From a virus, in IMG/VR virus record IMGVR_UViG_3300030012_002942, positions 1 to 52,286 of that record: a stretch of DNA of 52,286 bases; one strand, 5' to 3'. Position 1 is the stretch's first letter. The number at the start of each line of letters is the position of its first letter. A program made the position numbers and the translations under genes. Of this stretch, positions 1 to 52,286 are shown piece after piece. The notes beneath the pieces are model-generated. The model worked only from the letters and a program-made list of their open reading frames with translations, was not told where the DNA came from and made no database searches.

Positions 1-1281
1 GATTGCTTGAGAGTTCGCTCTGCTGACGTAGCTTCCCTTGGTGAAGCCGCCAATCCATCATCTACAGATCATGACGTTGAGGGAGATACCCCAACAAGAG
101 CAACAACATCAGCCTTGTCTATCTCTTGGGTATTCTCATTGGATGATGTTCAGGAGCCAGTAAGCGGTGTCTACACATACGCCAGTGGTTCACGCAATGC
201 AGGCACATCAATCAGTGCTCAGGCTGGCAAGTCCTATAAGGATGTCTTGTCCGCAAATATCGATCGCTTCACAACTACCTTGCATGGCGGTTTTGATGGC
301 TATGATATCTCTGAGCGTGAGCCATTTGCAAACAAAAACTTCGGAGCATCCGAAGAGGCATCATACGAATTGTTTAGTCTTAGAAAAGCAATTAACATTG
401 CCTCAGACAAAGACTACATTCAAATGAATGCAGTCACCATCCCAGGGATCTGGAAGGCAACTGTAACAGATCTTCTTCTAGAAACTGCTGAAGATCGTGG
501 TGATGCCATTGCATTGATCGATGTTGAAAAAGCATATACACCAGATACAGAAGCTCTAGGTGACGCAGCTACTAGAAATGCTAGTAACACACCTAAGCAA
601 GCTGCTGATACACTTGCTGCCCGTAGCATCAACAATAGCTACGGTGCTACATACTATCCTTGGGTTCGTATCTTGGATACAAACACAAACCAAAACGTTT
701 GGGTACCACCAACCGTTGCTGCTTTGGGTGTTCTTTCTTCAACAGATCGCTTGAATGCTCCTTGGTTCGCTCCTGCTGGGTTCACCAGAGGTGGGTTGAG
801 CGAAGGTGCTGCTGGTTTGCCAGTCTTAGATGTTTCCAGAAGGCTTACATCTGATGATCGTGACAAGCTTTATGAGAATAACATTAACCCAATCGCTAAG
901 TTCCCTGCTGAAGGTATTGTGATCTTCGGACAGAAAACATTACAACAAACAGCTTCCGCTCTAGATCGTATCAACGTTCGACGCTTGATGATCTTCTTGA
1001 AGCGTGAGATTTCTTTCATCGCTTCCCGTCTCCTTTTCGGACCAAATGCAAAGGATACTTGGGATCGCTTCTTGGGACAAGCTGGACCAGTTCTAGAAAG
1101 TGTTCGTGCTGAGTTTGGTATTGATGACTTCCGTCTAGTTCTAGACGAAACAACAACAACACCAGATCTCATTGATCGAAACATTATTTATGCTAAGTTG
1201 CTTGTGAAGCCAACTCGCTCCGTAGAGTACTTTGCAATCGACTTTGTGGTTACAAACAGTGGGGCAGCTTTTGAGGACTAA
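1..1281 (+). CDS. 18: Tail sheath protein, T4 gp18-like, 5'-truncated by the window edge
   Basis: The frame is open from the first base to the stop at 1281, so the true start lies upstream; the TTG at position 7 is not a convincing start. The product is the C-terminal part of a contractile tail sheath, the outer tube that shortens at injection. The end of the protein has the typical sheath pattern of a basic segment (IYAKLLVKPTRSVEYFAID) followed by a beta strand and a short acidic tail. A tail tube gene follows 42 bases later, the usual sheath-tube order of myoviruses. Family identity is read from this C-terminal pattern and the neighbour. Confidence 0.85.
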   Translation, partial: DCLRVRSADVASLGEAANPSSTDHDVEGDTPTRATTSALSISWVFSLDDVQEPVSGVYTYASGSRNAGTSISAQAGKSYKDVLSANIDRFTTTLHGGFDGYDISEREPFANKNFGASEEASYELFSLRKAINIASDKDYIQMNAVTIPGIWKATVTDLLLETAEDRGDAIALIDVEKAYTPDTEALGDAATRNASNTPKQAADTLAARSINNSYGATYYPWVRILDTNTNQNVWVPPTVAALGVLSSTDRLNAPWFAPAGFTRGGLSEGAAGLPVLDVSRRLTSDDRDKLYENNINPIAKFPAEGIVIFGQKTLQQTASALDRINVRRLMIFLKREISFIASRLLFGPNAKDTWDRFLGQAGPVLESVRAEFGIDDFRLVLDETTTTPDLIDRNIIYAKLLVKPTRSVEYFAIDFVVTNSGAAFED

Positions 1282-1323
1282 ATCAAAGGCAACTAAATAT
1301 ATTATCGAGGAGTAACATAAATA

Positions 1324-1890
1324 ATGTCAAGCTTATTTTGGAATGACGTAAGAACAGAACCAAAGCGTAGATTTAGGTTTGAACTTAAGTTTAGCAGCCG
1401 TACCCTAGGACAAGGTGCTATTCCAGTATGGACAATTAAGACAGCTAACAAGCCAAAGGCTAATGTTAGTACTATTGAACACCAGTATGTTGATCACACA
1501 TTCAAGTATCCAGGACGTGTTACTTGGGATCCAATTTCTATCACTTTGGTAGACCCAGTTGATCCTGACTTGTCTTATGCTTTCCTAGACGTTCTTGGCG
1601 CTGCTGGCTACAAGTTCCCAACCACAGCCTCTCGTTCGAAGTTGAGTTTGAGCAAGAAGGCTTTCGCTGAGCAGATCGGCTCTGTCTTCATCGACCAGAT
1701 CGACGAAGCTGGCGAAATCATTGAGCGCTGGGAACTCATTAACCCATTTATTACTTCCATCGATTTCGGTGGTAGCTTGGATTACACATCTGATGATATG
1801 AACGAAGTTACCGTAGAGGTCGTATACGACTGGGCAAGACTTACCCAGACCAAGGCTAACGGCAGAGATCAAACATCTGCTGCTGACTAA
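1324..1890 (+). CDS. 19: Tail tube protein, T4 gp19-like
   Basis: This 188-residue protein is the inner tail tube subunit, which stacks in hexameric rings inside the sheath. Its length is normal for gp19-like tubes (about 160-190). The region FKYPGRVTWDPISITLVD around residues 62-79 fits the conserved tube core, with strands before and after. The start ATG follows a GAGGAG ribosome site at about 1306-1311. It lies directly after the sheath gene and before a gp26-like gene, as expected for a myovirus tail operon. Confidence 0.85.
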   Translation: MSSLFWNDVRTEPKRRFRFELKFSSRTLGQGAIPVWTIKTANKPKANVSTIEHQYVDHTFKYPGRVTWDPISITLVDPVDPDLSYAFLDVLGAAGYKFPTTASRSKLSLSKKAFAEQIGSVFIDQIDEAGEIIERWELINPFITSIDFGGSLDYTSDDMNEVTVEVVYDWARLTQTKANGRDQTSAAD

Positions 1891-1937
1891 ACGGAAGAAA
1901 TAATATCGGTTACAATATAAAAAACGAAAGGTTATAA

Positions 1938-2822
1938 ATGAGTCGTAACGAAAATAGAACAGGGTTTCCTGAAGATTTTACTCCCCAAGACGATACACCT
2001 ACACCTGCTGTTGCTACAACAGTGGGCGCTGGTGTGCCTAACGCTCAGCCAACATTCTCTTGGTCTGTGCCAACTGAGTTTGTGACACTGCCAAGCGCAG
2101 GTCGATTCTATCCACAGGGGCACCCACTCCATAATAAAACATCTGTAGAGATCAAGTATATGACGGCAAAGGAAGAAGACATTCTTACTTCCCGTGCATT
2201 ATTAAAAGAAGGTGTCGCACTTGATAGGATGCTACAAAGCCTAGTTGTTGAAGAGGGTGTTCGTATTGATACTCTCTTGATCGGCGACAAGAACGCTCTT
2301 TTGGTGGCTGCAAGAAGAACAGGATACGGACCAGATTACCGAACATCAGTTACTTGCCCATCTTGCGGAACAACAGATGAATTTGAGTTTGATATATCAG
2401 AACCATCAGTAACTCCTTATGAGCAGAATATAGAAGATAACGCCGCTATCCTCACTGATGACGGGAACCTATTAATAACTTTACCAATGACAAATGCAGT
2501 TGTTGAGTGTAAGATGCTAACAGGTGCTGATGAGTTGAGACTCTACAAAGAGTCAGAACGTAAAGCAAAAAGAAAACAAACTACAGGCACAATGACGGAT
2601 ATGTTCAGAAGCTACATTGTTAGCGTCAATGGACAAGAATCCCCATTGGTCATTGAGTCATTCATTCAGGCACTGCCAGCAAGAGATAGTCGTGTTCTTC
2701 GAAACATCTACTCAGCTTGTGTGCCAAATATTGATATGACACAGGTGTTTGACTGCACTAACTGCGGTCATTCGGCGGACATGGAGGTTCCGCTGAATAC
2801 TGACTTTTTTTGGCCTGGATGA
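1938..2822 (+). CDS. 26: Baseplate hub / tail assembly protein, T4 gp26-like (PF12322 type)
   Basis: The 294-residue protein resembles the T4-type gp26 family: a Pro/Thr-rich N-terminus, then LPSAGRFYPQGHPLH and YMTAKEEDILTSRALLKEG around residues 50-90. It has two CxxC pairs (CPSCG near residue 141 and CTNCG near 275) that could bind zinc. It ends with TDFFWPG. The gene sits between tail tube and tape measure, the position of tail assembly chaperones. Seven T's at 2805-2811 near its end allow a +1 slip into a 68-residue extension (separate entry). Assignment to gp26 is by recalled family pattern; the chaperone role is inference. Confidence 0.75.
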   Translation: MSRNENRTGFPEDFTPQDDTPTPAVATTVGAGVPNAQPTFSWSVPTEFVTLPSAGRFYPQGHPLHNKTSVEIKYMTAKEEDILTSRALLKEGVALDRMLQSLVVEEGVRIDTLLIGDKNALLVAARRTGYGPDYRTSVTCPSCGTTDEFEFDISEPSVTPYEQNIEDNAAILTDDGNLLITLPMTNAVVECKMLTGADELRLYKESERKAKRKQTTGTMTDMFRSYIVSVNGQESPLVIESFIQALPARDSRVLRNIYSACVPNIDMTQVFDCTNCGHSADMEVPLNTDFFWPG

Positions 2823-3024
2823 TCAATACATAGAGAGTGTCTATGAACAGTTGTTCCAACTCAAGTATTATGGCGGTTGGAGCTTTTTTGAGTCGTATAA
2901 TCTCCCTGTTAGTGTCCGAGTGTGGTTTCTCAACCGCTTGGCAGAACAAAAGAAACAAGAACAGGAAGCTCAATCTGGAACCATGTCAAGTTCAACAGGC
3001 AGGGGTAGAAAGTATACTCCGTAA
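2797..3024 (+). CDS. Frameshift extension of the gp26-like gene (tail chaperone T-like region)
   Basis: This reading frame (+1 relative to the gp26-like gene) opens after a stop at 2794-2796 and runs to TAA at 3022-3024. It has no ATG or GTG near its beginning; the only weak start is TTG 2851, without a ribosome site. The encoded residues look like real protein: YIESVYEQLFQLKYYGGW, then a WFLNRLAEQKKQEQEA segment. It overlaps the end of the gp26-like gene at a run of seven T's, so production by ribosomal frameshift (…NTDFF then GLDDQY…) is likely. The position just before the tape measure gene is the classic one for such shifts. Confidence 0.65.
   Translation: MLTFFGLDDQYIESVYEQLFQLKYYGGWSFFESYNLPVSVRVWFLNRLAEQKKQEQEAQSGTMSSSTGRGRKYTP
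2805..2811 (+). promoter_or_regulatory. Candidate +1 ribosomal frameshift site (seven T's)
   Basis: The zero frame reads GAC TTT TTT TGG. A tRNA-Phe on TTT at 2808-2810 can re-pair perfectly on TTT at 2809-2811, placing the ribosome in the frame of the downstream extension 11 bases before the zero-frame stop. A -1 slip would not lead into that frame. This is inferred from sequence; no downstream pseudoknot was established. Confidence 0.5.
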
Positions 3025-3076
3025 AGAAATGGTTTATCAAACTACTTAATAAACGTAGTAGTGAGGGGGCTTTCCT

Positions 3077-3406
3077 GTGCAAATCGATTTTGAAAATGAT
3101 GTTCTAGATCTTACCCAGTTCCGAGGCAATCAACTTAATGAGAATATTCTCCACGTCTTTGCGGCTTGGATCGAGTATCTTTTGTCTAAGATGTTCAAGG
3201 GAAGGCGAGTTCCTGTGCGAGTTAAGGGGAACAGAATAGAAATTGAAAGATTTACTGATGCCCTAGTGAACGAGAAGAGGTACCTTGACTTTATTAAGAA
3301 GTATGGTCTAGATGACCCTATGACTTATAAGCAAAAAGCCAAACTTCAGCTTGCTATCAAAAGATTCGAAACCGAAGCCGGTATTAACTGGCCTATCAAG
3401 GGATAG
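3077..3406 (+). CDS. Conserved-looking tail protein of unknown function, 109 aa
   Basis: GTG start at 3077 after a GAGGGGG stretch at 3063-3069. The protein is mixed charged, with a hydrophobic helix around residues 25-40 (HVFAAWIEYLLSKMF) followed by basic residues. I do not recognise the family. It sits between the gp26-like/frameshift region and the tape measure gene, so a tail assembly or structural role is likely from context only. It is separated from the next gene by only nine bases. Confidence 0.7.
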   Translation: MQIDFENDVLDLTQFRGNQLNENILHVFAAWIEYLLSKMFKGRRVPVRVKGNRIEIERFTDALVNEKRYLDFIKKYGLDDPMTYKQKAKLQLAIKRFETEAGINWPIKG

Positions 3407-3415
3407 GGCTAGGTC

Positions 3416-5320
3416 GTGGCTGACAATCTTAAACAACAGTTAGAACAACTCAAGCAACTAACGGCTCAGTATAAGGAAGCCGAAGCAGCGCTTGAGGATC
3501 TAAAGAACCAAGAGGAGCCGGACCCAGAGGCAGTTCGCCGTAGGACTGAGGCTTTAAACAACATTAAAAGATCACTAAATGGTGTGACAGAATCCGTAAA
3601 CGAAAGTAAGAAGGCTGTCGATCAATACAACTCGGCTCTAGACAAAACAGCAAGCACCCTCGGTCAGGTCGCCCCAGGGCTGGATAAATTAACATCACTA
3701 TTCAAGAAGAATGAGGAAGGGATAATAGACGGAAAAGAAGCTGCTGACTCGTTTATTGGAGGTATGGTCTCGATGGCAGCGACCATTGAAGAAACCAATG
3801 TAGCCCTTGCAAAACAGACAGGCTTTTCTAAAGCACTACAGCAAGATGTTCTTGATCTTGCTTCAAGTCACGACGGCTTATACTTGTCAATGTCGGAAAG
3901 TAAAGAAGTTGTAGGAGCACTATCTACAGGCTTCAAGATGTACAATGCCCAAAGCAAACAGACTCGTGGAGAGATAAACACTCTTGCTGGTCGATTTAAA
4001 GTTCTTGGGGTTGATACGAGTGCCTTTGCCTCTGTTCTTGATCAGTTGAACGAGGGTTTCGGTCTAACAGGATCAGGAGCCCTTGCCGCAGCAGCAGAAC
4101 TAGAAAACCTAGCCATTAGAACAGGGTCGCCTCTTGCTTCTGTGGTTAGCGACTTCCAAGACCTTGGACCTCAGATGTCCAGGTTTGGCTCAGATGGTGT
4201 TCGAGTCTTTACAAGATTGAATGAACAAGCGAGAACCCTGGGTCTGACGACACGCCAGGCTTTTGATCTTTCGGAATTGTTTGATACCTTTGAGAGTTCT
4301 GCTGATGTTGCTGGTAAATTGAATGCGCAGCTAGGCCTACAGTTGAACTCTGTTGAGCTTATGGCAGCTTCATCTGAAGATAGACTCAAGATCCTCCGTG
4401 CAGAGTTCGATATGGAAGGTATGCGTTTTGATCAGATGTCTCGCCGCCAAAGGCAAATGGTTGCTGAGATATTACAGACAGATGTTCTGACCGCAGAGAA
4501 GCTACTCGGCGATCCAATGGCAATGCGTGAGTTCCAAAAGGAACAAGAAAATAATGCAGAGAGAGTAAAAGCCTTTACAACCGCTATGGATAAGTTCAAG
4601 GCAGTATCAGAACAGTTGTTTTTAAACCTCGAACCGCTCCTTACGGGCACAATGTCTCTTTTGAGCGGTCTCGCTGAGCTTTTCAATGATGTGATGTCCT
4701 CGCCTTTCTTTGGAGCAATCATCAGCTTTGGTGGTGCGGCTTTAGCAATCCTAGTCAAGCTTAAGGGCGCTGCCACTGTTCTGGGAACCACTGTTTCTGC
4801 TCTGGCAGCAAAGCTCGTCCCAGTCATCTCTATTGTTATGGCACTAAAAGATATACTAGGGGCTTTTGGTTATGGTACTGGCGGCGATCCTAAAGCACAA
4901 AAGTCATCTATATTTAAGTTGATCGGCGGCATTATTGGCGGTATTGCAGGCTTTGTAGTCGGCGGTCCTATGGGCGCTGCGGTTGGTTACGGACTAGGTA
5001 GTACTGCTGCTGGTATTATACCTGTAGACGATGCAATATCTGGTCCTGGCGGGATTGCTTATGCAGTGCGCCCCACATCATCTGCTCAGACAGGACCAGT
5101 TGTATCTCAAGCCGGCAGACCAACCATGGTTGGCGGTCCAAGGGACACTGTCCAGGTAAGTAGACCCGGAGGCGCTCTTGACGATATGGGGGCAAAGATT
5201 GATAGCTTATCGAAAGCAATCAAAGAACTAGCCAAGAGACCTGTTCAGGCAACTATGGAAATGAACGGGGACAAGGTTGGAGAACTAGTTTTAAATCAAA
5301 TAGATCCTGTCAGAGGTTAA
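3416..5320 (+). CDS. Tape measure / tail length determinator protein (T4 gp29-like role)
   Basis: The 634-residue protein starts with GTG at 3416. Residues 1-90 are strongly coiled-coil (many Leu/Glu/Lys/Gln heptads). The middle is helical, and residues about 430-540 hold hydrophobic Gly/Ala-rich segments (for example IGGIIGGIAGFVVGG) typical of tape measure proteins, which span membranes during DNA delivery. The length is near T4 gp29 (590), so the tail is probably about T4 length if one residue sets about 1.5 angstrom. The C-terminus ends in VGELVLNQIDPVRG. Position after the chaperone-like region supports this role; the assignment rests on architecture and synteny. Confidence 0.75.
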   Translation: MADNLKQQLEQLKQLTAQYKEAEAALEDLKNQEEPDPEAVRRRTEALNNIKRSLNGVTESVNESKKAVDQYNSALDKTASTLGQVAPGLDKLTSLFKKNEEGIIDGKEAADSFIGGMVSMAATIEETNVALAKQTGFSKALQQDVLDLASSHDGLYLSMSESKEVVGALSTGFKMYNAQSKQTRGEINTLAGRFKVLGVDTSAFASVLDQLNEGFGLTGSGALAAAAELENLAIRTGSPLASVVSDFQDLGPQMSRFGSDGVRVFTRLNEQARTLGLTTRQAFDLSELFDTFESSADVAGKLNAQLGLQLNSVELMAASSEDRLKILRAEFDMEGMRFDQMSRRQRQMVAEILQTDVLTAEKLLGDPMAMREFQKEQENNAERVKAFTTAMDKFKAVSEQLFLNLEPLLTGTMSLLSGLAELFNDVMSSPFFGAIISFGGAALAILVKLKGAATVLGTTVSALAAKLVPVISIVMALKDILGAFGYGTGGDPKAQKSSIFKLIGGIIGGIAGFVVGGPMGAAVGYGLGSTAAGIIPVDDAISGPGGIAYAVRPTSSAQTGPVVSQAGRPTMVGGPRDTVQVSRPGGALDDMGAKIDSLSKAIKELAKRPVQATMEMNGDKVGELVLNQIDPVRG

Positions 5321-5334
5321 TGGAGAACTAACAA

Positions 5335-6264
5335 ATGGCAAAAAATGATTTTTATTCACAAGGTTCCAGAAATCAGTTCAAGCGTCGTGGTGAGGATCTA
5401 ACCATAACACATGTCCCAACAGGAGAGGGAGTTAAGTTCCCAGCTTTCTTAGACTTGTTCAGTGATAGTTTTTCTTCCCAGTGGAATGCAGAAGACGTAT
5501 ATGGACGTATGGACCCAATCGCAACATTTATGAACACACGCCGAGCCATATCTGTAGCTTGGCACGTACCCGCTGACTCTTTCGAGCACGCAGAAATAAA
5601 TGTGGCAAAAGTAAATAAACTTATGAGTTTCCTGTATCCTCTGTACGATGCGACGGGTAATGGCGGAGCAACTGTAATTAATCAGGGTCCATTAGTAAGG
5701 GTCAGTTTTGGCAATCTCATCAAAAGTTCTTCTGGAACAGGTCTACTCGGCTATGTTAACGGATTTACTTTCGACCCAGCATTAGAGTTTGGGATGTTCA
5801 GCCGTCGCAAATTATTGAGAAATGGCACTAAAGATCCACAAATCAATGAGTATTATCCTAAGACTTTTAGACTGAACTTTGAGCTTGTGGTTTTGCACGA
5901 GCACGAACTTGGCTACAAAAGACAGGGCAGCAAGTATGTCTACAATGGTACTAGGCTTGGCGTCAATGAGCAAACATTCCCATATAGAACAGGAAAAGCC
6001 GACCCTGATGCTACCGCTAAGCGAGCAGCACCAAAGCCAGCCGCAAAGAAACTAAAGAAACCCAAGATAAAAAATAAACAACCTCAAGGAACCAAATCAA
6101 CAGATGAAAAACTTCCAAAACTGGTTCCTCCTGGACCAGCTAGACCAGGTCCCGATCCTTCGACCCCAGAGCCAGCCCGACGAGACCCGAACTCAGTCAG
6201 TGCAGCAACTAATGGCTCTAGCTTCACTATTCCCGGAGGGTTTCGGGTGAGAATCATAAGGTAA
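5335..6264 (+). CDS. Baseplate / tail tube initiator-like structural protein
   Basis: This 309-residue protein has a folded N-terminal part of about 205 residues, containing SSQWNAEDVYGRMDPIATF and a TRRAISVAWHVPA strand pattern seen in phage baseplate-tube junction proteins. A basic, Pro/Lys-rich linker follows (about residues 225-285) and the end is GGFRVRIIR. It lies between tape measure and the gp53/LysM-like gene. By analogy it could be the tube initiator or cap (gp48/gp54 role) but I cannot separate these options by sight. The linker is of low complexity. Confidence 0.6.
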   Translation: MAKNDFYSQGSRNQFKRRGEDLTITHVPTGEGVKFPAFLDLFSDSFSSQWNAEDVYGRMDPIATFMNTRRAISVAWHVPADSFEHAEINVAKVNKLMSFLYPLYDATGNGGATVINQGPLVRVSFGNLIKSSSGTGLLGYVNGFTFDPALEFGMFSRRKLLRNGTKDPQINEYYPKTFRLNFELVVLHEHELGYKRQGSKYVYNGTRLGVNEQTFPYRTGKADPDATAKRAAPKPAAKKLKKPKIKNKQPQGTKSTDEKLPKLVPPGPARPGPDPSTPEPARRDPNSVSAATNGSSFTIPGGFRVRIIR

Positions 6265-6272
6265 GATAAACA

Positions 6273-6611
6273 ATGGCATATTCAAGATATGGGAAAACAG
6301 ATATTTTTCTAAATAAAGACAAAAACTATAAGAATGTCTTCTTTAGGCGTAGAGGTATAGAAGAAACCTTTCAATACGAGTTTCCTAGGCTATCCTACCC
6401 TACAAATGATTTTATAGCGAGCCTTTCGAATACTCCAGAAGTATGGAGAGCGACAGATAAGCTTTATAATGTAGCGAACGAAGCATATGGATCCCCAGAA
6501 TATTGGTGGGTTATTGCTTGGTACAATAAAAAAGCCTCAGAAGCTGAGTTCAAGGTTGGAGAGATTTACTATATTCCGCAGCCACTTGCTGATGTGCTAG
6601 GGTTCTTCTAA
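6273..6611 (+). CDS. 53: Baseplate wedge protein with LysM-like end, gp53-like
   Basis: The 112-residue protein has the pattern PTNDFIASL…WRATDKLYNVANEAYGSPEYWWVIAWYN followed by FKVGEIYYIPQP. That is the arrangement of T4 gp53-type baseplate proteins, where a WW/asparagine helix precedes a LysM-like beta-hairpin ending in G-x-x-x-x-I-P. LysM-like domains in tails mediate baseplate assembly or peptidoglycan contact. The stop overlaps the next start (TAATG at 6609-6613), so translation is coupled to the large downstream baseplate gene. It is shorter than T4 gp53 (196). Confidence 0.65.
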   Translation: MAYSRYGKTDIFLNKDKNYKNVFFRRRGIEETFQYEFPRLSYPTNDFIASLSNTPEVWRATDKLYNVANEAYGSPEYWWVIAWYNKKASEAEFKVGEIYYIPQPLADVLGFF

Positions 6612-9319
6612 TGTCTTGGAAAGAGACCTCCGTTGGTAAGTTTTTAGGCTTAGATCAAGCCTCTCGTGAGCGCCGCCGCCAAGAAGTGGATACGGCTATT
6701 AGAGAAACTACAGGTTTTTCTGATTATAGTAGTTTTAAAGAGTCTGGATTCGCTGCTAGTCCCACACAAAAAGCTATCAACCTTACGGGACAAGAAATCT
6801 TATTAAAAAACCTTAAGACAATTCACACATCTGTTTCGCCAATATTCAAACAGGCAAATACAGACCTGTCTTCAGAGAATGAAAAAGCTGCGCTAGAGAG
6901 AAATAAGTATGTTTTACCTTGTGTAGAGATGGCTCCAGAAAGCATCATCTCAAGGTTGACCGATCCAACAAATATGAAGCCTTTTCATAATGCAACCCCT
7001 GCACAGTTGGGAACTCTCCAGCCCACATTGAGATTTTTTATTGTAAGCAATAAGGAGGATGATAACGCTGAAGTCAATAACTCAGGGTCAAACAAGAAAA
7101 GGAAGCAAGAAGAAGTATATTTCAGTGATTTTACTAGGGTTGATCAAATAATTAAGCTCGCCAACGCCCGTGCTAGTAAAAGTATTGATAAGACACTCAG
7201 AAGAGGTGGATCAGAGGCTGGCATTAGATCTTTTAACTGGAAATATCACAATAAGCATGAGGGTGACAAGATCATCCAAGCCGATCTAGAATTATATTTC
7301 GGCACATTATCAGAACTCGTTAATCTTAATTACTTGAGTTTTTTATTTACTAATGGCAGAAAATCTTCCATCGCTCCGAGTATTAAGAAATCTGGAAAAC
7401 AGTATAGCAAAAAAGAAAGGCTAAATAATCTAAAAGAAGAAAACGAAAAGATGCTAAAGACCCTGTTGCCAGGGACAGAAGGGCACAATGATGTCAATGA
7501 TAAAGTTACCAATGATTTTCGTCAGCTAAAAGTAGTTGTTGGGTGGGCAGTTCCTCAAGGGTCACCAGCAAATCTAGCTAGACTTTATGGACCGAACTGG
7601 AAAAAGTTTTTACAATCAGTAAAAGCAACACAAAGAGTTATTCTCTTAAATCTTACAGATTACGATGTGAACTTTTCACAAGAGGGTCCAACAACATTAA
7701 AGTTAGAATATGTAGGGTCATCAGATAATTTCTTAGCCTCCCCAGAATCTGATATCCTAGGGCAAAATAACTTTACCAAGGGTAACCTAAATCAACAGCA
7801 GGTCTTTATATCAATCGAAGGTATCGATAAGAATAAGACCTTTAAAGATGGGTATCTTCGTTTTCAAATGGACAGGTTCACAGTTGAAGAGCAAAAAATC
7901 GTCCCAGTCCGAACAGACAGACTAAACAGAGAACATGAATATCTAGCCAGCAGAAAGGAATACCTCCAGATAAGCACTGATGGATCAAGACCTAAAAAAT
8001 CTCAACAAAAAGAACTAGAAGAGATTAATTCGCAAATGGATCTTGTTGAATCTGCTTATAAAAAAGCAAAAAAAGCTCTACGTGTCAAAAGATATGCTTC
8101 TTTGATCAATAATCTTATTGGCGGGACAGGCAATGCAAGCAGGGTCTATATGTCTAATGTGGCAAGAGATTCAATGGGCAATATTGTATTTCATCCAGGA
8201 GAAAAAACAACCTCTGGTCAGTCCGGGGCTGATTTTTCCGCAAGGTTGAATAAATTAGCAAAACTGCCAGAAGAAGAGCGTAAAGAGTTTCTTAAGAGCA
8301 ACTCTTTATCTCCTGAATATACTTTTAAGCGTGGCTCTGTGAGTATTGAAGATGATCAGGGAAACAATAGACAGTTCTTAAGTGTTCCTTTTGTTTCTAT
8401 GGGCGATATTATATTAGCAGCAATGGAAAATGCTGATATGCGGGATGACATCAAATTTATTCTGGGGACGTACTGTCCAAAAAAACTAGGAATTCCTGGG
8501 TTTGAGAATGATAGTACAAACTATCCCTTGTATGATCTGCCAATCGCACTCGATTATCTTTCACAGTTTATCTATGATAACATAATCTCCAGGGAGATTG
8601 ATGAATACCCATTCCGTCAATTTATTGATCATTTGCTGTCAACCGTCGCAAAGCTATTAAATAATCTATCTTCTTATCGCTTCCGCATAAGTTTTGATTA
8701 TACTCTCTATATGACAGATAATGAGATAAAAACAATAGGTGAGAAGGATTCTAAAGAAGGAAAGACCGGAAAAGGTAAAGATTTTCTTTTAGATCGTAAA
8801 CGCCTAAATGACATAAGGCCCAACCTAAAGAATGAGGTGCTTATTAAAAACAGGAAAGTAAACAGTTACTATGTTATTTTCGCTAGACAAACAAACGAAG
8901 AATATAATGGGGATAGGCGAGAAGATGAAAAGCGAGGAATCTATCATTATACTCTGGGTGCTGACAGGGGTATAGCTAAAAACTTCAACTTTGCTAAGCA
9001 GGATGTTCCACAGTTTAAGGCTTTAAATATTGAAGCAATATATTCTGGACCTAATGCCGCAAACTTTGCACAAGCGTTAATACTGCCGCAAAATGTTTCT
9101 ATTGAAATGTTTGGCAACTCTATACATAAAAATGGAGACTTGATTTATGTAGACAGTAGAGCAGCCTTGGGTGAGTTTGCAAATCAAATTCTTGCCCTTG
9201 GAGGATACTATAGAGTCGTCAGGTCATCAAATTCGATCTCCAATAGAGGTTTCACAACAACAGTCGATGCAGTGTTCCAGCATAGGACAAATAGCAAACT
9301 AAGCACTTTGGGGAACTAA
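6611..9319 (+). CDS. Large baseplate structural protein, probable hub component
   Basis: The 902-residue protein has no motif I can name with confidence. It is a typical large virion protein: few cysteines, alternating beta-rich and charged helical parts, and a helical Lys-rich stretch around residues 255-300. The C-terminal 150 residues (for example ILPQNVSIEMFGNSIHKNG and FGN-D-Y-D/S-R patterns) resemble the end of tail hub proteins that contact the tube. Its stop touches the start of the next gene. The baseplate call is from size and location between gp53-like and another structural gene. Confidence 0.6.
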   Translation: MSWKETSVGKFLGLDQASRERRRQEVDTAIRETTGFSDYSSFKESGFAASPTQKAINLTGQEILLKNLKTIHTSVSPIFKQANTDLSSENEKAALERNKYVLPCVEMAPESIISRLTDPTNMKPFHNATPAQLGTLQPTLRFFIVSNKEDDNAEVNNSGSNKKRKQEEVYFSDFTRVDQIIKLANARASKSIDKTLRRGGSEAGIRSFNWKYHNKHEGDKIIQADLELYFGTLSELVNLNYLSFLFTNGRKSSIAPSIKKSGKQYSKKERLNNLKEENEKMLKTLLPGTEGHNDVNDKVTNDFRQLKVVVGWAVPQGSPANLARLYGPNWKKFLQSVKATQRVILLNLTDYDVNFSQEGPTTLKLEYVGSSDNFLASPESDILGQNNFTKGNLNQQQVFISIEGIDKNKTFKDGYLRFQMDRFTVEEQKIVPVRTDRLNREHEYLASRKEYLQISTDGSRPKKSQQKELEEINSQMDLVESAYKKAKKALRVKRYASLINNLIGGTGNASRVYMSNVARDSMGNIVFHPGEKTTSGQSGADFSARLNKLAKLPEEERKEFLKSNSLSPEYTFKRGSVSIEDDQGNNRQFLSVPFVSMGDIILAAMENADMRDDIKFILGTYCPKKLGIPGFENDSTNYPLYDLPIALDYLSQFIYDNIISREIDEYPFRQFIDHLLSTVAKLLNNLSSYRFRISFDYTLYMTDNEIKTIGEKDSKEGKTGKGKDFLLDRKRLNDIRPNLKNEVLIKNRKVNSYYVIFARQTNEEYNGDRREDEKRGIYHYTLGADRGIAKNFNFAKQDVPQFKALNIEAIYSGPNAANFAQALILPQNVSIEMFGNSIHKNGDLIYVDSRAALGEFANQILALGGYYRVVRSSNSISNRGFTTTVDAVFQHRTNSKLSTLGN

Positions 9320-10840
9320 ATGGCAGATCAAAATAAACTATCTCCTAAAGATTACCCTGGGCTTTACTCTTATGGCTCAAATGAATTAGGGGCTAGAAAT
9401 ATACATATAGAAAGGATTATTTACAGGGATGGCATATTCCCAGAAAATCTAATTGTAAACTCAATGAGTACTTGGTCAACTGATCGATTCTATGGGATTG
9501 TCAACACAAAGGGAAATACAGTTGTTCCAGACCAGAAGTTCTTGAAGCCACTATATTTTACCGACAACCAGAGTCAGTTTGCACTAAACTTTGTTGCCGA
9601 CGCTTGGTACGACTTATCCCAGCGCTTACGTGAACTCGGTGATCAGAACATAATATTTAGAAACAGTCCCTGGCTTGAGCCCACAGTCGTCAAGGCTTGG
9701 AACCCTGCCACTGTTGAATATGACGACTATATGAGAAATATTGTTTACAGATATTTTATTGAAAACTTTTTGCCTCTTGGAAACAAGGAAAGAAGAATAA
9801 GAAATATTAATGATTTCCTAAATGTGTTTGACGAATATATTGACTTGGCTGTATCGCTAGTCGGACCAACAACCTTTAGCGGATACATAGAGGGAGTAAG
9901 CCTATCCCCTCTGATGTCAGGTTTGATGATTGAGATATCAGATGAAACATACTCAGATGATTTTACAAAGTCATATGAGTTCCTCGACGACAACTTTGAG
10001 CTTGTCTCTAATATTGTAGCCCAATATGGGTTTTCTATAGATAGAAATATTCCTTGGAGGCTTATAGCTGATCTTCGAAGCCCAGCTATGCAAGAATATA
10101 TGTATGGTGTGCCGATTGATGAGTTTGAGGATTCATACCCTGACCCCTTGCCTTGCGATCCAACATTGCTAGATCAAGAGTTAGCACCTATGGCGTTTGG
10201 ATATTCACAGGTGCCAGGGATGGAAACAGTGAAGAGACGAATAGCAGTTCATTTTGACGAGGATGGTAATCCACAACCTGGCTATCAAGAATATCAACCT
10301 GTCAAGGATGCATCTTCTCAAGAGGAAGTCTTTGAGATTCTTTTTGAAACAGCTTATGATGAGACCTGGAAAAACGATGTTGATCTGTTACAGAAGTACA
10401 TTATAGGCTTTTATAACACTTACGTTACCTCTGCTCCAACAGTCTCGGTCAGAGAGCAATATGTTCAAATTGATTGCATCCCTAAAACAGAGGTTGTTGC
10501 TAGAAATATAATTTCTGAGGAAGAGTTCAGGGCAACCTTTGGCGACCGCTGGAAGCTTAAGACATTTTATGTTTCTCGGCTATCTGAGAGGGACCCTGAC
10601 CGTACGGCAAGAATAAAAAGAAAACAAATCCAACAAATGATGAATATTTATAACCTGAGTTCTGAAAATCGATATATGAGATCACTCAGGTATGCCCAAG
10701 AGGAATATATTGGACCTTATGATACTAATCCTTTAACATTGCGCACAGTAGGGGATATAATTGGATCTACTTCTACTAGGGAAGATGATGCTGTTCCAAA
10801 CATTAGACGACAAAACAGAGTGCGTAGGAATCTATACTAA
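9320..10840 (+). CDS. Baseplate/tail structural protein, unknown, 506 aa
   Basis: ATG at 9320 directly follows the preceding stop. The protein is rich in Tyr, Asp and Asn, like phage virion proteins, and has SMSTWSTDRFYGIVNTKGN near residues 48-66. I do not recognise a family. It is the last gene of the tail block; its final 56 bases overlap the family A polymerase gene in another frame, which marks the structural-to-replication border. Confidence 0.6.
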   Translation: MADQNKLSPKDYPGLYSYGSNELGARNIHIERIIYRDGIFPENLIVNSMSTWSTDRFYGIVNTKGNTVVPDQKFLKPLYFTDNQSQFALNFVADAWYDLSQRLRELGDQNIIFRNSPWLEPTVVKAWNPATVEYDDYMRNIVYRYFIENFLPLGNKERRIRNINDFLNVFDEYIDLAVSLVGPTTFSGYIEGVSLSPLMSGLMIEISDETYSDDFTKSYEFLDDNFELVSNIVAQYGFSIDRNIPWRLIADLRSPAMQEYMYGVPIDEFEDSYPDPLPCDPTLLDQELAPMAFGYSQVPGMETVKRRIAVHFDEDGNPQPGYQEYQPVKDASSQEEVFEILFETAYDETWKNDVDLLQKYIIGFYNTYVTSAPTVSVREQYVQIDCIPKTEVVARNIISEEEFRATFGDRWKLKTFYVSRLSERDPDRTARIKRKQIQQMMNIYNLSSENRYMRSLRYAQEEYIGPYDTNPLTLRTVGDIIGSTSTREDDAVPNIRRQNRVRRNLY

Positions 10841-12008
10841 TAATAGCCTTCTATTCGATTTAGAAGAGTTCCCAAAGAATCTTACTGCAACTTGGAAATA
10901 TGCTCCTTATCTTCGTGATCTCGATGTAGATTATGTCTCCCTTTATTTGGAGGGAGGTAAGATTGGCGATAACATACCAGAATACCTAAGTGATGACTGG
11001 GATGATGTATCGAAAAAGATCCTAGCTTTCAAGCGATCATTGGCTATATCTCAGGTCAATACTCAGGAAAACTGCTTTTTTGATCTTGTCCCTGATCGCT
11101 TCTTGGTTGATTTTTGCGAGGTAAAGAATAAAATATGTCAACATATTCTTAAGACAGTAAAGAAACCTGATCGTTATGACTTTCATAGGCACATATCAAT
11201 GATGCTGGGAGACATAGCAACAAGAAAAGTACTAATAGATACCAAGAGAGTGAAAACTTTTCAATCATCTGTTAAGTTGAAGAATCAAGCAAATATGATT
11301 CTCAATAATAAACCATACGTTGATTATAACCAGTTTGGCACTAAGACAGGGAGATTGACCACCAAAAAAGGATCATTTCCAATACTGACACTCAGTAAAG
11401 AGTTTCGATCAGCGGTTTTACCTCAGAATGATTACTTTATTGAGCTAGACTTCAACGGTGCAGAGGTCAGAACCTTGTTGGGGCTACTTGGAAAGCCTCA
11501 ACCAGCCGAAGATGTACACGATTTTCACCTAGAAAACGTTTTTACTAACATTAATACAAGAGATGCCGCCAAAGTTGCGTTTTTTGCGTGGCTATACGGG
11601 TCTAAGACGGCTGTTGGGTATCAAGATATGCAAAAATTAGCTAGTTTTTACGAAAAAGATCGGCTACTCGAAGAATATTGGGATGGCAACACAGTTAGAA
11701 CGCCATTTAGGAAAGAGATCCCGGACACGAGCGAACATCACGCCTTGAACTACCTAGTTCAATCTACCGCAGCAGAACTGACCCTAAAGCAGGCTCTAAA
11801 GATGGAGTACCTACTTCGCAAACAGTCCTCGGGATCTAATATTGCTTTTCTAATCCATGATGCTGTTGTGTTGGATATGAAAAAAGAGGATGAGAGCCTA
11901 ATTAAGTCATTAGTAAGGCTTATGAGTTCTACTAACTTTGGGACTTTCAAGGTAAATATAAAAAGAGGTAAAACTCTAGGTTCTATGAAGGATATACAAG
12001 TTGGATAA
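10785..12008 (+). CDS. Short family A DNA polymerase (polymerase domain only)
   Basis: The three family A motifs are visible. Motif A is IELDFNGAEVRTLLGLL (catalytic Asp near residue 222). Motif B is TRDAAKVAFFAWLYG with the conserved Arg, Lys, Phe, Tyr-Gly (Lys near 263). Motif C is LIHDAVVLD near 356-364; the Glu after the catalytic Asp of E. coli Pol I is replaced by Ala. GTKTGRLT and LNYLVQSTAAEL also match. At about 407 residues it lacks an exonuclease domain and has short fingers. ATG 10785 or 10788 is preferred over TTG 10761; it overlaps the upstream gene. It may serve repair, primer replacement or lesion bypass beside DnaE. Confidence 0.88.
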   Translation: MMLFQTLDDKTECVGIYTNNSLLFDLEEFPKNLTATWKYAPYLRDLDVDYVSLYLEGGKIGDNIPEYLSDDWDDVSKKILAFKRSLAISQVNTQENCFFDLVPDRFLVDFCEVKNKICQHILKTVKKPDRYDFHRHISMMLGDIATRKVLIDTKRVKTFQSSVKLKNQANMILNNKPYVDYNQFGTKTGRLTTKKGSFPILTLSKEFRSAVLPQNDYFIELDFNGAEVRTLLGLLGKPQPAEDVHDFHLENVFTNINTRDAAKVAFFAWLYGSKTAVGYQDMQKLASFYEKDRLLEEYWDGNTVRTPFRKEIPDTSEHHALNYLVQSTAAELTLKQALKMEYLLRKQSSGSNIAFLIHDAVVLDMKKEDESLIKSLVRLMSSTNFGTFKVNIKRGKTLGSMKDIQVG

Positions 12009-12861
12009 AGTCATTGGACTAGGTAAGCTCGGCTGCGCTATCGCAGAGCACCTTACCGCATACCCTGAATACAGGATATACAAGATAGATTCGGATATTG
12101 ATGAAAGAGGAAGCCTTTCAATAGGTGAATACCCAGGTCACGATGATTATGAGAACAACCTTGATCAAGATGAGGTTGCTGTTTATCTTCGGTCGATCAA
12201 AAACAAGGATGAGGTGCTTATGGTCGTTGAGGGCGGCGATCCTGTTTCAGGGGCAATCCTTAAAATACTAGAAACAATAAAAGAATCAAAGTTAAATGTT
12301 CTTTACGTTGTGCCCGATAGGGTGATGTGTTCAGAGATCCAACGCCGTGATGACAAAATTGCATTTAATGTTTTGCAGGAATATGCAAGGAGCGGAGTTT
12401 TTGAGAAAATCTTTCTAGTCCATCGTCAAGCTGTGGATGCGCTAGTTGGCGATGTGCCTATTCAAGAATACGAAAAGAACGTTTCTTACTTTATTTCATA
12501 CATCGTGGCAATGATAAACTTCTTTAATCATACAGAGCCAATTCTTGCAAACAAGATTGAGCCGCACAACATTTCAAGATTAGTAACTTTTGGCGTATCT
12601 TCCCTCGACGAAGACCAGGCAGAGATTAAGCTATTGTATCCACTAGAAAATACAAGAGACATTCACTTCTTCTATGGCATACCAGAATCCGACCTGGATG
12701 ATGACCCATCGCTGACAAATAAAATAAAGAAGCATGTCAAGAGTTATAAAGAAGAAGATGTATCAACAAGTTTTTCAGTATATTCAACAGATTTTGAAAA
12801 CCTAATGGTTCTGTGTACGGCTTATTCCTCGAAGATTCAGCCTGTTTTAGATACTATTTAG
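12001..12861 (+). CDS. Divergent FtsZ/tubulin-like protein
   Basis: TTG start at 12001 inside the end of the polymerase gene. The N-terminus DKVIGLGKLGCAIAEHL then YRIYKIDSD matches the FtsZ Rossmann start and the first nucleotide loops. Residues 76-85 (VEGGDPVSGA) align with the tubulin signature GGGTGSG but are degenerate. LNVLYVVPDR, a long helix, and IQEYEKNVSYFISYIVA follow the FtsZ order. The C-terminal half (IHFFYGIPESDL… FENLMVLCTAY) resembles the FtsZ second domain. Phage tubulins (PhuZ, TubZ) form filaments that position DNA; whether this one binds GTP is doubtful. A simple Rossmann enzyme is the alternative. Confidence 0.6.
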   Translation: MDKVIGLGKLGCAIAEHLTAYPEYRIYKIDSDIDERGSLSIGEYPGHDDYENNLDQDEVAVYLRSIKNKDEVLMVVEGGDPVSGAILKILETIKESKLNVLYVVPDRVMCSEIQRRDDKIAFNVLQEYARSGVFEKIFLVHRQAVDALVGDVPIQEYEKNVSYFISYIVAMINFFNHTEPILANKIEPHNISRLVTFGVSSLDEDQAEIKLLYPLENTRDIHFFYGIPESDLDDDPSLTNKIKKHVKSYKEEDVSTSFSVYSTDFENLMVLCTAYSSKIQPVLDTI

Positions 12862-12885
12862 TGTAAGGCGTTAAGGCTCCTAGGA

Positions 12886-12896
12886 AACTAGTTATA
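12886..12896 (+). promoter_or_regulatory. Recurrent intergenic motif AACTAGTTATA
   Basis: This 11-base string sits 25 bases before the start at 12922. The same string is at 22588-22598 before the glycosyltransferase gene, and AACTAGTTA is at 34399-34407 before ftsH. It may be a phage promoter element or regulator site; function is unproven. Confidence 0.3.
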
Positions 12897-12921
12897 GAAC
12901 ACATTTGAGGAAAACATTTTA

Positions 12922-13362
12922 ATGAAACAAGAACGAGGTGTACTACTAGCGTCCTTTATAAAGGCTGAGAGTGAAGAGGAAGTTTTAGCTGAAGTAGAGT
13001 TTATTGCTTCTAATATTAATTTGACAAATAAGTATATATTTCTACTAGAAGACAAAGAAGACCCCACAAATAAGATATTGTCATATAATGCAATTGTGTC
13101 TAAGAATAGGGTCTATAATCCACGCCTATACACTATTCGTGTTCATCGTAAAAAACAGACCAACACCTTGTATACTATTAACGCCTTAAATAAAGCCGTT
13201 GCTCTGGAGCACGACGGACAAACAGGGAAGCACCTAAAACTAGATTGGGAAAAGTACCAAGATAGTATATTACTAACAGCCGGCAGTGACCTTAGAGTAC
13301 ACAATGTCACCGTCGCCAAAATCTTTCAGGTCGAGGACGAACCAGTTAACGAAGGAGAGTGA
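12922..13362 (+). CDS. Unknown protein, 146 aa, next to the FtsZ-like gene
   Basis: The sequence has an alpha/beta look, with LLASFIKAESEEEVLAEVEF and KYIFLLEDKEDPTNKILSYN in the first half and a basic strand pair (YTIRVHRKKQTNTLYTIN) in the middle. I do not recognise the family. The start is preceded by a TTGAGG site at 12905-12910. It lies between the FtsZ-like gene and a small membrane protein, so it could be a partner of either, but this is only context. Confidence 0.65.
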   Translation: MKQERGVLLASFIKAESEEEVLAEVEFIASNINLTNKYIFLLEDKEDPTNKILSYNAIVSKNRVYNPRLYTIRVHRKKQTNTLYTINALNKAVALEHDGQTGKHLKLDWEKYQDSILLTAGSDLRVHNVTVAKIFQVEDEPVNEGE

Positions 13363-13363
13363 G

Positions 13364-13459
13364 TTGTCTAAGTATTTGGATATAACTATCGCTGTCGCCT
13401 ATCTACCAATTTATCTAACTTTAGTAGCATTTGATTTGCTTACAAAGTCCCAGCCCTAA
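13364..13459 (+). CDS. Small single-span membrane protein, 31 aa
   Basis: A TTG start at 13364-13366 follows a strong AAGGAG site at 13352-13357 and begins two bases after the previous stop. The product has one hydrophobic segment, ITIAVAYLPIYLTLVAFDLL (residues 7-26), with short polar ends. This is a plausible one-pass inner-membrane peptide. Function is unknown; phage peptides of this kind include lysis, lysis-inhibition and superinfection factors. The case for it being real is the ribosome site plus the membrane segment. Confidence 0.5.
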   Translation: MSKYLDITIAVAYLPIYLTLVAFDLLTKSQP

Positions 13460-13503
13460 GTCTCTAAAATATTTAGGGAATCAAAAAAACATCATTAAAA
13501 AGC

Positions 13504-13531
13504 TTTACACGTCATAGACGTGTGGTACTAT
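13504..13531 (+). promoter_or_regulatory. Promoter for the gp32-uvsX operon
   Basis: TTTACA at 13504-13509 and TACTAT at 13526-13531 with 16 bases between, and a TGG just before the -10 (extended -10 style). The same layout recurs at five other places in the window. A perfect inverted repeat fills the spacer (next entry). Confidence 0.6.
13507..13523. promoter_or_regulatory. Palindromic operator-like site in promoter spacer
   Basis: ACACGTC-ATA-GACGTGT is a perfect 7-base inverted repeat with a 3-base centre, lying between the -35 and -10 boxes. A dimeric DNA-binding protein at this place would block RNA polymerase. No other copy of the full palindrome was seen. Confidence 0.5.
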
Positions 13532-13567
13532 ATGTTCAAGGTCAACTAACCAGTAAAGGAGAAAATA

Positions 13568-14353
13568 ATGGCTATTGACTTAAACAAGATGCGGCAGAAG
13601 CACGCTGCTCTTACTAACCGTGGTGGCGACACCAACGATTTCTTTTGGAAGCCCGAAGAGGGTACACACCAAATTCGACTAGTGTGTCCAGAATCTGGTG
13701 ATCCATTCTTTGAAGCATATTATCACTATGGGATGGGCACTGAAGGTCGTACGACCGTGTTGAGCCCCCGCACCTTCGGCGAGGATGATCCTATCGCCGA
13801 GTGGGGTACCCGCCTCTGGAACGAGGGAACCGACGCATCCAAGGAAGCAGCTAAGCGCTTCTGGCCTAAGATGCGAGTCTTTGCTCCTGTCGTTGTCCGT
13901 GGTGAAGAGGACAAGGGTGTTCGCTGGTGGGGCTTTTCCCGCACCACCTACCAAGCACTGCTTGATGTAGTTCTTGATCCTGAGTACGGTGACATCACCG
14001 ATACTGAGAAGGGCACTGACCTTCGCATTGATTACGGTAAGAAGCAGGGACAATCATTCCCAACTACCGATATCCGTCCAATGCGTCGCACAAGCGCCCT
14101 TGCTGATTCTGAAGAGCAAGTCAACACTCTTCTAGAGTCGCTTCCTGCTGCCGACAGTGTTTTCGAGCGTACTACTCTTGAGCAGTGTGAAAAGGTTCTT
14201 TCCGAAACTCTCGGCGAATCAGATACCTCAGCCGAGGGTAACGAAACGACTCGCTACAACAATAACACTAGCACTACTGAGGCTACCAAAACTGGTAACA
14301 ATCTCGAAGGTGTCAGTGACATTGAGTCAGCGTTTGATGATTTACTGTCGTAG
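13568..14353 (+). CDS. 32: Single-stranded DNA-binding protein, T4 gp32-like
   Basis: The 261-residue protein coats single-stranded DNA during replication and recombination. It begins with a basic LAST-like N-terminus (DLNKMRQKHAAL), has an aromatic-rich core with FFWKPEEGTHQIRLVCP, and ends in an acidic tail DIESAFDDLLS after a Ser/Thr/Asn-rich linker, the hallmark of gp32 used to recruit partner proteins. The start has an AAAGGAG site at 13554-13560. It is followed by uvsX, its usual partner in recombination. Shorter than T4 gp32 (301). Confidence 0.85.
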   Translation: MAIDLNKMRQKHAALTNRGGDTNDFFWKPEEGTHQIRLVCPESGDPFFEAYYHYGMGTEGRTTVLSPRTFGEDDPIAEWGTRLWNEGTDASKEAAKRFWPKMRVFAPVVVRGEEDKGVRWWGFSRTTYQALLDVVLDPEYGDITDTEKGTDLRIDYGKKQGQSFPTTDIRPMRRTSALADSEEQVNTLLESLPAADSVFERTTLEQCEKVLSETLGESDTSAEGNETTRYNNNTSTTEATKTGNNLEGVSDIESAFDDLLS

Positions 14354-14371
14354 TTGACCGACACCCGCAGG

Positions 14372-14408
14372 GAGGCACGGGGTTACAGGTGCCTCTCCAC
14401 TTTTGGAG
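14372..14408 (+). promoter_or_regulatory. Two adjacent hairpins between gp32 and uvsX, the second covering the ribosome site
   Basis: GAGGCAC (14372-14378) pairs with GTGCCTC (14389-14395). Immediately after, CTCCA (14395-14399) pairs with TGGAG (14404-14408), hiding the GGAG ribosome site of uvsX (ATG 14414). There is no T run, so this is more likely translational control or RNA processing than a strong terminator. Confidence 0.5.
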
Positions 14409-14413
14409 ATAAA

Positions 14414-15481
14414 ATGGCTAAAGAAAAAAACACCCTTGCTAGTGCTCTTCGAAGCGAGCTTAACAAGGCAGCAAAAGAAAATATTGCTTTCGACTTACAC
14501 GGGGATAACCCAACAGACGTAAAGACTTGGATATCAACAGGTTCAACTTTACTAGATTATATTATTTCCAACCGCCGCCAAGGTGGCATCCCAGTAGGCA
14601 AGCTCACCACTATTGCTGGTGAATCTGCAAGTGGTAAAAGTCTTTTAGTAACGCAAATCCTAGCCAATACTCAAAAGATGGGTGGGCTTGCTGTCTACAT
14701 TGACACCGAGAACGCTGCCTCCCCAGATTTTATGGAGCAGTTGGGACTTGACACAAAGAACAACTTTATCTATGTTCAGCCAGGAACCATTGAAGAGGTG
14801 TTTGAAAACATCGAGCGACTGATTGGTTTGATCCGTGAAAAGGCACCTGAGAAGCTTGTTTGCATTGTTTGGGACAGTGTTGCTGGCACGCCAGTCAAAG
14901 CCGAGGTTGAGGGTGATTATGATCCTAACAGCCGTATCGGTTTGACAGCCAAAGCACTAGCCAAAGGGATGCGAAAAGTTACAGAGACGCTTGGCAAAGA
15001 GCAGATCGCTATGGTCTTTACTAATCAGTTGAAAACCAACATCGGCGTGATGTTCGGCGACAACCGAGTAGAGCCAGGTGGTAAAGCATTGCCATATCAC
15101 GCCTCCACCCGTATCTGGCTAACCCAGCACAAAGGGAAGGCTAACGGGCAGATCCTAAATAGTAAAAAGCAAGTAATTGGTTTTCATACCAGTGCTAAGA
15201 CTATAAAGTCTAGGTTTGGTCCATCTCCACGATCTTGTGAGTTTGATGTATTGTTCGATCTTGAGAATGATCGAGTTGGCGTAGATGATGAGGGCTCATG
15301 GCTCAGTGCAATCGCCAATACTCCTGGGTGTGTTCGCAGCGGTGCCTGGTATACTATCAGTGTCGATGGTGAAGATAAAAAGTTTCAAGCCAAAGAGTTT
15401 TTGTCACTTTTGGAAGATAAGAAGTTTCGATCCAGGGTTCTTGATATTCTTGAAGATGAATACCGAATAGGCAAGAAATAG
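14414..15481 (+). CDS. uvsX: UvsX/RecA-like recombinase
   Basis: A 355-residue strand-exchange ATPase. Walker A is GESASGKS at residues 69-76, followed by YIDTENAASPDFMEQLGLD, the RecA/UvsX catalytic Glu segment. Walker B is LVCIVWDSVAG and loop 2 is in the TNQLKTNIG region. The ATG at 14414 has GGAG six bases upstream; the longer in-frame TTG at 14354 is not credible because it would include the hairpin region. It forms an operon with gp32 and acts in replication restart and repair. Confidence 0.9.
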   Translation: MAKEKNTLASALRSELNKAAKENIAFDLHGDNPTDVKTWISTGSTLLDYIISNRRQGGIPVGKLTTIAGESASGKSLLVTQILANTQKMGGLAVYIDTENAASPDFMEQLGLDTKNNFIYVQPGTIEEVFENIERLIGLIREKAPEKLVCIVWDSVAGTPVKAEVEGDYDPNSRIGLTAKALAKGMRKVTETLGKEQIAMVFTNQLKTNIGVMFGDNRVEPGGKALPYHASTRIWLTQHKGKANGQILNSKKQVIGFHTSAKTIKSRFGPSPRSCEFDVLFDLENDRVGVDDEGSWLSAIANTPGCVRSGAWYTISVDGEDKKFQAKEFLSLLEDKKFRSRVLDILEDEYRIGKK

Positions 15482-15489
15482 GTATCAAC

Positions 15490-15921
15490 ATGGAGTCTGA
15501 CCCGAGTAATACAATTCGCAATAAGTTTCTCAAGTTGGCTCTCCGCCGTATTGACGGAGAAGAATATGACCAAGATATTCAGCACAGACACGCTGCTGTT
15601 GTTGTAAAAGCCGGGCGTGTATTGTCAATAGGGCGAAACAGAAATAAGACTCACCCCCAATCCGTTGGTGTTGAAGAAGACGGCGAAGCCTTCACTAAGA
15701 CTGTGCATGCTGAAATGGATGCAATTCTGAAGGTAAAGAATAAAAAGCATCTAAAAGGTGCGACCATTTATGTGGCTCGTAAAGGCAGAAATCAGAAACC
15801 TGGGATGTCTAGTCCCTGCGAGATGTGTCAAGAAATGATCAGCAAATATGGCTTGAAAAAGGCGATATTTACGACAGAGTGTGGCACAGGAACAATAGAG
15901 TTTAACGGAGAGAAGAAATGA
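15490..15921 (+). CDS. dCMP/cytidine deaminase family protein
   Basis: The 143-residue protein carries the zinc deaminase motifs HAE (residues 73-75, TVHAEMDAIL) and PCxxC (110-113, SSPCEMC). This fold deaminates cytosine in nucleotides, most often dCMP to dUMP in phages, feeding thymidylate synthesis. Substrate cannot be told by sight. Its stop overlaps the start of the 5' nuclease gene by four bases (ATGA). Length is normal for the family. Confidence 0.85.
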   Translation: MESDPSNTIRNKFLKLALRRIDGEEYDQDIQHRHAAVVVKAGRVLSIGRNRNKTHPQSVGVEEDGEAFTKTVHAEMDAILKVKNKKHLKGATIYVARKGRNQKPGMSSPCEMCQEMISKYGLKKAIFTTECGTGTIEFNGEKK

Positions 15922-16874
15922 AGAGGTTGTTGATTATCGATGGCATGAACTTGTTTATCAGAAACTATGTAATGTCCCCGCAACTAGATGCCAATGGAAA
16001 GCCAATTGGCGGCTTGACAGGTTTTATGAGGTCTCTTCAGAAAGAGGTCCGCAGAGCTAAGCCTGATCGTGTTGCTATTGCCTGGGAGGGTCCAGGGGGG
16101 TCTCAGAAGCGCAGAGAAAAGAATAAAAACTATAAAGTCGGTCGCAAAGCCCCTCGCTTGAATCGTGCCTATGAATTCAACTCTCCAGAGGAAGAGAAAG
16201 AAAATAAGTATGCCCAACTGGTGCGACTAACAGAATATATAGAGCACCTGCCAGTGCTTCAGCTTTCTTTGGAAAACGTTGAAGCAGATGATATTATAGC
16301 CTGGTTGTGTCACTCGGGTGAGTATGATGAATGGCAAAAACTAATCATCTCGAACGATAGGGACTTCATTCAACTTTGTGACGATAAGACAGTTCTTGTA
16401 CGACCAGGAAAAAATGAAGAAGTTCTGAATCAAAATAAAGTTTTGGAACAATACCAGATTCACCCAAGAAACTTTGCCTGGGCAAGAGCAATCACTGGTG
16501 ATAAATCAGATAATATAGACGGTGTGAAAGGTCTTGGTTTGGCAACCGTAGCCAAAAGATTTTCCTTCCTTTCAGAAAATAAAGACTATAACTTGAAAGA
16601 CATTTTGACTCACGCAAAAAATAATAATTCTAAAATCAAGGCTTATCAGAATGTTCTAGACAGTGAAGAAATAATCGCATCGAATTACGAAATTATGCAG
16701 CTATATACCTCTACCATATCGACTCAAGGAGTGCAAAAGCTCAAATATGCGATTCAGAACGACGGGGTTGTTCTAAATCGCTCTGAAATTAGAAAAATGC
16801 TCCTTAAAGACGGTATTGGAACCCTCAATATTGATGAACTTATGCTAATGCTAAACTCTCATAAAAAAGTATGA
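15918..16874 (+). CDS. rnh: 5'-3' exonuclease / RNase H (FEN-like)
   Basis: The 318-residue protein has the PIN/FEN acidic centre: IIDGMN at 6-11, VEADDIIAWL near 114-123, SNDRDFI near 139-145, and the ITGDKSDNIDGVKGLG helix-three-turn-helix near 193-208. Such enzymes remove RNA primers from Okazaki fragments. The gene lies between deaminase and helicase in the replication block. T4 RNase H is 305 residues, so the size matches. Confidence 0.87.
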   Translation: MKRLLIIDGMNLFIRNYVMSPQLDANGKPIGGLTGFMRSLQKEVRRAKPDRVAIAWEGPGGSQKRREKNKNYKVGRKAPRLNRAYEFNSPEEEKENKYAQLVRLTEYIEHLPVLQLSLENVEADDIIAWLCHSGEYDEWQKLIISNDRDFIQLCDDKTVLVRPGKNEEVLNQNKVLEQYQIHPRNFAWARAITGDKSDNIDGVKGLGLATVAKRFSFLSENKDYNLKDILTHAKNNNSKIKAYQNVLDSEEIIASNYEIMQLYTSTISTQGVQKLKYAIQNDGVVLNRSEIRKMLLKDGIGTLNIDELMLMLNSHKKV

Positions 16875-16882
16875 GATTAGAC

Positions 16883-16911
16883 TAGACAGTTCTATATTTT
16901 TGGGACATAAT
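16883..16911 (+). promoter_or_regulatory. Probable promoter before the helicase gene
   Basis: TAGACA at 16883-16888 and CATAAT at 16906-16911, 17 bases apart, in the 61-base gap before the helicase start. Match to a sigma-70 type promoter is moderate. Confidence 0.4.
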
Positions 16912-16935
16912 GAAGAACAGTAAAAGAGGTTTCTA

Positions 16936-18390
16936 ATGACGGAACAACAAGCAGTCGAAACATTCAGCAAATTTGGGAAAACATTCCAAGAAAAGCTGGT
17001 GAAAACTATTCTCTTCGACCGCAACTTTGCAAACCAAATGGAAGAGGTTCTTGATACAAGTTATCTAGAACTAAAATACCTTCAGGTCTTTGTTGACTTG
17101 ATGTTTCAGCACAAGAGAGACTACCCACACCCAACATATGAAGCTATGGTTTCGGTCGTTCGAACCCAGACTGATGACTACTCAAGTAGTATCATAAAGC
17201 AGGTTGTTGATTTTTTAGCTCGCATTAAAAGCAATGCCATCGGCGACGAAGATCAAGAATATGTTATGGAAAAATCCTTAGATTTCTGCAAGAAGCAGAA
17301 GCTCAAGGAGGCGATTCTAAAGTCCGTAGGACTTCTTCAGAGTCAGAGTTTTGAGCAGATTCAGAAAGTCATTAATGATGCCATGAATCTTGGCGCTGAT
17401 AATAACCACGGTCACGACTACCACAAGGACGTCCTTGACCGCTTTGAGATTAAGATGCGAAACCCGATATCGACATCTTGGGATGAAATTGATAATATAA
17501 CTAAGGGCGGCTTAGGGAAGAGGGAACTCGGCGTTGTAGTTGCTCCAACAGGTGCTGGAAAGTCTATGGCGCTTGCCCACCTTGGGGCTATGGCAGTTGT
17601 AAAAGGGAAGACTGTAGTTCACTATACCCTGGAGCTTGCAGATACTGTAGTTGGACAGCGTTATGACTCCTGTATCACGGGTATTAGGCTTCAAGATTTG
17701 ATGTCAATGAAGGAATCAATCCTAGGAGTCATTGAGCATATCCCAGGGCAACTTATAATTAAAGAATATCCTACCAAGTCAGCAACAACTCGAACTATCA
17801 ATGTTCATTTAGAAAAGCTACGACAAAAGGGCATCGAGCCTGATATGATCATTGTGGACTACGCAGATCTTTTGAAGCCAACCGCAACAGGATTTAAATC
17901 CCAAGAACTGCGCCACAGCTTAGGCAACACATACGAAGAGTTACGAGGCATTGCTCAGACTTGGGATATTCCAGTGTGGACAGCTTCCCAGACAAATCGC
18001 AGTGGACTGAACGCCGAGGTTATCACTATGGAAGCGATCAGTGAAGCATTTAACAAGTGCTTTGTAGCCGATTTTATTTGTTCCATCTCCCGCACAATGG
18101 AAGACAAGACTGAGAACAAAGGACGTATGTTTGTCGCCAAAAATCGCAATGGGATTGACGGCATTGTTTTCCCAATGGAGATTGACACAGCAAAGGTTCA
18201 TCTTCGGGTAAATCCACCCGATGAAGACTCATCAATTGACGCAGTAGTGATGAAAACTAAAGCAGAGCAAGATGAGCACTTACGGCAAAAATACAAAAAG
18301 TTCAAGGAAGAGAAAAGAAAAAAGCAGCTAGCTAAAAAGCAAGCTTTAGGTAATGTTAACACTCAAGAACAAGGAAAACAAACAGCATGA
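16936..18390 (+). CDS. 41: Replicative DNA helicase, DnaB/gp41-like
   Basis: A 484-residue RecA-fold helicase. The N-terminal about 160 residues are helical, as in DnaB-type proteins. Walker A is APTGAGKS at 203-210, after GGLGKRELGVVV. Walker B is MIIVDYADLLKP, and WTASQTNRSG holds the H3-type segment. It unwinds the fork in the 5'-3' direction on the lagging strand. The C-terminus is Lys/Gln-rich. Its stop overlaps the RNR start by four bases. No primase gene is evident in the window. Confidence 0.88.
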   Translation: MTEQQAVETFSKFGKTFQEKLVKTILFDRNFANQMEEVLDTSYLELKYLQVFVDLMFQHKRDYPHPTYEAMVSVVRTQTDDYSSSIIKQVVDFLARIKSNAIGDEDQEYVMEKSLDFCKKQKLKEAILKSVGLLQSQSFEQIQKVINDAMNLGADNNHGHDYHKDVLDRFEIKMRNPISTSWDEIDNITKGGLGKRELGVVVAPTGAGKSMALAHLGAMAVVKGKTVVHYTLELADTVVGQRYDSCITGIRLQDLMSMKESILGVIEHIPGQLIIKEYPTKSATTRTINVHLEKLRQKGIEPDMIIVDYADLLKPTATGFKSQELRHSLGNTYEELRGIAQTWDIPVWTASQTNRSGLNAEVITMEAISEAFNKCFVADFICSISRTMEDKTENKGRMFVAKNRNGIDGIVFPMEIDTAKVHLRVNPPDEDSSIDAVVMKTKAEQDEHLRQKYKKFKEEKRKKQLAKKQALGNVNTQEQGKQTA

Positions 18391-20258
18391 GTAACACAGA
18401 ACTATCAACACAGATTCTATCAGATATTACGGTATATATGAAATATGCTCGATACTTGCCTGAAAAGCAAAGGCGAGAAACCTGGGATGAACTGGTGACT
18501 CGAAATCTTGAGATGCACATTAAGAAGTACCCAGAACTAAAGGGTGAGATCGTAGAAACATATAAGAACGTGTTTGACAAGAAGGTCTTGCCCTCTATGC
18601 GCTCAATGCAGTTCGCAGGGAAACCTATTGAAATCTCTCCAAACCGTGTGTTCAACTGTGCATACGCCCCAGTTGATGACTGGCGTGTTTTCGGTGAGAT
18701 TATGTTCTTGTTGCTTGGCGGAACAGGTGTCGGCTACTCTGTTCAACAGCATCACGTTGATGAACTACCAGAAATCAGAAAACCAAATCCAAACCGATCA
18801 AGGAGGTATTTGATCAATGATAGTATTGAAGGGTGGGCTGATGCAGTCAAATATCTTATCCGCAGCTACTTCTTTGGTGGCTCGAAGCTACGATTTGATT
18901 TTAGTGATATTCGCCCTAAGGGTGCTCGACTTGTAACTTCTGGCGGTAAAGCCCCAGGACCACAACCTCTCAGGGAGTGTCTTGTTAAGGTCGAGGGTGT
19001 TCTTGCTGAGAAGGAGGACGGTCAGCGTCTGTCCGCAATTGAGGTTCACGACATCGTCTGCCACATTGCTGATGCTGTGCTGGCTGGGGGTATCCGTCGT
19101 GCTGCTCTTATTTCTTTGTTCTCCGCAAGTGACAATGAGATGATTGCTTGCAAGTCTGGCAACTGGTGGGAGACCAACCCACAGCGTGGACGAGCTAACA
19201 ACTCTGCTGTACTTTTGCGGCACAGAGTAACAAAAGAATTCTTCCTAGACTTATGGAAACGAGTCGAAGCATCCAATGCTGGAGAGCCTGGCATCTACCT
19301 ATCCAACGACAAGGACTGGGGAACCAACCCATGCTGTGAGATTGGACTACGACCATTCCAGTTCTGTAACCTTACAGAAGTAAATGTCAGCAACATTAAG
19401 GATCAGCGAGACCTTGAGGATCGTGTTCGTGCTGCTGCTTTCATCGGCACGCTGCAAGCAGGGTATACGGACTTCCATTATCTCCGACCAGTCTGGCAAC
19501 GAACCACAGAGAAAGACGCTCTTATTGGTGTATCGATGACGGGTATTGCTTCAGGTCGTGTATTACAGGATGACATTGACTTGACCGCCGCTGCCCATGT
19601 TGTCAAGGAAGAAAACGCCCGTGTCGCTCAGTTGATCGGCATCAATAAGGCTGCTCGCACAACCTGCGTCAAACCAGCAGGAACAACCAGCTTGGCACTT
19701 GGCACATCCAGCGGTATTCACGCTTGGCACAACGACTATTACATTCGTCGTATCCGTGTTGGCAAGAATGAACCAATCTACTGGCACCTTGCCATCCATC
19801 ACCCAGAACTAGTAGAAGACGAGTACTTCCGTCCACACGATACAGCCGTAATCTCGGTTCCGCAGATGGCACCTGAAGGCTCTATCTTCCGCACCGAAAG
19901 CGCTTTCCAGCTTTTGCGGAGAGTAAAGAAAATCACTAGCGAGTGGGTCAAGGCAGGTCACCGCTCAGGTCAAAACGGACACAACGTCTCAGCGACTATT
20001 TCATTGCGTGAGAACGAGTGGGTAGATGCTGGAGAGTGGATGTGGGACAATCGAAATACCTACAATGGGCTTTCAGTTCTTCCCTATGATGGTGGTTCTT
20101 ACCAGCAGGCTCCTTTTGAAGACTGTACCCGAGAACACTATGAGACAATGCTCAATACTCTCAAGGGTGTTGACCTGACTCAAATCGAAGAGACGGAAGA
20201 TAACACAGACCTTAAAGATCAAGCTGCTTGTGCTGGCGGTGCTTGTGAAATCACTTAA
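18387..20258 (+). CDS. nrdJ: Class II (B12-dependent) ribonucleotide reductase, monomeric type
   Basis: The 623-residue protein reduces ribonucleoside triphosphates to deoxy forms using adenosylcobalamin. The first redox cysteine is in FNCAYAPVDDW (Cys 91). NPCCEIGL and FCNLTEVN hold the radical cysteine loop and its partner. The C-terminal tail CAGGAC (Cys 615 and 620) is the thioredoxin-exchange pair. RTTCVKPAGTTSLALGTSSG follows the family. It is shorter than Lactobacillus RtpR (739). Class II enzymes work with or without oxygen. A glutaredoxin at 51795 could reduce the tail. Confidence 0.9.
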   Translation: MSNTELSTQILSDITVYMKYARYLPEKQRRETWDELVTRNLEMHIKKYPELKGEIVETYKNVFDKKVLPSMRSMQFAGKPIEISPNRVFNCAYAPVDDWRVFGEIMFLLLGGTGVGYSVQQHHVDELPEIRKPNPNRSRRYLINDSIEGWADAVKYLIRSYFFGGSKLRFDFSDIRPKGARLVTSGGKAPGPQPLRECLVKVEGVLAEKEDGQRLSAIEVHDIVCHIADAVLAGGIRRAALISLFSASDNEMIACKSGNWWETNPQRGRANNSAVLLRHRVTKEFFLDLWKRVEASNAGEPGIYLSNDKDWGTNPCCEIGLRPFQFCNLTEVNVSNIKDQRDLEDRVRAAAFIGTLQAGYTDFHYLRPVWQRTTEKDALIGVSMTGIASGRVLQDDIDLTAAAHVVKEENARVAQLIGINKAARTTCVKPAGTTSLALGTSSGIHAWHNDYYIRRIRVGKNEPIYWHLAIHHPELVEDEYFRPHDTAVISVPQMAPEGSIFRTESAFQLLRRVKKITSEWVKAGHRSGQNGHNVSATISLRENEWVDAGEWMWDNRNTYNGLSVLPYDGGSYQQAPFEDCTREHYETMLNTLKGVDLTQIEETEDNTDLKDQAACAGGACEIT

Positions 20259-20283
20259 ACGGAAACATAAAATAAGATATAAT
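20255..20283 (+). promoter_or_regulatory. Promoter for the groES-like gene
   Basis: TTAAAC at 20255-20260 and TATAAT at 20278-20283, 17 bases apart, overlapping the end of the RNR gene. The same CTTAAAC-17-TATAAT layout is found at 50090-50118. Confidence 0.55.
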
Positions 20284-20306
20284 ACACACCGGAAAGGAGC
20301 ATAAAG

Positions 20307-20558
20307 TTGAAACCTTTAAATCGCAGACTACTTATAGAAACTATCGAGGAGGAACCACAACAGGGAACATTCTTTGTACCAGTAGAAGAGAAAGTTGAAG
20401 ACTTCTTAGTGGCTAAGGTTGTCTCTTGTGCTAGTGATTGTACTAATGACCTGACTGGCAAGACCGTGATTATTCACGCTTTCGGCAGAGAAGAAGTCAC
20501 AGTAAAAGGAAAAACATATACTTTTATTGGAGAGAATCACCTGATCTGTGTAGAATGA
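20307..20558 (+). CDS. groES: GroES-like co-chaperonin
   Basis: The 83-residue protein starts at TTG 20307 with AAAGGAG eight bases upstream. The start MKPLNRRLLIETIEEE and the end YTFIGENHLICVE match the first and last strands of GroES (IRPLhDRV … ilavie), and GKTVIIHAFGREEV matches the GD-x-V-x-F strand. The mobile loop region (QQGTFFVPVEEKVEDF) is short and lacks the usual GGI(V/L)LP. It probably caps a GroEL; a phage groEL is in the same window at 46091. T4 gp31 does this job for capsid folding. Confidence 0.75.
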   Translation: MKPLNRRLLIETIEEEPQQGTFFVPVEEKVEDFLVAKVVSCASDCTNDLTGKTVIIHAFGREEVTVKGKTYTFIGENHLICVE

Positions 20559-20562
20559 TTAG

Positions 20563-21267
20563 ATGAAAAACATTATAAGCGAATGGAAGAAGTTCTTACT
20601 AGAACAAACAACACCAGAAGAGTTCCACGAGGCAGCATCAAACACTATGTCTGCAATGAGTGTTTTTGCAGATGACACAGTTGTCGAGTCAGAACAATCT
20701 TATGAGTATGATTTTTCACTCGCAAGCGAACCCAATGAGGCAGTCATTAAGAGATTTATAAACTCTCTCTATGGCGGTAAGAGGTCCGGTTTCCTGACCT
20801 ACTACTCAGAATCTGATCTTGCAATGATGGACTTGTACCTTATTCAGGGAAATGATGCTGGATTTGCTATTAAAGATGGTGATGATATTGTAAGTGTTCA
20901 TAATAACTCTCCGCTAAAGGGTTTGGGTTCTGAATTTATGCGTAAAGCTAAGGAAGTCGGTGGTCGTCGCCTTGATCACTTTGATGGATTCTTGAGTGGT
21001 TTGTACAGAAAATATGGCTTTACGGATGTCTATGAAGTTTATCAATGGGAAGAGCAATACAAGCCAAAGGGCTGGAATTACGAAACAGTAGACATCTTCA
21101 ATCCTCGGACCAGTATATATGCTACACAAATCGATGATATGGCAAATGTAGATCGTCAGGTTAAAATAAAAGCAGAAGACAACTATGATATTGAGATCAA
21201 TCCCGCAAACAAAGTAAATCAGTACCGTTACGGTCGCCCAGATGTTATCCTCAGGAAGATAAAATAG
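20563..21267 (+). CDS. GNAT-like protein with capsid-targeting-like N-terminus
   Basis: The N-terminus MKNIISEWKKFLLEQ is like the capsid-targeting peptides of T4 internal head proteins, ending in an LxE site. The middle contains SVHNNSPLKGLGSEFMRKA and DHFDGFLSGLYRKYGF, a pattern of GNAT-like acetyltransferase folds in phage proteins (helix after a P-loop-like turn, then a Tyr-Lys-Tyr-Gly-Phe end). The substrate is unknown. It may be packaged in the head and injected; this is inference. Confidence 0.6.
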   Translation: MKNIISEWKKFLLEQTTPEEFHEAASNTMSAMSVFADDTVVESEQSYEYDFSLASEPNEAVIKRFINSLYGGKRSGFLTYYSESDLAMMDLYLIQGNDAGFAIKDGDDIVSVHNNSPLKGLGSEFMRKAKEVGGRRLDHFDGFLSGLYRKYGFTDVYEVYQWEEQYKPKGWNYETVDIFNPRTSIYATQIDDMANVDRQVKIKAEDNYDIEINPANKVNQYRYGRPDVILRKIK

Positions 21268-21428
21268 TGTCTAACCAAGAGAGATATATAAAAGTTCCGC
21301 TCTCGTTGGTCGAAGAGATAATTGAAAGGATAGATAAGTCTTATGATCAGTCGAGAACAGAAAAGTCACGCTGGCACCACTCTCAGATTTTAAAGATCAG
21401 ACTAGAGGAGTTGAAAAAGGAAATATGA
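21267..21428 (+). CDS. Small charged helical protein, 53 aa
   Basis: GTG start at 21267 overlaps the previous stop (TAGTG) and its stop overlaps the next ATG (ATATGA at 21424-21428), so it fits a translationally coupled chain. The sequence (YIKVPLSLVEEIIERID, then KIRLEELKKEI) predicts two helices with a basic Arg/Trp/His part between. No family recognised. It could be a small regulator or partner of its neighbours. Confidence 0.6.
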   Translation: MSNQERYIKVPLSLVEEIIERIDKSYDQSRTEKSRWHHSQILKIRLEELKKEI

Positions 21429-21922
21429 AAAAGATATTTAACAGTTTTCGAACATTTTTGTTTGAGGGACAAAAGAACGACTATGAAAAAGACGGTATAA
21501 TAACCTTATATCATTATACTAAAAATGATCAGCCGTCAATTCTTTTGGATCCTGAGTACAAAAAGAGCTATCACTCTACTAGGGAGTTTGAGGTTGCTCA
21601 GACGCCACGACTATTTTTCTACCTTGATCCAAAACAGCGAGAAGTGTTTTTTAGGAGGGGTGTTCCCCTTTTTAAGGTTGACATACCAGCTTCTAGGGTG
21701 TATGATTTTAAAAATGATCCCGAGGGATACATAGAGAAAAACAGGCATCCAATTTATGGCTTAAGGAAAGGCGAAGAATGGAATACACTATTAGAAGACA
21801 TTCGTGAAGATTATGATGGAATATTTTACTCTACAAACAGGTTTGATGTTGTTGCCTGGTTTCGTCCAATCGAAATCACAAGGACATCTGAAGAGGAACA
21901 GGCTCTCCTAGAGGGCGAATAG
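21425..21922 (+). CDS. ADP-ribosyltransferase-like protein with capsid-targeting-like N-terminus
   Basis: The N-terminus MKKIFNSFRTFLFEGQ ends in L-F-E|G, a match to the T4 prohead protease rule. After this, ITLYHYTKNDQPSILLDPEY, then a run with RLFFYL and PLFKVDIPASRVYDF, and finally YDGIFYSTNRFDVVAWF resemble the strand order of ADP-ribosyltransferase-like proteins (YH-T near the start, YDG near the end). T4 packages and injects the ADP-ribosyltransferase Alt. The call is by pattern only; the catalytic Glu is not pinned down. Confidence 0.45.
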   Translation: MKKIFNSFRTFLFEGQKNDYEKDGIITLYHYTKNDQPSILLDPEYKKSYHSTREFEVAQTPRLFFYLDPKQREVFFRRGVPLFKVDIPASRVYDFKNDPEGYIEKNRHPIYGLRKGEEWNTLLEDIREDYDGIFYSTNRFDVVAWFRPIEITRTSEEEQALLEGE

Positions 21923-21933
21923 AAAGGTAAGCG

Positions 21934-22233
21934 ATGAAGTACCCTGAAGAAAATCTAGAAATGACCGAAGGCTCGCTTGTTATGAACTATCATAACAACT
22001 TGTTGAGGTTTGGTGCAATTCGACGCAAAGTAAAAGGCACTGATGGTTGGTCTTATTTTGAGATCGATTTCTTTGAAGATGATACATACGAAGCTCAATC
22101 AGCCTTCCGCAGCAAGTTATGCGGCGAAAACAAGTATCGACTTATTTATCGATCGGACGAAATCAGGCTTGTGAGTGGTGCTTGGCTACAGCAAGTGGCA
22201 GATTCATATGGAGAATATACAAATGAGCGATGA
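21934..22233 (+). CDS. Unknown small protein, 99 aa, beta-rich
   Basis: The protein has alternating hydrophobic strands (NNLLRFGAIRRKVKG, WSYFEIDFFEDD) and ends with VSGAWLQQVADSYGEY. It may be a small beta-barrel like the SH3-like group later in the window, but the match is weaker. No family was recognised. It overlaps the next start by eleven bases. Confidence 0.6.
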   Translation: MKYPEENLEMTEGSLVMNYHNNLLRFGAIRRKVKGTDGWSYFEIDFFEDDTYEAQSAFRSKLCGENKYRLIYRSDEIRLVSGAWLQQVADSYGEYTNER

Positions 22234-22576
22234 AGAAAAGGTTTTGGAAGAAGTAACTGATGATTTGATTCCAAAGCCACCATCAAAACTAGCTCCCCGA
22301 GGGATTACAAGTTTTACAGTTTTTCGACAACAAGACGAAACAGGCGTGTCTGGCGAAGGAGTTGTCATTGAGGGTGTTGTAATGGCAACAGGTCAATGCG
22401 TTGTCCACTGGCTTTATCCACCACCCCGTGGAGGTATCGCTATTTTTGATAGTATGAGCGACTTTGTAAAGGTTCATATCGAACCACATCCAGCTAATCA
22501 GACAATAATCACTTATCAAGACGGTCACAAAGATGTTTACGGTAATCCCCCAGAGGGAGAAAATAAAGAAAACTAA
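22223..22576 (+). CDS. Conserved phage-type protein of unknown function, 117 aa
   Basis: ATG at 22223 with GGAG about ten bases upstream is preferred to the earlier in-frame GTG at 22175. The central part (SFTVFRQQDETGVSGEGVVI, then VMATGQCVVHWLYPPPRG and VKVHIEPH) is a pattern I recall in small phage and actinobacterial proteins of unknown role: a three-strand sheet followed by WL-x-P. The N-terminus is acidic and disordered. Confidence 0.65.
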   Translation: MSDEEKVLEEVTDDLIPKPPSKLAPRGITSFTVFRQQDETGVSGEGVVIEGVVMATGQCVVHWLYPPPRGGIAIFDSMSDFVKVHIEPHPANQTIITYQDGHKDVYGNPPEGENKEN

Positions 22577-22587
22577 GAACCGCTCAG

Positions 22588-22598
22588 AACTAGTTATA
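22588..22598 (+). promoter_or_regulatory. Recurrent intergenic motif AACTAGTTATA (second copy)
   Basis: Identical to the string at 12886-12896; the following gene starts 20 bases later. Function is unknown. Confidence 0.3.
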
Positions 22599-22618
22599 TA
22601 GACAAAGAGGGGCATCAA

Positions 22619-23875
22619 ATGAGTAGAGAAATAATTGTTGGAATAGTTACAAGTTTTGACCCAAATGGTTACTTCAATAATGGTCTTCATCAAAATGCTT
22701 TCTACTTGTATAAGTTGTTCAAGGCGGTGCCGAAAGTAAACCCGCTGCTAATATACAGTCCAGCAAAGGTTAAAGGCGAGCCACCACCCGATCAATCAGA
22801 GATTTTTGGTGAGCCTGCTTATTGTTTAGACTTGTTTAAAGAGAAATATCATCTAGACGCCCTAGTTTTTGTAAGTCAGGTTTTGCCTGATTCATATTTG
22901 CAGTCGTTTCGTAAAAGAGGTGTCAAAATGGCGACTGCTATCTATGGTAATCGCTATGTTATGGATCAGGAGACAATGTGTTTTGGTCACCTTTTGCCCC
23001 CAACTGAAAAACACCAAAACTATGCCAATCGATCTCTCTACAGAGAAGATGGCAAGGTTGATGCAACTTGGATCTCTCCTCATTTTGCTTGGCAAAAGGA
23101 TTATATCAAACACAGATACAAAGCAAAGGACTCTTTTATCTGCCCGTATATTTGGGACCCTCAGCTTCTAGATCTAAAGTACGATCAACATCCAGATTAC
23201 AAGGATCAATCAAGGCGTTTTGAAAAAAATCACCCCGCAAATAGAAACATTTTTTGCACCGAGCCAAACGTCAATGTGCTCAAGACATCTTTATTCCCTT
23301 TGTTGGCCAGTGACATAGCTTATTGTCAAGATAAAGAGTCTTTCGGTAAGCTGTCCCTTCTTAATAGCAGACAACCAGTATTACACAATAAGAAACTGGC
23401 TTCTTATTTATCGACATTTGACATAACAAAAGATAAGAAAGTTTCTTTTGTCGATCGATATGCCTTACCAACAATAACAAAAGATCACAAAATGATGTTC
23501 CATCACCACTTTGAAAATGGACTAAATTATACATTACTTGAGTGCGCTTATTTGGGTTTGCCAGTGGTTCATAACTCAGAGTTTATGCCAGAACTAGGAT
23601 ATTATTACAGAAGGGCAGATCTAACAGACGCTGCTAAGAAAATACGTCAAGCTTTTCTTCACGAGGAGCGAGACGATTTAGAAGAGTATACAAAAACCAG
23701 CTTCAAGGTTCTAAGAAGATTTTCTATCCATAATACCGCAAATATAAGAGGATATCAGACTTTGTTAGCTAATCTGTTGGATAATAAACTTGAGGTAGAA
23801 CTTCCTGAATATATTGTCAATTTAGAAAACAAGCTCTTGAATGATTATCCATATTTTTCTTCTATGTGCGAATGA
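22619..23875 (+). CDS. Glycosyltransferase, DUF2827-like
   Basis: The 418-residue protein has the form of the DUF2827 glycosyltransferase group: an early GIVTSFDPNGYFNNGLHQNA, then a second domain with HHHFENGLNYTLLECAYLG and VVHNSEFMPELGYYY, the donor-site helix of GT-B enzymes. The His-His-His-x-E segment (near residue 297) is typical of this group. Phage enzymes of this kind may sugar-tag DNA bases, capsid or host surface. The acceptor cannot be inferred. A terminator follows directly. Confidence 0.75.
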   Translation: MSREIIVGIVTSFDPNGYFNNGLHQNAFYLYKLFKAVPKVNPLLIYSPAKVKGEPPPDQSEIFGEPAYCLDLFKEKYHLDALVFVSQVLPDSYLQSFRKRGVKMATAIYGNRYVMDQETMCFGHLLPPTEKHQNYANRSLYREDGKVDATWISPHFAWQKDYIKHRYKAKDSFICPYIWDPQLLDLKYDQHPDYKDQSRRFEKNHPANRNIFCTEPNVNVLKTSLFPLLASDIAYCQDKESFGKLSLLNSRQPVLHNKKLASYLSTFDITKDKKVSFVDRYALPTITKDHKMMFHHHFENGLNYTLLECAYLGLPVVHNSEFMPELGYYYRRADLTDAAKKIRQAFLHEERDDLEEYTKTSFKVLRRFSIHNTANIRGYQTLLANLLDNKLEVELPEYIVNLENKLLNDYPYFSSMCE

Positions 23876-23917
23876 TACTATATATCCTAATGGAGAACCC
23901 TGTTACGGCAGGTGGCT

Positions 23918-23949
23918 GAGCGGGGAGATGGTGCCTCGCTCATTTTTTT
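23918..23949 (+). terminator. Rho-independent terminator after the glycosyltransferase gene
   Basis: GAGCGGGG (23918-23925) pairs with CCTCGCTC (23934-23941), eight pairs including one G-T, with an 8-base loop, followed by seven T's (23943-23949). It separates the 20307-23875 genes from dnaE. Confidence 0.8.
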
Positions 23950-23960
23950 AATCCGAATGC

Positions 23961-23988
23961 TTGAATAATCTCAGAAATAGTCTATAAT
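23961..23988 (+). promoter_or_regulatory. Promoter for dnaE
   Basis: TTGAAT at 23961-23966 and a consensus TATAAT at 23983-23988, 16 bases apart, directly after the terminator and about 30 bases before the dnaE start. Confidence 0.7.
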
Positions 23989-24017
23989 GAATCTGCACGA
24001 AAACAGAAAGGTTGTGT

Positions 24018-27000
24018 ATGTCTCAGCGTATTGAAAGCAAGATCCCTTTTGTGGGCTTGCACGCTCACTCTGGTCTCTCTCCGTTTGACGGTCTAGGGAT
24101 GCCTGGTGAGCATATGGACTTTGTATATGAAAATGGAATGAATGCACACGCTCTCACAGATCACGGACATATGAATGGACTGTCATTCCAGATCGAACAC
24201 TTGAAGAAAATGCGGGCAGACGGTAAAGAGTTCAAGGCAATCTACGGATGTGAGTCTTACTTCATCAAGTCCCATCGTAAGTGGCGGCAAATGTATGAAG
24301 AACACAAGGCTAATCAAAAAAGGCAGAAAAAAGAAGAATACGGAATGGTTGTTGAGACTGAGGACCGCAAGCTGAAGCGCAATCCCCTCAATGATCGCCG
24401 CCACCTTGTAATGCTAGCTCAAAACCAGACAGGTCTAAACAATCTGTTTCAGTTGGTTTCAGATAGTTATCGACCAGAGAACTTTTATCGCTATCCACGT
24501 ATGGATTTTGAGATGCTTGATAAGTACAATGAGGGTCTCATCATCAGTACTGCTTGTTTGTCCGGTCCCTTGTTCGGTGATTTTTGGAAACATCGAAACG
24601 ACGGTTCAGATCATGTACTTTCGGCAATGCGAAACACGATTGCTCAATTCAAAGAGATCTTCGGCGACAGGTTTTACGGCGAGATTCAATGGAATGATAT
24701 TCCCGAGCAGCACGAGGGTAATAACCTTATTATTCAGGCTTGTATGGAGATGGGTGTTGAGGTCATCAGCACTTCTGACAGTCACTATCCCCGACCAGAA
24801 CTTTGGAAAGATCGAGAGATGTACAAGCGCATCGGCTGGGGCGGAAAAGCGCCTTATGGCGATGAAGATGCGAATAAGTTGCCAGAATCTGTAGAAGAGA
24901 TCGGCTACGAGTTGTATCCCCGCAACGGCGATCAGATGTGGGAAGCCTACAAAAAGTATTCCAAGCGATCAAAGATTGAGTATGAAGATCATTTTGTTCG
25001 AGATAGTATTGAGCGAACTCATCACATCGCTTTTGACCTGATTGAGGATTTTATTCCAGATAGCGAAGTCCGACTCCCAGAGTTTGTGGTTCCTGAGGGC
25101 AAGACAGCCATCCAGGCTCTAACTGGTGATGCTTTGAAGGGATTAAAGAATAAAGGTCTCACCGACTCCGAATACGTGGATCGTCTCAAATATGAACTCA
25201 ACATCATCAAGGAGCGTGGGTTCGCTCAATACTTCCTGACGATGAAGGCTATTTCAGACAAGGCTCAGGAGCAAATGCTTGTTGGTCTTGGTCGAGGCTC
25301 GGCAGCAGGTTCATTGCTTGCATATGTTCTAGATATCACACAAATTGATCCAATCAAATATAATCTTCAGTTCGAGCGCTTCTTGACCAAGGGTGGTGCT
25401 GGTTATCCTGACATTGATTACGACGTTGAAGAGCCTATGCTCCTGAAACAACAACTCGCCGATGAATGGGGGCAGACCACTGTTGTTCCAATCAGTAACT
25501 TCAACACGCTTCAACTGCGATCACTAATCAAGGATATTGGGAAGTTCTATGGAGTTCCCTTCACAGAGGTCAACAAGGTAACCAGTGTGATGATGAACGA
25601 GGCAACCCCACTAGCTAAGAAGGCTCGTGGTCAAACGGCTGGAGTCTATACACCTACTTTTGATGAGGTCAAGGAGTATAGTGAAACGCTTCAAGACTTC
25701 TTCCAGAAGTACCCACATATTGCTACTCACGTTGACAACTTGTTCGGTAATATGCGCAGTATTTCACGGCATGCTGGTGGTGTTCTGGTCGCCGAGAATC
25801 TTGATCGACATATGCCGCTGATTAACTCTGGTGGTGTCATTCAGACGCCTTGGAGTGAAGGTCAAAACGTTCGGCACTTGGAACCTCTCGGCTTCATTAA
25901 GTTTGACTTGCTCGGCTTGTCAACCCTGCGTATGATTTCAGGTGCGGTTCGTCACATCCTCAAGCGCCATCACGGCATCGAAGATCCTACATTTGCTCAG
26001 GTGAAGGAATACTATAATAAAAACCTACACCCAGACGTGATTGATTTTGATAACCAAGAAGTCTGGCGAGAGGTATTCCACAAAGGCAAGTGGGCAGGCA
26101 TCTTCCAGATGACCAACGGCGGAGCGCAAAACTTTTGCCAACAAGCACAGCCTGAGTCTCTTTTGGACTTCGCAGCAGTCACGGCTATCTTCCGCCCTGG
26201 ACCACTTAGCGCCAAGGCTCACAACCTGTATGTCGCAAACAAGAACAATCCTAGCCAAGTACACTACGAGCACCCAATCATCAAAGAAGTGCTCGGAGAT
26301 ACATACGGCTTGCTGGTCTTCCAAGAACAGTTGGCTATGCTCGCTCACAAGCTGGGTGACAACCTTTCTCTGGACGAGGGCAACCTGCTCCGCAAGGTCC
26401 TGACGAAAAAGGGAACAGGAAAAGATAGTGTTAAGACCAAACTTTATAATAAGTTTGTAAAGGGCTGCAATAGTCACGGACTATCTGAAGAAGTAGCCAA
26501 AAACCTCTGGGCAAAGATGGAATACTTCTCAGGCTATGGCTTCAATCTATCGCACGCTGTATCCTACGGAGCGGTATCCTTCCAATGTGCTTGGTTGAGC
26601 TACTATTACCCAGCAGAGTGGATGGCTGCGTTCCTAGACAAGGAGCCAGAAGATCGCAAGGCTCAGGCAATCAACACAGCCAAGTCTTTTGGTTTTGATA
26701 TTGTTCCTCCTAGTATCAATAAGTCTGGTCGTGTTTGGGAAATTAGTGATGACTGCAAGACTCTTATTCAGCCTCTCGCTGGCATCAAGGGACTTGGGGA
26801 TAGTGCGATTGACCAGATCATCGACAATAGACCCTTTGAGAGTATAGAGAACTTTTTGTTCAACGAGAACATCGTTTATTCTAAGCTTAATAAGAAAGCT
26901 CTTGATGTATTGGTCCGTAGCCAATCCTTAACAGAGCTTATGGACGATCGGTTTACAGGTCTCCGTCATTTCTGGTCTGCGATCGCTGTTGACCGTCCCC

Positions 27001-27428
27001 GCAAAGAAAAGAACCTGCTGGAAAATATTGAGATGTATTCTCCCGAGGGCGATTTTTCGGAGGAGGAAAAGATTGAGCATTTTGCTTCACTCACGGGCAT
27101 CTTCCCCATCCACGAGATTATGCCACAGGAAATCCAAGACAACTTGATGACCCGTGGCTGTCCTCCTATCAGCGAGTACGACCCTGATCTACAACTGGTC
27201 TGGTTCATTCCGAGGGAAGTAAAAATAAAGAAGACCAAGAACGGCAAAGAGTACTGGATTATCCATACCACCGACAGCAACTCACATGACGCTCGCATCC
27301 GTTGTTGGGGGGTGAAAGAAAATGATAGAATTTCTCTTAACAAAGTGTACGTTGCTAACTTAGAATATAACGACAAGTGGGGATTCAGCACTCGCTCAAT
27401 TAAGAGAAGCTTTAGGAGGTTGACTTGA
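24018..27428 (+). CDS. dnaE: DNA polymerase III alpha subunit (family C)
   Basis: The 1136-residue protein is the bacterial-type replicative polymerase. The PHP domain is at the N-terminus (GLHAHSGLSPFDGLGMP and ALTDHGHMNG). The family C core has GLGRGSAAGSLLAYVL, GYPDIDYDVE (two catalytic Asp) and, later, SRHAGGVLVA, FRPGPLS and GYGFNLSHAVSYG. The C-terminal region has the helix-hairpin-helix GIKGLGDSAIDQII and an OB-like end. The start ATG has AAAGG about ten bases upstream. It is likely the main replicase of this phage, in place of a T4 gp43-type enzyme. Confidence 0.92.
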   Translation: MSQRIESKIPFVGLHAHSGLSPFDGLGMPGEHMDFVYENGMNAHALTDHGHMNGLSFQIEHLKKMRADGKEFKAIYGCESYFIKSHRKWRQMYEEHKANQKRQKKEEYGMVVETEDRKLKRNPLNDRRHLVMLAQNQTGLNNLFQLVSDSYRPENFYRYPRMDFEMLDKYNEGLIISTACLSGPLFGDFWKHRNDGSDHVLSAMRNTIAQFKEIFGDRFYGEIQWNDIPEQHEGNNLIIQACMEMGVEVISTSDSHYPRPELWKDREMYKRIGWGGKAPYGDEDANKLPESVEEIGYELYPRNGDQMWEAYKKYSKRSKIEYEDHFVRDSIERTHHIAFDLIEDFIPDSEVRLPEFVVPEGKTAIQALTGDALKGLKNKGLTDSEYVDRLKYELNIIKERGFAQYFLTMKAISDKAQEQMLVGLGRGSAAGSLLAYVLDITQIDPIKYNLQFERFLTKGGAGYPDIDYDVEEPMLLKQQLADEWGQTTVVPISNFNTLQLRSLIKDIGKFYGVPFTEVNKVTSVMMNEATPLAKKARGQTAGVYTPTFDEVKEYSETLQDFFQKYPHIATHVDNLFGNMRSISRHAGGVLVAENLDRHMPLINSGGVIQTPWSEGQNVRHLEPLGFIKFDLLGLSTLRMISGAVRHILKRHHGIEDPTFAQVKEYYNKNLHPDVIDFDNQEVWREVFHKGKWAGIFQMTNGGAQNFCQQAQPESLLDFAAVTAIFRPGPLSAKAHNLYVANKNNPSQVHYEHPIIKEVLGDTYGLLVFQEQLAMLAHKLGDNLSLDEGNLLRKVLTKKGTGKDSVKTKLYNKFVKGCNSHGLSEEVAKNLWAKMEYFSGYGFNLSHAVSYGAVSFQCAWLSYYYPAEWMAAFLDKEPEDRKAQAINTAKSFGFDIVPPSINKSGRVWEISDDCKTLIQPLAGIKGLGDSAIDQIIDNRPFESIENFLFNENIVYSKLNKKALDVLVRSQSLTELMDDRFTGLRHFWSAIAVDRPRKEKNLLENIEMYSPEGDFSEEEKIEHFASLTGIFPIHEIMPQEIQDNLMTRGCPPISEYDPDLQLVWFIPREVKIKKTKNGKEYWIIHTTDSNSHDARIRCWGVKENDRISLNKVYVANLEYNDKWGFSTRSIKRSFRRLT

Positions 27429-27598
27429 CAGATCCTCTTCAACCTGGAGATAAAGTCAGGTGTCTTGTGTGGGAACTGCTTTCTTTGTGCGACAGAGAAG
27501 GTGTAATATTGGAAATAGATAAAGATGAGTGTCTGGTTCAGTTTGAAACAAAGACTTTCAAGATGAACCCTAAATTTTTAGCGCCTTTAGGAGAATAA
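27425..27598 (+). CDS. Small SH3/KOW-like protein, 57 aa
   Basis: TTG start at 27425 overlaps the dnaE stop, with AGGAGG at 27414-27419 as ribosome site. The sequence PLQPGDKVRCLVW… GVILEIDKDECLVQFETK has the small beta-barrel pattern (P-G-D-x-V-R, then strand, strand) shared by many tiny genes at 30081-33853 and 50549. The role is unknown. Confidence 0.6.
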   Translation: MTDPLQPGDKVRCLVWELLSLCDREGVILEIDKDECLVQFETKTFKMNPKFLAPLGE

Positions 27599-27599
27599 A

Positions 27600-28175
27600 A
27601 TGGCTAATAATGTTTCGTTTAGAGTATCGTTTGAACAAATTAACAAAGAAGCAGCGGCAAAGCTTCAGGAGATGTACAAACGCTTCAGGACTGATGACTG
27701 CAACTTCAGTGATATGTATGTTGATGGCGAAGAGGGGTCTCCAACATACGAAGAGACTTGTACTCGTACTTGGAATACAGATAATATCGGCTCAAAGTGG
27801 TGTTATCTCGAAGAGTATGATGAGTATGGCTTTTTTGGCAAAAGTGCTTGGGCTGCACCTGAACAAGCACTTTATTGGCTTGCTGAACAACTAGGAGAAG
27901 TAGACCCAGAACTTCTAATGACTGCTTCCTACGAAGACGAGGGTCCAAACTTTGCTGGATGGATGGTGTTTGACGGCGTTGATATGTGGGATGAGGACTA
28001 CAAAGACGACGTCCAGCTTAGAAAGGTCATTGGCGAAATGAACCCTGATGTCAACGTTGAGGATGAGGATGAATACTATGAGGTTCTCTGGGACGGCGTG
28101 TATGAGTGGCAGAGTGACAACTTCAGCAGAGTAGAGAAAGAAATATTCAACTCAAGGGATTTTGAAATTGATTGA
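27600..28175 (+). CDS. Api92-like (YubB ferredoxin-like) protein
   Basis: The 191-residue, very acidic protein contains NIGSKWCYLEEYDEYGFFG, then SAWAAPEQALYWLAEQLGEV and MTASYEDEGPNFAGWMVF, the order found in phage Api92-like proteins (N-x-G-x-K-W, then S-A-W-x-x-P, then D-E-G-x-N-F-A-G). Their function is not known. ATG follows GGAGAAT at 27590-27596. Confidence 0.65.
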   Translation: MANNVSFRVSFEQINKEAAAKLQEMYKRFRTDDCNFSDMYVDGEEGSPTYEETCTRTWNTDNIGSKWCYLEEYDEYGFFGKSAWAAPEQALYWLAEQLGEVDPELLMTASYEDEGPNFAGWMVFDGVDMWDEDYKDDVQLRKVIGEMNPDVNVEDEDEYYEVLWDGVYEWQSDNFSRVEKEIFNSRDFEID

Positions 28176-28737
28176 TGGAAAAGAAATAATAAAAGACGAA
28201 GAAAACTGTTACAACTGCGGTTGCAATCTAAAACCTATATGTCCAGATCATGAGGACGAAAAAGAAGAGAATAAAATGAGAGTAAGAGTACAAAAAGTTC
28301 ACACTAATGCTAAAATGCCTGCAAGGGCTCACAAGACTGATGCGGGGATGGACTTGTTTTTTTGTCCCGCACCTAAACCCGAACTTGATTCTCAGATCGA
28401 GACGGTACTTCCTTTTGGGTCATCAGTCATTCCAACTGGTCTAAAGATTGAGGTGCCCGAAGGTTACATGCTAGAGATTAAAAATAAGTCTGGTATCGCA
28501 TCAAAGCGTGGACTGATCGTGGGAGCCTGTGTTGTTGATCGAGGGTATACGGGCGAGATTTTTGTAAATCTTCATAATGTGACTCACCGTAACCAAACAC
28601 TTCACGAAGGCGATAAAATCGCTCAAGCTGTCTTTGTAAAAGTTGAGACTGACGTGCGATTGGTTGAAGCTGATCACATTTATGATGAGGATACCACCCG
28701 TGGTGACGGCGCTTTGGGATCAACAGGCGACCGATAG
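28162..28737 (+). CDS. dut: dUTPase, with a Cys-rich N-terminal extension
   Basis: All five dUTPase motifs are present: DAGMDLF, NKSGIASKRG, VVDRGYTGEI, GDKIAQAVF and RGDGALGSTG. It splits dUTP to dUMP and diphosphate, keeping uracil out of DNA. The usual core (about 150 residues) would start at ATG 28276, which has AGAAGAG upstream. In frame before it, from TTG 28162, are 38 residues with CYNCGCNLKPIC, a possible zinc-binding knuckle. Whether the extension is made is uncertain. It lies before the aminotransferase gene. Confidence 0.85.
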   Translation: MKLIDGKEIIKDEENCYNCGCNLKPICPDHEDEKEENKMRVRVQKVHTNAKMPARAHKTDAGMDLFFCPAPKPELDSQIETVLPFGSSVIPTGLKIEVPEGYMLEIKNKSGIASKRGLIVGACVVDRGYTGEIFVNLHNVTHRNQTLHEGDKIAQAVFVKVETDVRLVEADHIYDEDTTRGDGALGSTGDR

Positions 28738-28785
28738 CCTAAGCTGAAAACTACTTACTCTTGGACTTTACCAAGGGAGCGTAGA

Positions 28786-30039
28786 ATGGCTAACGACACA
28801 TTCAGGCAAGTCCCCAGAACAGGGGTGGTATACGTTGTACAAGAGGCATCCAAACTAGGTTTTTACAGAGGTAATCCAGATTGGGTAAACTTTGGTCAAG
28901 GTCAACCACAAACTGATTTCATTGAAGGCGGCGTAGAGAGAATACACAACATTCCAGTAGTCGATGCTGACAACGAATACGCCCCTGTTTCGGGACTCCC
29001 TGAATTACGGGAAGCAATAGCAAATTATTATAATGAAACTTTCCGCAAGAACAAGAAATCAAAATATACAGCCAAAAACGTTTCTGTCGTATCAGGCGGT
29101 AGGCTCGCCTTAGCAAGACTGGCTGCTTCCTTGGGGAATATTAATCTTGGACACTTTGTTCCAGATTACACTGCCTACGAAGAACTGCTTTCTACATTTA
29201 ATCGCTTCAATCCCATTCCGATTCTGCTTGATCCTGAGAAGGGTTATGCTTTCACAACAGAGGACCTTAAAAGAGAGGTCCACGGACGAGGCTTGGGAGC
29301 CGTACTGGTTTCTAACCCTTGTAATCCCACTGGCAAAACTATTAAAGGCTCTGCCCTGCGTGATTGGGTGAAGATCGGTCGTGAGTTTGACTGCTACATG
29401 TTGATGGATGAGTTCTATAGCTCTTATGTTTATTCTGGGTTGCGTTTAGACGAGACACTCAGCGCCGCCAAATATGTTAAAGATGTGAACGAGGACCCAG
29501 TGGTCATCCTAGATGGTGCGACCAAAAACTGGCGTTATCCTGGCTGGCGTATTTCTTGGATCGTCGGACCCGAGCATGTCATTGAGAGCGTCACCAGTGC
29601 GGGCAGCTTTCTTGACGGCGGTGCTTGCCGTCCAGCCCAACGAGCCATCGTCCCATTGTTGGAGCCAGCCAAGATGAAGCAGGAGACTGCTGCCCTCAAA
29701 GCAAACTTCAGGGAAAAAAGAAGAATAATGTTAGACGGTCTACAGAAGATCGGCGTGACCTTTGAGCGTGAACCTGATGGAGCTTTCTATGCCTGGGGGA
29801 ATGTGTCAGCATTGCCAGAAGGAATCAATAACGGTATGAAGTTCTTCCGAGCCGCTCTCGAAGAGCAGGTCATTGTCGTTCCTGGTGAGTTCTTCGATGT
29901 GAATCCAGGCAAGCGTCGGGGCAAGTCATCTTCACGTTTTGACCAGCACCTGAGATTTTCTTATGGTCCCGATATTGAGATTATCAAAGAAGGAATAAAA
30001 AGGCTCCAAAAGGTAGCAAGCAATTGCACAAAGACTTGA
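28786..30039 (+). CDS. PLP-dependent aminotransferase, class I/II
   Basis: The 417-residue protein has the fold-type I aminotransferase signs: NEYAPVSGLPELREAIANYY, SNPCNPTGK, MDEFYSSYVY and the PLP-lysine segment DGATKNWRYPGWRISW. The C-terminal RFSYGPDIE is the usual Arg strand. It moves amino groups between amino acids and keto acids; substrate is unknown. Such genes are rare in phages; here it sits between dUTPase and a sigma-70-like promoter and could supply a modified-base pathway or host metabolism. Confidence 0.87.
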   Translation: MANDTFRQVPRTGVVYVVQEASKLGFYRGNPDWVNFGQGQPQTDFIEGGVERIHNIPVVDADNEYAPVSGLPELREAIANYYNETFRKNKKSKYTAKNVSVVSGGRLALARLAASLGNINLGHFVPDYTAYEELLSTFNRFNPIPILLDPEKGYAFTTEDLKREVHGRGLGAVLVSNPCNPTGKTIKGSALRDWVKIGREFDCYMLMDEFYSSYVYSGLRLDETLSAAKYVKDVNEDPVVILDGATKNWRYPGWRISWIVGPEHVIESVTSAGSFLDGGACRPAQRAIVPLLEPAKMKQETAALKANFREKRRIMLDGLQKIGVTFEREPDGAFYAWGNVSALPEGINNGMKFFRAALEEQVIVVPGEFFDVNPGKRRGKSSSRFDQHLRFSYGPDIEIIKEGIKRLQKVASNCTKT

Positions 30040-30063
30040 CATACTGTTCGCCTGTGGTAATAT
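30036..30063 (+). promoter_or_regulatory. Promoter before the SH3-like/restriction-modification cluster
   Basis: TTGACA at 30036-30041, 16 bases, TAATAT at 30058-30063, with TGTGG just before the -10. Consensus -35. The first gene starts at 30081. Confidence 0.75.
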
Positions 30064-30080
30064 ATTAATGTAAGGAGAGT

Positions 30081-30311
30081 ATGATGCAAGTCGGTAAAAA
30101 AGTAAGACTCACAGGGATTACCCAGCACGGTAAAAACCGTGTTCGGGAACAGGGCGACACTTGGGAAGTTATTCGGATGAACCCCACGGTAGCTTTTAAG
30201 ACAAAAGCCCCTGGTCCATTTATGTTATTGCAGGCTACTCAGTCTATCAACATGCGCTGGGTTTCCACTATCAACGATGATAACTTTTCAGTAGAGGTCA
30301 TTGATGAGTAG
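30081..30311 (+). CDS. Small SH3-like protein, 76 aa
   Basis: Begins MMQVGKKVRLTGITQHGKN with an AAGGAG site at 30072-30077; ATG 30084 is the alternative start. It has the same strand pattern (V-G-x-x-V-R, then W-x-V) as its neighbours, and ends NFSVEVIDE. It may bind RNA or protein as KOW/SH3 domains do, but this is not known. First gene after a strong promoter. Confidence 0.55.
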   Translation: MMQVGKKVRLTGITQHGKNRVREQGDTWEVIRMNPTVAFKTKAPGPFMLLQATQSINMRWVSTINDDNFSVEVIDE

Positions 30312-30531
30312 AAAAGTTAGCCCTTGGCGACACAACCTTCAGGTTGGTGACTTGGTAAGTATGAAGTCTGGTCACATGGCTATTATTATGAAAGTTAGCG
30401 GTTACAGTACTCAAGCTTGGGACACTGAGCCGCTACCACCACCTCGTGTCAAGATTTTTTACTGTGATGACTCTAGCACAGGGTCTTGTAGTTCTTGGCG
30501 GGTAGACAGGGTATTGAATGCAAATCGGTGA
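30304..30531 (+). CDS. Small SH3-like protein, 75 aa
   Basis: ATG 30304 lies inside the previous gene's end. Core pattern VGDLVSMKSGHMAIIMKV then RVKIFYCDD and SSWRVDRVLN. Same family shape as neighbours. It overlaps the next gene by 14 bases. Confidence 0.55.
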   Translation: MSRKVSPWRHNLQVGDLVSMKSGHMAIIMKVSGYSTQAWDTEPLPPPRVKIFYCDDSSTGSCSSWRVDRVLNANR

Positions 30532-30724
30532 TCTAGTAAGAATCTCAGACTGGGATCCTAAACTCCACAAAGGTTGGAACCCAGTGGGACTTGTTATGTC
30601 CCTTCCAGAAGTAAAGAATCACGGCACAACTTGTGTCCTTGTTGACTGGCTTGAATCGCCGGATACTGAATATTATTCCGTTCATCATTTAGAAGTTATA
30701 TCAAAGGTTAGCAGAGGAGAATAG
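30518..30724 (+). CDS. Small SH3-like protein, 68 aa
   Basis: Starts MQIGDLVRISDWDPKLHKGW and continues PVGLVMSL… TCVLVDWLESP and HHLEVISK, the clearest copy of the small barrel pattern: G-D-L-V, then G-L-V, then V-L-V-D-W, then L-E-V-I. A one-base gap separates it from the endonuclease gene. Confidence 0.6.
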   Translation: MQIGDLVRISDWDPKLHKGWNPVGLVMSLPEVKNHGTTCVLVDWLESPDTEYYSVHHLEVISKVSRGE

Positions 30725-30725
30725 A

Positions 30726-31244
30726 ATGGCTGGAGGAATTCAACCTGGAACCACGGCATGGGATAGTCAGTCACTAAAGCACGACAAGGTTGTCCGCTTA
30801 GCTTCAAAGGAAGCAGAGAAAATTCTTCAAGAAAGGTACCCTGGGATCGCACGCCACAATAAGGTAGACAAAGATTCATTGCCAACTGGCTTTGGTGCTT
30901 GTTCTCCCGATGGTGGTGTCTGGTATTATCAAGATAAGCTAATCGCTGCATTTGAAGCCAAAAAGCAGGGACCTCGTGGAAATGCGATTGAGCGTTGGTA
31001 TAAGAACTATTTCTTGATTAAGGAAATCAATGATCGCTGCCCGCTAGTGACTTATGCTATTGGCGAGGGTGTCCGCTACGGCAACCCGATTCACGTCATA
31101 CTGCATGCAGCACACAGAGGACAATATAATACTTTCCGCTCAGACGGTCCATCTTGCTTTCTTGATGAAGAGGGCTTTACATTTGAAGAGATTAGAGATA
31201 ATATTGTTGAGTTCATTGAAGGCGAGATAAAACAATATGACTAA
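30726..31244 (+). CDS. EcoRI-like type II restriction endonuclease
   Basis: The 172-residue protein carries the EcoRI catalytic and recognition blocks: SPDGGV at 60-65 (EcoRI Asp91), FEAKKQG at 76-82 (Glu111, Lys113) and GNAIERWYKN at 85-94 (EcoRI GNAIERSHKN at 140-149, including Asn141, Ala142, Glu144, Arg145, Lys148). EcoRI cuts GAATTC; keeping these residues suggests an AATT-centred site. It is shorter than EcoRI (277). Its stop overlaps an adenine methyltransferase start by eight bases, the classic order of a restriction-modification pair. Confidence 0.82.
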   Translation: MAGGIQPGTTAWDSQSLKHDKVVRLASKEAEKILQERYPGIARHNKVDKDSLPTGFGACSPDGGVWYYQDKLIAAFEAKKQGPRGNAIERWYKNYFLIKEINDRCPLVTYAIGEGVRYGNPIHVILHAAHRGQYNTFRSDGPSCFLDEEGFTFEEIRDNIVEFIEGEIKQYD

Positions 31245-32163
31245 ACCTCTTTATATGTGGGCTGGCGGTAAGACCCGTATGCTGAAGAAGTATGCTGACT
31301 TGCTTGAGGGCGTATCCTTCGATCGATATGTTGAGCCTTTCTTTGGCGGTGGTGCAATGTTTATCTGGGCGTACCAGCAGAATCCTGATGCTGAGTTTAT
31401 TATTAATGATATCAACTCTGGGATTATGAACATTTACACTGCTATTAAAGATGACTGTGATAACTTCACCAAAGTTATGGATATTCTATCAAAAGAGTAT
31501 TTATCACTCCCTAAGGGTGAGACTGACAAGTCATTTGAAAATGAGCACGAAAAGAATTGGGATAAGTTGTATCGCCTCCGCCCGTGCCGCCGATACTTCT
31601 ATTTCAATCTTCGGCAGAAGCATGCCTACGAATATCAGGACTGGGGCGCAACGAAAGAGGCTGCTGTTTTATATTTCTTGATGAAAACAGGCTTTAATGG
31701 CTTGTGGCAAGAAAACAAAAATACCAACGGTCGCTTTGGTACTCCTGCTGGCTTACTGAATCAAAAAGATAAAGTCTATGATAAAGAAGTCGTTGAGTGG
31801 TGGCACACCGCCTTACAGAAGTGTACAATCCTCAGTGACGACTTCGAAGCAACAAAAGAATATATTAACTCTGATACTTTCCTCTTTATGGATCCTCCTT
31901 ATCGAGACAGTTTCACTCAGTACGAGACTGACTTCAATGACGACGAACAGAAACGTGTAATCAGTTTGTTGAAGGTTTGCCAGGGTCACGGTGGAACAGG
32001 GTGGCTCTCAAACAGAGATGCTGGCGACGGCTTTTTCGAAGAGAACGCATCAGAGTTTGCAATGCATAAGTTCCCTGTGACTTATACCGCAGGAAGAAGA
32101 AAGAAAGTCGATGATGGCTTTGAGGCTAAAAAAGCCACCGAAATTCTTTTGGTAACAAAATAA
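31237..32163 (+). CDS. DNA adenine-N6 methyltransferase, D12 class (Dam-like)
   Basis: The 308-residue protein has the D12-class blocks: YMWAGGKTRM at 6-15 (SAM-binding), YVEPFFGGGAMF at 31-42, INDIN at 56-60 and FMDPPYRDSF at 217-226 (the DPPY catalytic motif). Family members methylate adenine in GATC or similar sites. It follows and overlaps the EcoRI-like gene, so it could protect GAATTC, although M.EcoRI itself is of another class. It is also possibly an orphan methyltransferase. Confidence 0.88.
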   Translation: MTKPLYMWAGGKTRMLKKYADLLEGVSFDRYVEPFFGGGAMFIWAYQQNPDAEFIINDINSGIMNIYTAIKDDCDNFTKVMDILSKEYLSLPKGETDKSFENEHEKNWDKLYRLRPCRRYFYFNLRQKHAYEYQDWGATKEAAVLYFLMKTGFNGLWQENKNTNGRFGTPAGLLNQKDKVYDKEVVEWWHTALQKCTILSDDFEATKEYINSDTFLFMDPPYRDSFTQYETDFNDDEQKRVISLLKVCQGHGGTGWLSNRDAGDGFFEENASEFAMHKFPVTYTAGRRKKVDDGFEAKKATEILLVTK

Positions 32164-32182
32164 AATATATTTCCCAAAAAGC

Positions 32183-32210
32183 TTGACCTGTGCTCTCCTC
32201 ATGGTAATAT
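32183..32210 (+). promoter_or_regulatory. Promoter after the methyltransferase gene
   Basis: TTGACC at 32183-32188 and TAATAT at 32205-32210, 16 bases apart, with ATGG before the -10. It drives the second group of tiny genes. Confidence 0.7.
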
Positions 32211-32230
32211 ACTAATGTAAGGAGAGAGTG

Positions 32231-32386
32231 ATGTCAGTTCAAGATCATATTGAAAATATTCTCAACGCCCAGGGCAAGATTGCCATTGACTTTTGGAGTG
32301 CTGCTATCTGCGAGCACCCTCAAGATGCTAAAGCCATCTTGGATGTTGTTGGTGATCACCTTGTAGAAAACTCTAACTGGTTATAG
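32231..32386 (+). CDS. Small helical protein, 51 aa
   Basis: ATG 32231 follows AAGGAGAGAGTG (site at 32219-32227). The sequence starts MSVQDHIENILNAQGKIA and ends LVENSNWL, predicted as two helices with a Trp. No family recognised. The start context is the same as that of the next gene, so the pair may be co-regulated. Confidence 0.55.
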   Translation: MSVQDHIENILNAQGKIAIDFWSAAICEHPQDAKAILDVVGDHLVENSNWL

Positions 32387-32395
32387 GAGAGAGTG

Positions 32396-32653
32396 ATGCT
32401 ATACGGCAAAGAACTTCTCAAGTCAATCCAGAAACGGAGCCGCATCCAGCCCGGTATGTTAGTCAACTGCCGTTGGAGCACGGACACCGCTGAGTTTACT
32501 AAGAAGCTCGCTTTGGTGGTTGAGGTATCTCCAGGCTGTAAGTTTGATCGGGATTACGAAGGGGCAGAGGAGCATCTCTTCTATCGGTGCCAGCGCTTTG
32601 ATGGTGCGCCAGACTTCGTAGACTATGCCTGCAATATGGAGATTGTATCGTGA
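32396..32653 (+). CDS. Small SH3-like protein, 85 aa
   Basis: Start ATG 32396 after GGAGAGAGTG. A short basic N-terminus (YGKELLKSIQKRSR) precedes the barrel pattern IQPGMLVNCRW… KLALVVEVSPG… FYRCQRFDG… NMEIVS. Overlaps the next start (GTG 32650) by four bases. Confidence 0.55.
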   Translation: MLYGKELLKSIQKRSRIQPGMLVNCRWSTDTAEFTKKLALVVEVSPGCKFDRDYEGAEEHLFYRCQRFDGAPDFVDYACNMEIVS

Positions 32654-32832
32654 AGCCAATAAATAGATTTAGTATCGGTGCCCTAGTCAATGTTGATAAG
32701 CATTACAACAAAACTTTGGGTATGATTGTTCGCCAAAGCCGTGGGTACAACTGGATTGTCAAGCGTATGAACGACGGTCAAAATGTTCTAGCCCACGAAG
32801 ATAATATGGAGGTGGTCAGTGAAGCCAGGTGA
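32650..32832 (+). CDS. Small SH3-like protein, 60 aa
   Basis: GTG start, reading MKPINRFSIGALVNVDKHYN, then TLGMIVRQSRGYNWIVKR and NMEVVSEAR. The end NMEV(V/I)S recurs in several neighbours. It overlaps the next gene by 14 bases. Confidence 0.55.
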   Translation: MKPINRFSIGALVNVDKHYNKTLGMIVRQSRGYNWIVKRMNDGQNVLAHEDNMEVVSEAR

Positions 32833-32983
32833 TTTGGTTCGGCACCGAGGGAACAAAAAAGTATATCTTGTACTTAAAGCCCGTGAGGTCAAAGGCGAGG
32901 TTGTCTACGTTCACTTAGAGGGTATGCCCCCAAACCGAGCCGTCTATCTACAATCTCTGGAGATGTTGAATGAAGCCAGGTGA
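32819..32983 (+). CDS. Small SH3-like protein, 54 aa
   Basis: GTG start at 32819. MKPGDLVRHRGNKKVYLVLK then EVVYVHLEGMP and YLQSLEMLNEAR. Its first 22 bases after GTG nearly repeat those of the next gene, a sign of recent tandem duplication. Overlaps the next start by 14 bases. Confidence 0.55.
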   Translation: MKPGDLVRHRGNKKVYLVLKAREVKGEVVYVHLEGMPPNRAVYLQSLEMLNEAR

Positions 32984-32993
32984 TTTAGTTCGG
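32821..32993 (+). repeat. Direct repeat at the starts of two adjacent SH3-like genes
   Basis: The 22 bases at 32821-32842 and at 32972-32993 differ at one place (gaagccaggtgattt then ggttcgg or agttcgg). They encode the shared KPGDLVR starts. This points to tandem duplication in the small-gene cluster. Confidence 0.7.
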
Positions 32994-33167
32994 ATTAAAA
33001 AGTCAGCCATCACCGCTTGGTCTACATTGTGGTTTGTTGATCTTGCTGAAAACAAGTCACCGCTCCTTGTGATGGAACTCGTTAATAGACGCCATTGGAA
33101 AGTAATGAAGCCCGATGGAAATACTTTTTTTGTTGAAGAAGAAAACCTAACGAAGAGGATGTGGTAA
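32970..33167 (+). CDS. Small SH3-like protein, 65 aa
   Basis: ATG 32970; MKPGDLVRIKKSAITAWSTL then LLVMELVNRRHWKVMKPDG and FFVEEENLTKRMW. Close to the preceding gene at its start but divergent later. The next gene's ATG (33167) shares the last base of its stop (TAATG). Confidence 0.55.
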   Translation: MKPGDLVRIKKSAITAWSTLWFVDLAENKSPLLVMELVNRRHWKVMKPDGNTFFVEEENLTKRMW

Positions 33168-33406
33168 TGGAACGAGAAACTTACAACTCACGGCTCAGGT
33201 CAAACCCTGAAGATATTCCTGCCGGCAGCTTGCTGCGGATCAAGAAGCATTGTCGTAAGAATAATATCGTTAAACAAAATGGTGAGCTTGCTATACTGGT
33301 AGAACGTCCGCACGGAACATATATTTCACACGATGTTTTATTCCCCTCGGGTCGCAGAACTATTTTTATACCGATGAACTGGGAGGTAGTTAGTTATGCA
33401 CGATAG
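33167..33406 (+). CDS. Small SH3-like protein, 79 aa
   Basis: ATG 33167 after AAGAGGA is chosen over GTG 33161. The core is IPAGSLLRIKKHCRKNNIVK then GELAILVERPHG, HDVLFPSGR and NWEVVSYAR, the same barrel pattern with a basic insertion. It overlaps the next start. Confidence 0.5.
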   Translation: MERETYNSRLRSNPEDIPAGSLLRIKKHCRKNNIVKQNGELAILVERPHGTYISHDVLFPSGRRTIFIPMNWEVVSYAR

Positions 33407-33653
33407 GATGTGGAAAGTCCAGCAGCCTGGGACTCTCTTACGAGGGCGTAGTAGTCATCAATATGGCAGGCTGGCTTTGGTCCTTGATAAGGCTTACGAT
33501 GGACCCACGCCAAGCAATGGGTATCCTCCCCGTCGGTATGTAAAAATGCAATGGGTAGCAACTGGCGAGCGGTTTGAAGAAATGTTAGTAAATGCTCATA
33601 ATTGTTTTGACATTGTGAGTTCTCATGATACACTGGGACCGGAGGAGAACTGA
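33396..33653 (+). CDS. Small SH3-like protein, 85 aa
   Basis: ATG 33396; QQPGTLLRGRSSHQYGRLAL then VLDKAYDGP, RYVKMQWVATGERFEEML and NCFDIVSSHD. Strands match the group; the loop carrying two prolines is longer. Its stop overlaps the next start. Confidence 0.5.
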   Translation: MHDRMWKVQQPGTLLRGRSSHQYGRLALVLDKAYDGPTPSNGYPPRRYVKMQWVATGERFEEMLVNAHNCFDIVSSHDTLGPEEN

Positions 33654-33853
33654 TGGCTATTACACCTAAGTTCAAGCCAGGTCAACTGGTCAAGTATAAT
33701 CACACTTCCAATCCACTTGTTGGTTTGGTCAAGGCTACACGTCGTGCCCGCCGCCACGGCGACCCTGTGATCGTACTTGTCCAGTGGTGCAATGACCGGA
33801 ACACAGAAGAATATATATATCAAAAAGATTTGAAACTAGTGGAGGACGTATGA
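33653..33853 (+). CDS. Small SH3-like protein, 66 aa
   Basis: ATG 33653 with GGAGGAG upstream. FKPGQLVKYNHTSNPLVGLV then VIVLVQWCNDRNTEEYIYQ and KLVEDV. Last member of the run; its stop overlaps the next start (GTATGA). Confidence 0.55.
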   Translation: MAITPKFKPGQLVKYNHTSNPLVGLVKATRRARRHGDPVIVLVQWCNDRNTEEYIYQKDLKLVEDV

Positions 33854-34365
33854 ATATTTTTGCTATTGAAGGTGACTTAGAGACAGGTCAAATCGACTGG
33901 GAGAAGTCAGCACATTCTCAAGACAATCTACGAGTTGTCAAGATGATTTTAGAGTCTTGTCAGATTTTATCTACAGTACTCAATGAGCAGGGGATGAAAG
34001 CACCGTATCGGTCATTCAATCCAAAGCACCCATCGTGCTTGTGGGCTGCCGAATCATCCAGCAACTTTGTTAATCTTGCTATACATTGCCAAGCAATGAT
34101 CGATGAGTATGAGCATCGGTTCAACAAGACACACAAGTGCCTGGCAGTTCTTCAGACTCTTATAGAAATGTTTGACCCTGATTTATTTCCTCAGCAGGAA
34201 TGTACTCCTCTACGCCTGGCTATGCCAGAAGAATTCAAATCAGACAATCCTGTACTATCATACAGAAAGTTCTACGCTTCGAAGCCAAGGCTGCGATATC
34301 CCAAGGACAAGATTCCAGATTGGGTTATGAAATATCGAGAGCAAGAGCCGATTGAAATCTGCTAG
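33850..34365 (+). CDS. Conserved phage-type protein of unknown function, 171 aa
   Basis: Starts MNIFAIEGDLETGQIDWEKS, then VVKMILESCQILSTVLNEQG, HPSCLWAAESSSNFVNLAIH, EYEHRFNKTHKCL and CTPLRLAMPEEFK. This chain (C-Q-x-L-S-T, then H-P-x-x-x-W, then H, then P-x-x-x-A-M-P) is common in phage genomes without proven function. Automated annotation sometimes calls it a pyrimidine dimer glycosylase; I do not see the T4 DenV pattern. It ends the small-gene cluster. Confidence 0.7.
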   Translation: MNIFAIEGDLETGQIDWEKSAHSQDNLRVVKMILESCQILSTVLNEQGMKAPYRSFNPKHPSCLWAAESSSNFVNLAIHCQAMIDEYEHRFNKTHKCLAVLQTLIEMFDPDLFPQQECTPLRLAMPEEFKSDNPVLSYRKFYASKPRLRYPKDKIPDWVMKYREQEPIEIC

Positions 34366-34398
34366 GGAATAAAATACTTTCTATAGGGTCTAAGAAAA

Positions 34399-34407
34399 AA
34401 CTAGTTA
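34399..34407 (+). promoter_or_regulatory. Recurrent intergenic motif AACTAGTTA (third copy)
   Basis: Nine bases shared with 12886 and 22588, here 37 bases before the ftsH start in a 78-base gap. Function unknown. Confidence 0.3.
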
Positions 34408-34443
34408 CTTAAGTTTCTAGATCTTTTCTGGAGTACCTTTCCG

Positions 34444-36264
34444 ATGTTTTCTAAGCAATCCTACAGAAGTTTTATCATATGGTTTTTAGTCTTTGCAGCC
34501 GTTGCTTCTCTGTATGGAACCGCCGGAATATCTCAGCAAACTCTTCCAACAAACCTGTCTTATAGTAAAGCTTTAGAGATTGTTGGTGATGCGGAAGAAA
34601 GTAGAAAAGTAATAAAGATAACCATCCAGCAGGATAGCTGGTTGATAGATATCGACGGAAAGAAATATAAAACAGTAGGACCCTTATCAGAGGAAACTCT
34701 CAATAGCCTATCTAAAAACAAAAATATTGAACTCTCGTTCAAAGGAGCTAAGGCTCCATCAATATGGGCAACTATATTAATATCCTGGGTGCCTACACTA
34801 CTAATCATTTTTGTGCTTTATTATTTTATATCAAAAGCACTGAAGAATGTCCCCAGTGGTGGCAGCCGAATGGATAAGTTTTCAAACTCTAAAGCAAGAG
34901 TCATTTTACCATCTGATGACGGTGTCAACTTTGATGACGTTGCTGGGTGCGATGAGGCAAAGTCAGAACTCGAAGAGTTAGTTGAGTTCCTTCGCAAGCC
35001 ACAAAAGTTCACACGCTTAGGTGGCAAGTTACCGAAGGGGGTTCTGCTTTATGGTCCTCCTGGGACTGGTAAGACCCTTTTAGCCAAAGCCGTTGCTAAT
35101 GAAGCACAAGTGCCCTTCTTAGTGTCTTCTGGTTCTGAATTTGTTGAGATGTTCGTCGGCGTCGGCGCATCAAGAGTCCGAGACCTTTTTGATCAGGCTT
35201 ATAGCTTGGCTCCCTGTATTGTTTTTATTGATGAGCTAGATGCCATCGGTAAAACTAGAGGAGGCAAGGGATCAACAGGAAACGACGAAAGAGAGCAGAC
35301 CCTAAACCAGATACTTGTAGAGATGGATGGATTTGATGATAACTCTGGCATCATTGTTTTGGCTGCTACTAATAGAATAGAGATCCTAGACAAAGCTCTA
35401 ACAAGACCAGGGCGATTTGATAGAAAGGTCGCCGTACCACTACCAGATGCTAATGGAAGAAAAGAAATATTAAAGATTCACTTTGCAAACTCACCTGTTT
35501 CCGAGGATGTAGATCTGGAAGTTTTATCAGCAACGACATCAGGTCTTTCAGGTGCTGACTTGGCTAACTTAATAAACGAAGCGTGCATACTTGCAGCAAT
35601 GGAAGATTCAAAGCTTGTCACTAATCAGCATATCGAACTTGCAAAAGATAAGATTCTTATGGGCAAACCTAGAAAGTCTATGAAGCTAACAGAATCCTCA
35701 CGCCGAGCCACTGCTATTCACGAGGCTGGTCATGCAATTCTGGCATACTACCTAGATGAAGCTGATCCACTTCATAAGGTTACAATTATCCCTCACGGAA
35801 GGGCTTTGGGTGTAACTATTCAGATGCCAGAGGAAGATCGACTTTCGTGGAGCAAAAAAGAAAACATAGCAAGAATAAAGGTATTGCTAGGTGGCTTCAT
35901 TGCCGAAAGAATGTTCTATGGAGATGACGGCACAACCACAGGTGTATCTAATGACTTGTTAAGGGCCAAGCAGATAGCAGAGACAATGGTCAAGGACTAC
36001 GGAATGGGTGCAGTCGGACCAGTTTATTTTGGAAACTCTTCAGGCTATGGCAACCGAGGTGCTGATACCTCTGATCTTGCCAAAGAGGAGTTTGATGATG
36101 CTGTCAAAGAAATAATGGAAGAAGCTCTTCATTCTGCGGAAAAGCTGCTGGAAGATAAACGTGAACATATTGCCGTATTGACTGAGGCTCTAATGGAGAA
36201 AGATACAGTTATGGCTTCAGAGTTAGAAGGTCTGTTTTCTATTATTGATATTTATTTGGACTAA
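34444..36264 (+). CDS. ftsH: FtsH AAA+ membrane metalloprotease
   Basis: The 606-residue protein is a full FtsH. Two membrane helices are at residues about 9-27 and 108-131, with a periplasmic domain between. Walker A GPPGTGKT is at 204-211, pore loop MFVGVG at 236-241, Walker [10 protein letters not shown] at 259-267, and the Arg-finger segment RPGRFDR at 321-327. The zinc protease site HEAGH is at 426-430 with Asp 504 (GVSNDLLRA) as third ligand. Bacterial FtsH has about 640 residues. It degrades membrane and regulatory proteins. Catalytic residues are intact. Confidence 0.93.
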
Positions 36265-36269
36265 AACAC

Positions 36270-36297
36270 TTGACTCCTATTTTTACTGTGGTATCTT
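36270..36297 (+). promoter_or_regulatory. Promoter after ftsH
   Basis: TTGACT at 36270-36275, 16 bases, TATCTT at 36292-36297, with TGTGG before the -10. It precedes the zinc-protein/guaB/sigma-like genes. Confidence 0.6.
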
Positions 36298-36320
36298 ACT
36301 AGAGTAGAAAAGGAGTTCCG

Positions 36321-36602
36321 ATGTCGGACAAGAAGCACAAGAAGAGGCTCAAGCGGGAAGCTAAGAAAAAGAAAGAAAAAAAGCTTGCCCAAGACCAACA
36401 ACAAAAGATCCGCAACCAAGTGGGTATGTTTGATAGACTGCCCAAGTCTTGCAGTGCATGCGATAAGGTCTTCCCAAAGACTCGGGAAGCACATATGACT
36501 TGGAAAGTCACAGTTAGAAACAAAGAACAACAAGTCAGGCTATTCTGCCCTGACTGCCTAGACAAAGCCAAAACGGCGGTGGAGAATAGTAATGAAGTTT
36601 AA
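36321..36602 (+). CDS. Lys-rich zinc-ribbon protein, 93 aa
   Basis: The first 35 residues are almost all Lys/Arg/Gln/Glu and helical. Then RLPKSCSACDKVFPKTREAH and LFCPDCLDKA give two CxxC pairs, a treble-clef or zinc-ribbon. It may bind DNA or RNA; no activity known. AAAGGAG precedes the ATG. It overlaps the guaB-like gene by eleven bases. Confidence 0.65.
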   Translation: MSDKKHKKRLKREAKKKKEKKLAQDQQQKIRNQVGMFDRLPKSCSACDKVFPKTREAHMTWKVTVRNKEQQVRLFCPDCLDKAKTAVENSNEV

Positions 36603-37635
36603 AGAAGCAGTCACTTATGACGATATGCTGCTCGTACCTCAGTACAGTGACATTACGAGTCGATCAGAGGTGAATATCTCTAGTTGGCTTAATTCTAAGC
36701 ACTCTTTGGAGTTGCCAATCATCGCCTCGCCAATGGATACGGTGTCTGAGGTAGATATGAGCATTGCTATGGCTCAAGCAGGCGGGCTAGCTGTTATCCA
36801 TCGCTACAATACAATTCCTGAACAGGGAGCCCTGGTAAGTCAAGTAGCCAGCCACGTCAGTACGTCTTTGACTGCCGCTGCGATCGGCGTAACAGGCGAC
36901 TATCTTGAGAGGGCGACCACCGTTGTTTCGCTCGGTGCCAACGTTCTTTGTGTGGACGTAGCTCACGGTCATCACATTATGATGAAAAAAGCACTTGAAC
37001 AACTGCGGAAAGCTTTCGGGGAAGATATTTATATCATCGCAGGAAACGTCTGTACGTTGGAGGGTGTGAACGATGTCAGTGATTGGGGGGCTAATGCTGT
37101 ACGGTGCAATATTGGTGGCGGCTCCATTTGTTCTACTCGGATTGTCACAGGGCACGGTCTACCCGGTCTCCAAACGCTCTTCGACTGCGCCCGAACAGAC
37201 CGTGACGTCAAAATCATCGCAGACGGCGGCATCAAAACCTCGGGAGATATTGTTAAAGCTCTAGCTGCTGGAGCAGACTTTGTAATGTGCGGCTCGCTTT
37301 TAGCCGGCACCACCGAAAGCCCAGGTCAGATTATTACTCTTCCCGACGGCACCCGAATGAAAGAGTATCGAGGTATGGCATCAAAAGATGCTCAGATGGA
37401 TTGGAGAAACAAGTCATCAACTCCAGAGGGCGTTGCTTCATACATTCCCTATAAGGGCAGCGTAACTGACATTTTGCAAGATCTCCTAGGAGGTATCCAG
37501 AGCGGCTTATCTTACACTGGTGCTCGGACCATTGCAGGTCTCCAGCACAAAGCCGAGTGGGCAAGACAAACTTCAGCAGGCACTATTGAAAGTGGCACAC
37601 ATATTCTAACTTCTCAGAATGGACGGAAGAAATAA
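36592..37635 (+). CDS. guaB: IMP dehydrogenase-like enzyme without CBS domains
   Basis: The 347-residue TIM-barrel has TYDDMLLVPQYSDI at its start and the catalytic loop NIGGGSICSTRIVTGHG (Cys 180). ADGGIKTSGDIVKALAAGAD, MCGSLLAGTTESPG and EYRGMASK fit IMPDH better than GMP reductase. It would turn IMP to XMP, the first step to GMP. The CBS (Bateman) domain of bacterial GuaB (about 490 residues) is missing, as in some phage and GMP reductase enzymes, so GMP reductase stays possible. Confidence 0.82.
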   Translation: MKFKEAVTYDDMLLVPQYSDITSRSEVNISSWLNSKHSLELPIIASPMDTVSEVDMSIAMAQAGGLAVIHRYNTIPEQGALVSQVASHVSTSLTAAAIGVTGDYLERATTVVSLGANVLCVDVAHGHHIMMKKALEQLRKAFGEDIYIIAGNVCTLEGVNDVSDWGANAVRCNIGGGSICSTRIVTGHGLPGLQTLFDCARTDRDVKIIADGGIKTSGDIVKALAAGADFVMCGSLLAGTTESPGQIITLPDGTRMKEYRGMASKDAQMDWRNKSSTPEGVASYIPYKGSVTDILQDLLGGIQSGLSYTGARTIAGLQHKAEWARQTSAGTIESGTHILTSQNGRKK

Positions 37636-37965
37636 ATGTTTTATCGTAAAGACTCTAGGCAACAACAAGACGAAATAAATAGAAACCCCTCACCAGAGGA
37701 GGTTCAATACGGAGCCAGTCCTAAGTGTTTTGAAGTTCATGAAAAGTGGCAAGTTGGCTGCGATCAAAAAGCCTGTCGAAATTGGATGGACTTTGGAGAA
37801 GATCTGAACTGTGCTGTGGTCTGCGCCAGGAAGCATGATGGCGGACTAAGCCTCCGTGAGGTTGCCGAACGAATGGGGGTTAGTTTCCCACGAATTAGTC
37901 AGATAGAGCACGCCGCATATAAGAAGATGGATGATATGGGTGTTTTCAAAGATTTTGATCAATAA
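37636..37965 (+). CDS. Sigma-70 region 4-like regulator with Cys cluster
   Basis: The 109-residue protein ends in a helix-turn-helix like sigma region 4.2: GLSLREVAERMGVSFPRIS then QIEHAAYKKM. The N-terminal half holds five cysteines (KCFEVH, VGCDQKACRNW, NCAVVCARK) that may bind zinc. It could recognise -35 DNA or act as a late-gene activator. It directly follows guaB with no gap. No full sigma factor domains are present. Confidence 0.7.
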   Translation: MFYRKDSRQQQDEINRNPSPEEVQYGASPKCFEVHEKWQVGCDQKACRNWMDFGEDLNCAVVCARKHDGGLSLREVAERMGVSFPRISQIEHAAYKKMDDMGVFKDFDQ

Positions 37966-38043
37966 ACGGGTTTTTTATATAATCAGGACCTATTTATATT
38001 TGATTGCCTTTGGTGGGCAAAGTATTCTAGGAGATATACTATA

Positions 38044-38631
38044 ATGAAGAAAGAGAATAATAGCCTCATTAATGAAAATGTTGTTCGCCGCTGGGGCAAG
38101 CTAGCCAACATGGCTAAGTTGACCGAAAACTATCTTGATTCTACTGTTGAAGAAGCAGCACACGAAGAAGAAGAGATGGAAGTCGAAATGCCTGAAGCTG
38201 CTGCCGAAATGGACGCTGAAATGGACGCTGAAATGGCAGACGACGCTGAGGAAATGGAAATGGACGCCGAAATGGATATGGGCGAAGAACCATCTCTAGA
38301 CCTTGATGAAGAAGAAATCGAGCAAGTAGCTCAAATGTTCTTCGACACCTTGGCAAAGGCTACTGGCAAAGAGATCGATACCGAAATCACTTCTGATGAA
38401 GAAGAGATGGCTATGGACGACGAACCAGCTATGGACGACGAGCCAGCTATGGAAGATGAGCCAGCTATGTACGATGATCCCGCCATGTACGACGACAAGC
38501 CAGCTAATCGTGAAGACGAAGAGACGGTCGCTGAAGATGCTGAGGTTGAATTGGACGTTGTAGACGACGAATCTCTCACCGAGGCTGTTTTGGCTCGTGT
38601 CATCGAAAGACTACTAAAGACCGATAAGTAA
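38044..38631 (+). CDS. Acidic repeat protein, candidate internal head/core protein
   Basis: The 195-residue protein is mostly Asp, Glu, Met and Ala. Two short repeats are visible: EMDAEMDAEM near residues 56-66 and tandem DDEPAM units near 120-150. Sites KLTE|N and SLTE|A fit the T4 prohead protease rule ([LI]xE). The N-terminus is MKKENNSLINENVVRRWGKL. Low-complexity acidic proteins of T4 heads (gp67/gp68 or scaffold) are similar in kind. Its ribosome site AGGAG is at 38029-38033. The role is inferred. Confidence 0.6.
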   Translation: MKKENNSLINENVVRRWGKLANMAKLTENYLDSTVEEAAHEEEEMEVEMPEAAAEMDAEMDAEMADDAEEMEMDAEMDMGEEPSLDLDEEEIEQVAQMFFDTLAKATGKEIDTEITSDEEEMAMDDEPAMDDEPAMEDEPAMYDDPAMYDDKPANREDEETVAEDAEVELDVVDDESLTEAVLARVIERLLKTDK

Positions 38632-38641
38632 AGGGCACAAT

Positions 38642-39475
38642 ATGTCCATCACTAAAAGAAACGATCTTCAACACATTGTGTCGGAGGTCGTTTCTCATAT
38701 TAACGACGAGAATAGGTCTTGGCTACTCGAATCCCCACAGCCTTTGGTTGAGGGTGTTTACGACCCAGGCATACTAAAGGCTGTTTTTACTGCTGGTGGA
38801 CCTGGGAGCGGAAAATCTTATACTGCTGATGTTATCTTCGGCGTTAGAGATAAAGGCGGTGACAAGCTCTTCAAAAAAGCTTCGTTTGTTGCCGATACAG
38901 GGCTCAAGTATGTCAACTCAGATATGCTATTCGAAAAGGGTCTTACTGCCGCTGGTATTAATCCAAAACTTCTTGGTCAAATCGCAGAAGAAGAGCCAGA
39001 TCTTTGGGCGTTTATTCAGGACCCTACAGATCCAGAATCTATCAGAAGCGTAGCAAAGCAAAAGCTTTCTAAGATTAGGGGCTTTTATGAGTCTGGTCGT
39101 TTAGGCATGCTCATTGATGGCACTGGCAAGAACTACCTCAAGGTAGATAGAGACAAGAGAAAATTAGAAGAACTAGGGTATGATACATACATGCTATTTG
39201 TTGACACTGCTCTTCCTGTTGCTATTGACCGAGACAAAACCCGTGATCGTAGTCTTGGGGCTAGAAAAGTTACTGAGTTGTGGGAACAGGTACAAAGAAA
39301 TAAGGACCGTTTGGCAGAGCTATTTTCTCCAAACTTTGACATTATTAATAACGATGAGTTTGGTCCGCCACCTAAAGAGATTTCTCGTGCAATCAATAAT
39401 TTTGTCACCGAACCAGTTCAAAACCCATTGGGTCAGGTTTGGATCTCTAACGAAATGAAAAAGAGATCAGAATAA
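38642..39475 (+). CDS. P-loop kinase (zeta-toxin-like) with propeptide-like N-terminus
   Basis: Walker A is AGGPGSGKS at 51-59, followed by YVNSDMLFEK (Asp site). IDGTGKNYLKVDRDK, YDTYMLFVDTALPVAIDRD and RARK-like KTRDRSLGARK complete a kinase of the zeta-toxin/polynucleotide kinase class. The N-terminus has LLE|S (residue 30) and LVE|G (37), both fitting prohead protease cuts. It lies amid other virion-like proteins. Substrate unknown. Confidence 0.7.
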   Translation: MSITKRNDLQHIVSEVVSHINDENRSWLLESPQPLVEGVYDPGILKAVFTAGGPGSGKSYTADVIFGVRDKGGDKLFKKASFVADTGLKYVNSDMLFEKGLTAAGINPKLLGQIAEEEPDLWAFIQDPTDPESIRSVAKQKLSKIRGFYESGRLGMLIDGTGKNYLKVDRDKRKLEELGYDTYMLFVDTALPVAIDRDKTRDRSLGARKVTELWEQVQRNKDRLAELFSPNFDIINNDEFGPPPKEISRAINNFVTEPVQNPLGQVWISNEMKKRSE

Positions 39476-39488
39476 GAAAGATGTTATC

Positions 39489-39848
39489 ATGGACAATGTC
39501 CTAAAGCTTTTGTTAAAAGAAGGCTTCGTCAGTTTTCAAAATGATAATCTTATCAACGCTGAGCGTGCCTTCTTCGGCGCTAGAGCTATTCATTGGATTC
39601 GACAGAACTCAGCCAAGCCAGGTTTTAATCTTAATGCCTATTTAGTAGCGTTAACATATTATAAGCTTGGCTTAGCTGATATGAAAATAGAAGATGATGA
39701 ACTTCTCTATCGCTACACCGGCGCAAATCTTGGAGGACTAGCCGATGAACTTTCTGAAGATGATACTGGAACTGATAATGGCTTCCACATCCCAGGTAAC
39801 GAAGCGCAAGCCAAAGAAGAAGTTGACAGAGATAATCACGAGCAATAA
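39489..39848 (+). CDS. Unknown helical protein, 119 aa
   Basis: Starts MDNVLKLLLKEGFVSFQNDN, which includes an L-K-E|G site. The rest has helical segments (INAERAFFGARAIHWIRQN) and an acidic tail. No family recognised. The end overlaps the next gene by 104 bases if that gene starts at 39745, or by 26 if it starts at 39823. Confidence 0.55.
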   Translation: MDNVLKLLLKEGFVSFQNDNLINAERAFFGARAIHWIRQNSAKPGFNLNAYLVALTYYKLGLADMKIEDDELLYRYTGANLGGLADELSEDDTGTDNGFHIPGNEAQAKEEVDRDNHEQ

Positions 39849-40443
39849 TATAAAGACCGTGATGACCAAGAAAGGTTATACCTTTTTTGACGGCAACAAA
39901 AAGTTAAATATAAACATTATAGGCGTTAGAAGAGATAACGCTGGTACAAACGAGTTTGATGACTTTATTGTAGTACTGTACAAAGATGAGAACCTAAAAG
40001 AAGTCACAAAGGTATACCCAGCGACTACGGACCCAGGGGAGTATTGGCTGAAGAATCCAATCAACACCAAAGGGACAGCGATTCTAGTCCCAGGTCAATA
40101 CAAAGGCACTTGGAAAATAGGCAAGCATCAAAACAAGTACGAAGCTCTTGTCCAGAGAAAAGAAGTTAGTGTCTGGCGAGACAACAATAAGGACGAAATC
40201 ATTGACTATGAAAGCCTTGAGTCTATAATGAAAGGATTCTTTGGCATCAATATACACAGAAGCAATCCATACGACAAATCATATCTTGTAAACAAATGGA
40301 GCGCCGGCTGTCAGGTATTTCAGTCGGTAAATGATTTCAATGAATTTATGAGTTTATGTAAAAAATCAGCAAACCTATACGGAAACTCATTTTCGTATAC
40401 ACTATTAACCGAGCAAGATTTAAGGGAACACTTAAAAGAGTAA
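39745..40443 (+). CDS. L,D-transpeptidase/YkuD-like protein
   Basis: The C-terminal part has INIHRSNP (His 171) and WSAGCQVFQ (Ser 186, Cys 189), in the order H … S-x-G-C of YkuD-type active sites. YWLKNPINTKGTAILVPGQY and WRDNNKDEIIDYES also match a phage family I recall. It may act on peptidoglycan. The start is unclear: ATG 39745 has GGAGG nine bases upstream but overlaps the upstream gene by 104 bases; TTG 39823 or ATG 39862 are alternatives. KKKLTE|I is near residue 29. Confidence 0.6.
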   Translation: MNFLKMILELIMASTSQVTKRKPKKKLTEIITSNNIKTVMTKKGYTFFDGNKKLNINIIGVRRDNAGTNEFDDFIVVLYKDENLKEVTKVYPATTDPGEYWLKNPINTKGTAILVPGQYKGTWKIGKHQNKYEALVQRKEVSVWRDNNKDEIIDYESLESIMKGFFGINIHRSNPYDKSYLVNKWSAGCQVFQSVNDFNEFMSLCKKSANLYGNSFSYTLLTEQDLREHLKE

Positions 40444-40483
40444 CCTATTTATAGTTAGTCTTGTACTAAAAGGAGAAAAAAGG

Positions 40484-41032
40484 ATGTCTAAATTTGAAAT
40501 TTCAAAAGCAAGGTTAACACAGATTATTAAAGAAGAGTATCAATCTTTGAACGAAGATAATGCTCTAACTCGTACTATTCACCGCTGGGCAGAAGAGGCT
40601 AAGTCAATTCCTCCTCACTTGACAGTCGCACGCATGGTCGATGCTGGTGATTTTGACGGTGCGTTAGAAATGCTCGAAGCTATGAAGGCTCAGGCAGAGT
40701 TCCAGGCAATGCAAAGCCCAGGAATGGAGCAGAGCCCAGGGATGGCAGAGCGTCTAACACCCGATCAGCTTGAGATCGATGAAGAGTTGCTTGCCAAGCA
40801 AAAGAAAGAAAACCTTGAAGAGGCTCACTGCACTCCTGGCACTCGTGATGACGAAGAAGAAGACGAGGGCAAAAGAAGCGTCGAGATGGGAGCAGATGAC
40901 AACCCAGAAGAGACCAAGATGGACCACCTTCCAGCTAAAGTGCTCAAAAAGATCGCAAAGAAAAAGAAACTTAAAAAAGAAGCTGTAGATTCTATTCGAG
41001 AACTTATCAAACAAGAACTAAAGAGCCTATAA
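40484..41032 (+). CDS. Helical structural-type protein, 182 aa
   Basis: Starts MSKFEISKARLTQIIKEEYQ, a pattern (RLTQIIKEE) seen at the N-termini of some marine phage proteins. SLNEDN and LEEAHC follow. The middle holds a repeat SPGMEQSPGMAERL. The C-terminal half is acidic, then Lys-rich. Ribosome site AAAAGGAG at 40470-40477. It may be an internal head protein or assembly factor. Confidence 0.55.
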   Translation: MSKFEISKARLTQIIKEEYQSLNEDNALTRTIHRWAEEAKSIPPHLTVARMVDAGDFDGALEMLEAMKAQAEFQAMQSPGMEQSPGMAERLTPDQLEIDEELLAKQKKENLEEAHCTPGTRDDEEEDEGKRSVEMGADDNPEETKMDHLPAKVLKKIAKKKKLKKEAVDSIRELIKQELKSL

Positions 41033-42336
41033 TGCAAGACAAACTAACCCCAGAGCAAGTTGAGATCCTCGTTGGGGATCCATCGATCAATAACGAGTTC
41101 TCCAAGAAGATTCAGGAACTCAATAGAAGACTAAAGAAAAACAATCTCGACTATAGCATGTGGGAAACAATGACAGATCGCCAGCAAGAAATATTTGCTG
41201 ATGATATGTTTTTAGATAGTGAGTGTGCGTGTAGCATGAGAAACTATGTTATGGGCGCAGTTGAAAGCTGTTGGTGCCCTGACGTTGTTGAAGAACTCCA
41301 TCATCATTCTCCTTGTTTGATGGGCAGAATTGAACAAATACAAAACGCACCAAGACAATACAACGAAGCAAAGAGTCCCAGTCTCAACTTCTTGGACAGT
41401 GTGATTGATACTGTCGCTGATCAGTTGATTACAGAGGGTCCTGCTAGTCAAAAGATACAAGACTATGAGCAGCAAGTAATAGATAGTCTCGCAGAAGCAG
41501 GGATCGTAGGAAGCATGTTAGTCGCAGATGCGAACAGCAACGGTCCAGATGCACAGTTTATTATTGATGGTCAGCCTTTTTGGCTAGAAGTTAAAGAAAA
41601 CACAAACGCCCAGATGGGGGATGGAAGTATAACATATTATCCAGGCAACCCAGATGGAGAGAGGTTCCAGCCTTCCGACTGGAAGAAGTTTGGAGATGAT
41701 GGCTGGGCTGTTACTAGTGCCGCACTAAGAGCAAAAGAAGAGGACATCTTGGCTTGGCTGACAGCCTTGATAGATCCTGCAAGACCCGCAAGTTCTAAGT
41801 GGCGTAATGAAGACGGCAGTTTCATTCCAGGTGTTCGAGCAATGGGAACATTCCAGACTACTTTTAGAGCCTATGAGGCTGCTCAGGCAGCAGGGCTACA
41901 AAACAAAGCCAGTGCTGGTTTTGGTCGCTTGCCTCCTGTTGTTGCCCCTCCATCCTACATTGATAAAATATATGCTGCTAAAAAGTCTCCCATCTATTAT
42001 ATTCAAATCGGCGGCAAGGGTCTTTATTATATGGATGGCAACCCTGCCAATTTGCCAGTCCCTCATTTTGATGGCGAGATCGGTGTCGAGCTTCGACCCC
42101 GACCCTCGGGCAGAACAAAGGTAAAGAACAAAGAGACAGGCGAAAAATCTTATAAATACTGGTCATCGCCCGAGGACCCAGAGGATAAAGTAATGCACTA
42201 TAGTGGCGCTTATATGGCATCAGCTAGGTTCAAATCACACGATATCGCCCCCAGTCCCTACTCATTTGATAATCCAGAAAGCATTAAGAAAATGCTAGAA
42301 CAAATGTCAGATTCTTTGGAAATTGATGACGAGTAG
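41032..42336 (+). CDS. PD-(D/E)xK nuclease-like protein with protease-site-like ITE
   Basis: Residues 173-188 read D…FWLEVK: GPDAQFIIDG then QPFWLEVKEN, matching the PD-(D/E)xK core (Asp 173, Glu 186, Lys 188). The N-terminal 130 residues are helical with several Cys/His (SECACSMRN, SCWCPDVVEELHHH) and end at QLITE|GPA (residue 135), which fits the T4 prohead protease rule. A packaged nuclease released by cleavage is possible but unproven. It overlaps the preceding stop by one base. Confidence 0.55.
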   Translation: MQDKLTPEQVEILVGDPSINNEFSKKIQELNRRLKKNNLDYSMWETMTDRQQEIFADDMFLDSECACSMRNYVMGAVESCWCPDVVEELHHHSPCLMGRIEQIQNAPRQYNEAKSPSLNFLDSVIDTVADQLITEGPASQKIQDYEQQVIDSLAEAGIVGSMLVADANSNGPDAQFIIDGQPFWLEVKENTNAQMGDGSITYYPGNPDGERFQPSDWKKFGDDGWAVTSAALRAKEEDILAWLTALIDPARPASSKWRNEDGSFIPGVRAMGTFQTTFRAYEAAQAAGLQNKASAGFGRLPPVVAPPSYIDKIYAAKKSPIYYIQIGGKGLYYMDGNPANLPVPHFDGEIGVELRPRPSGRTKVKNKETGEKSYKYWSSPEDPEDKVMHYSGAYMASARFKSHDIAPSPYSFDNPESIKKMLEQMSDSLEIDDE

Positions 42337-42397
42337 TCACTATTTAAAAAGATAAAGGTTTCACTCCCACCTGTATTAAAAATGGAGAATAATAAAA

Positions 42398-45103
42398 ATG
42401 ATTGAAACTACTTTAGCAGAAGGCGTCAATAGGGTTACCCTAGGATTAAGTGCTCCTACAACTAACACACAAGGTATTGCCAATGAAAATACACTAAACG
42501 GTATTTTTCTTTACACTCGCCTCCCAGTTCGAATCTGGGGGATGAACTCATCTAACGTATGGTCTGAAGTCACAGCACTCACTGGTGAAGCTGGTTCTCG
42601 TATGAGAACAGTTATCCTAGATGATACAGAAGTGACAAGAGTATTTTACCAGTCTACTGGCGCTGACAATGTAGTTATTCGTCTTTTGCGCAGAAACTCT
42701 ATTCAGCAAGATACTCCTGGCGAAGTTGTCAGAGTGCCAGGTCCATCTGGCTCGGCTGGTCCTGCTGGTCCCGCCGGTCCTGCTGGTTCTCAAGGTCCTG
42801 TCGGTGCCCCATTCGAAATTGTTCAAACATATAACTCTTTAGCTGAGCTTATTGGTGGCAGTATTCCAGACGGTAAGTTCGCTATTGTAGGGGGAACTCT
42901 TCCTGTAACAGAGGAAGACTACGGAAAGCTCTACTTGCGTGATGATGATGAGTGGGTATATGTTACAGATATGTCTGTCCAAGGAACCCAAGGTGTTGCC
43001 GGCGCAACAGGCATTCAAGGTCCCGCCGGTCCCCAGGGTCCAGCCGGTCCCCAGGGTCCTGCTGGTGCTGACGGTTCAGCACAAGCTCTGAGCGTACCTA
43101 CTCACACTCATACAGGTAGTTTACAGATAGACATCCCAGGCGCAAATACCACTTGGAGTGTCAGCCCAACAAAATACTACAAGTCAGACTTTGACAACCT
43201 CAGTCCGTCCCAGCAGGATGATTATACTAACTCTGGAAATACTGGCAAGATAGCATCAATTTCAAACGCTCTTCCTTCTAATGTTCACAAGTCAAAGCTT
43301 AGCGTTGGTGGTCACGATTATGAAAACCCTAGCAACTCTAATGGCTACCACTCTACTTATGTTACTGATCCCAAAAGCGGTTGGGCTCCTCTGCATGAAT
43401 ATCTTGGCGAAGACGACCCACGTTTCGTAACAAGAATGAATGGCTACCAACCCGGTTTTGACAGTTGGCAATCTAACCTTAATCCCGGACAGAAGTCGGT
43501 ACCTAGGTTCTATACTTATGGTCCTATGGGCGGCGGTCCCGAGGGTGCTAAAATAGATGTTACTGGATCTATCATTTTAGATCCTCAGTCCAATATATTT
43601 ATTGGCTCTCCAACCGGTCCAGGGATGAGCAAGTACCCCGAGGAGTGGACCGCAGGAGATGATGATTGTCTTATTATTACTCGTAATATGTTTGTTAACA
43701 ACTCCAACGACACTTATTACCAATTTGGCGACCGCCGATCAGTCGTCGCTTTTGCAAGTTCATCATATATTCACTTTAAGGACTCTCAGGCTCACTTTGA
43801 CACCTTGGCTGGTGGTAAAATAACATACACAGAAGCATCGCCATTCGCAGGGCGGCCGGATGTAACGAAGACTTTGCTTGGCGAGGATTTTCATACTGGC
43901 AAGACAAAGTTTTTCTTGCCTGAGCTTACAGCGTTTGATAATGGCGGAGAAATTGAATGTAGGAACACTACTTTAGTTCGAGATATGATGGTTGATCCAG
44001 GGCTTACTGTTGACAAGCTTACAATCAAAAAGAATGTCTCAAACCCTCTTGGCTACAGTAACCTCGCCTGTCACGTCGATGCAGATTTTACAGGAAACAC
44101 TCATTTTTCGACTAAATACAATGGCAATACTGCCCCTGATCCAGATGAGGACTCCAGCGTTCTTTTCACTCATAAGTTAGGTGTTGGTCAAACCCCAACT
44201 CCAACTGCCCTTTTCCAATCTCATGTAGATATTACCCGCCTTCATCTTGGTAAGGGGATATCATACACTACAAACTCTGGTTATCTGAGGGGCATTGGTA
44301 GTACCCAACCAGCAGGCACTAACTCTCCTCTTATGATCCGCCAACCTGGTGTACACTTTGGTCACGGCATACTTGTTGAGTGTCCTTTTGCAGGGCAAAA
44401 CACCCAAGGGTGGGGAATTCGTGTTGATAGCACCAAAGAGCTAGTGTTCCAAGCATTCCAGCTTGATGGTAATGGCGACCTCGTAGACGGCACATACAAC
44501 AATGCAGGCTTTGGTCGAGGTTACTTAATCGACGGCACCGATGTGGGGCAGATTACATTTACGGGACAGCACAGATCTTTGCCAGATGTTGGCACTGTGT
44601 CTGATTTTGAAGATAAGGTTGGACTAATCGTAGTCTCGACAGGCAAGTATGGCTCGATGGGTCAAGAAGATATTAGCATTAATGATGCGATGCCTAAGGT
44701 AGCTTTATGTAGTCAGGCTAATGACAAGCGAGCTTACGGTGTTGTTTCGAATGTTGAGGACGCAGACAGTGACGAGAGAAGGTTTACTCTTGGTCTCTGG
44801 GGGTCAGCAATGGAAAAACCTGAAGGCGACGATCGTGTTATCATCAACTCCGTAGGGGAAGGTGCAATGTGGATTACAAACATCAATGGCAACATTGAGA
44901 ATGGTGACTACATCACATCCTCAGAGGTCCCAGGTTATGGCATGAAGCAGGATGATGACCTACTTCATAACTACACCGTAGCTAAGATCACTATGGATTG
45001 TGACTTTGACCTTGGTTCTTCAGAATATCAGTGTGAGGAGATCGAACACAATGGTCAGACATATAAGCGAGCATTTGTAGGTGTAACCTATCACTGCGGG
45101 TAA
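42398..45103 (+). CDS. Collagen-like tail fibre protein with C-terminal chaperone-like domain
   Basis: Two runs of Gly-X-Y triplets, near residues 113-136 and 200-227 (GPAGPAGPAG and GPQGPAGPQGPAG), give a collagen triple helix. Between and after are fibre domains rich in Gly, Asn, Thr. The last about 160 residues hold GDYITSSEVPGYGMKQDDD then HNYTVAKITMDCDF, a trimerisation or self-cleaving chaperone end often seen on marine phage fibres. It is a candidate for host recognition. The collagen part is repetitive at DNA level. Confidence 0.82.
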   Translation: MIETTLAEGVNRVTLGLSAPTTNTQGIANENTLNGIFLYTRLPVRIWGMNSSNVWSEVTALTGEAGSRMRTVILDDTEVTRVFYQSTGADNVVIRLLRRNSIQQDTPGEVVRVPGPSGSAGPAGPAGPAGSQGPVGAPFEIVQTYNSLAELIGGSIPDGKFAIVGGTLPVTEEDYGKLYLRDDDEWVYVTDMSVQGTQGVAGATGIQGPAGPQGPAGPQGPAGADGSAQALSVPTHTHTGSLQIDIPGANTTWSVSPTKYYKSDFDNLSPSQQDDYTNSGNTGKIASISNALPSNVHKSKLSVGGHDYENPSNSNGYHSTYVTDPKSGWAPLHEYLGEDDPRFVTRMNGYQPGFDSWQSNLNPGQKSVPRFYTYGPMGGGPEGAKIDVTGSIILDPQSNIFIGSPTGPGMSKYPEEWTAGDDDCLIITRNMFVNNSNDTYYQFGDRRSVVAFASSSYIHFKDSQAHFDTLAGGKITYTEASPFAGRPDVTKTLLGEDFHTGKTKFFLPELTAFDNGGEIECRNTTLVRDMMVDPGLTVDKLTIKKNVSNPLGYSNLACHVDADFTGNTHFSTKYNGNTAPDPDEDSSVLFTHKLGVGQTPTPTALFQSHVDITRLHLGKGISYTTNSGYLRGIGSTQPAGTNSPLMIRQPGVHFGHGILVECPFAGQNTQGWGIRVDSTKELVFQAFQLDGNGDLVDGTYNNAGFGRGYLIDGTDVGQITFTGQHRSLPDVGTVSDFEDKVGLIVVSTGKYGSMGQEDISINDAMPKVALCSQANDKRAYGVVSNVEDADSDERRFTLGLWGSAMEKPEGDDRVIINSVGEGAMWITNINGNIENGDYITSSEVPGYGMKQDDDLLHNYTVAKITMDCDFDLGSSEYQCEEIEHNGQTYKRAFVGVTYHCG

Positions 45104-45169
45104 TAAAAGTAAACAAACAACTTTTTTACCTATATAATGTGTCTGATTGTTAGAAGAAAGTGAGGGCTT

Positions 45170-46090
45170 GTGAGAGCCGACCCTTTTGAGAGATTTAAAG
45201 ATCTAAAAGATAATCACTGCTGGCAGTATGAAGTAAGGTTACGGAACACTGAAGCAGACCTAGAGGAACTAGGGAAGTCGGCGTCTTGGGCAGAAAAGCT
45301 CAGGACTGCCGACTTTTACTTTTCCTATGTGGACAAGACGAACAAGGAAGAGTGCACCGAGATCAAGGCTTTTATCGAGCGTCATGAGTTTCTTGGCATT
45401 CTTCCTAACCGTCCAACTCACAGGTTCACAGCCCGGCTCAAGGATACAAACACTTTGGCAGGTGTCATCGTGATGGCAACTCCTAATGCTTTTAGTCACT
45501 TGTTGGGCAAAGAAAATAAAAACATCATAAAGCTAGTATCAAGAGGAGCTTCAATTAGTTGGGCTCCAAAGAACCTAGGGTCTTGGCTGTTGTCACGAGC
45601 CTGCAAGTGGATGGTTCAGAACACAGAGTTCAGAGCCTTTGAGGCATACAGTGATCCACTAGCTAAAGAGCTAGGAACAATCTATCAAGCGTTGAACTGG
45701 AACTACCTAGGACAAACATCAGGAACTGCGAAAGTATACAGAGATCCAAACGCCCTTGAAAAGGGTTGGTTCAGCGACCGAGAGTTTCGCAAGAAATCAA
45801 AGTATCGACGCTATGCTGAAGCAGTGGGCATATCTTATGAGGAATGGAAAAAATACTTAGGTAAGTACACTCCTAAATGGGATGAAATGCCTTCTGGTCT
45901 AAAGGATAAGATCAAAGAACAAGAGCGTCTTTTCCGAGACAGTTGCGACTGCCGAGTGGTACCAGCAAAACACAAGTACTGCTACATTTTGGGCAGATCA
46001 AAAAAAGAAACTAAACACTTGAGAAATTTGTTTGTACAATGTAATCCTAAACGGGCAAACCTCCCGTATCCAAAAGAAAGAGGGGAATAG
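45170..46090 (+). CDS. Mom-like / GNAT-fold DNA modification candidate
   Basis: GTG start at 45170. The region FTARLKDTNTLAGVIVMATP, then ISWAPKNLGSWLLSRA and FEAYSDPLAKELGTIYQALNW matches proteins annotated as Mom-family, which in phage Mu change adenine to a carbamoylmethyl form and block restriction. They have a GNAT-like fold. The C-terminal third is basic, with KYCYILGRSKKE. It sits directly before groEL. Assignment is by motif memory; activity unproven. Confidence 0.6.
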   Translation: MRADPFERFKDLKDNHCWQYEVRLRNTEADLEELGKSASWAEKLRTADFYFSYVDKTNKEECTEIKAFIERHEFLGILPNRPTHRFTARLKDTNTLAGVIVMATPNAFSHLLGKENKNIIKLVSRGASISWAPKNLGSWLLSRACKWMVQNTEFRAFEAYSDPLAKELGTIYQALNWNYLGQTSGTAKVYRDPNALEKGWFSDREFRKKSKYRRYAEAVGISYEEWKKYLGKYTPKWDEMPSGLKDKIKEQERLFRDSCDCRVVPAKHKYCYILGRSKKETKHLRNLFVQCNPKRANLPYPKERGE

Positions 46091-47686
<1,596 letters not shown>

Positions 47687-47722
47687 GTCGGGAGACTAAT
47701 TAGAACAGTCGGTTTCATAGCT

Positions 47723-47758
47723 AAAAAGACCAGAGTATTTTATGCCTGGTCTTTTTTT
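47723..47758 (+). terminator. Rho-independent terminator after groEL
   Basis: AAAAAGACCAG (47723-47733) pairs with CTGGTCTTTTT (47746-47756), 11 pairs with a 12-base loop, followed by T's to 47758. It ends the groEL transcript. Confidence 0.85.
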
Positions 47759-47772
47759 ATGGAGGTTGCCCC

Positions 47773-48231
47773 ATGAGTGACGAAACATTAAAAATAGTTC
47801 TACAAAAAATTGAAAATATGGAGAACAAAATCTCAAGTGCTAAGTCGCTTAATGGGGGTTTTGATAAGTTGGCTAATGATGTCGAGCACATCAAAGATAC
47901 ACAGGTAACTATCCTAGAAGGAGTCAGAGGAGTAAAGCAGAATCTTTATGAGCCAGACTCAGGTCTTTTTAGTCGTGTTAAGGAACTCGAAACAGAGTCC
48001 CAGAGAAGGATGGAATACATACAGGAGTCAAAACCAGCTTTGGAATTCTCTAAAGAACTCGCAGTCTGGAAGAAACATGCCGACAAAGAACTCGAACAGT
48101 TTGAAAAACTTCAGATTGAATTTGAAAAGCTCAAAGACTGGAAGGACGGAGCCCAGAAAGTTATTTGGCTCATAGCAACTGCCGCTGGTGGTATGTGGGT
48201 TAAGCACTTTATGGATCTGATGATGAAATGA
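47773..48231 (+). CDS. Coiled-coil protein with C-terminal membrane segment (XhlA-like)
   Basis: A long coiled-coil (about residues 5-115) is followed by a single hydrophobic helix VIWLIATAAGGMWVKHFM near the C-terminus. This layout is like XhlA/hemolysin-like lysis accessory proteins. Start has GGAGG upstream. Its stop overlaps the next ATG (ATGA). Lysis role is inferred from shape and neighbours. Confidence 0.55.
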   Translation: MSDETLKIVLQKIENMENKISSAKSLNGGFDKLANDVEHIKDTQVTILEGVRGVKQNLYEPDSGLFSRVKELETESQRRMEYIQESKPALEFSKELAVWKKHADKELEQFEKLQIEFEKLKDWKDGAQKVIWLIATAAGGMWVKHFMDLMMK

Positions 48232-48368
48232 CCATCTTTGTTATCACTGCAATTGTTTTTTCCATTCCCACAGTTTACTATCGAGCCAAGTATCTACAGT
48301 CAGAGAAAGACAGAAAGAGAATAATTAAAGATCAGTGGAAGTGGCAATGGGAAGACTGGGGAGAGTGA
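48228..48368 (+). CDS. Small membrane protein, 46 aa
   Basis: Starts at ATG 48228, overlapping the previous stop. MTIFVITAIVFSIPTVYY is a membrane segment; the rest is basic then ends KWQWEDWGE. It fits a small holin or spanin-like protein but has no clear family. Confidence 0.5.
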   Translation: MTIFVITAIVFSIPTVYYRAKYLQSEKDRKRIIKDQWKWQWEDWGE

Positions 48369-48369
48369 A

Positions 48370-48729
48370 ATGAGAAACTGGAAGCCTATCTTCATAGAGA
48401 ATAGCCGTATACCTGTGTGGCTTTCTTATTTGGCACCAATAAACATTGGAGCGATCACGCTCTTCTTCCTCGTCTTTAGTCGGGATACAATGAGCGAAGA
48501 GACGAAGCGCCATGAGACCATCCACTTCCAGCAGATGTTGGAAACTTTATTAATCGGATTTATAATCCTTTATTATTGGGACTATCTCAAAGGATATATA
48601 AAATACAAAAACGGAAAAATAGCTTATTATAGCATACGAGCAGAACAAGAAGCCTATCAAAAAGAAGCGTCAGGCTTTTATTCTGACCGCCGTAAACGCT
48701 GGCGATGGATTTGGGAATATAAAGTTTAG
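48370..48729 (+). CDS. Membrane protein with HExxH zinc-protease-like motif
   Basis: The 119-residue protein has two membrane helices (IPVWLSYLAPINIGAITLF and LLIGFIILYYWDYL) with RHETIHFQQ (His 48, Glu 49, His 52) between, and AEQEAY near residue 91-96 as a possible third ligand. This H-E-x-x-H plus Glu layout occurs in small membrane metallopeptidase-like proteins of phages. Activity unproven. It is followed by a CTATTTATAG string at 48735-48744. Confidence 0.55.
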   Translation: MRNWKPIFIENSRIPVWLSYLAPINIGAITLFFLVFSRDTMSEETKRHETIHFQQMLETLLIGFIILYYWDYLKGYIKYKNGKIAYYSIRAEQEAYQKEASGFYSDRRKRWRWIWEYKV

Positions 48730-48746
48730 GTAGACTATTTATAGTT

Positions 48747-49367
48747 ATGGATAATAAACTAATCTTTGAGAACTGGCGCACCTTTATAATAAATGAGAGC
48801 CTGCCGCCACCCCCTGGGACTGAAAACATCGAGACAATCGGTGAGCTTGTAGAATACTTTAAGAACGCAGAGCCATCTGTTCTGAAGAAGATGTTCGCTA
48901 AGTACGGGAAGGCGGGTGCAAAAATCCTTGGAACTGCTGGTGCCGCTTTGGCAACCACGGGTTTCGGCGCAGGTGCCGGAGCCGCTGCTGGCGTCGCTGC
49001 TGTTGCTGGTGGCGCTTTAGCCCAAAAACTAGTTGAAGACATCCTGACTGCCGGCGCTTTGATGTTTGCCAATGTGGAAGATGGAACGTACCAAGAGGGT
49101 TCTGCAATTAGTTTTTTTGACTTAGACGACAAGGTACAAGCTTTCTTGAGAGATACAGAACATGGTGTCAAGGATGCGGTGAAGGGCAAAATATCAAGAA
49201 TGGAAAAAGAGGCTATAGATAAAATGATATTACACGTCAGAAAAAAAGCCAAAGAATTTTCACCAGATACAAAATTACAAGACGCTCTTGGAACCACAGC
49301 CCAGGAAATCATGGATAAACAGTTCAGAGATGAGAATGATATCAGGATTCAAACTGGCGGACGCTGA
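48747..49367 (+). CDS. Glycine/alanine-rich protein with capsid-targeting-like N-terminus
   Basis: The N-terminus MDNKLIFENWRTFIINES contains the same W-x-T-F/F-x-x-F pattern as genes 20563 and 21425 and ends in I-N-E|S. After an amphipathic helix, residues about 55-90 form a Gly/Ala stretch (GTAGAALATTGFGAGAGAAA) able to insert in membrane. The rest is a charged helix. A packaged membrane-active internal protein is a fair guess. The ATG follows CTATTTATAGTT without a normal ribosome site. Confidence 0.5.
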   Translation: MDNKLIFENWRTFIINESLPPPPGTENIETIGELVEYFKNAEPSVLKKMFAKYGKAGAKILGTAGAALATTGFGAGAGAAAGVAAVAGGALAQKLVEDILTAGALMFANVEDGTYQEGSAISFFDLDDKVQAFLRDTEHGVKDAVKGKISRMEKEAIDKMILHVRKKAKEFSPDTKLQDALGTTAQEIMDKQFRDENDIRIQTGGR

Positions 49368-49403
49368 CCTGCGTAAAATAAATAAAACTTAAATAAATAA
49401 AAC

Positions 49404-49434
49404 TTGACACCCACTCGTTACATGATACTATAAT
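49404..49434 (+). promoter_or_regulatory. Promoter before gene 49453
   Basis: Consensus TTGACA at 49404-49409, then 16 bases and TACTATAAT at 49426-49434; either TACTAT (16) or TATAAT (19) may be the -10. A GGGAG ribosome site follows. Confidence 0.7.
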
Positions 49435-49452
49435 AATGTAGGGAGAAGAGAT

Positions 49453-50088
49453 ATGGGTTATTGGCATCAAATGTATCCTCGTCCAAAGCGCTCTGAGCGA
49501 GTAGAAGTTCCTAACGGCGAAGCTCGTTTCGAGTCGCTGATGGCTAAGAAGTTATCAGAACGTGATCGTAAGTTTGCTGAGTCTCTTAAGAAGCAGTTTG
49601 AGGACGGCGGCGAACTGTCTGTCAAGCAGATTGAGTGTATTGATAAGATGGAGCAACGCTACTCCCCCGAGGCACAACTCAAGCGGGAGCGCTGGGCTCA
49701 GTCCTACAAGAAAGAGCACCGCCCCACGGCTTTGATCTGTGCGAACTACTACGCTACAACCACATATTTCCGTGATCTATCTCTTAAGATTGCTACGGAC
49801 GAGGACTTCGTTCCCACTCAAAAGCAGTTCAACGCTCTTACAAAAAACAAGTATGCCCTAAAGGCTATCAAGGCTGCGACTGAGCCGCCTGCTTTTCCAG
49901 TAGGCTCTCTTTGCAAAGTGCGAGCTAACTTCAACTTGGTCAATGATCGCAAGCTTCATGACCAAGTGGGCTTAGTGGTGGCTAACCACGCCAAAGGGCT
50001 CTACGCTTCCTCAACCATTCTTGTAAATGGCGAGCAAGTCAAGCTTCAAGACCGCTGCTTGAAAGCTGCGGCAAAGAAAAAGAAATAA
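49453..50088 (+). CDS. Basic protein with C-terminal SH3-like end, 211 aa
   Basis: Charged and helical first 150 residues (MAKKLSERDRKFAESLKKQ, then QIECIDKMEQRYS). The end FPVGSLCKVRANF… GLVVANHAKG… ILVNGEQVKLQ follows the barrel pattern of the tiny genes at 30081-33853. The C-terminus is Lys-rich. Function unknown; the shared barrel links it to that group. Confidence 0.6.
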   Translation: MGYWHQMYPRPKRSERVEVPNGEARFESLMAKKLSERDRKFAESLKKQFEDGGELSVKQIECIDKMEQRYSPEAQLKRERWAQSYKKEHRPTALICANYYATTTYFRDLSLKIATDEDFVPTQKQFNALTKNKYALKAIKAATEPPAFPVGSLCKVRANFNLVNDRKLHDQVGLVVANHAKGLYASSTILVNGEQVKLQDRCLKAAAKKKK

Positions 50089-50089
50089 C

Positions 50090-50118
50090 TTAAACAACAA
50101 ATAACAATAGGGTATAAT
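50090..50118 (+). promoter_or_regulatory. Promoter before gene 50140
   Basis: TTAAAC at 50090-50095, 17 bases, TATAAT at 50113-50118, overlapping the end of the upstream gene. Same layout as 20255-20283. Confidence 0.6.
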
Positions 50119-50139
50119 CCTAGAAAGGAGGGTTCGTAT

Positions 50140-50562
50140 ATGCGAGCAACAATTAGTTTTGATGTTGATATGGAACAAGTAGAAGGTACTATGGCAGTGG
50201 TAGCATGCTCGGAAGAGCACAATCTGCGTGCTGCTGCTGATATTTTGTCCAACTATACTGTCTTAGATGGTAGCTTACTAAGTGCTCTTACTGAAGTGCT
50301 ACGCTTGTTGGAAATGTCTGCTGAACAGCTTAGGCAGTACAAGAGTATGGTTGTAAACTTTGAGAAGGCTAGACTAGAACACTCAAATCCTGCACCACCA
50401 CAGGTTGATCAAGAAGCAAGAGGTCCAGAGCCTAGTGCCGTAAATAGCTTTGCGGATGTGCGAAGAGTTATGGAAGATATGGAAGGTTTTGACAGCTTCT
50501 TGTCACAGCTACCAACTGAGGATAGTGTTGATCTAGAAGTAGAAGAAGATGAAGAATCCTAA
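50140..50562 (+). CDS. Acidic unknown protein, 140 aa
   Basis: The start has AAAGGAGG upstream. The first half (RATISFDVDMEQVEGTMAVV) is folded-looking, followed by a helix-rich part (SLLSALTEVLRLLEMSAEQL) and an acidic tail. No family recognised. It overlaps the next SH3-like gene by 14 bases. Confidence 0.55.
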   Translation: MRATISFDVDMEQVEGTMAVVACSEEHNLRAAADILSNYTVLDGSLLSALTEVLRLLEMSAEQLRQYKSMVVNFEKARLEHSNPAPPQVDQEARGPEPSAVNSFADVRRVMEDMEGFDSFLSQLPTEDSVDLEVEEDEES

Positions 50563-50770
50563 AAAGGGTGATTTAGTATATCTGCCCTCAGATATTACAC
50601 TGATTGATGACTTCACCGTCAAAAGGTGGGTCAAGCTTGAGGAGCCAACTTTGGCAGTAATGATAGAGCCTCAGGTAAACAAGGAAGACATCTACCACAG
50701 GGTCCATGTTCTAGGATCTGACTGGTATGTAAGGACAATAGATACAATGGAGGTAATGTCCCGTGCTTAA
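50549..50770 (+). CDS. Small SH3-like protein, 73 aa
   Basis: MKNPKKGDLVYLPSDITLID, then PTLAVMIEPQVN, RVHVLGSDWYV and DTMEVMSRA. Same K-G-D-L-V and M-E-V-M-S pattern as the 30081-33853 group, about 17 kb away. Overlaps its neighbour by eight bases. Confidence 0.6.
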   Translation: MKNPKKGDLVYLPSDITLIDDFTVKRWVKLEEPTLAVMIEPQVNKEDIYHRVHVLGSDWYVRTIDTMEVMSRA

Positions 50771-51074
50771 AATAGCAGAAGTCTACGAAAAACAGATTAG
50801 AGAATCAAAAGAAAATACCGACGGATCAGTTTACACTGACTTCCATAAGGTTTTTGATACTCGTGATTGTCTATTGAACATTGATTATATTGTCAGTGTC
50901 CTGCCATACGAGTTCGAGGCATCGATAGACAAGGAGAGAATTGAAAATAGTTTCCCTGTTAGCACAAAGTTTTGTAAGATAGTTGTAGATGGCAACTCAT
51001 TTAGGAAGTCAGAACTTATTGTTGTTGGTTCTTTTGAGAAGTTCTGTCGTGTTCTAAAGGGTAATCAAACGTGA
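50763..51074 (+). CDS. Unknown protein, 103 aa
   Basis: GTG start at 50763 overlaps the previous gene. TRDCLLNIDYIVSVLPYEFE and KFCKIVVDGNSFRKSELIVV read as a beta-rich domain. No family recognised. Overlaps the next start by four bases. Confidence 0.55.
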   Translation: MLKIAEVYEKQIRESKENTDGSVYTDFHKVFDTRDCLLNIDYIVSVLPYEFEASIDKERIENSFPVSTKFCKIVVDGNSFRKSELIVVGSFEKFCRVLKGNQT

Positions 51075-51805
51075 ATCTAGCAACCTGGGAAGAACTAATA
51101 GACTTTCATTGCCATCGGACACACGTCAGGGTTGACGGCGTTCTCCGCTGGAATAAAAAGTATGAACCCTTCTCGACAAGAAGGTACAATTTCTCGAATC
51201 GAAGAGATGGTAAGGTATGTCGTTTGGTCTTCCTAAATCCTGTACTAAAGGATAGCAACAACAAGACACTGATCCGAGACGGTCGGTTCATCTGGTGTAA
51301 AGATTTAGAGTACTGCGGTCTCAGTGAAAACGGGCTCCGTCAAATTTCTTTCTCTGTGGACAGGGGTAGAAAACGTTTCACGATAGAAGAAAATAATATG
51401 CTATGTGTTCCATCTAAAAGTTTTGTTAATAATAACAAATACTTTAGAAGCAAAGAGAAAGTTTTCAAGGGGTTCTCCTCAGTGCTAAACTATGATAATA
51501 CTATTGGTATGATGGCAAAGTGGGCGAAAGTTTCACAGCAAGACATCCGAGACCAGATTGATAAGGACAACCCTTTCAAACCTGGGACTCTGGTCGCCCC
51601 AAGGCTAGGGTACTTTTACCCGCAGCCCGCTCAACCACACCTTGAGCACCCACCGCTTAGTGAAACCCATCCTTATGGTATAATTTTAGGCAAATCCTTT
51701 ACAAATAACAATGAAATTGGCAGAGAATTTTATAGAGTACGCTTCGGTGATGTAACCTATGAAGGCGTCCACCCTGTCCAAATGGAGATAATAAATGAAG
51801 TTTAG
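51071..51805 (+). CDS. Unknown protein with C-terminal SH3-like region, 244 aa
   Basis: GTG start at 51071. The first 160 residues are unknown and basic. The end is PFKPGTLVAPRLGYF… PYGIILGKSFTNN… FYRVRFGDVTYEG… VQMEIINEV, the barrel pattern in a longer protein. It overlaps the glutaredoxin start by eleven bases. Confidence 0.6.
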   Translation: MNLATWEELIDFHCHRTHVRVDGVLRWNKKYEPFSTRRYNFSNRRDGKVCRLVFLNPVLKDSNNKTLIRDGRFIWCKDLEYCGLSENGLRQISFSVDRGRKRFTIEENNMLCVPSKSFVNNNKYFRSKEKVFKGFSSVLNYDNTIGMMAKWAKVSQQDIRDQIDKDNPFKPGTLVAPRLGYFYPQPAQPHLEHPPLSETHPYGIILGKSFTNNNEIGREFYRVRFGDVTYEGVHPVQMEIINEV

Positions 51806-52052
51806 ATTATATACAACGGCTAACTGCCCATATTGTCATATGGCAATCAACTTATTGACAGAGAACCAAAAAGAATTTGAATGCTATTCTTTAGACCAAA
51901 AGCCAAAGCTTCTTAATGAGATCAAACAAACATACAACTGGAAAACTGTGCCAATCGTTGTAGAAATTACTGAGGGTCAGGAGAAGTTTATCGGTGGTTT
52001 TACCGATCTCAAACAATACTTAAATAAAGGTACACAATTGCTGAAAGGCTAA
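51795..52052 (+). CDS. grx: Glutaredoxin
   Basis: The 85-residue protein has the CPYC active site (Cys 11, Cys 14), the cis-Pro segment KTVPIVV and the GGFTDL end that binds glutathione. It can reduce ribonucleotide reductase; the RNR here is at 18387. Phage T4 has a comparable NrdC. It overlaps the previous gene. Confidence 0.88.
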   Translation: MKFRLYTTANCPYCHMAINLLTENQKEFECYSLDQKPKLLNEIKQTYNWKTVPIVVEITEGQEKFIGGFTDLKQYLNKGTQLLKG

Positions 52053-52064
52053 GGAAAATAAAAT

Positions 52065-52286
52065 ATGCTATGGAAGACAGAGTTCTCATCGCTTCTAAAA
52101 GATTTCGAGTTGAAGCACCAGCCAGTTATTATTCGTGTAAATAAGTTTGATGAAGCTTCAGCAAAAGACTTTAACGCTAGAATGTCAGCAGCGCAAAGCA
52201 CGGGGCAAAAAGTTGTACCTGTGATCATCGATTCATATGGCGGTCAGGTCTATTCTCTTATGTCTATGATTGCATCAATTAACTCT
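52065..52286 (+). CDS. ClpP-like serine protease, 3'-truncated by the window edge
   Basis: ATG 52065 with AAGGAAAA upstream; the frame stays open to the last base (74 residues). KVVPVIIDSYGGQVYSLMSM is the ClpP/SppA oxyanion block (IDSxGG then a helix). Phage ClpP-fold enzymes can serve as prohead proteases or host-like peptidases. The catalytic Ser-His-Asp lie beyond the window, so activity cannot be judged. Confidence 0.7.
   Translation, partial: MLWKTEFSSLLKDFELKHQPVIIRVNKFDEASAKDFNARMSAAQSTGQKVVPVIIDSYGGQVYSLMSMIASINS

Follow-up and report, generated by a model that had tools for sequence, protein, structure and literature searches.

The window, as the whole analysed stretch of 52,286 bases is called here, is an IMG/VR viral fragment of a marine phage. 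The locus is surrounded by genes for a DnaE-type DNA polymerase, a dUTPase, a ribonucleotide reductase, a UvsX-like recombinase and a DnaB-like helicase, together with tail proteins, FtsH and GroEL, a gene content that makes a lytic lifestyle plausible. The best named matches of the DnaE protein had an identity of only ~30 %; a close named relative of this phage was not present. The locus itself consists of a gene for a predicted restriction endonuclease (R), which starts with ATG behind a GGAG, and a gene for an adenine methyltransferase (M) (Table 1). Both open reading frames and their overlap were located exactly where a preliminary description of this DNA had placed them. R was assigned to phrog_2400, a group listed with "unknown function" (E = 1.2e-38). 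M matched the Pfam model PF02086 (E = 2.8e-32, 112.9 bits at a cut-off of 22), which confirmed the D12 class named before, and had the DpnII methylase and Dam as relatives in the PDB. A promoter-like site is situated upstream of a close-packed gene series (30081, 30301, 30518, R and M), three short genes running straight into R, and could serve this gene run through R and M. A second, similar match was present after M (32183-32210); the strict form of the pattern did not recur elsewhere. Directly ahead of the GroEL gene, the region 45170-46087 matched phrog_1384, a Mom-like DNA modification protein (E = 5e-19), possibly a second DNA-modifying function of the same phage.

Table 1. Features of the R-M locus in the window. 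A2 is a profile of 50 R-family sequences; fractions refer to distinct R homologues.
Feature	Position	Strand	Basis
Promoter-like TTGACA-16-TAATAT	30036..30063	+	consensus match only
R, EcoRI-like PD-(D/E)xK restriction endonuclease (predicted), 172 aa	30726..31244	+	homology to EcoRI
Catalytic Pro61-Asp62 of R (EcoRI Pro90-Asp91)	30906..30911	+	invariant in A2; 72/72
Catalytic Glu77-x-Lys79-Lys-Gln81 of R (EcoRI Glu111-x-Lys113-x-Gln115)	30954..30968	+	E, K, K, Q invariant in A2; 72/72
GNAIER recognition block of R (EcoRI Gly140-Arg145)	30978..30995	+	GNA.ER 72/72
Shared 8 bases, end of R and start of M	31237..31244	+	sequence
M, D12-class N6-adenine DNA methyltransferase, 308 aa	31237..32163	+	PF02086
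NGLWQ of M, Gln158 (Dam, DpnII methylases: Arg, NGLCR, NGLYR)	31696..31710	+	alignment position
DPPY catalytic motif IV of M, residues 219-222	31891..31902	+	motif

The preliminary description had recognized an EcoRI-like endonuclease by the catalytic Asp, Glu and Lys and the block GNAIER--KN in a smaller protein. These motifs were found in R of the window as S-P61-D62-G-G, E77-A-K79-K-Q81, G85-N-A-I-E-R90 and K93-N94. One hundred forty-two homologue loci were fetched, some of them the same contig twice, presenting 72 distinct R proteins. PD, ExKxQ and GNAxER were kept in all 72, and P61, D62, E77 and K79 were invariant in the 50 members of the profile A2. A search of the PDB with this profile revealed EcoRI chains as best match (E = 0.0034), while the sole other listed entry had an E-value of 1.5. 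The alignment of the R family to five EcoRI-family proteins with hhalign obtained a probability of 97.1 % and a score of 76.4, compared to a maximum of 21.6 in 200 column-shuffled controls; leaving out the Paracoccus member lowered the score to 63.0, and EcoRI as the only partner gave 49.0. By these profile comparisons, R is homologous to EcoRI, as had been proposed. The family has to be seen as a divergent branch rather than a textbook member, since the Pfam EcoRI model (PF02963) was matched weakly by five of the 50 members (best E = 0.027) and not at all by R of the window. A single-sequence search of the PDB with R yielded chance matches to viral nucleoproteins only. The AlphaFold2 model of R was confident (pLDDT 87, pTM 0.83) with a suitable order of elements, H-E-E-E-H-E-H-E-H. 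Its best Foldseek match in the PDB was weak, the restriction enzyme BsaWI (E = 0.041, prob 0.63), and no match reached E <= 0.001. Searches of genome contigs and plasmids with R of the window and with A2 yielded no relatives, thus bacterial members were not detected at that search sensitivity.

EcoRI reads the central part of its site with few residues: Ala142 acts as a wedge between the central base pairs, and bonds to the A-T pairs are made by Arg145, Asn141 and Ala142 (PMC4081073). All three AATT-reading residues, Asn141, Ala142 and Arg145, have invariant counterparts in the phage proteins. The spacer from KxQ to GNAxER measured 3 residues in all 72 phage proteins versus 24 in EcoRI, hence a 21-residue EcoRI segment ahead of the AATT-reading residues is absent from R. 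Both genes are, by their substitution pattern, under strong purifying selection. Compared to the 87 % identical L001, R of the window had a dN of 0.084 and a dS of about 1.85 (dN/dS about 0.05), and for M and its L001 partner a dN of 0.044 and a dS of 1.28 were obtained (dN/dS about 0.03); the ratios are rough because dS is near saturation.

The operon form of a restriction-modification (R-M) system, noted for the window beforehand, is a trait of the whole family. A D12 gene was located within 60 bases of R in 45 of the 72 distinct homologues and beyond an insert of 0.9-1.5 kb in another 13, while in 12 no D12 gene occurred within at least 2 kb; two contigs ended too early. R and D12 genes were therefore linked in 58 of 70 evaluable cases. 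On a 190-kb contig with both genes unlinked (G005), a related D12 gene was present elsewhere. The distances among R proteins and among methylases were correlated (Mantel r 0.80), a value reached in none of 2000 permutations. A search of relatives for the same pair, suggested in the preliminary description, revealed it in two phages of Synechococcus, S-RIM2 and S-BM1; the window phage is not its only carrier. In many, not all, S-RIM2 strains, R and M are separated by a DUF6551-like gene (L003, 5614-6669). The pairing with a D12 enzyme had been called unusual. The difference in class is real, M.EcoRI being a PF13651 methylase, but the pairing is conserved across the phage family and occurs on a Paracoccus plasmid too.

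The Dam and DpnII methylases touch the guanine of GATC with an arginine. All 51 distinct R-linked methylases had glutamine in its place, hence M is presumably not a GATC enzyme. The motif NGxWQ was considered as a mark of R-linked methylases alone, and failed as such: ACG-2014f, MA01 and Mydo have the motif, and R was not found in their genomes. S-WAM2 gp213 (L094, 942-1508), a 188-aa protein of unknown function whose gene precedes a D12 methylase gene with an 8-base overlap, was rejected as a member, as it did not match the R family; it might be a restriction enzyme of another kind. The contig G060 (L360, ORF 1504-2010) encoded an R-like protein that is very divergent (ADGG, ENK, QNACER), overlapping a D12 methylase 52 % identical to M of the window, with an adenylosuccinate synthetase-like neighbour (assigned by eye); AATT was undepleted there (0.91-0.95).

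Tetranucleotide counts were compared to Markov expectations, at first in a few phages, then for the full set of 136 strand-collapsed tetramers after removal of the R-M region; 78 T4-like cyanophage loci, picked by the major capsid protein, served as background. The median ratio of observed to expected AATT was 0.43 in 59 carriers of R versus 0.95 in the background, and 46 of the 59 fell below the lowest background value. AATT was the most carrier-depleted of all 136 tetramers (AUC 0.033, p about 1e-20, a p-value that ignores relatedness, the carriers being phylogenetically non-independent). A GC-matched subset gave 0.45 for carriers and 0.88 for the background. Some carriers had lost little AATT, with ratios up to 1.09. 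A search for R in 26 longer background records found none; it included no positive control, though the same query matched elsewhere. Among DnaE relatives, the window (0.51) and L001 (0.37) were below the range of 0.59-0.99 of 26 close relatives in which R was not seen, some of them not long enough to cover the R site.

Low AATT values were also observed in DnaE relatives whose fragments contained no detected R (L313, 0.23; L308 and L347-L349, 0.30-0.40). Here R could lie off the contig, or another cause such as a host enzyme could act; judged by the available fragments, the expectation that R is carried by every relative poor in AATT did not hold. Other tetramers were scarce as well: the 52 kb of the window contained no CGCG (62 expected) and only 8 GGCC (124 expected), and CATG was low, which indicates other site-avoidance pressures on this phage. 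GATC was strongly depleted (0.23-0.34) in the T4-like cyanophages S-RS29 (L168, L169), L225, L232, L234, L267, L269 and L275; S-RS29 has a Dam-type methylase with the GATC-type arginine.

The loss of AATT was complete in three related contigs that carry R (G009, G010 and G011; 74-112 kb), here counted as one event. Neither a D12 nor another N6/N4 methylase was found on these contigs, which may be incomplete. G010 contained no AATT over its full 111,864 bases (339 expected), nor did the 57,883 and 57,000 bases read of G009 and G011 (175 and 168 expected), in total 227 kb without a single site. An active AATT nuclease would impose such a loss on an unprotected carrier. CCGG was likewise wholly absent (154 expected in G010) and was missing from several background cyanophage loci, thus a complete tetramer loss can have other causes; a separate CCGG-specific pressure on these phages is suggested. 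Tentatively, and with somewhat more doubt than confidence, we consider that some cyanophages possess the nuclease without any methylase, in a genome purged of every AATT and protected by sequence alone. If so, a methylase-free R would represent a host-DNA-degrading enzyme for lytic phages, replacing the denA/denB strategy of T4, which relies on modified cytosine.

The homology to EcoRI, the intact active-site and recognition motifs, the purifying selection, the linkage and co-divergence of both genes and the carriage-linked depletion of AATT are best read together: R and M very probably form a type II R-M pair of the phage, specific for AATT, that attacks host or rival DNA, the carrier being spared by methylation or site loss. 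R, presumably a dimer, would cut double-stranded DNA at unmethylated AATT, and M would methylate the adenine within the same site. In addition, the phage genome would shed AATT sites in the course of evolution. AATT is frequent in ordinary DNA, hence the enzyme would thoroughly fragment an unmethylated genome. As AATT is depleted even in carriers with M, the protection by methylation seems imperfect, e.g., while new DNA is still unmethylated. Production of R during infection would break the host chromosome, supply nucleotides and stop host genes; co-infecting phages may be cut as well. The weapon with self-protection predicted by the preliminary description is supported in that the loss of AATT tracks the carriage of R, from which we infer the activity.

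The main target of such a pair may be other phages, an alternative that we regard as possible but distinctly less likely: the AATT pair would be functional and directed primarily at co-infecting phages, to exclude or harm them, rather than at breaking down the host chromosome. In the unselected T4-like cyanophages, AATT is about as common as expected (median 0.95), and these phages would be cut; the lack of strong AATT avoidance among rivals speaks against this alternative. The known viral systems point in both directions. The GATC-specific R-M system of marseillevirus leaves the host DNA undegraded, and its authors point to interactions during co-infection (PMC7253447), whereas chloroviruses package their restriction enzymes, which are considered to degrade host DNA and offer no explanation for mutual exclusion (PMC7019647). 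Cyanomyoviruses are devoid of the T4 genes denA, ndd and denB, which leaves the role of the host-DNA nucleases denA and denB vacant, and a review allows that they degrade host DNA in a way not yet described (PMC2984593). Host DNA is in our judgement about twice as likely a target of R as rival phages.

The preliminary description had expected cutting and methylation at GAATTC. The block GNAIER is common to R and EcoRI, the reader of GAATTC, yet a functional pair reading this or another longer AATT-centred site is improbable. NAATTN hexamers showed no flank preference in the carriers, and every NAATTN context had disappeared from G009-G011. GAATTC itself was not depleted in the window, with 7 sites seen for 5.9 expected (1.19), and R lacks most of the stretch that links the active site to GNAIER in EcoRI. 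These results point to AATT, not GAATTC, as the predicted site of R.

A similarly small chance is given to an explanation that separates the two genes, with M as an anti-restriction methylase, R as a nuclease for repair, packaging or homing, and the AATT loss caused by a host restriction system which the carriers share. Phages do use orphan D12 methylases, and AATT was depleted in some contigs without a detected R. On the other hand, AATT ranked first of the 136 tetramers in its association with R carriage, the AATT-reading residues of EcoRI are kept in R, R and M are adjacent and diverged together, and AATT was absent where R was found without M. Finally, R-M pairs can behave as selfish addiction modules, kept because their loss exposes unprotected DNA to residual R, but this is very improbable here, as a lytic phage kills its cell and leaves little for post-segregational killing to act on, and AATT-free phages retain R although M was not detected in them.

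The R family is a concrete candidate for the host DNA breakdown of cyanomyoviruses, in those that carry it, and the occurrence in the cultured phages S-RIM2 and S-BM1 renders this directly testable. The loss of target sites in the weapon's own carrier is a measurable genomic footprint that gives the specificity of the nuclease. A PHROG of unknown function gains a likely function, and a very small EcoRI relative is described. Virus-encoded type II R-M systems are already known. Searches of open-access literature revealed neither an EcoRI-like R-M system encoded by a phage nor AATT avoidance in cyanophages; no account of the compact EcoRI-like/D12 family of tailed phages, its footprint and the apparent methylase-free variant was encountered there.

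Among the known systems, EcoRI (PF02963) shares with R the PD...ExKxQ active site, the GNAxER--KN block, the order of elements and an adenine methylase as partner. It differs in size (277 versus 172 residues), with much of its C-terminal part absent from R, in the longer gap between KxQ and GNAxER, in the methylase class (PF13651 versus D12) and in the site, GAATTC versus the predicted AATT; R resides in phages. An enzyme on a plasmid of Paracoccus marcusii (NZ_CP065909.1) is an EcoRI-family member (E = 2.5e-16) that is also shortened before GNAIER and has a D12 partner. It differs from the phage pair in length (238 aa), the methylase gene in first position, the plasmid location and a methylase not closely similar to M. 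MunI and MluCI are AATT-centred enzymes as well. They resemble R in the AATT core of the site, predicted for R, and are bacterial. EcoRI, MunI and MluCI have been cited as one possible instance of mosaicism (PMC4081073). Chlorovirus and marseillevirus R-M systems are likewise virus-encoded pairs of nuclease and methylase with short sites (PMC7019647, PMC7253447), but belong to eukaryotic viruses. Closest to the window are SWTG_00030 of S-RIM2 and SBM1_00185 of S-BM1 (phrog_2400): annotated as hypothetical proteins and not as nucleases, and 42-43 % identical to R of the window, they belong to the same family and have a D12 gene as neighbour.
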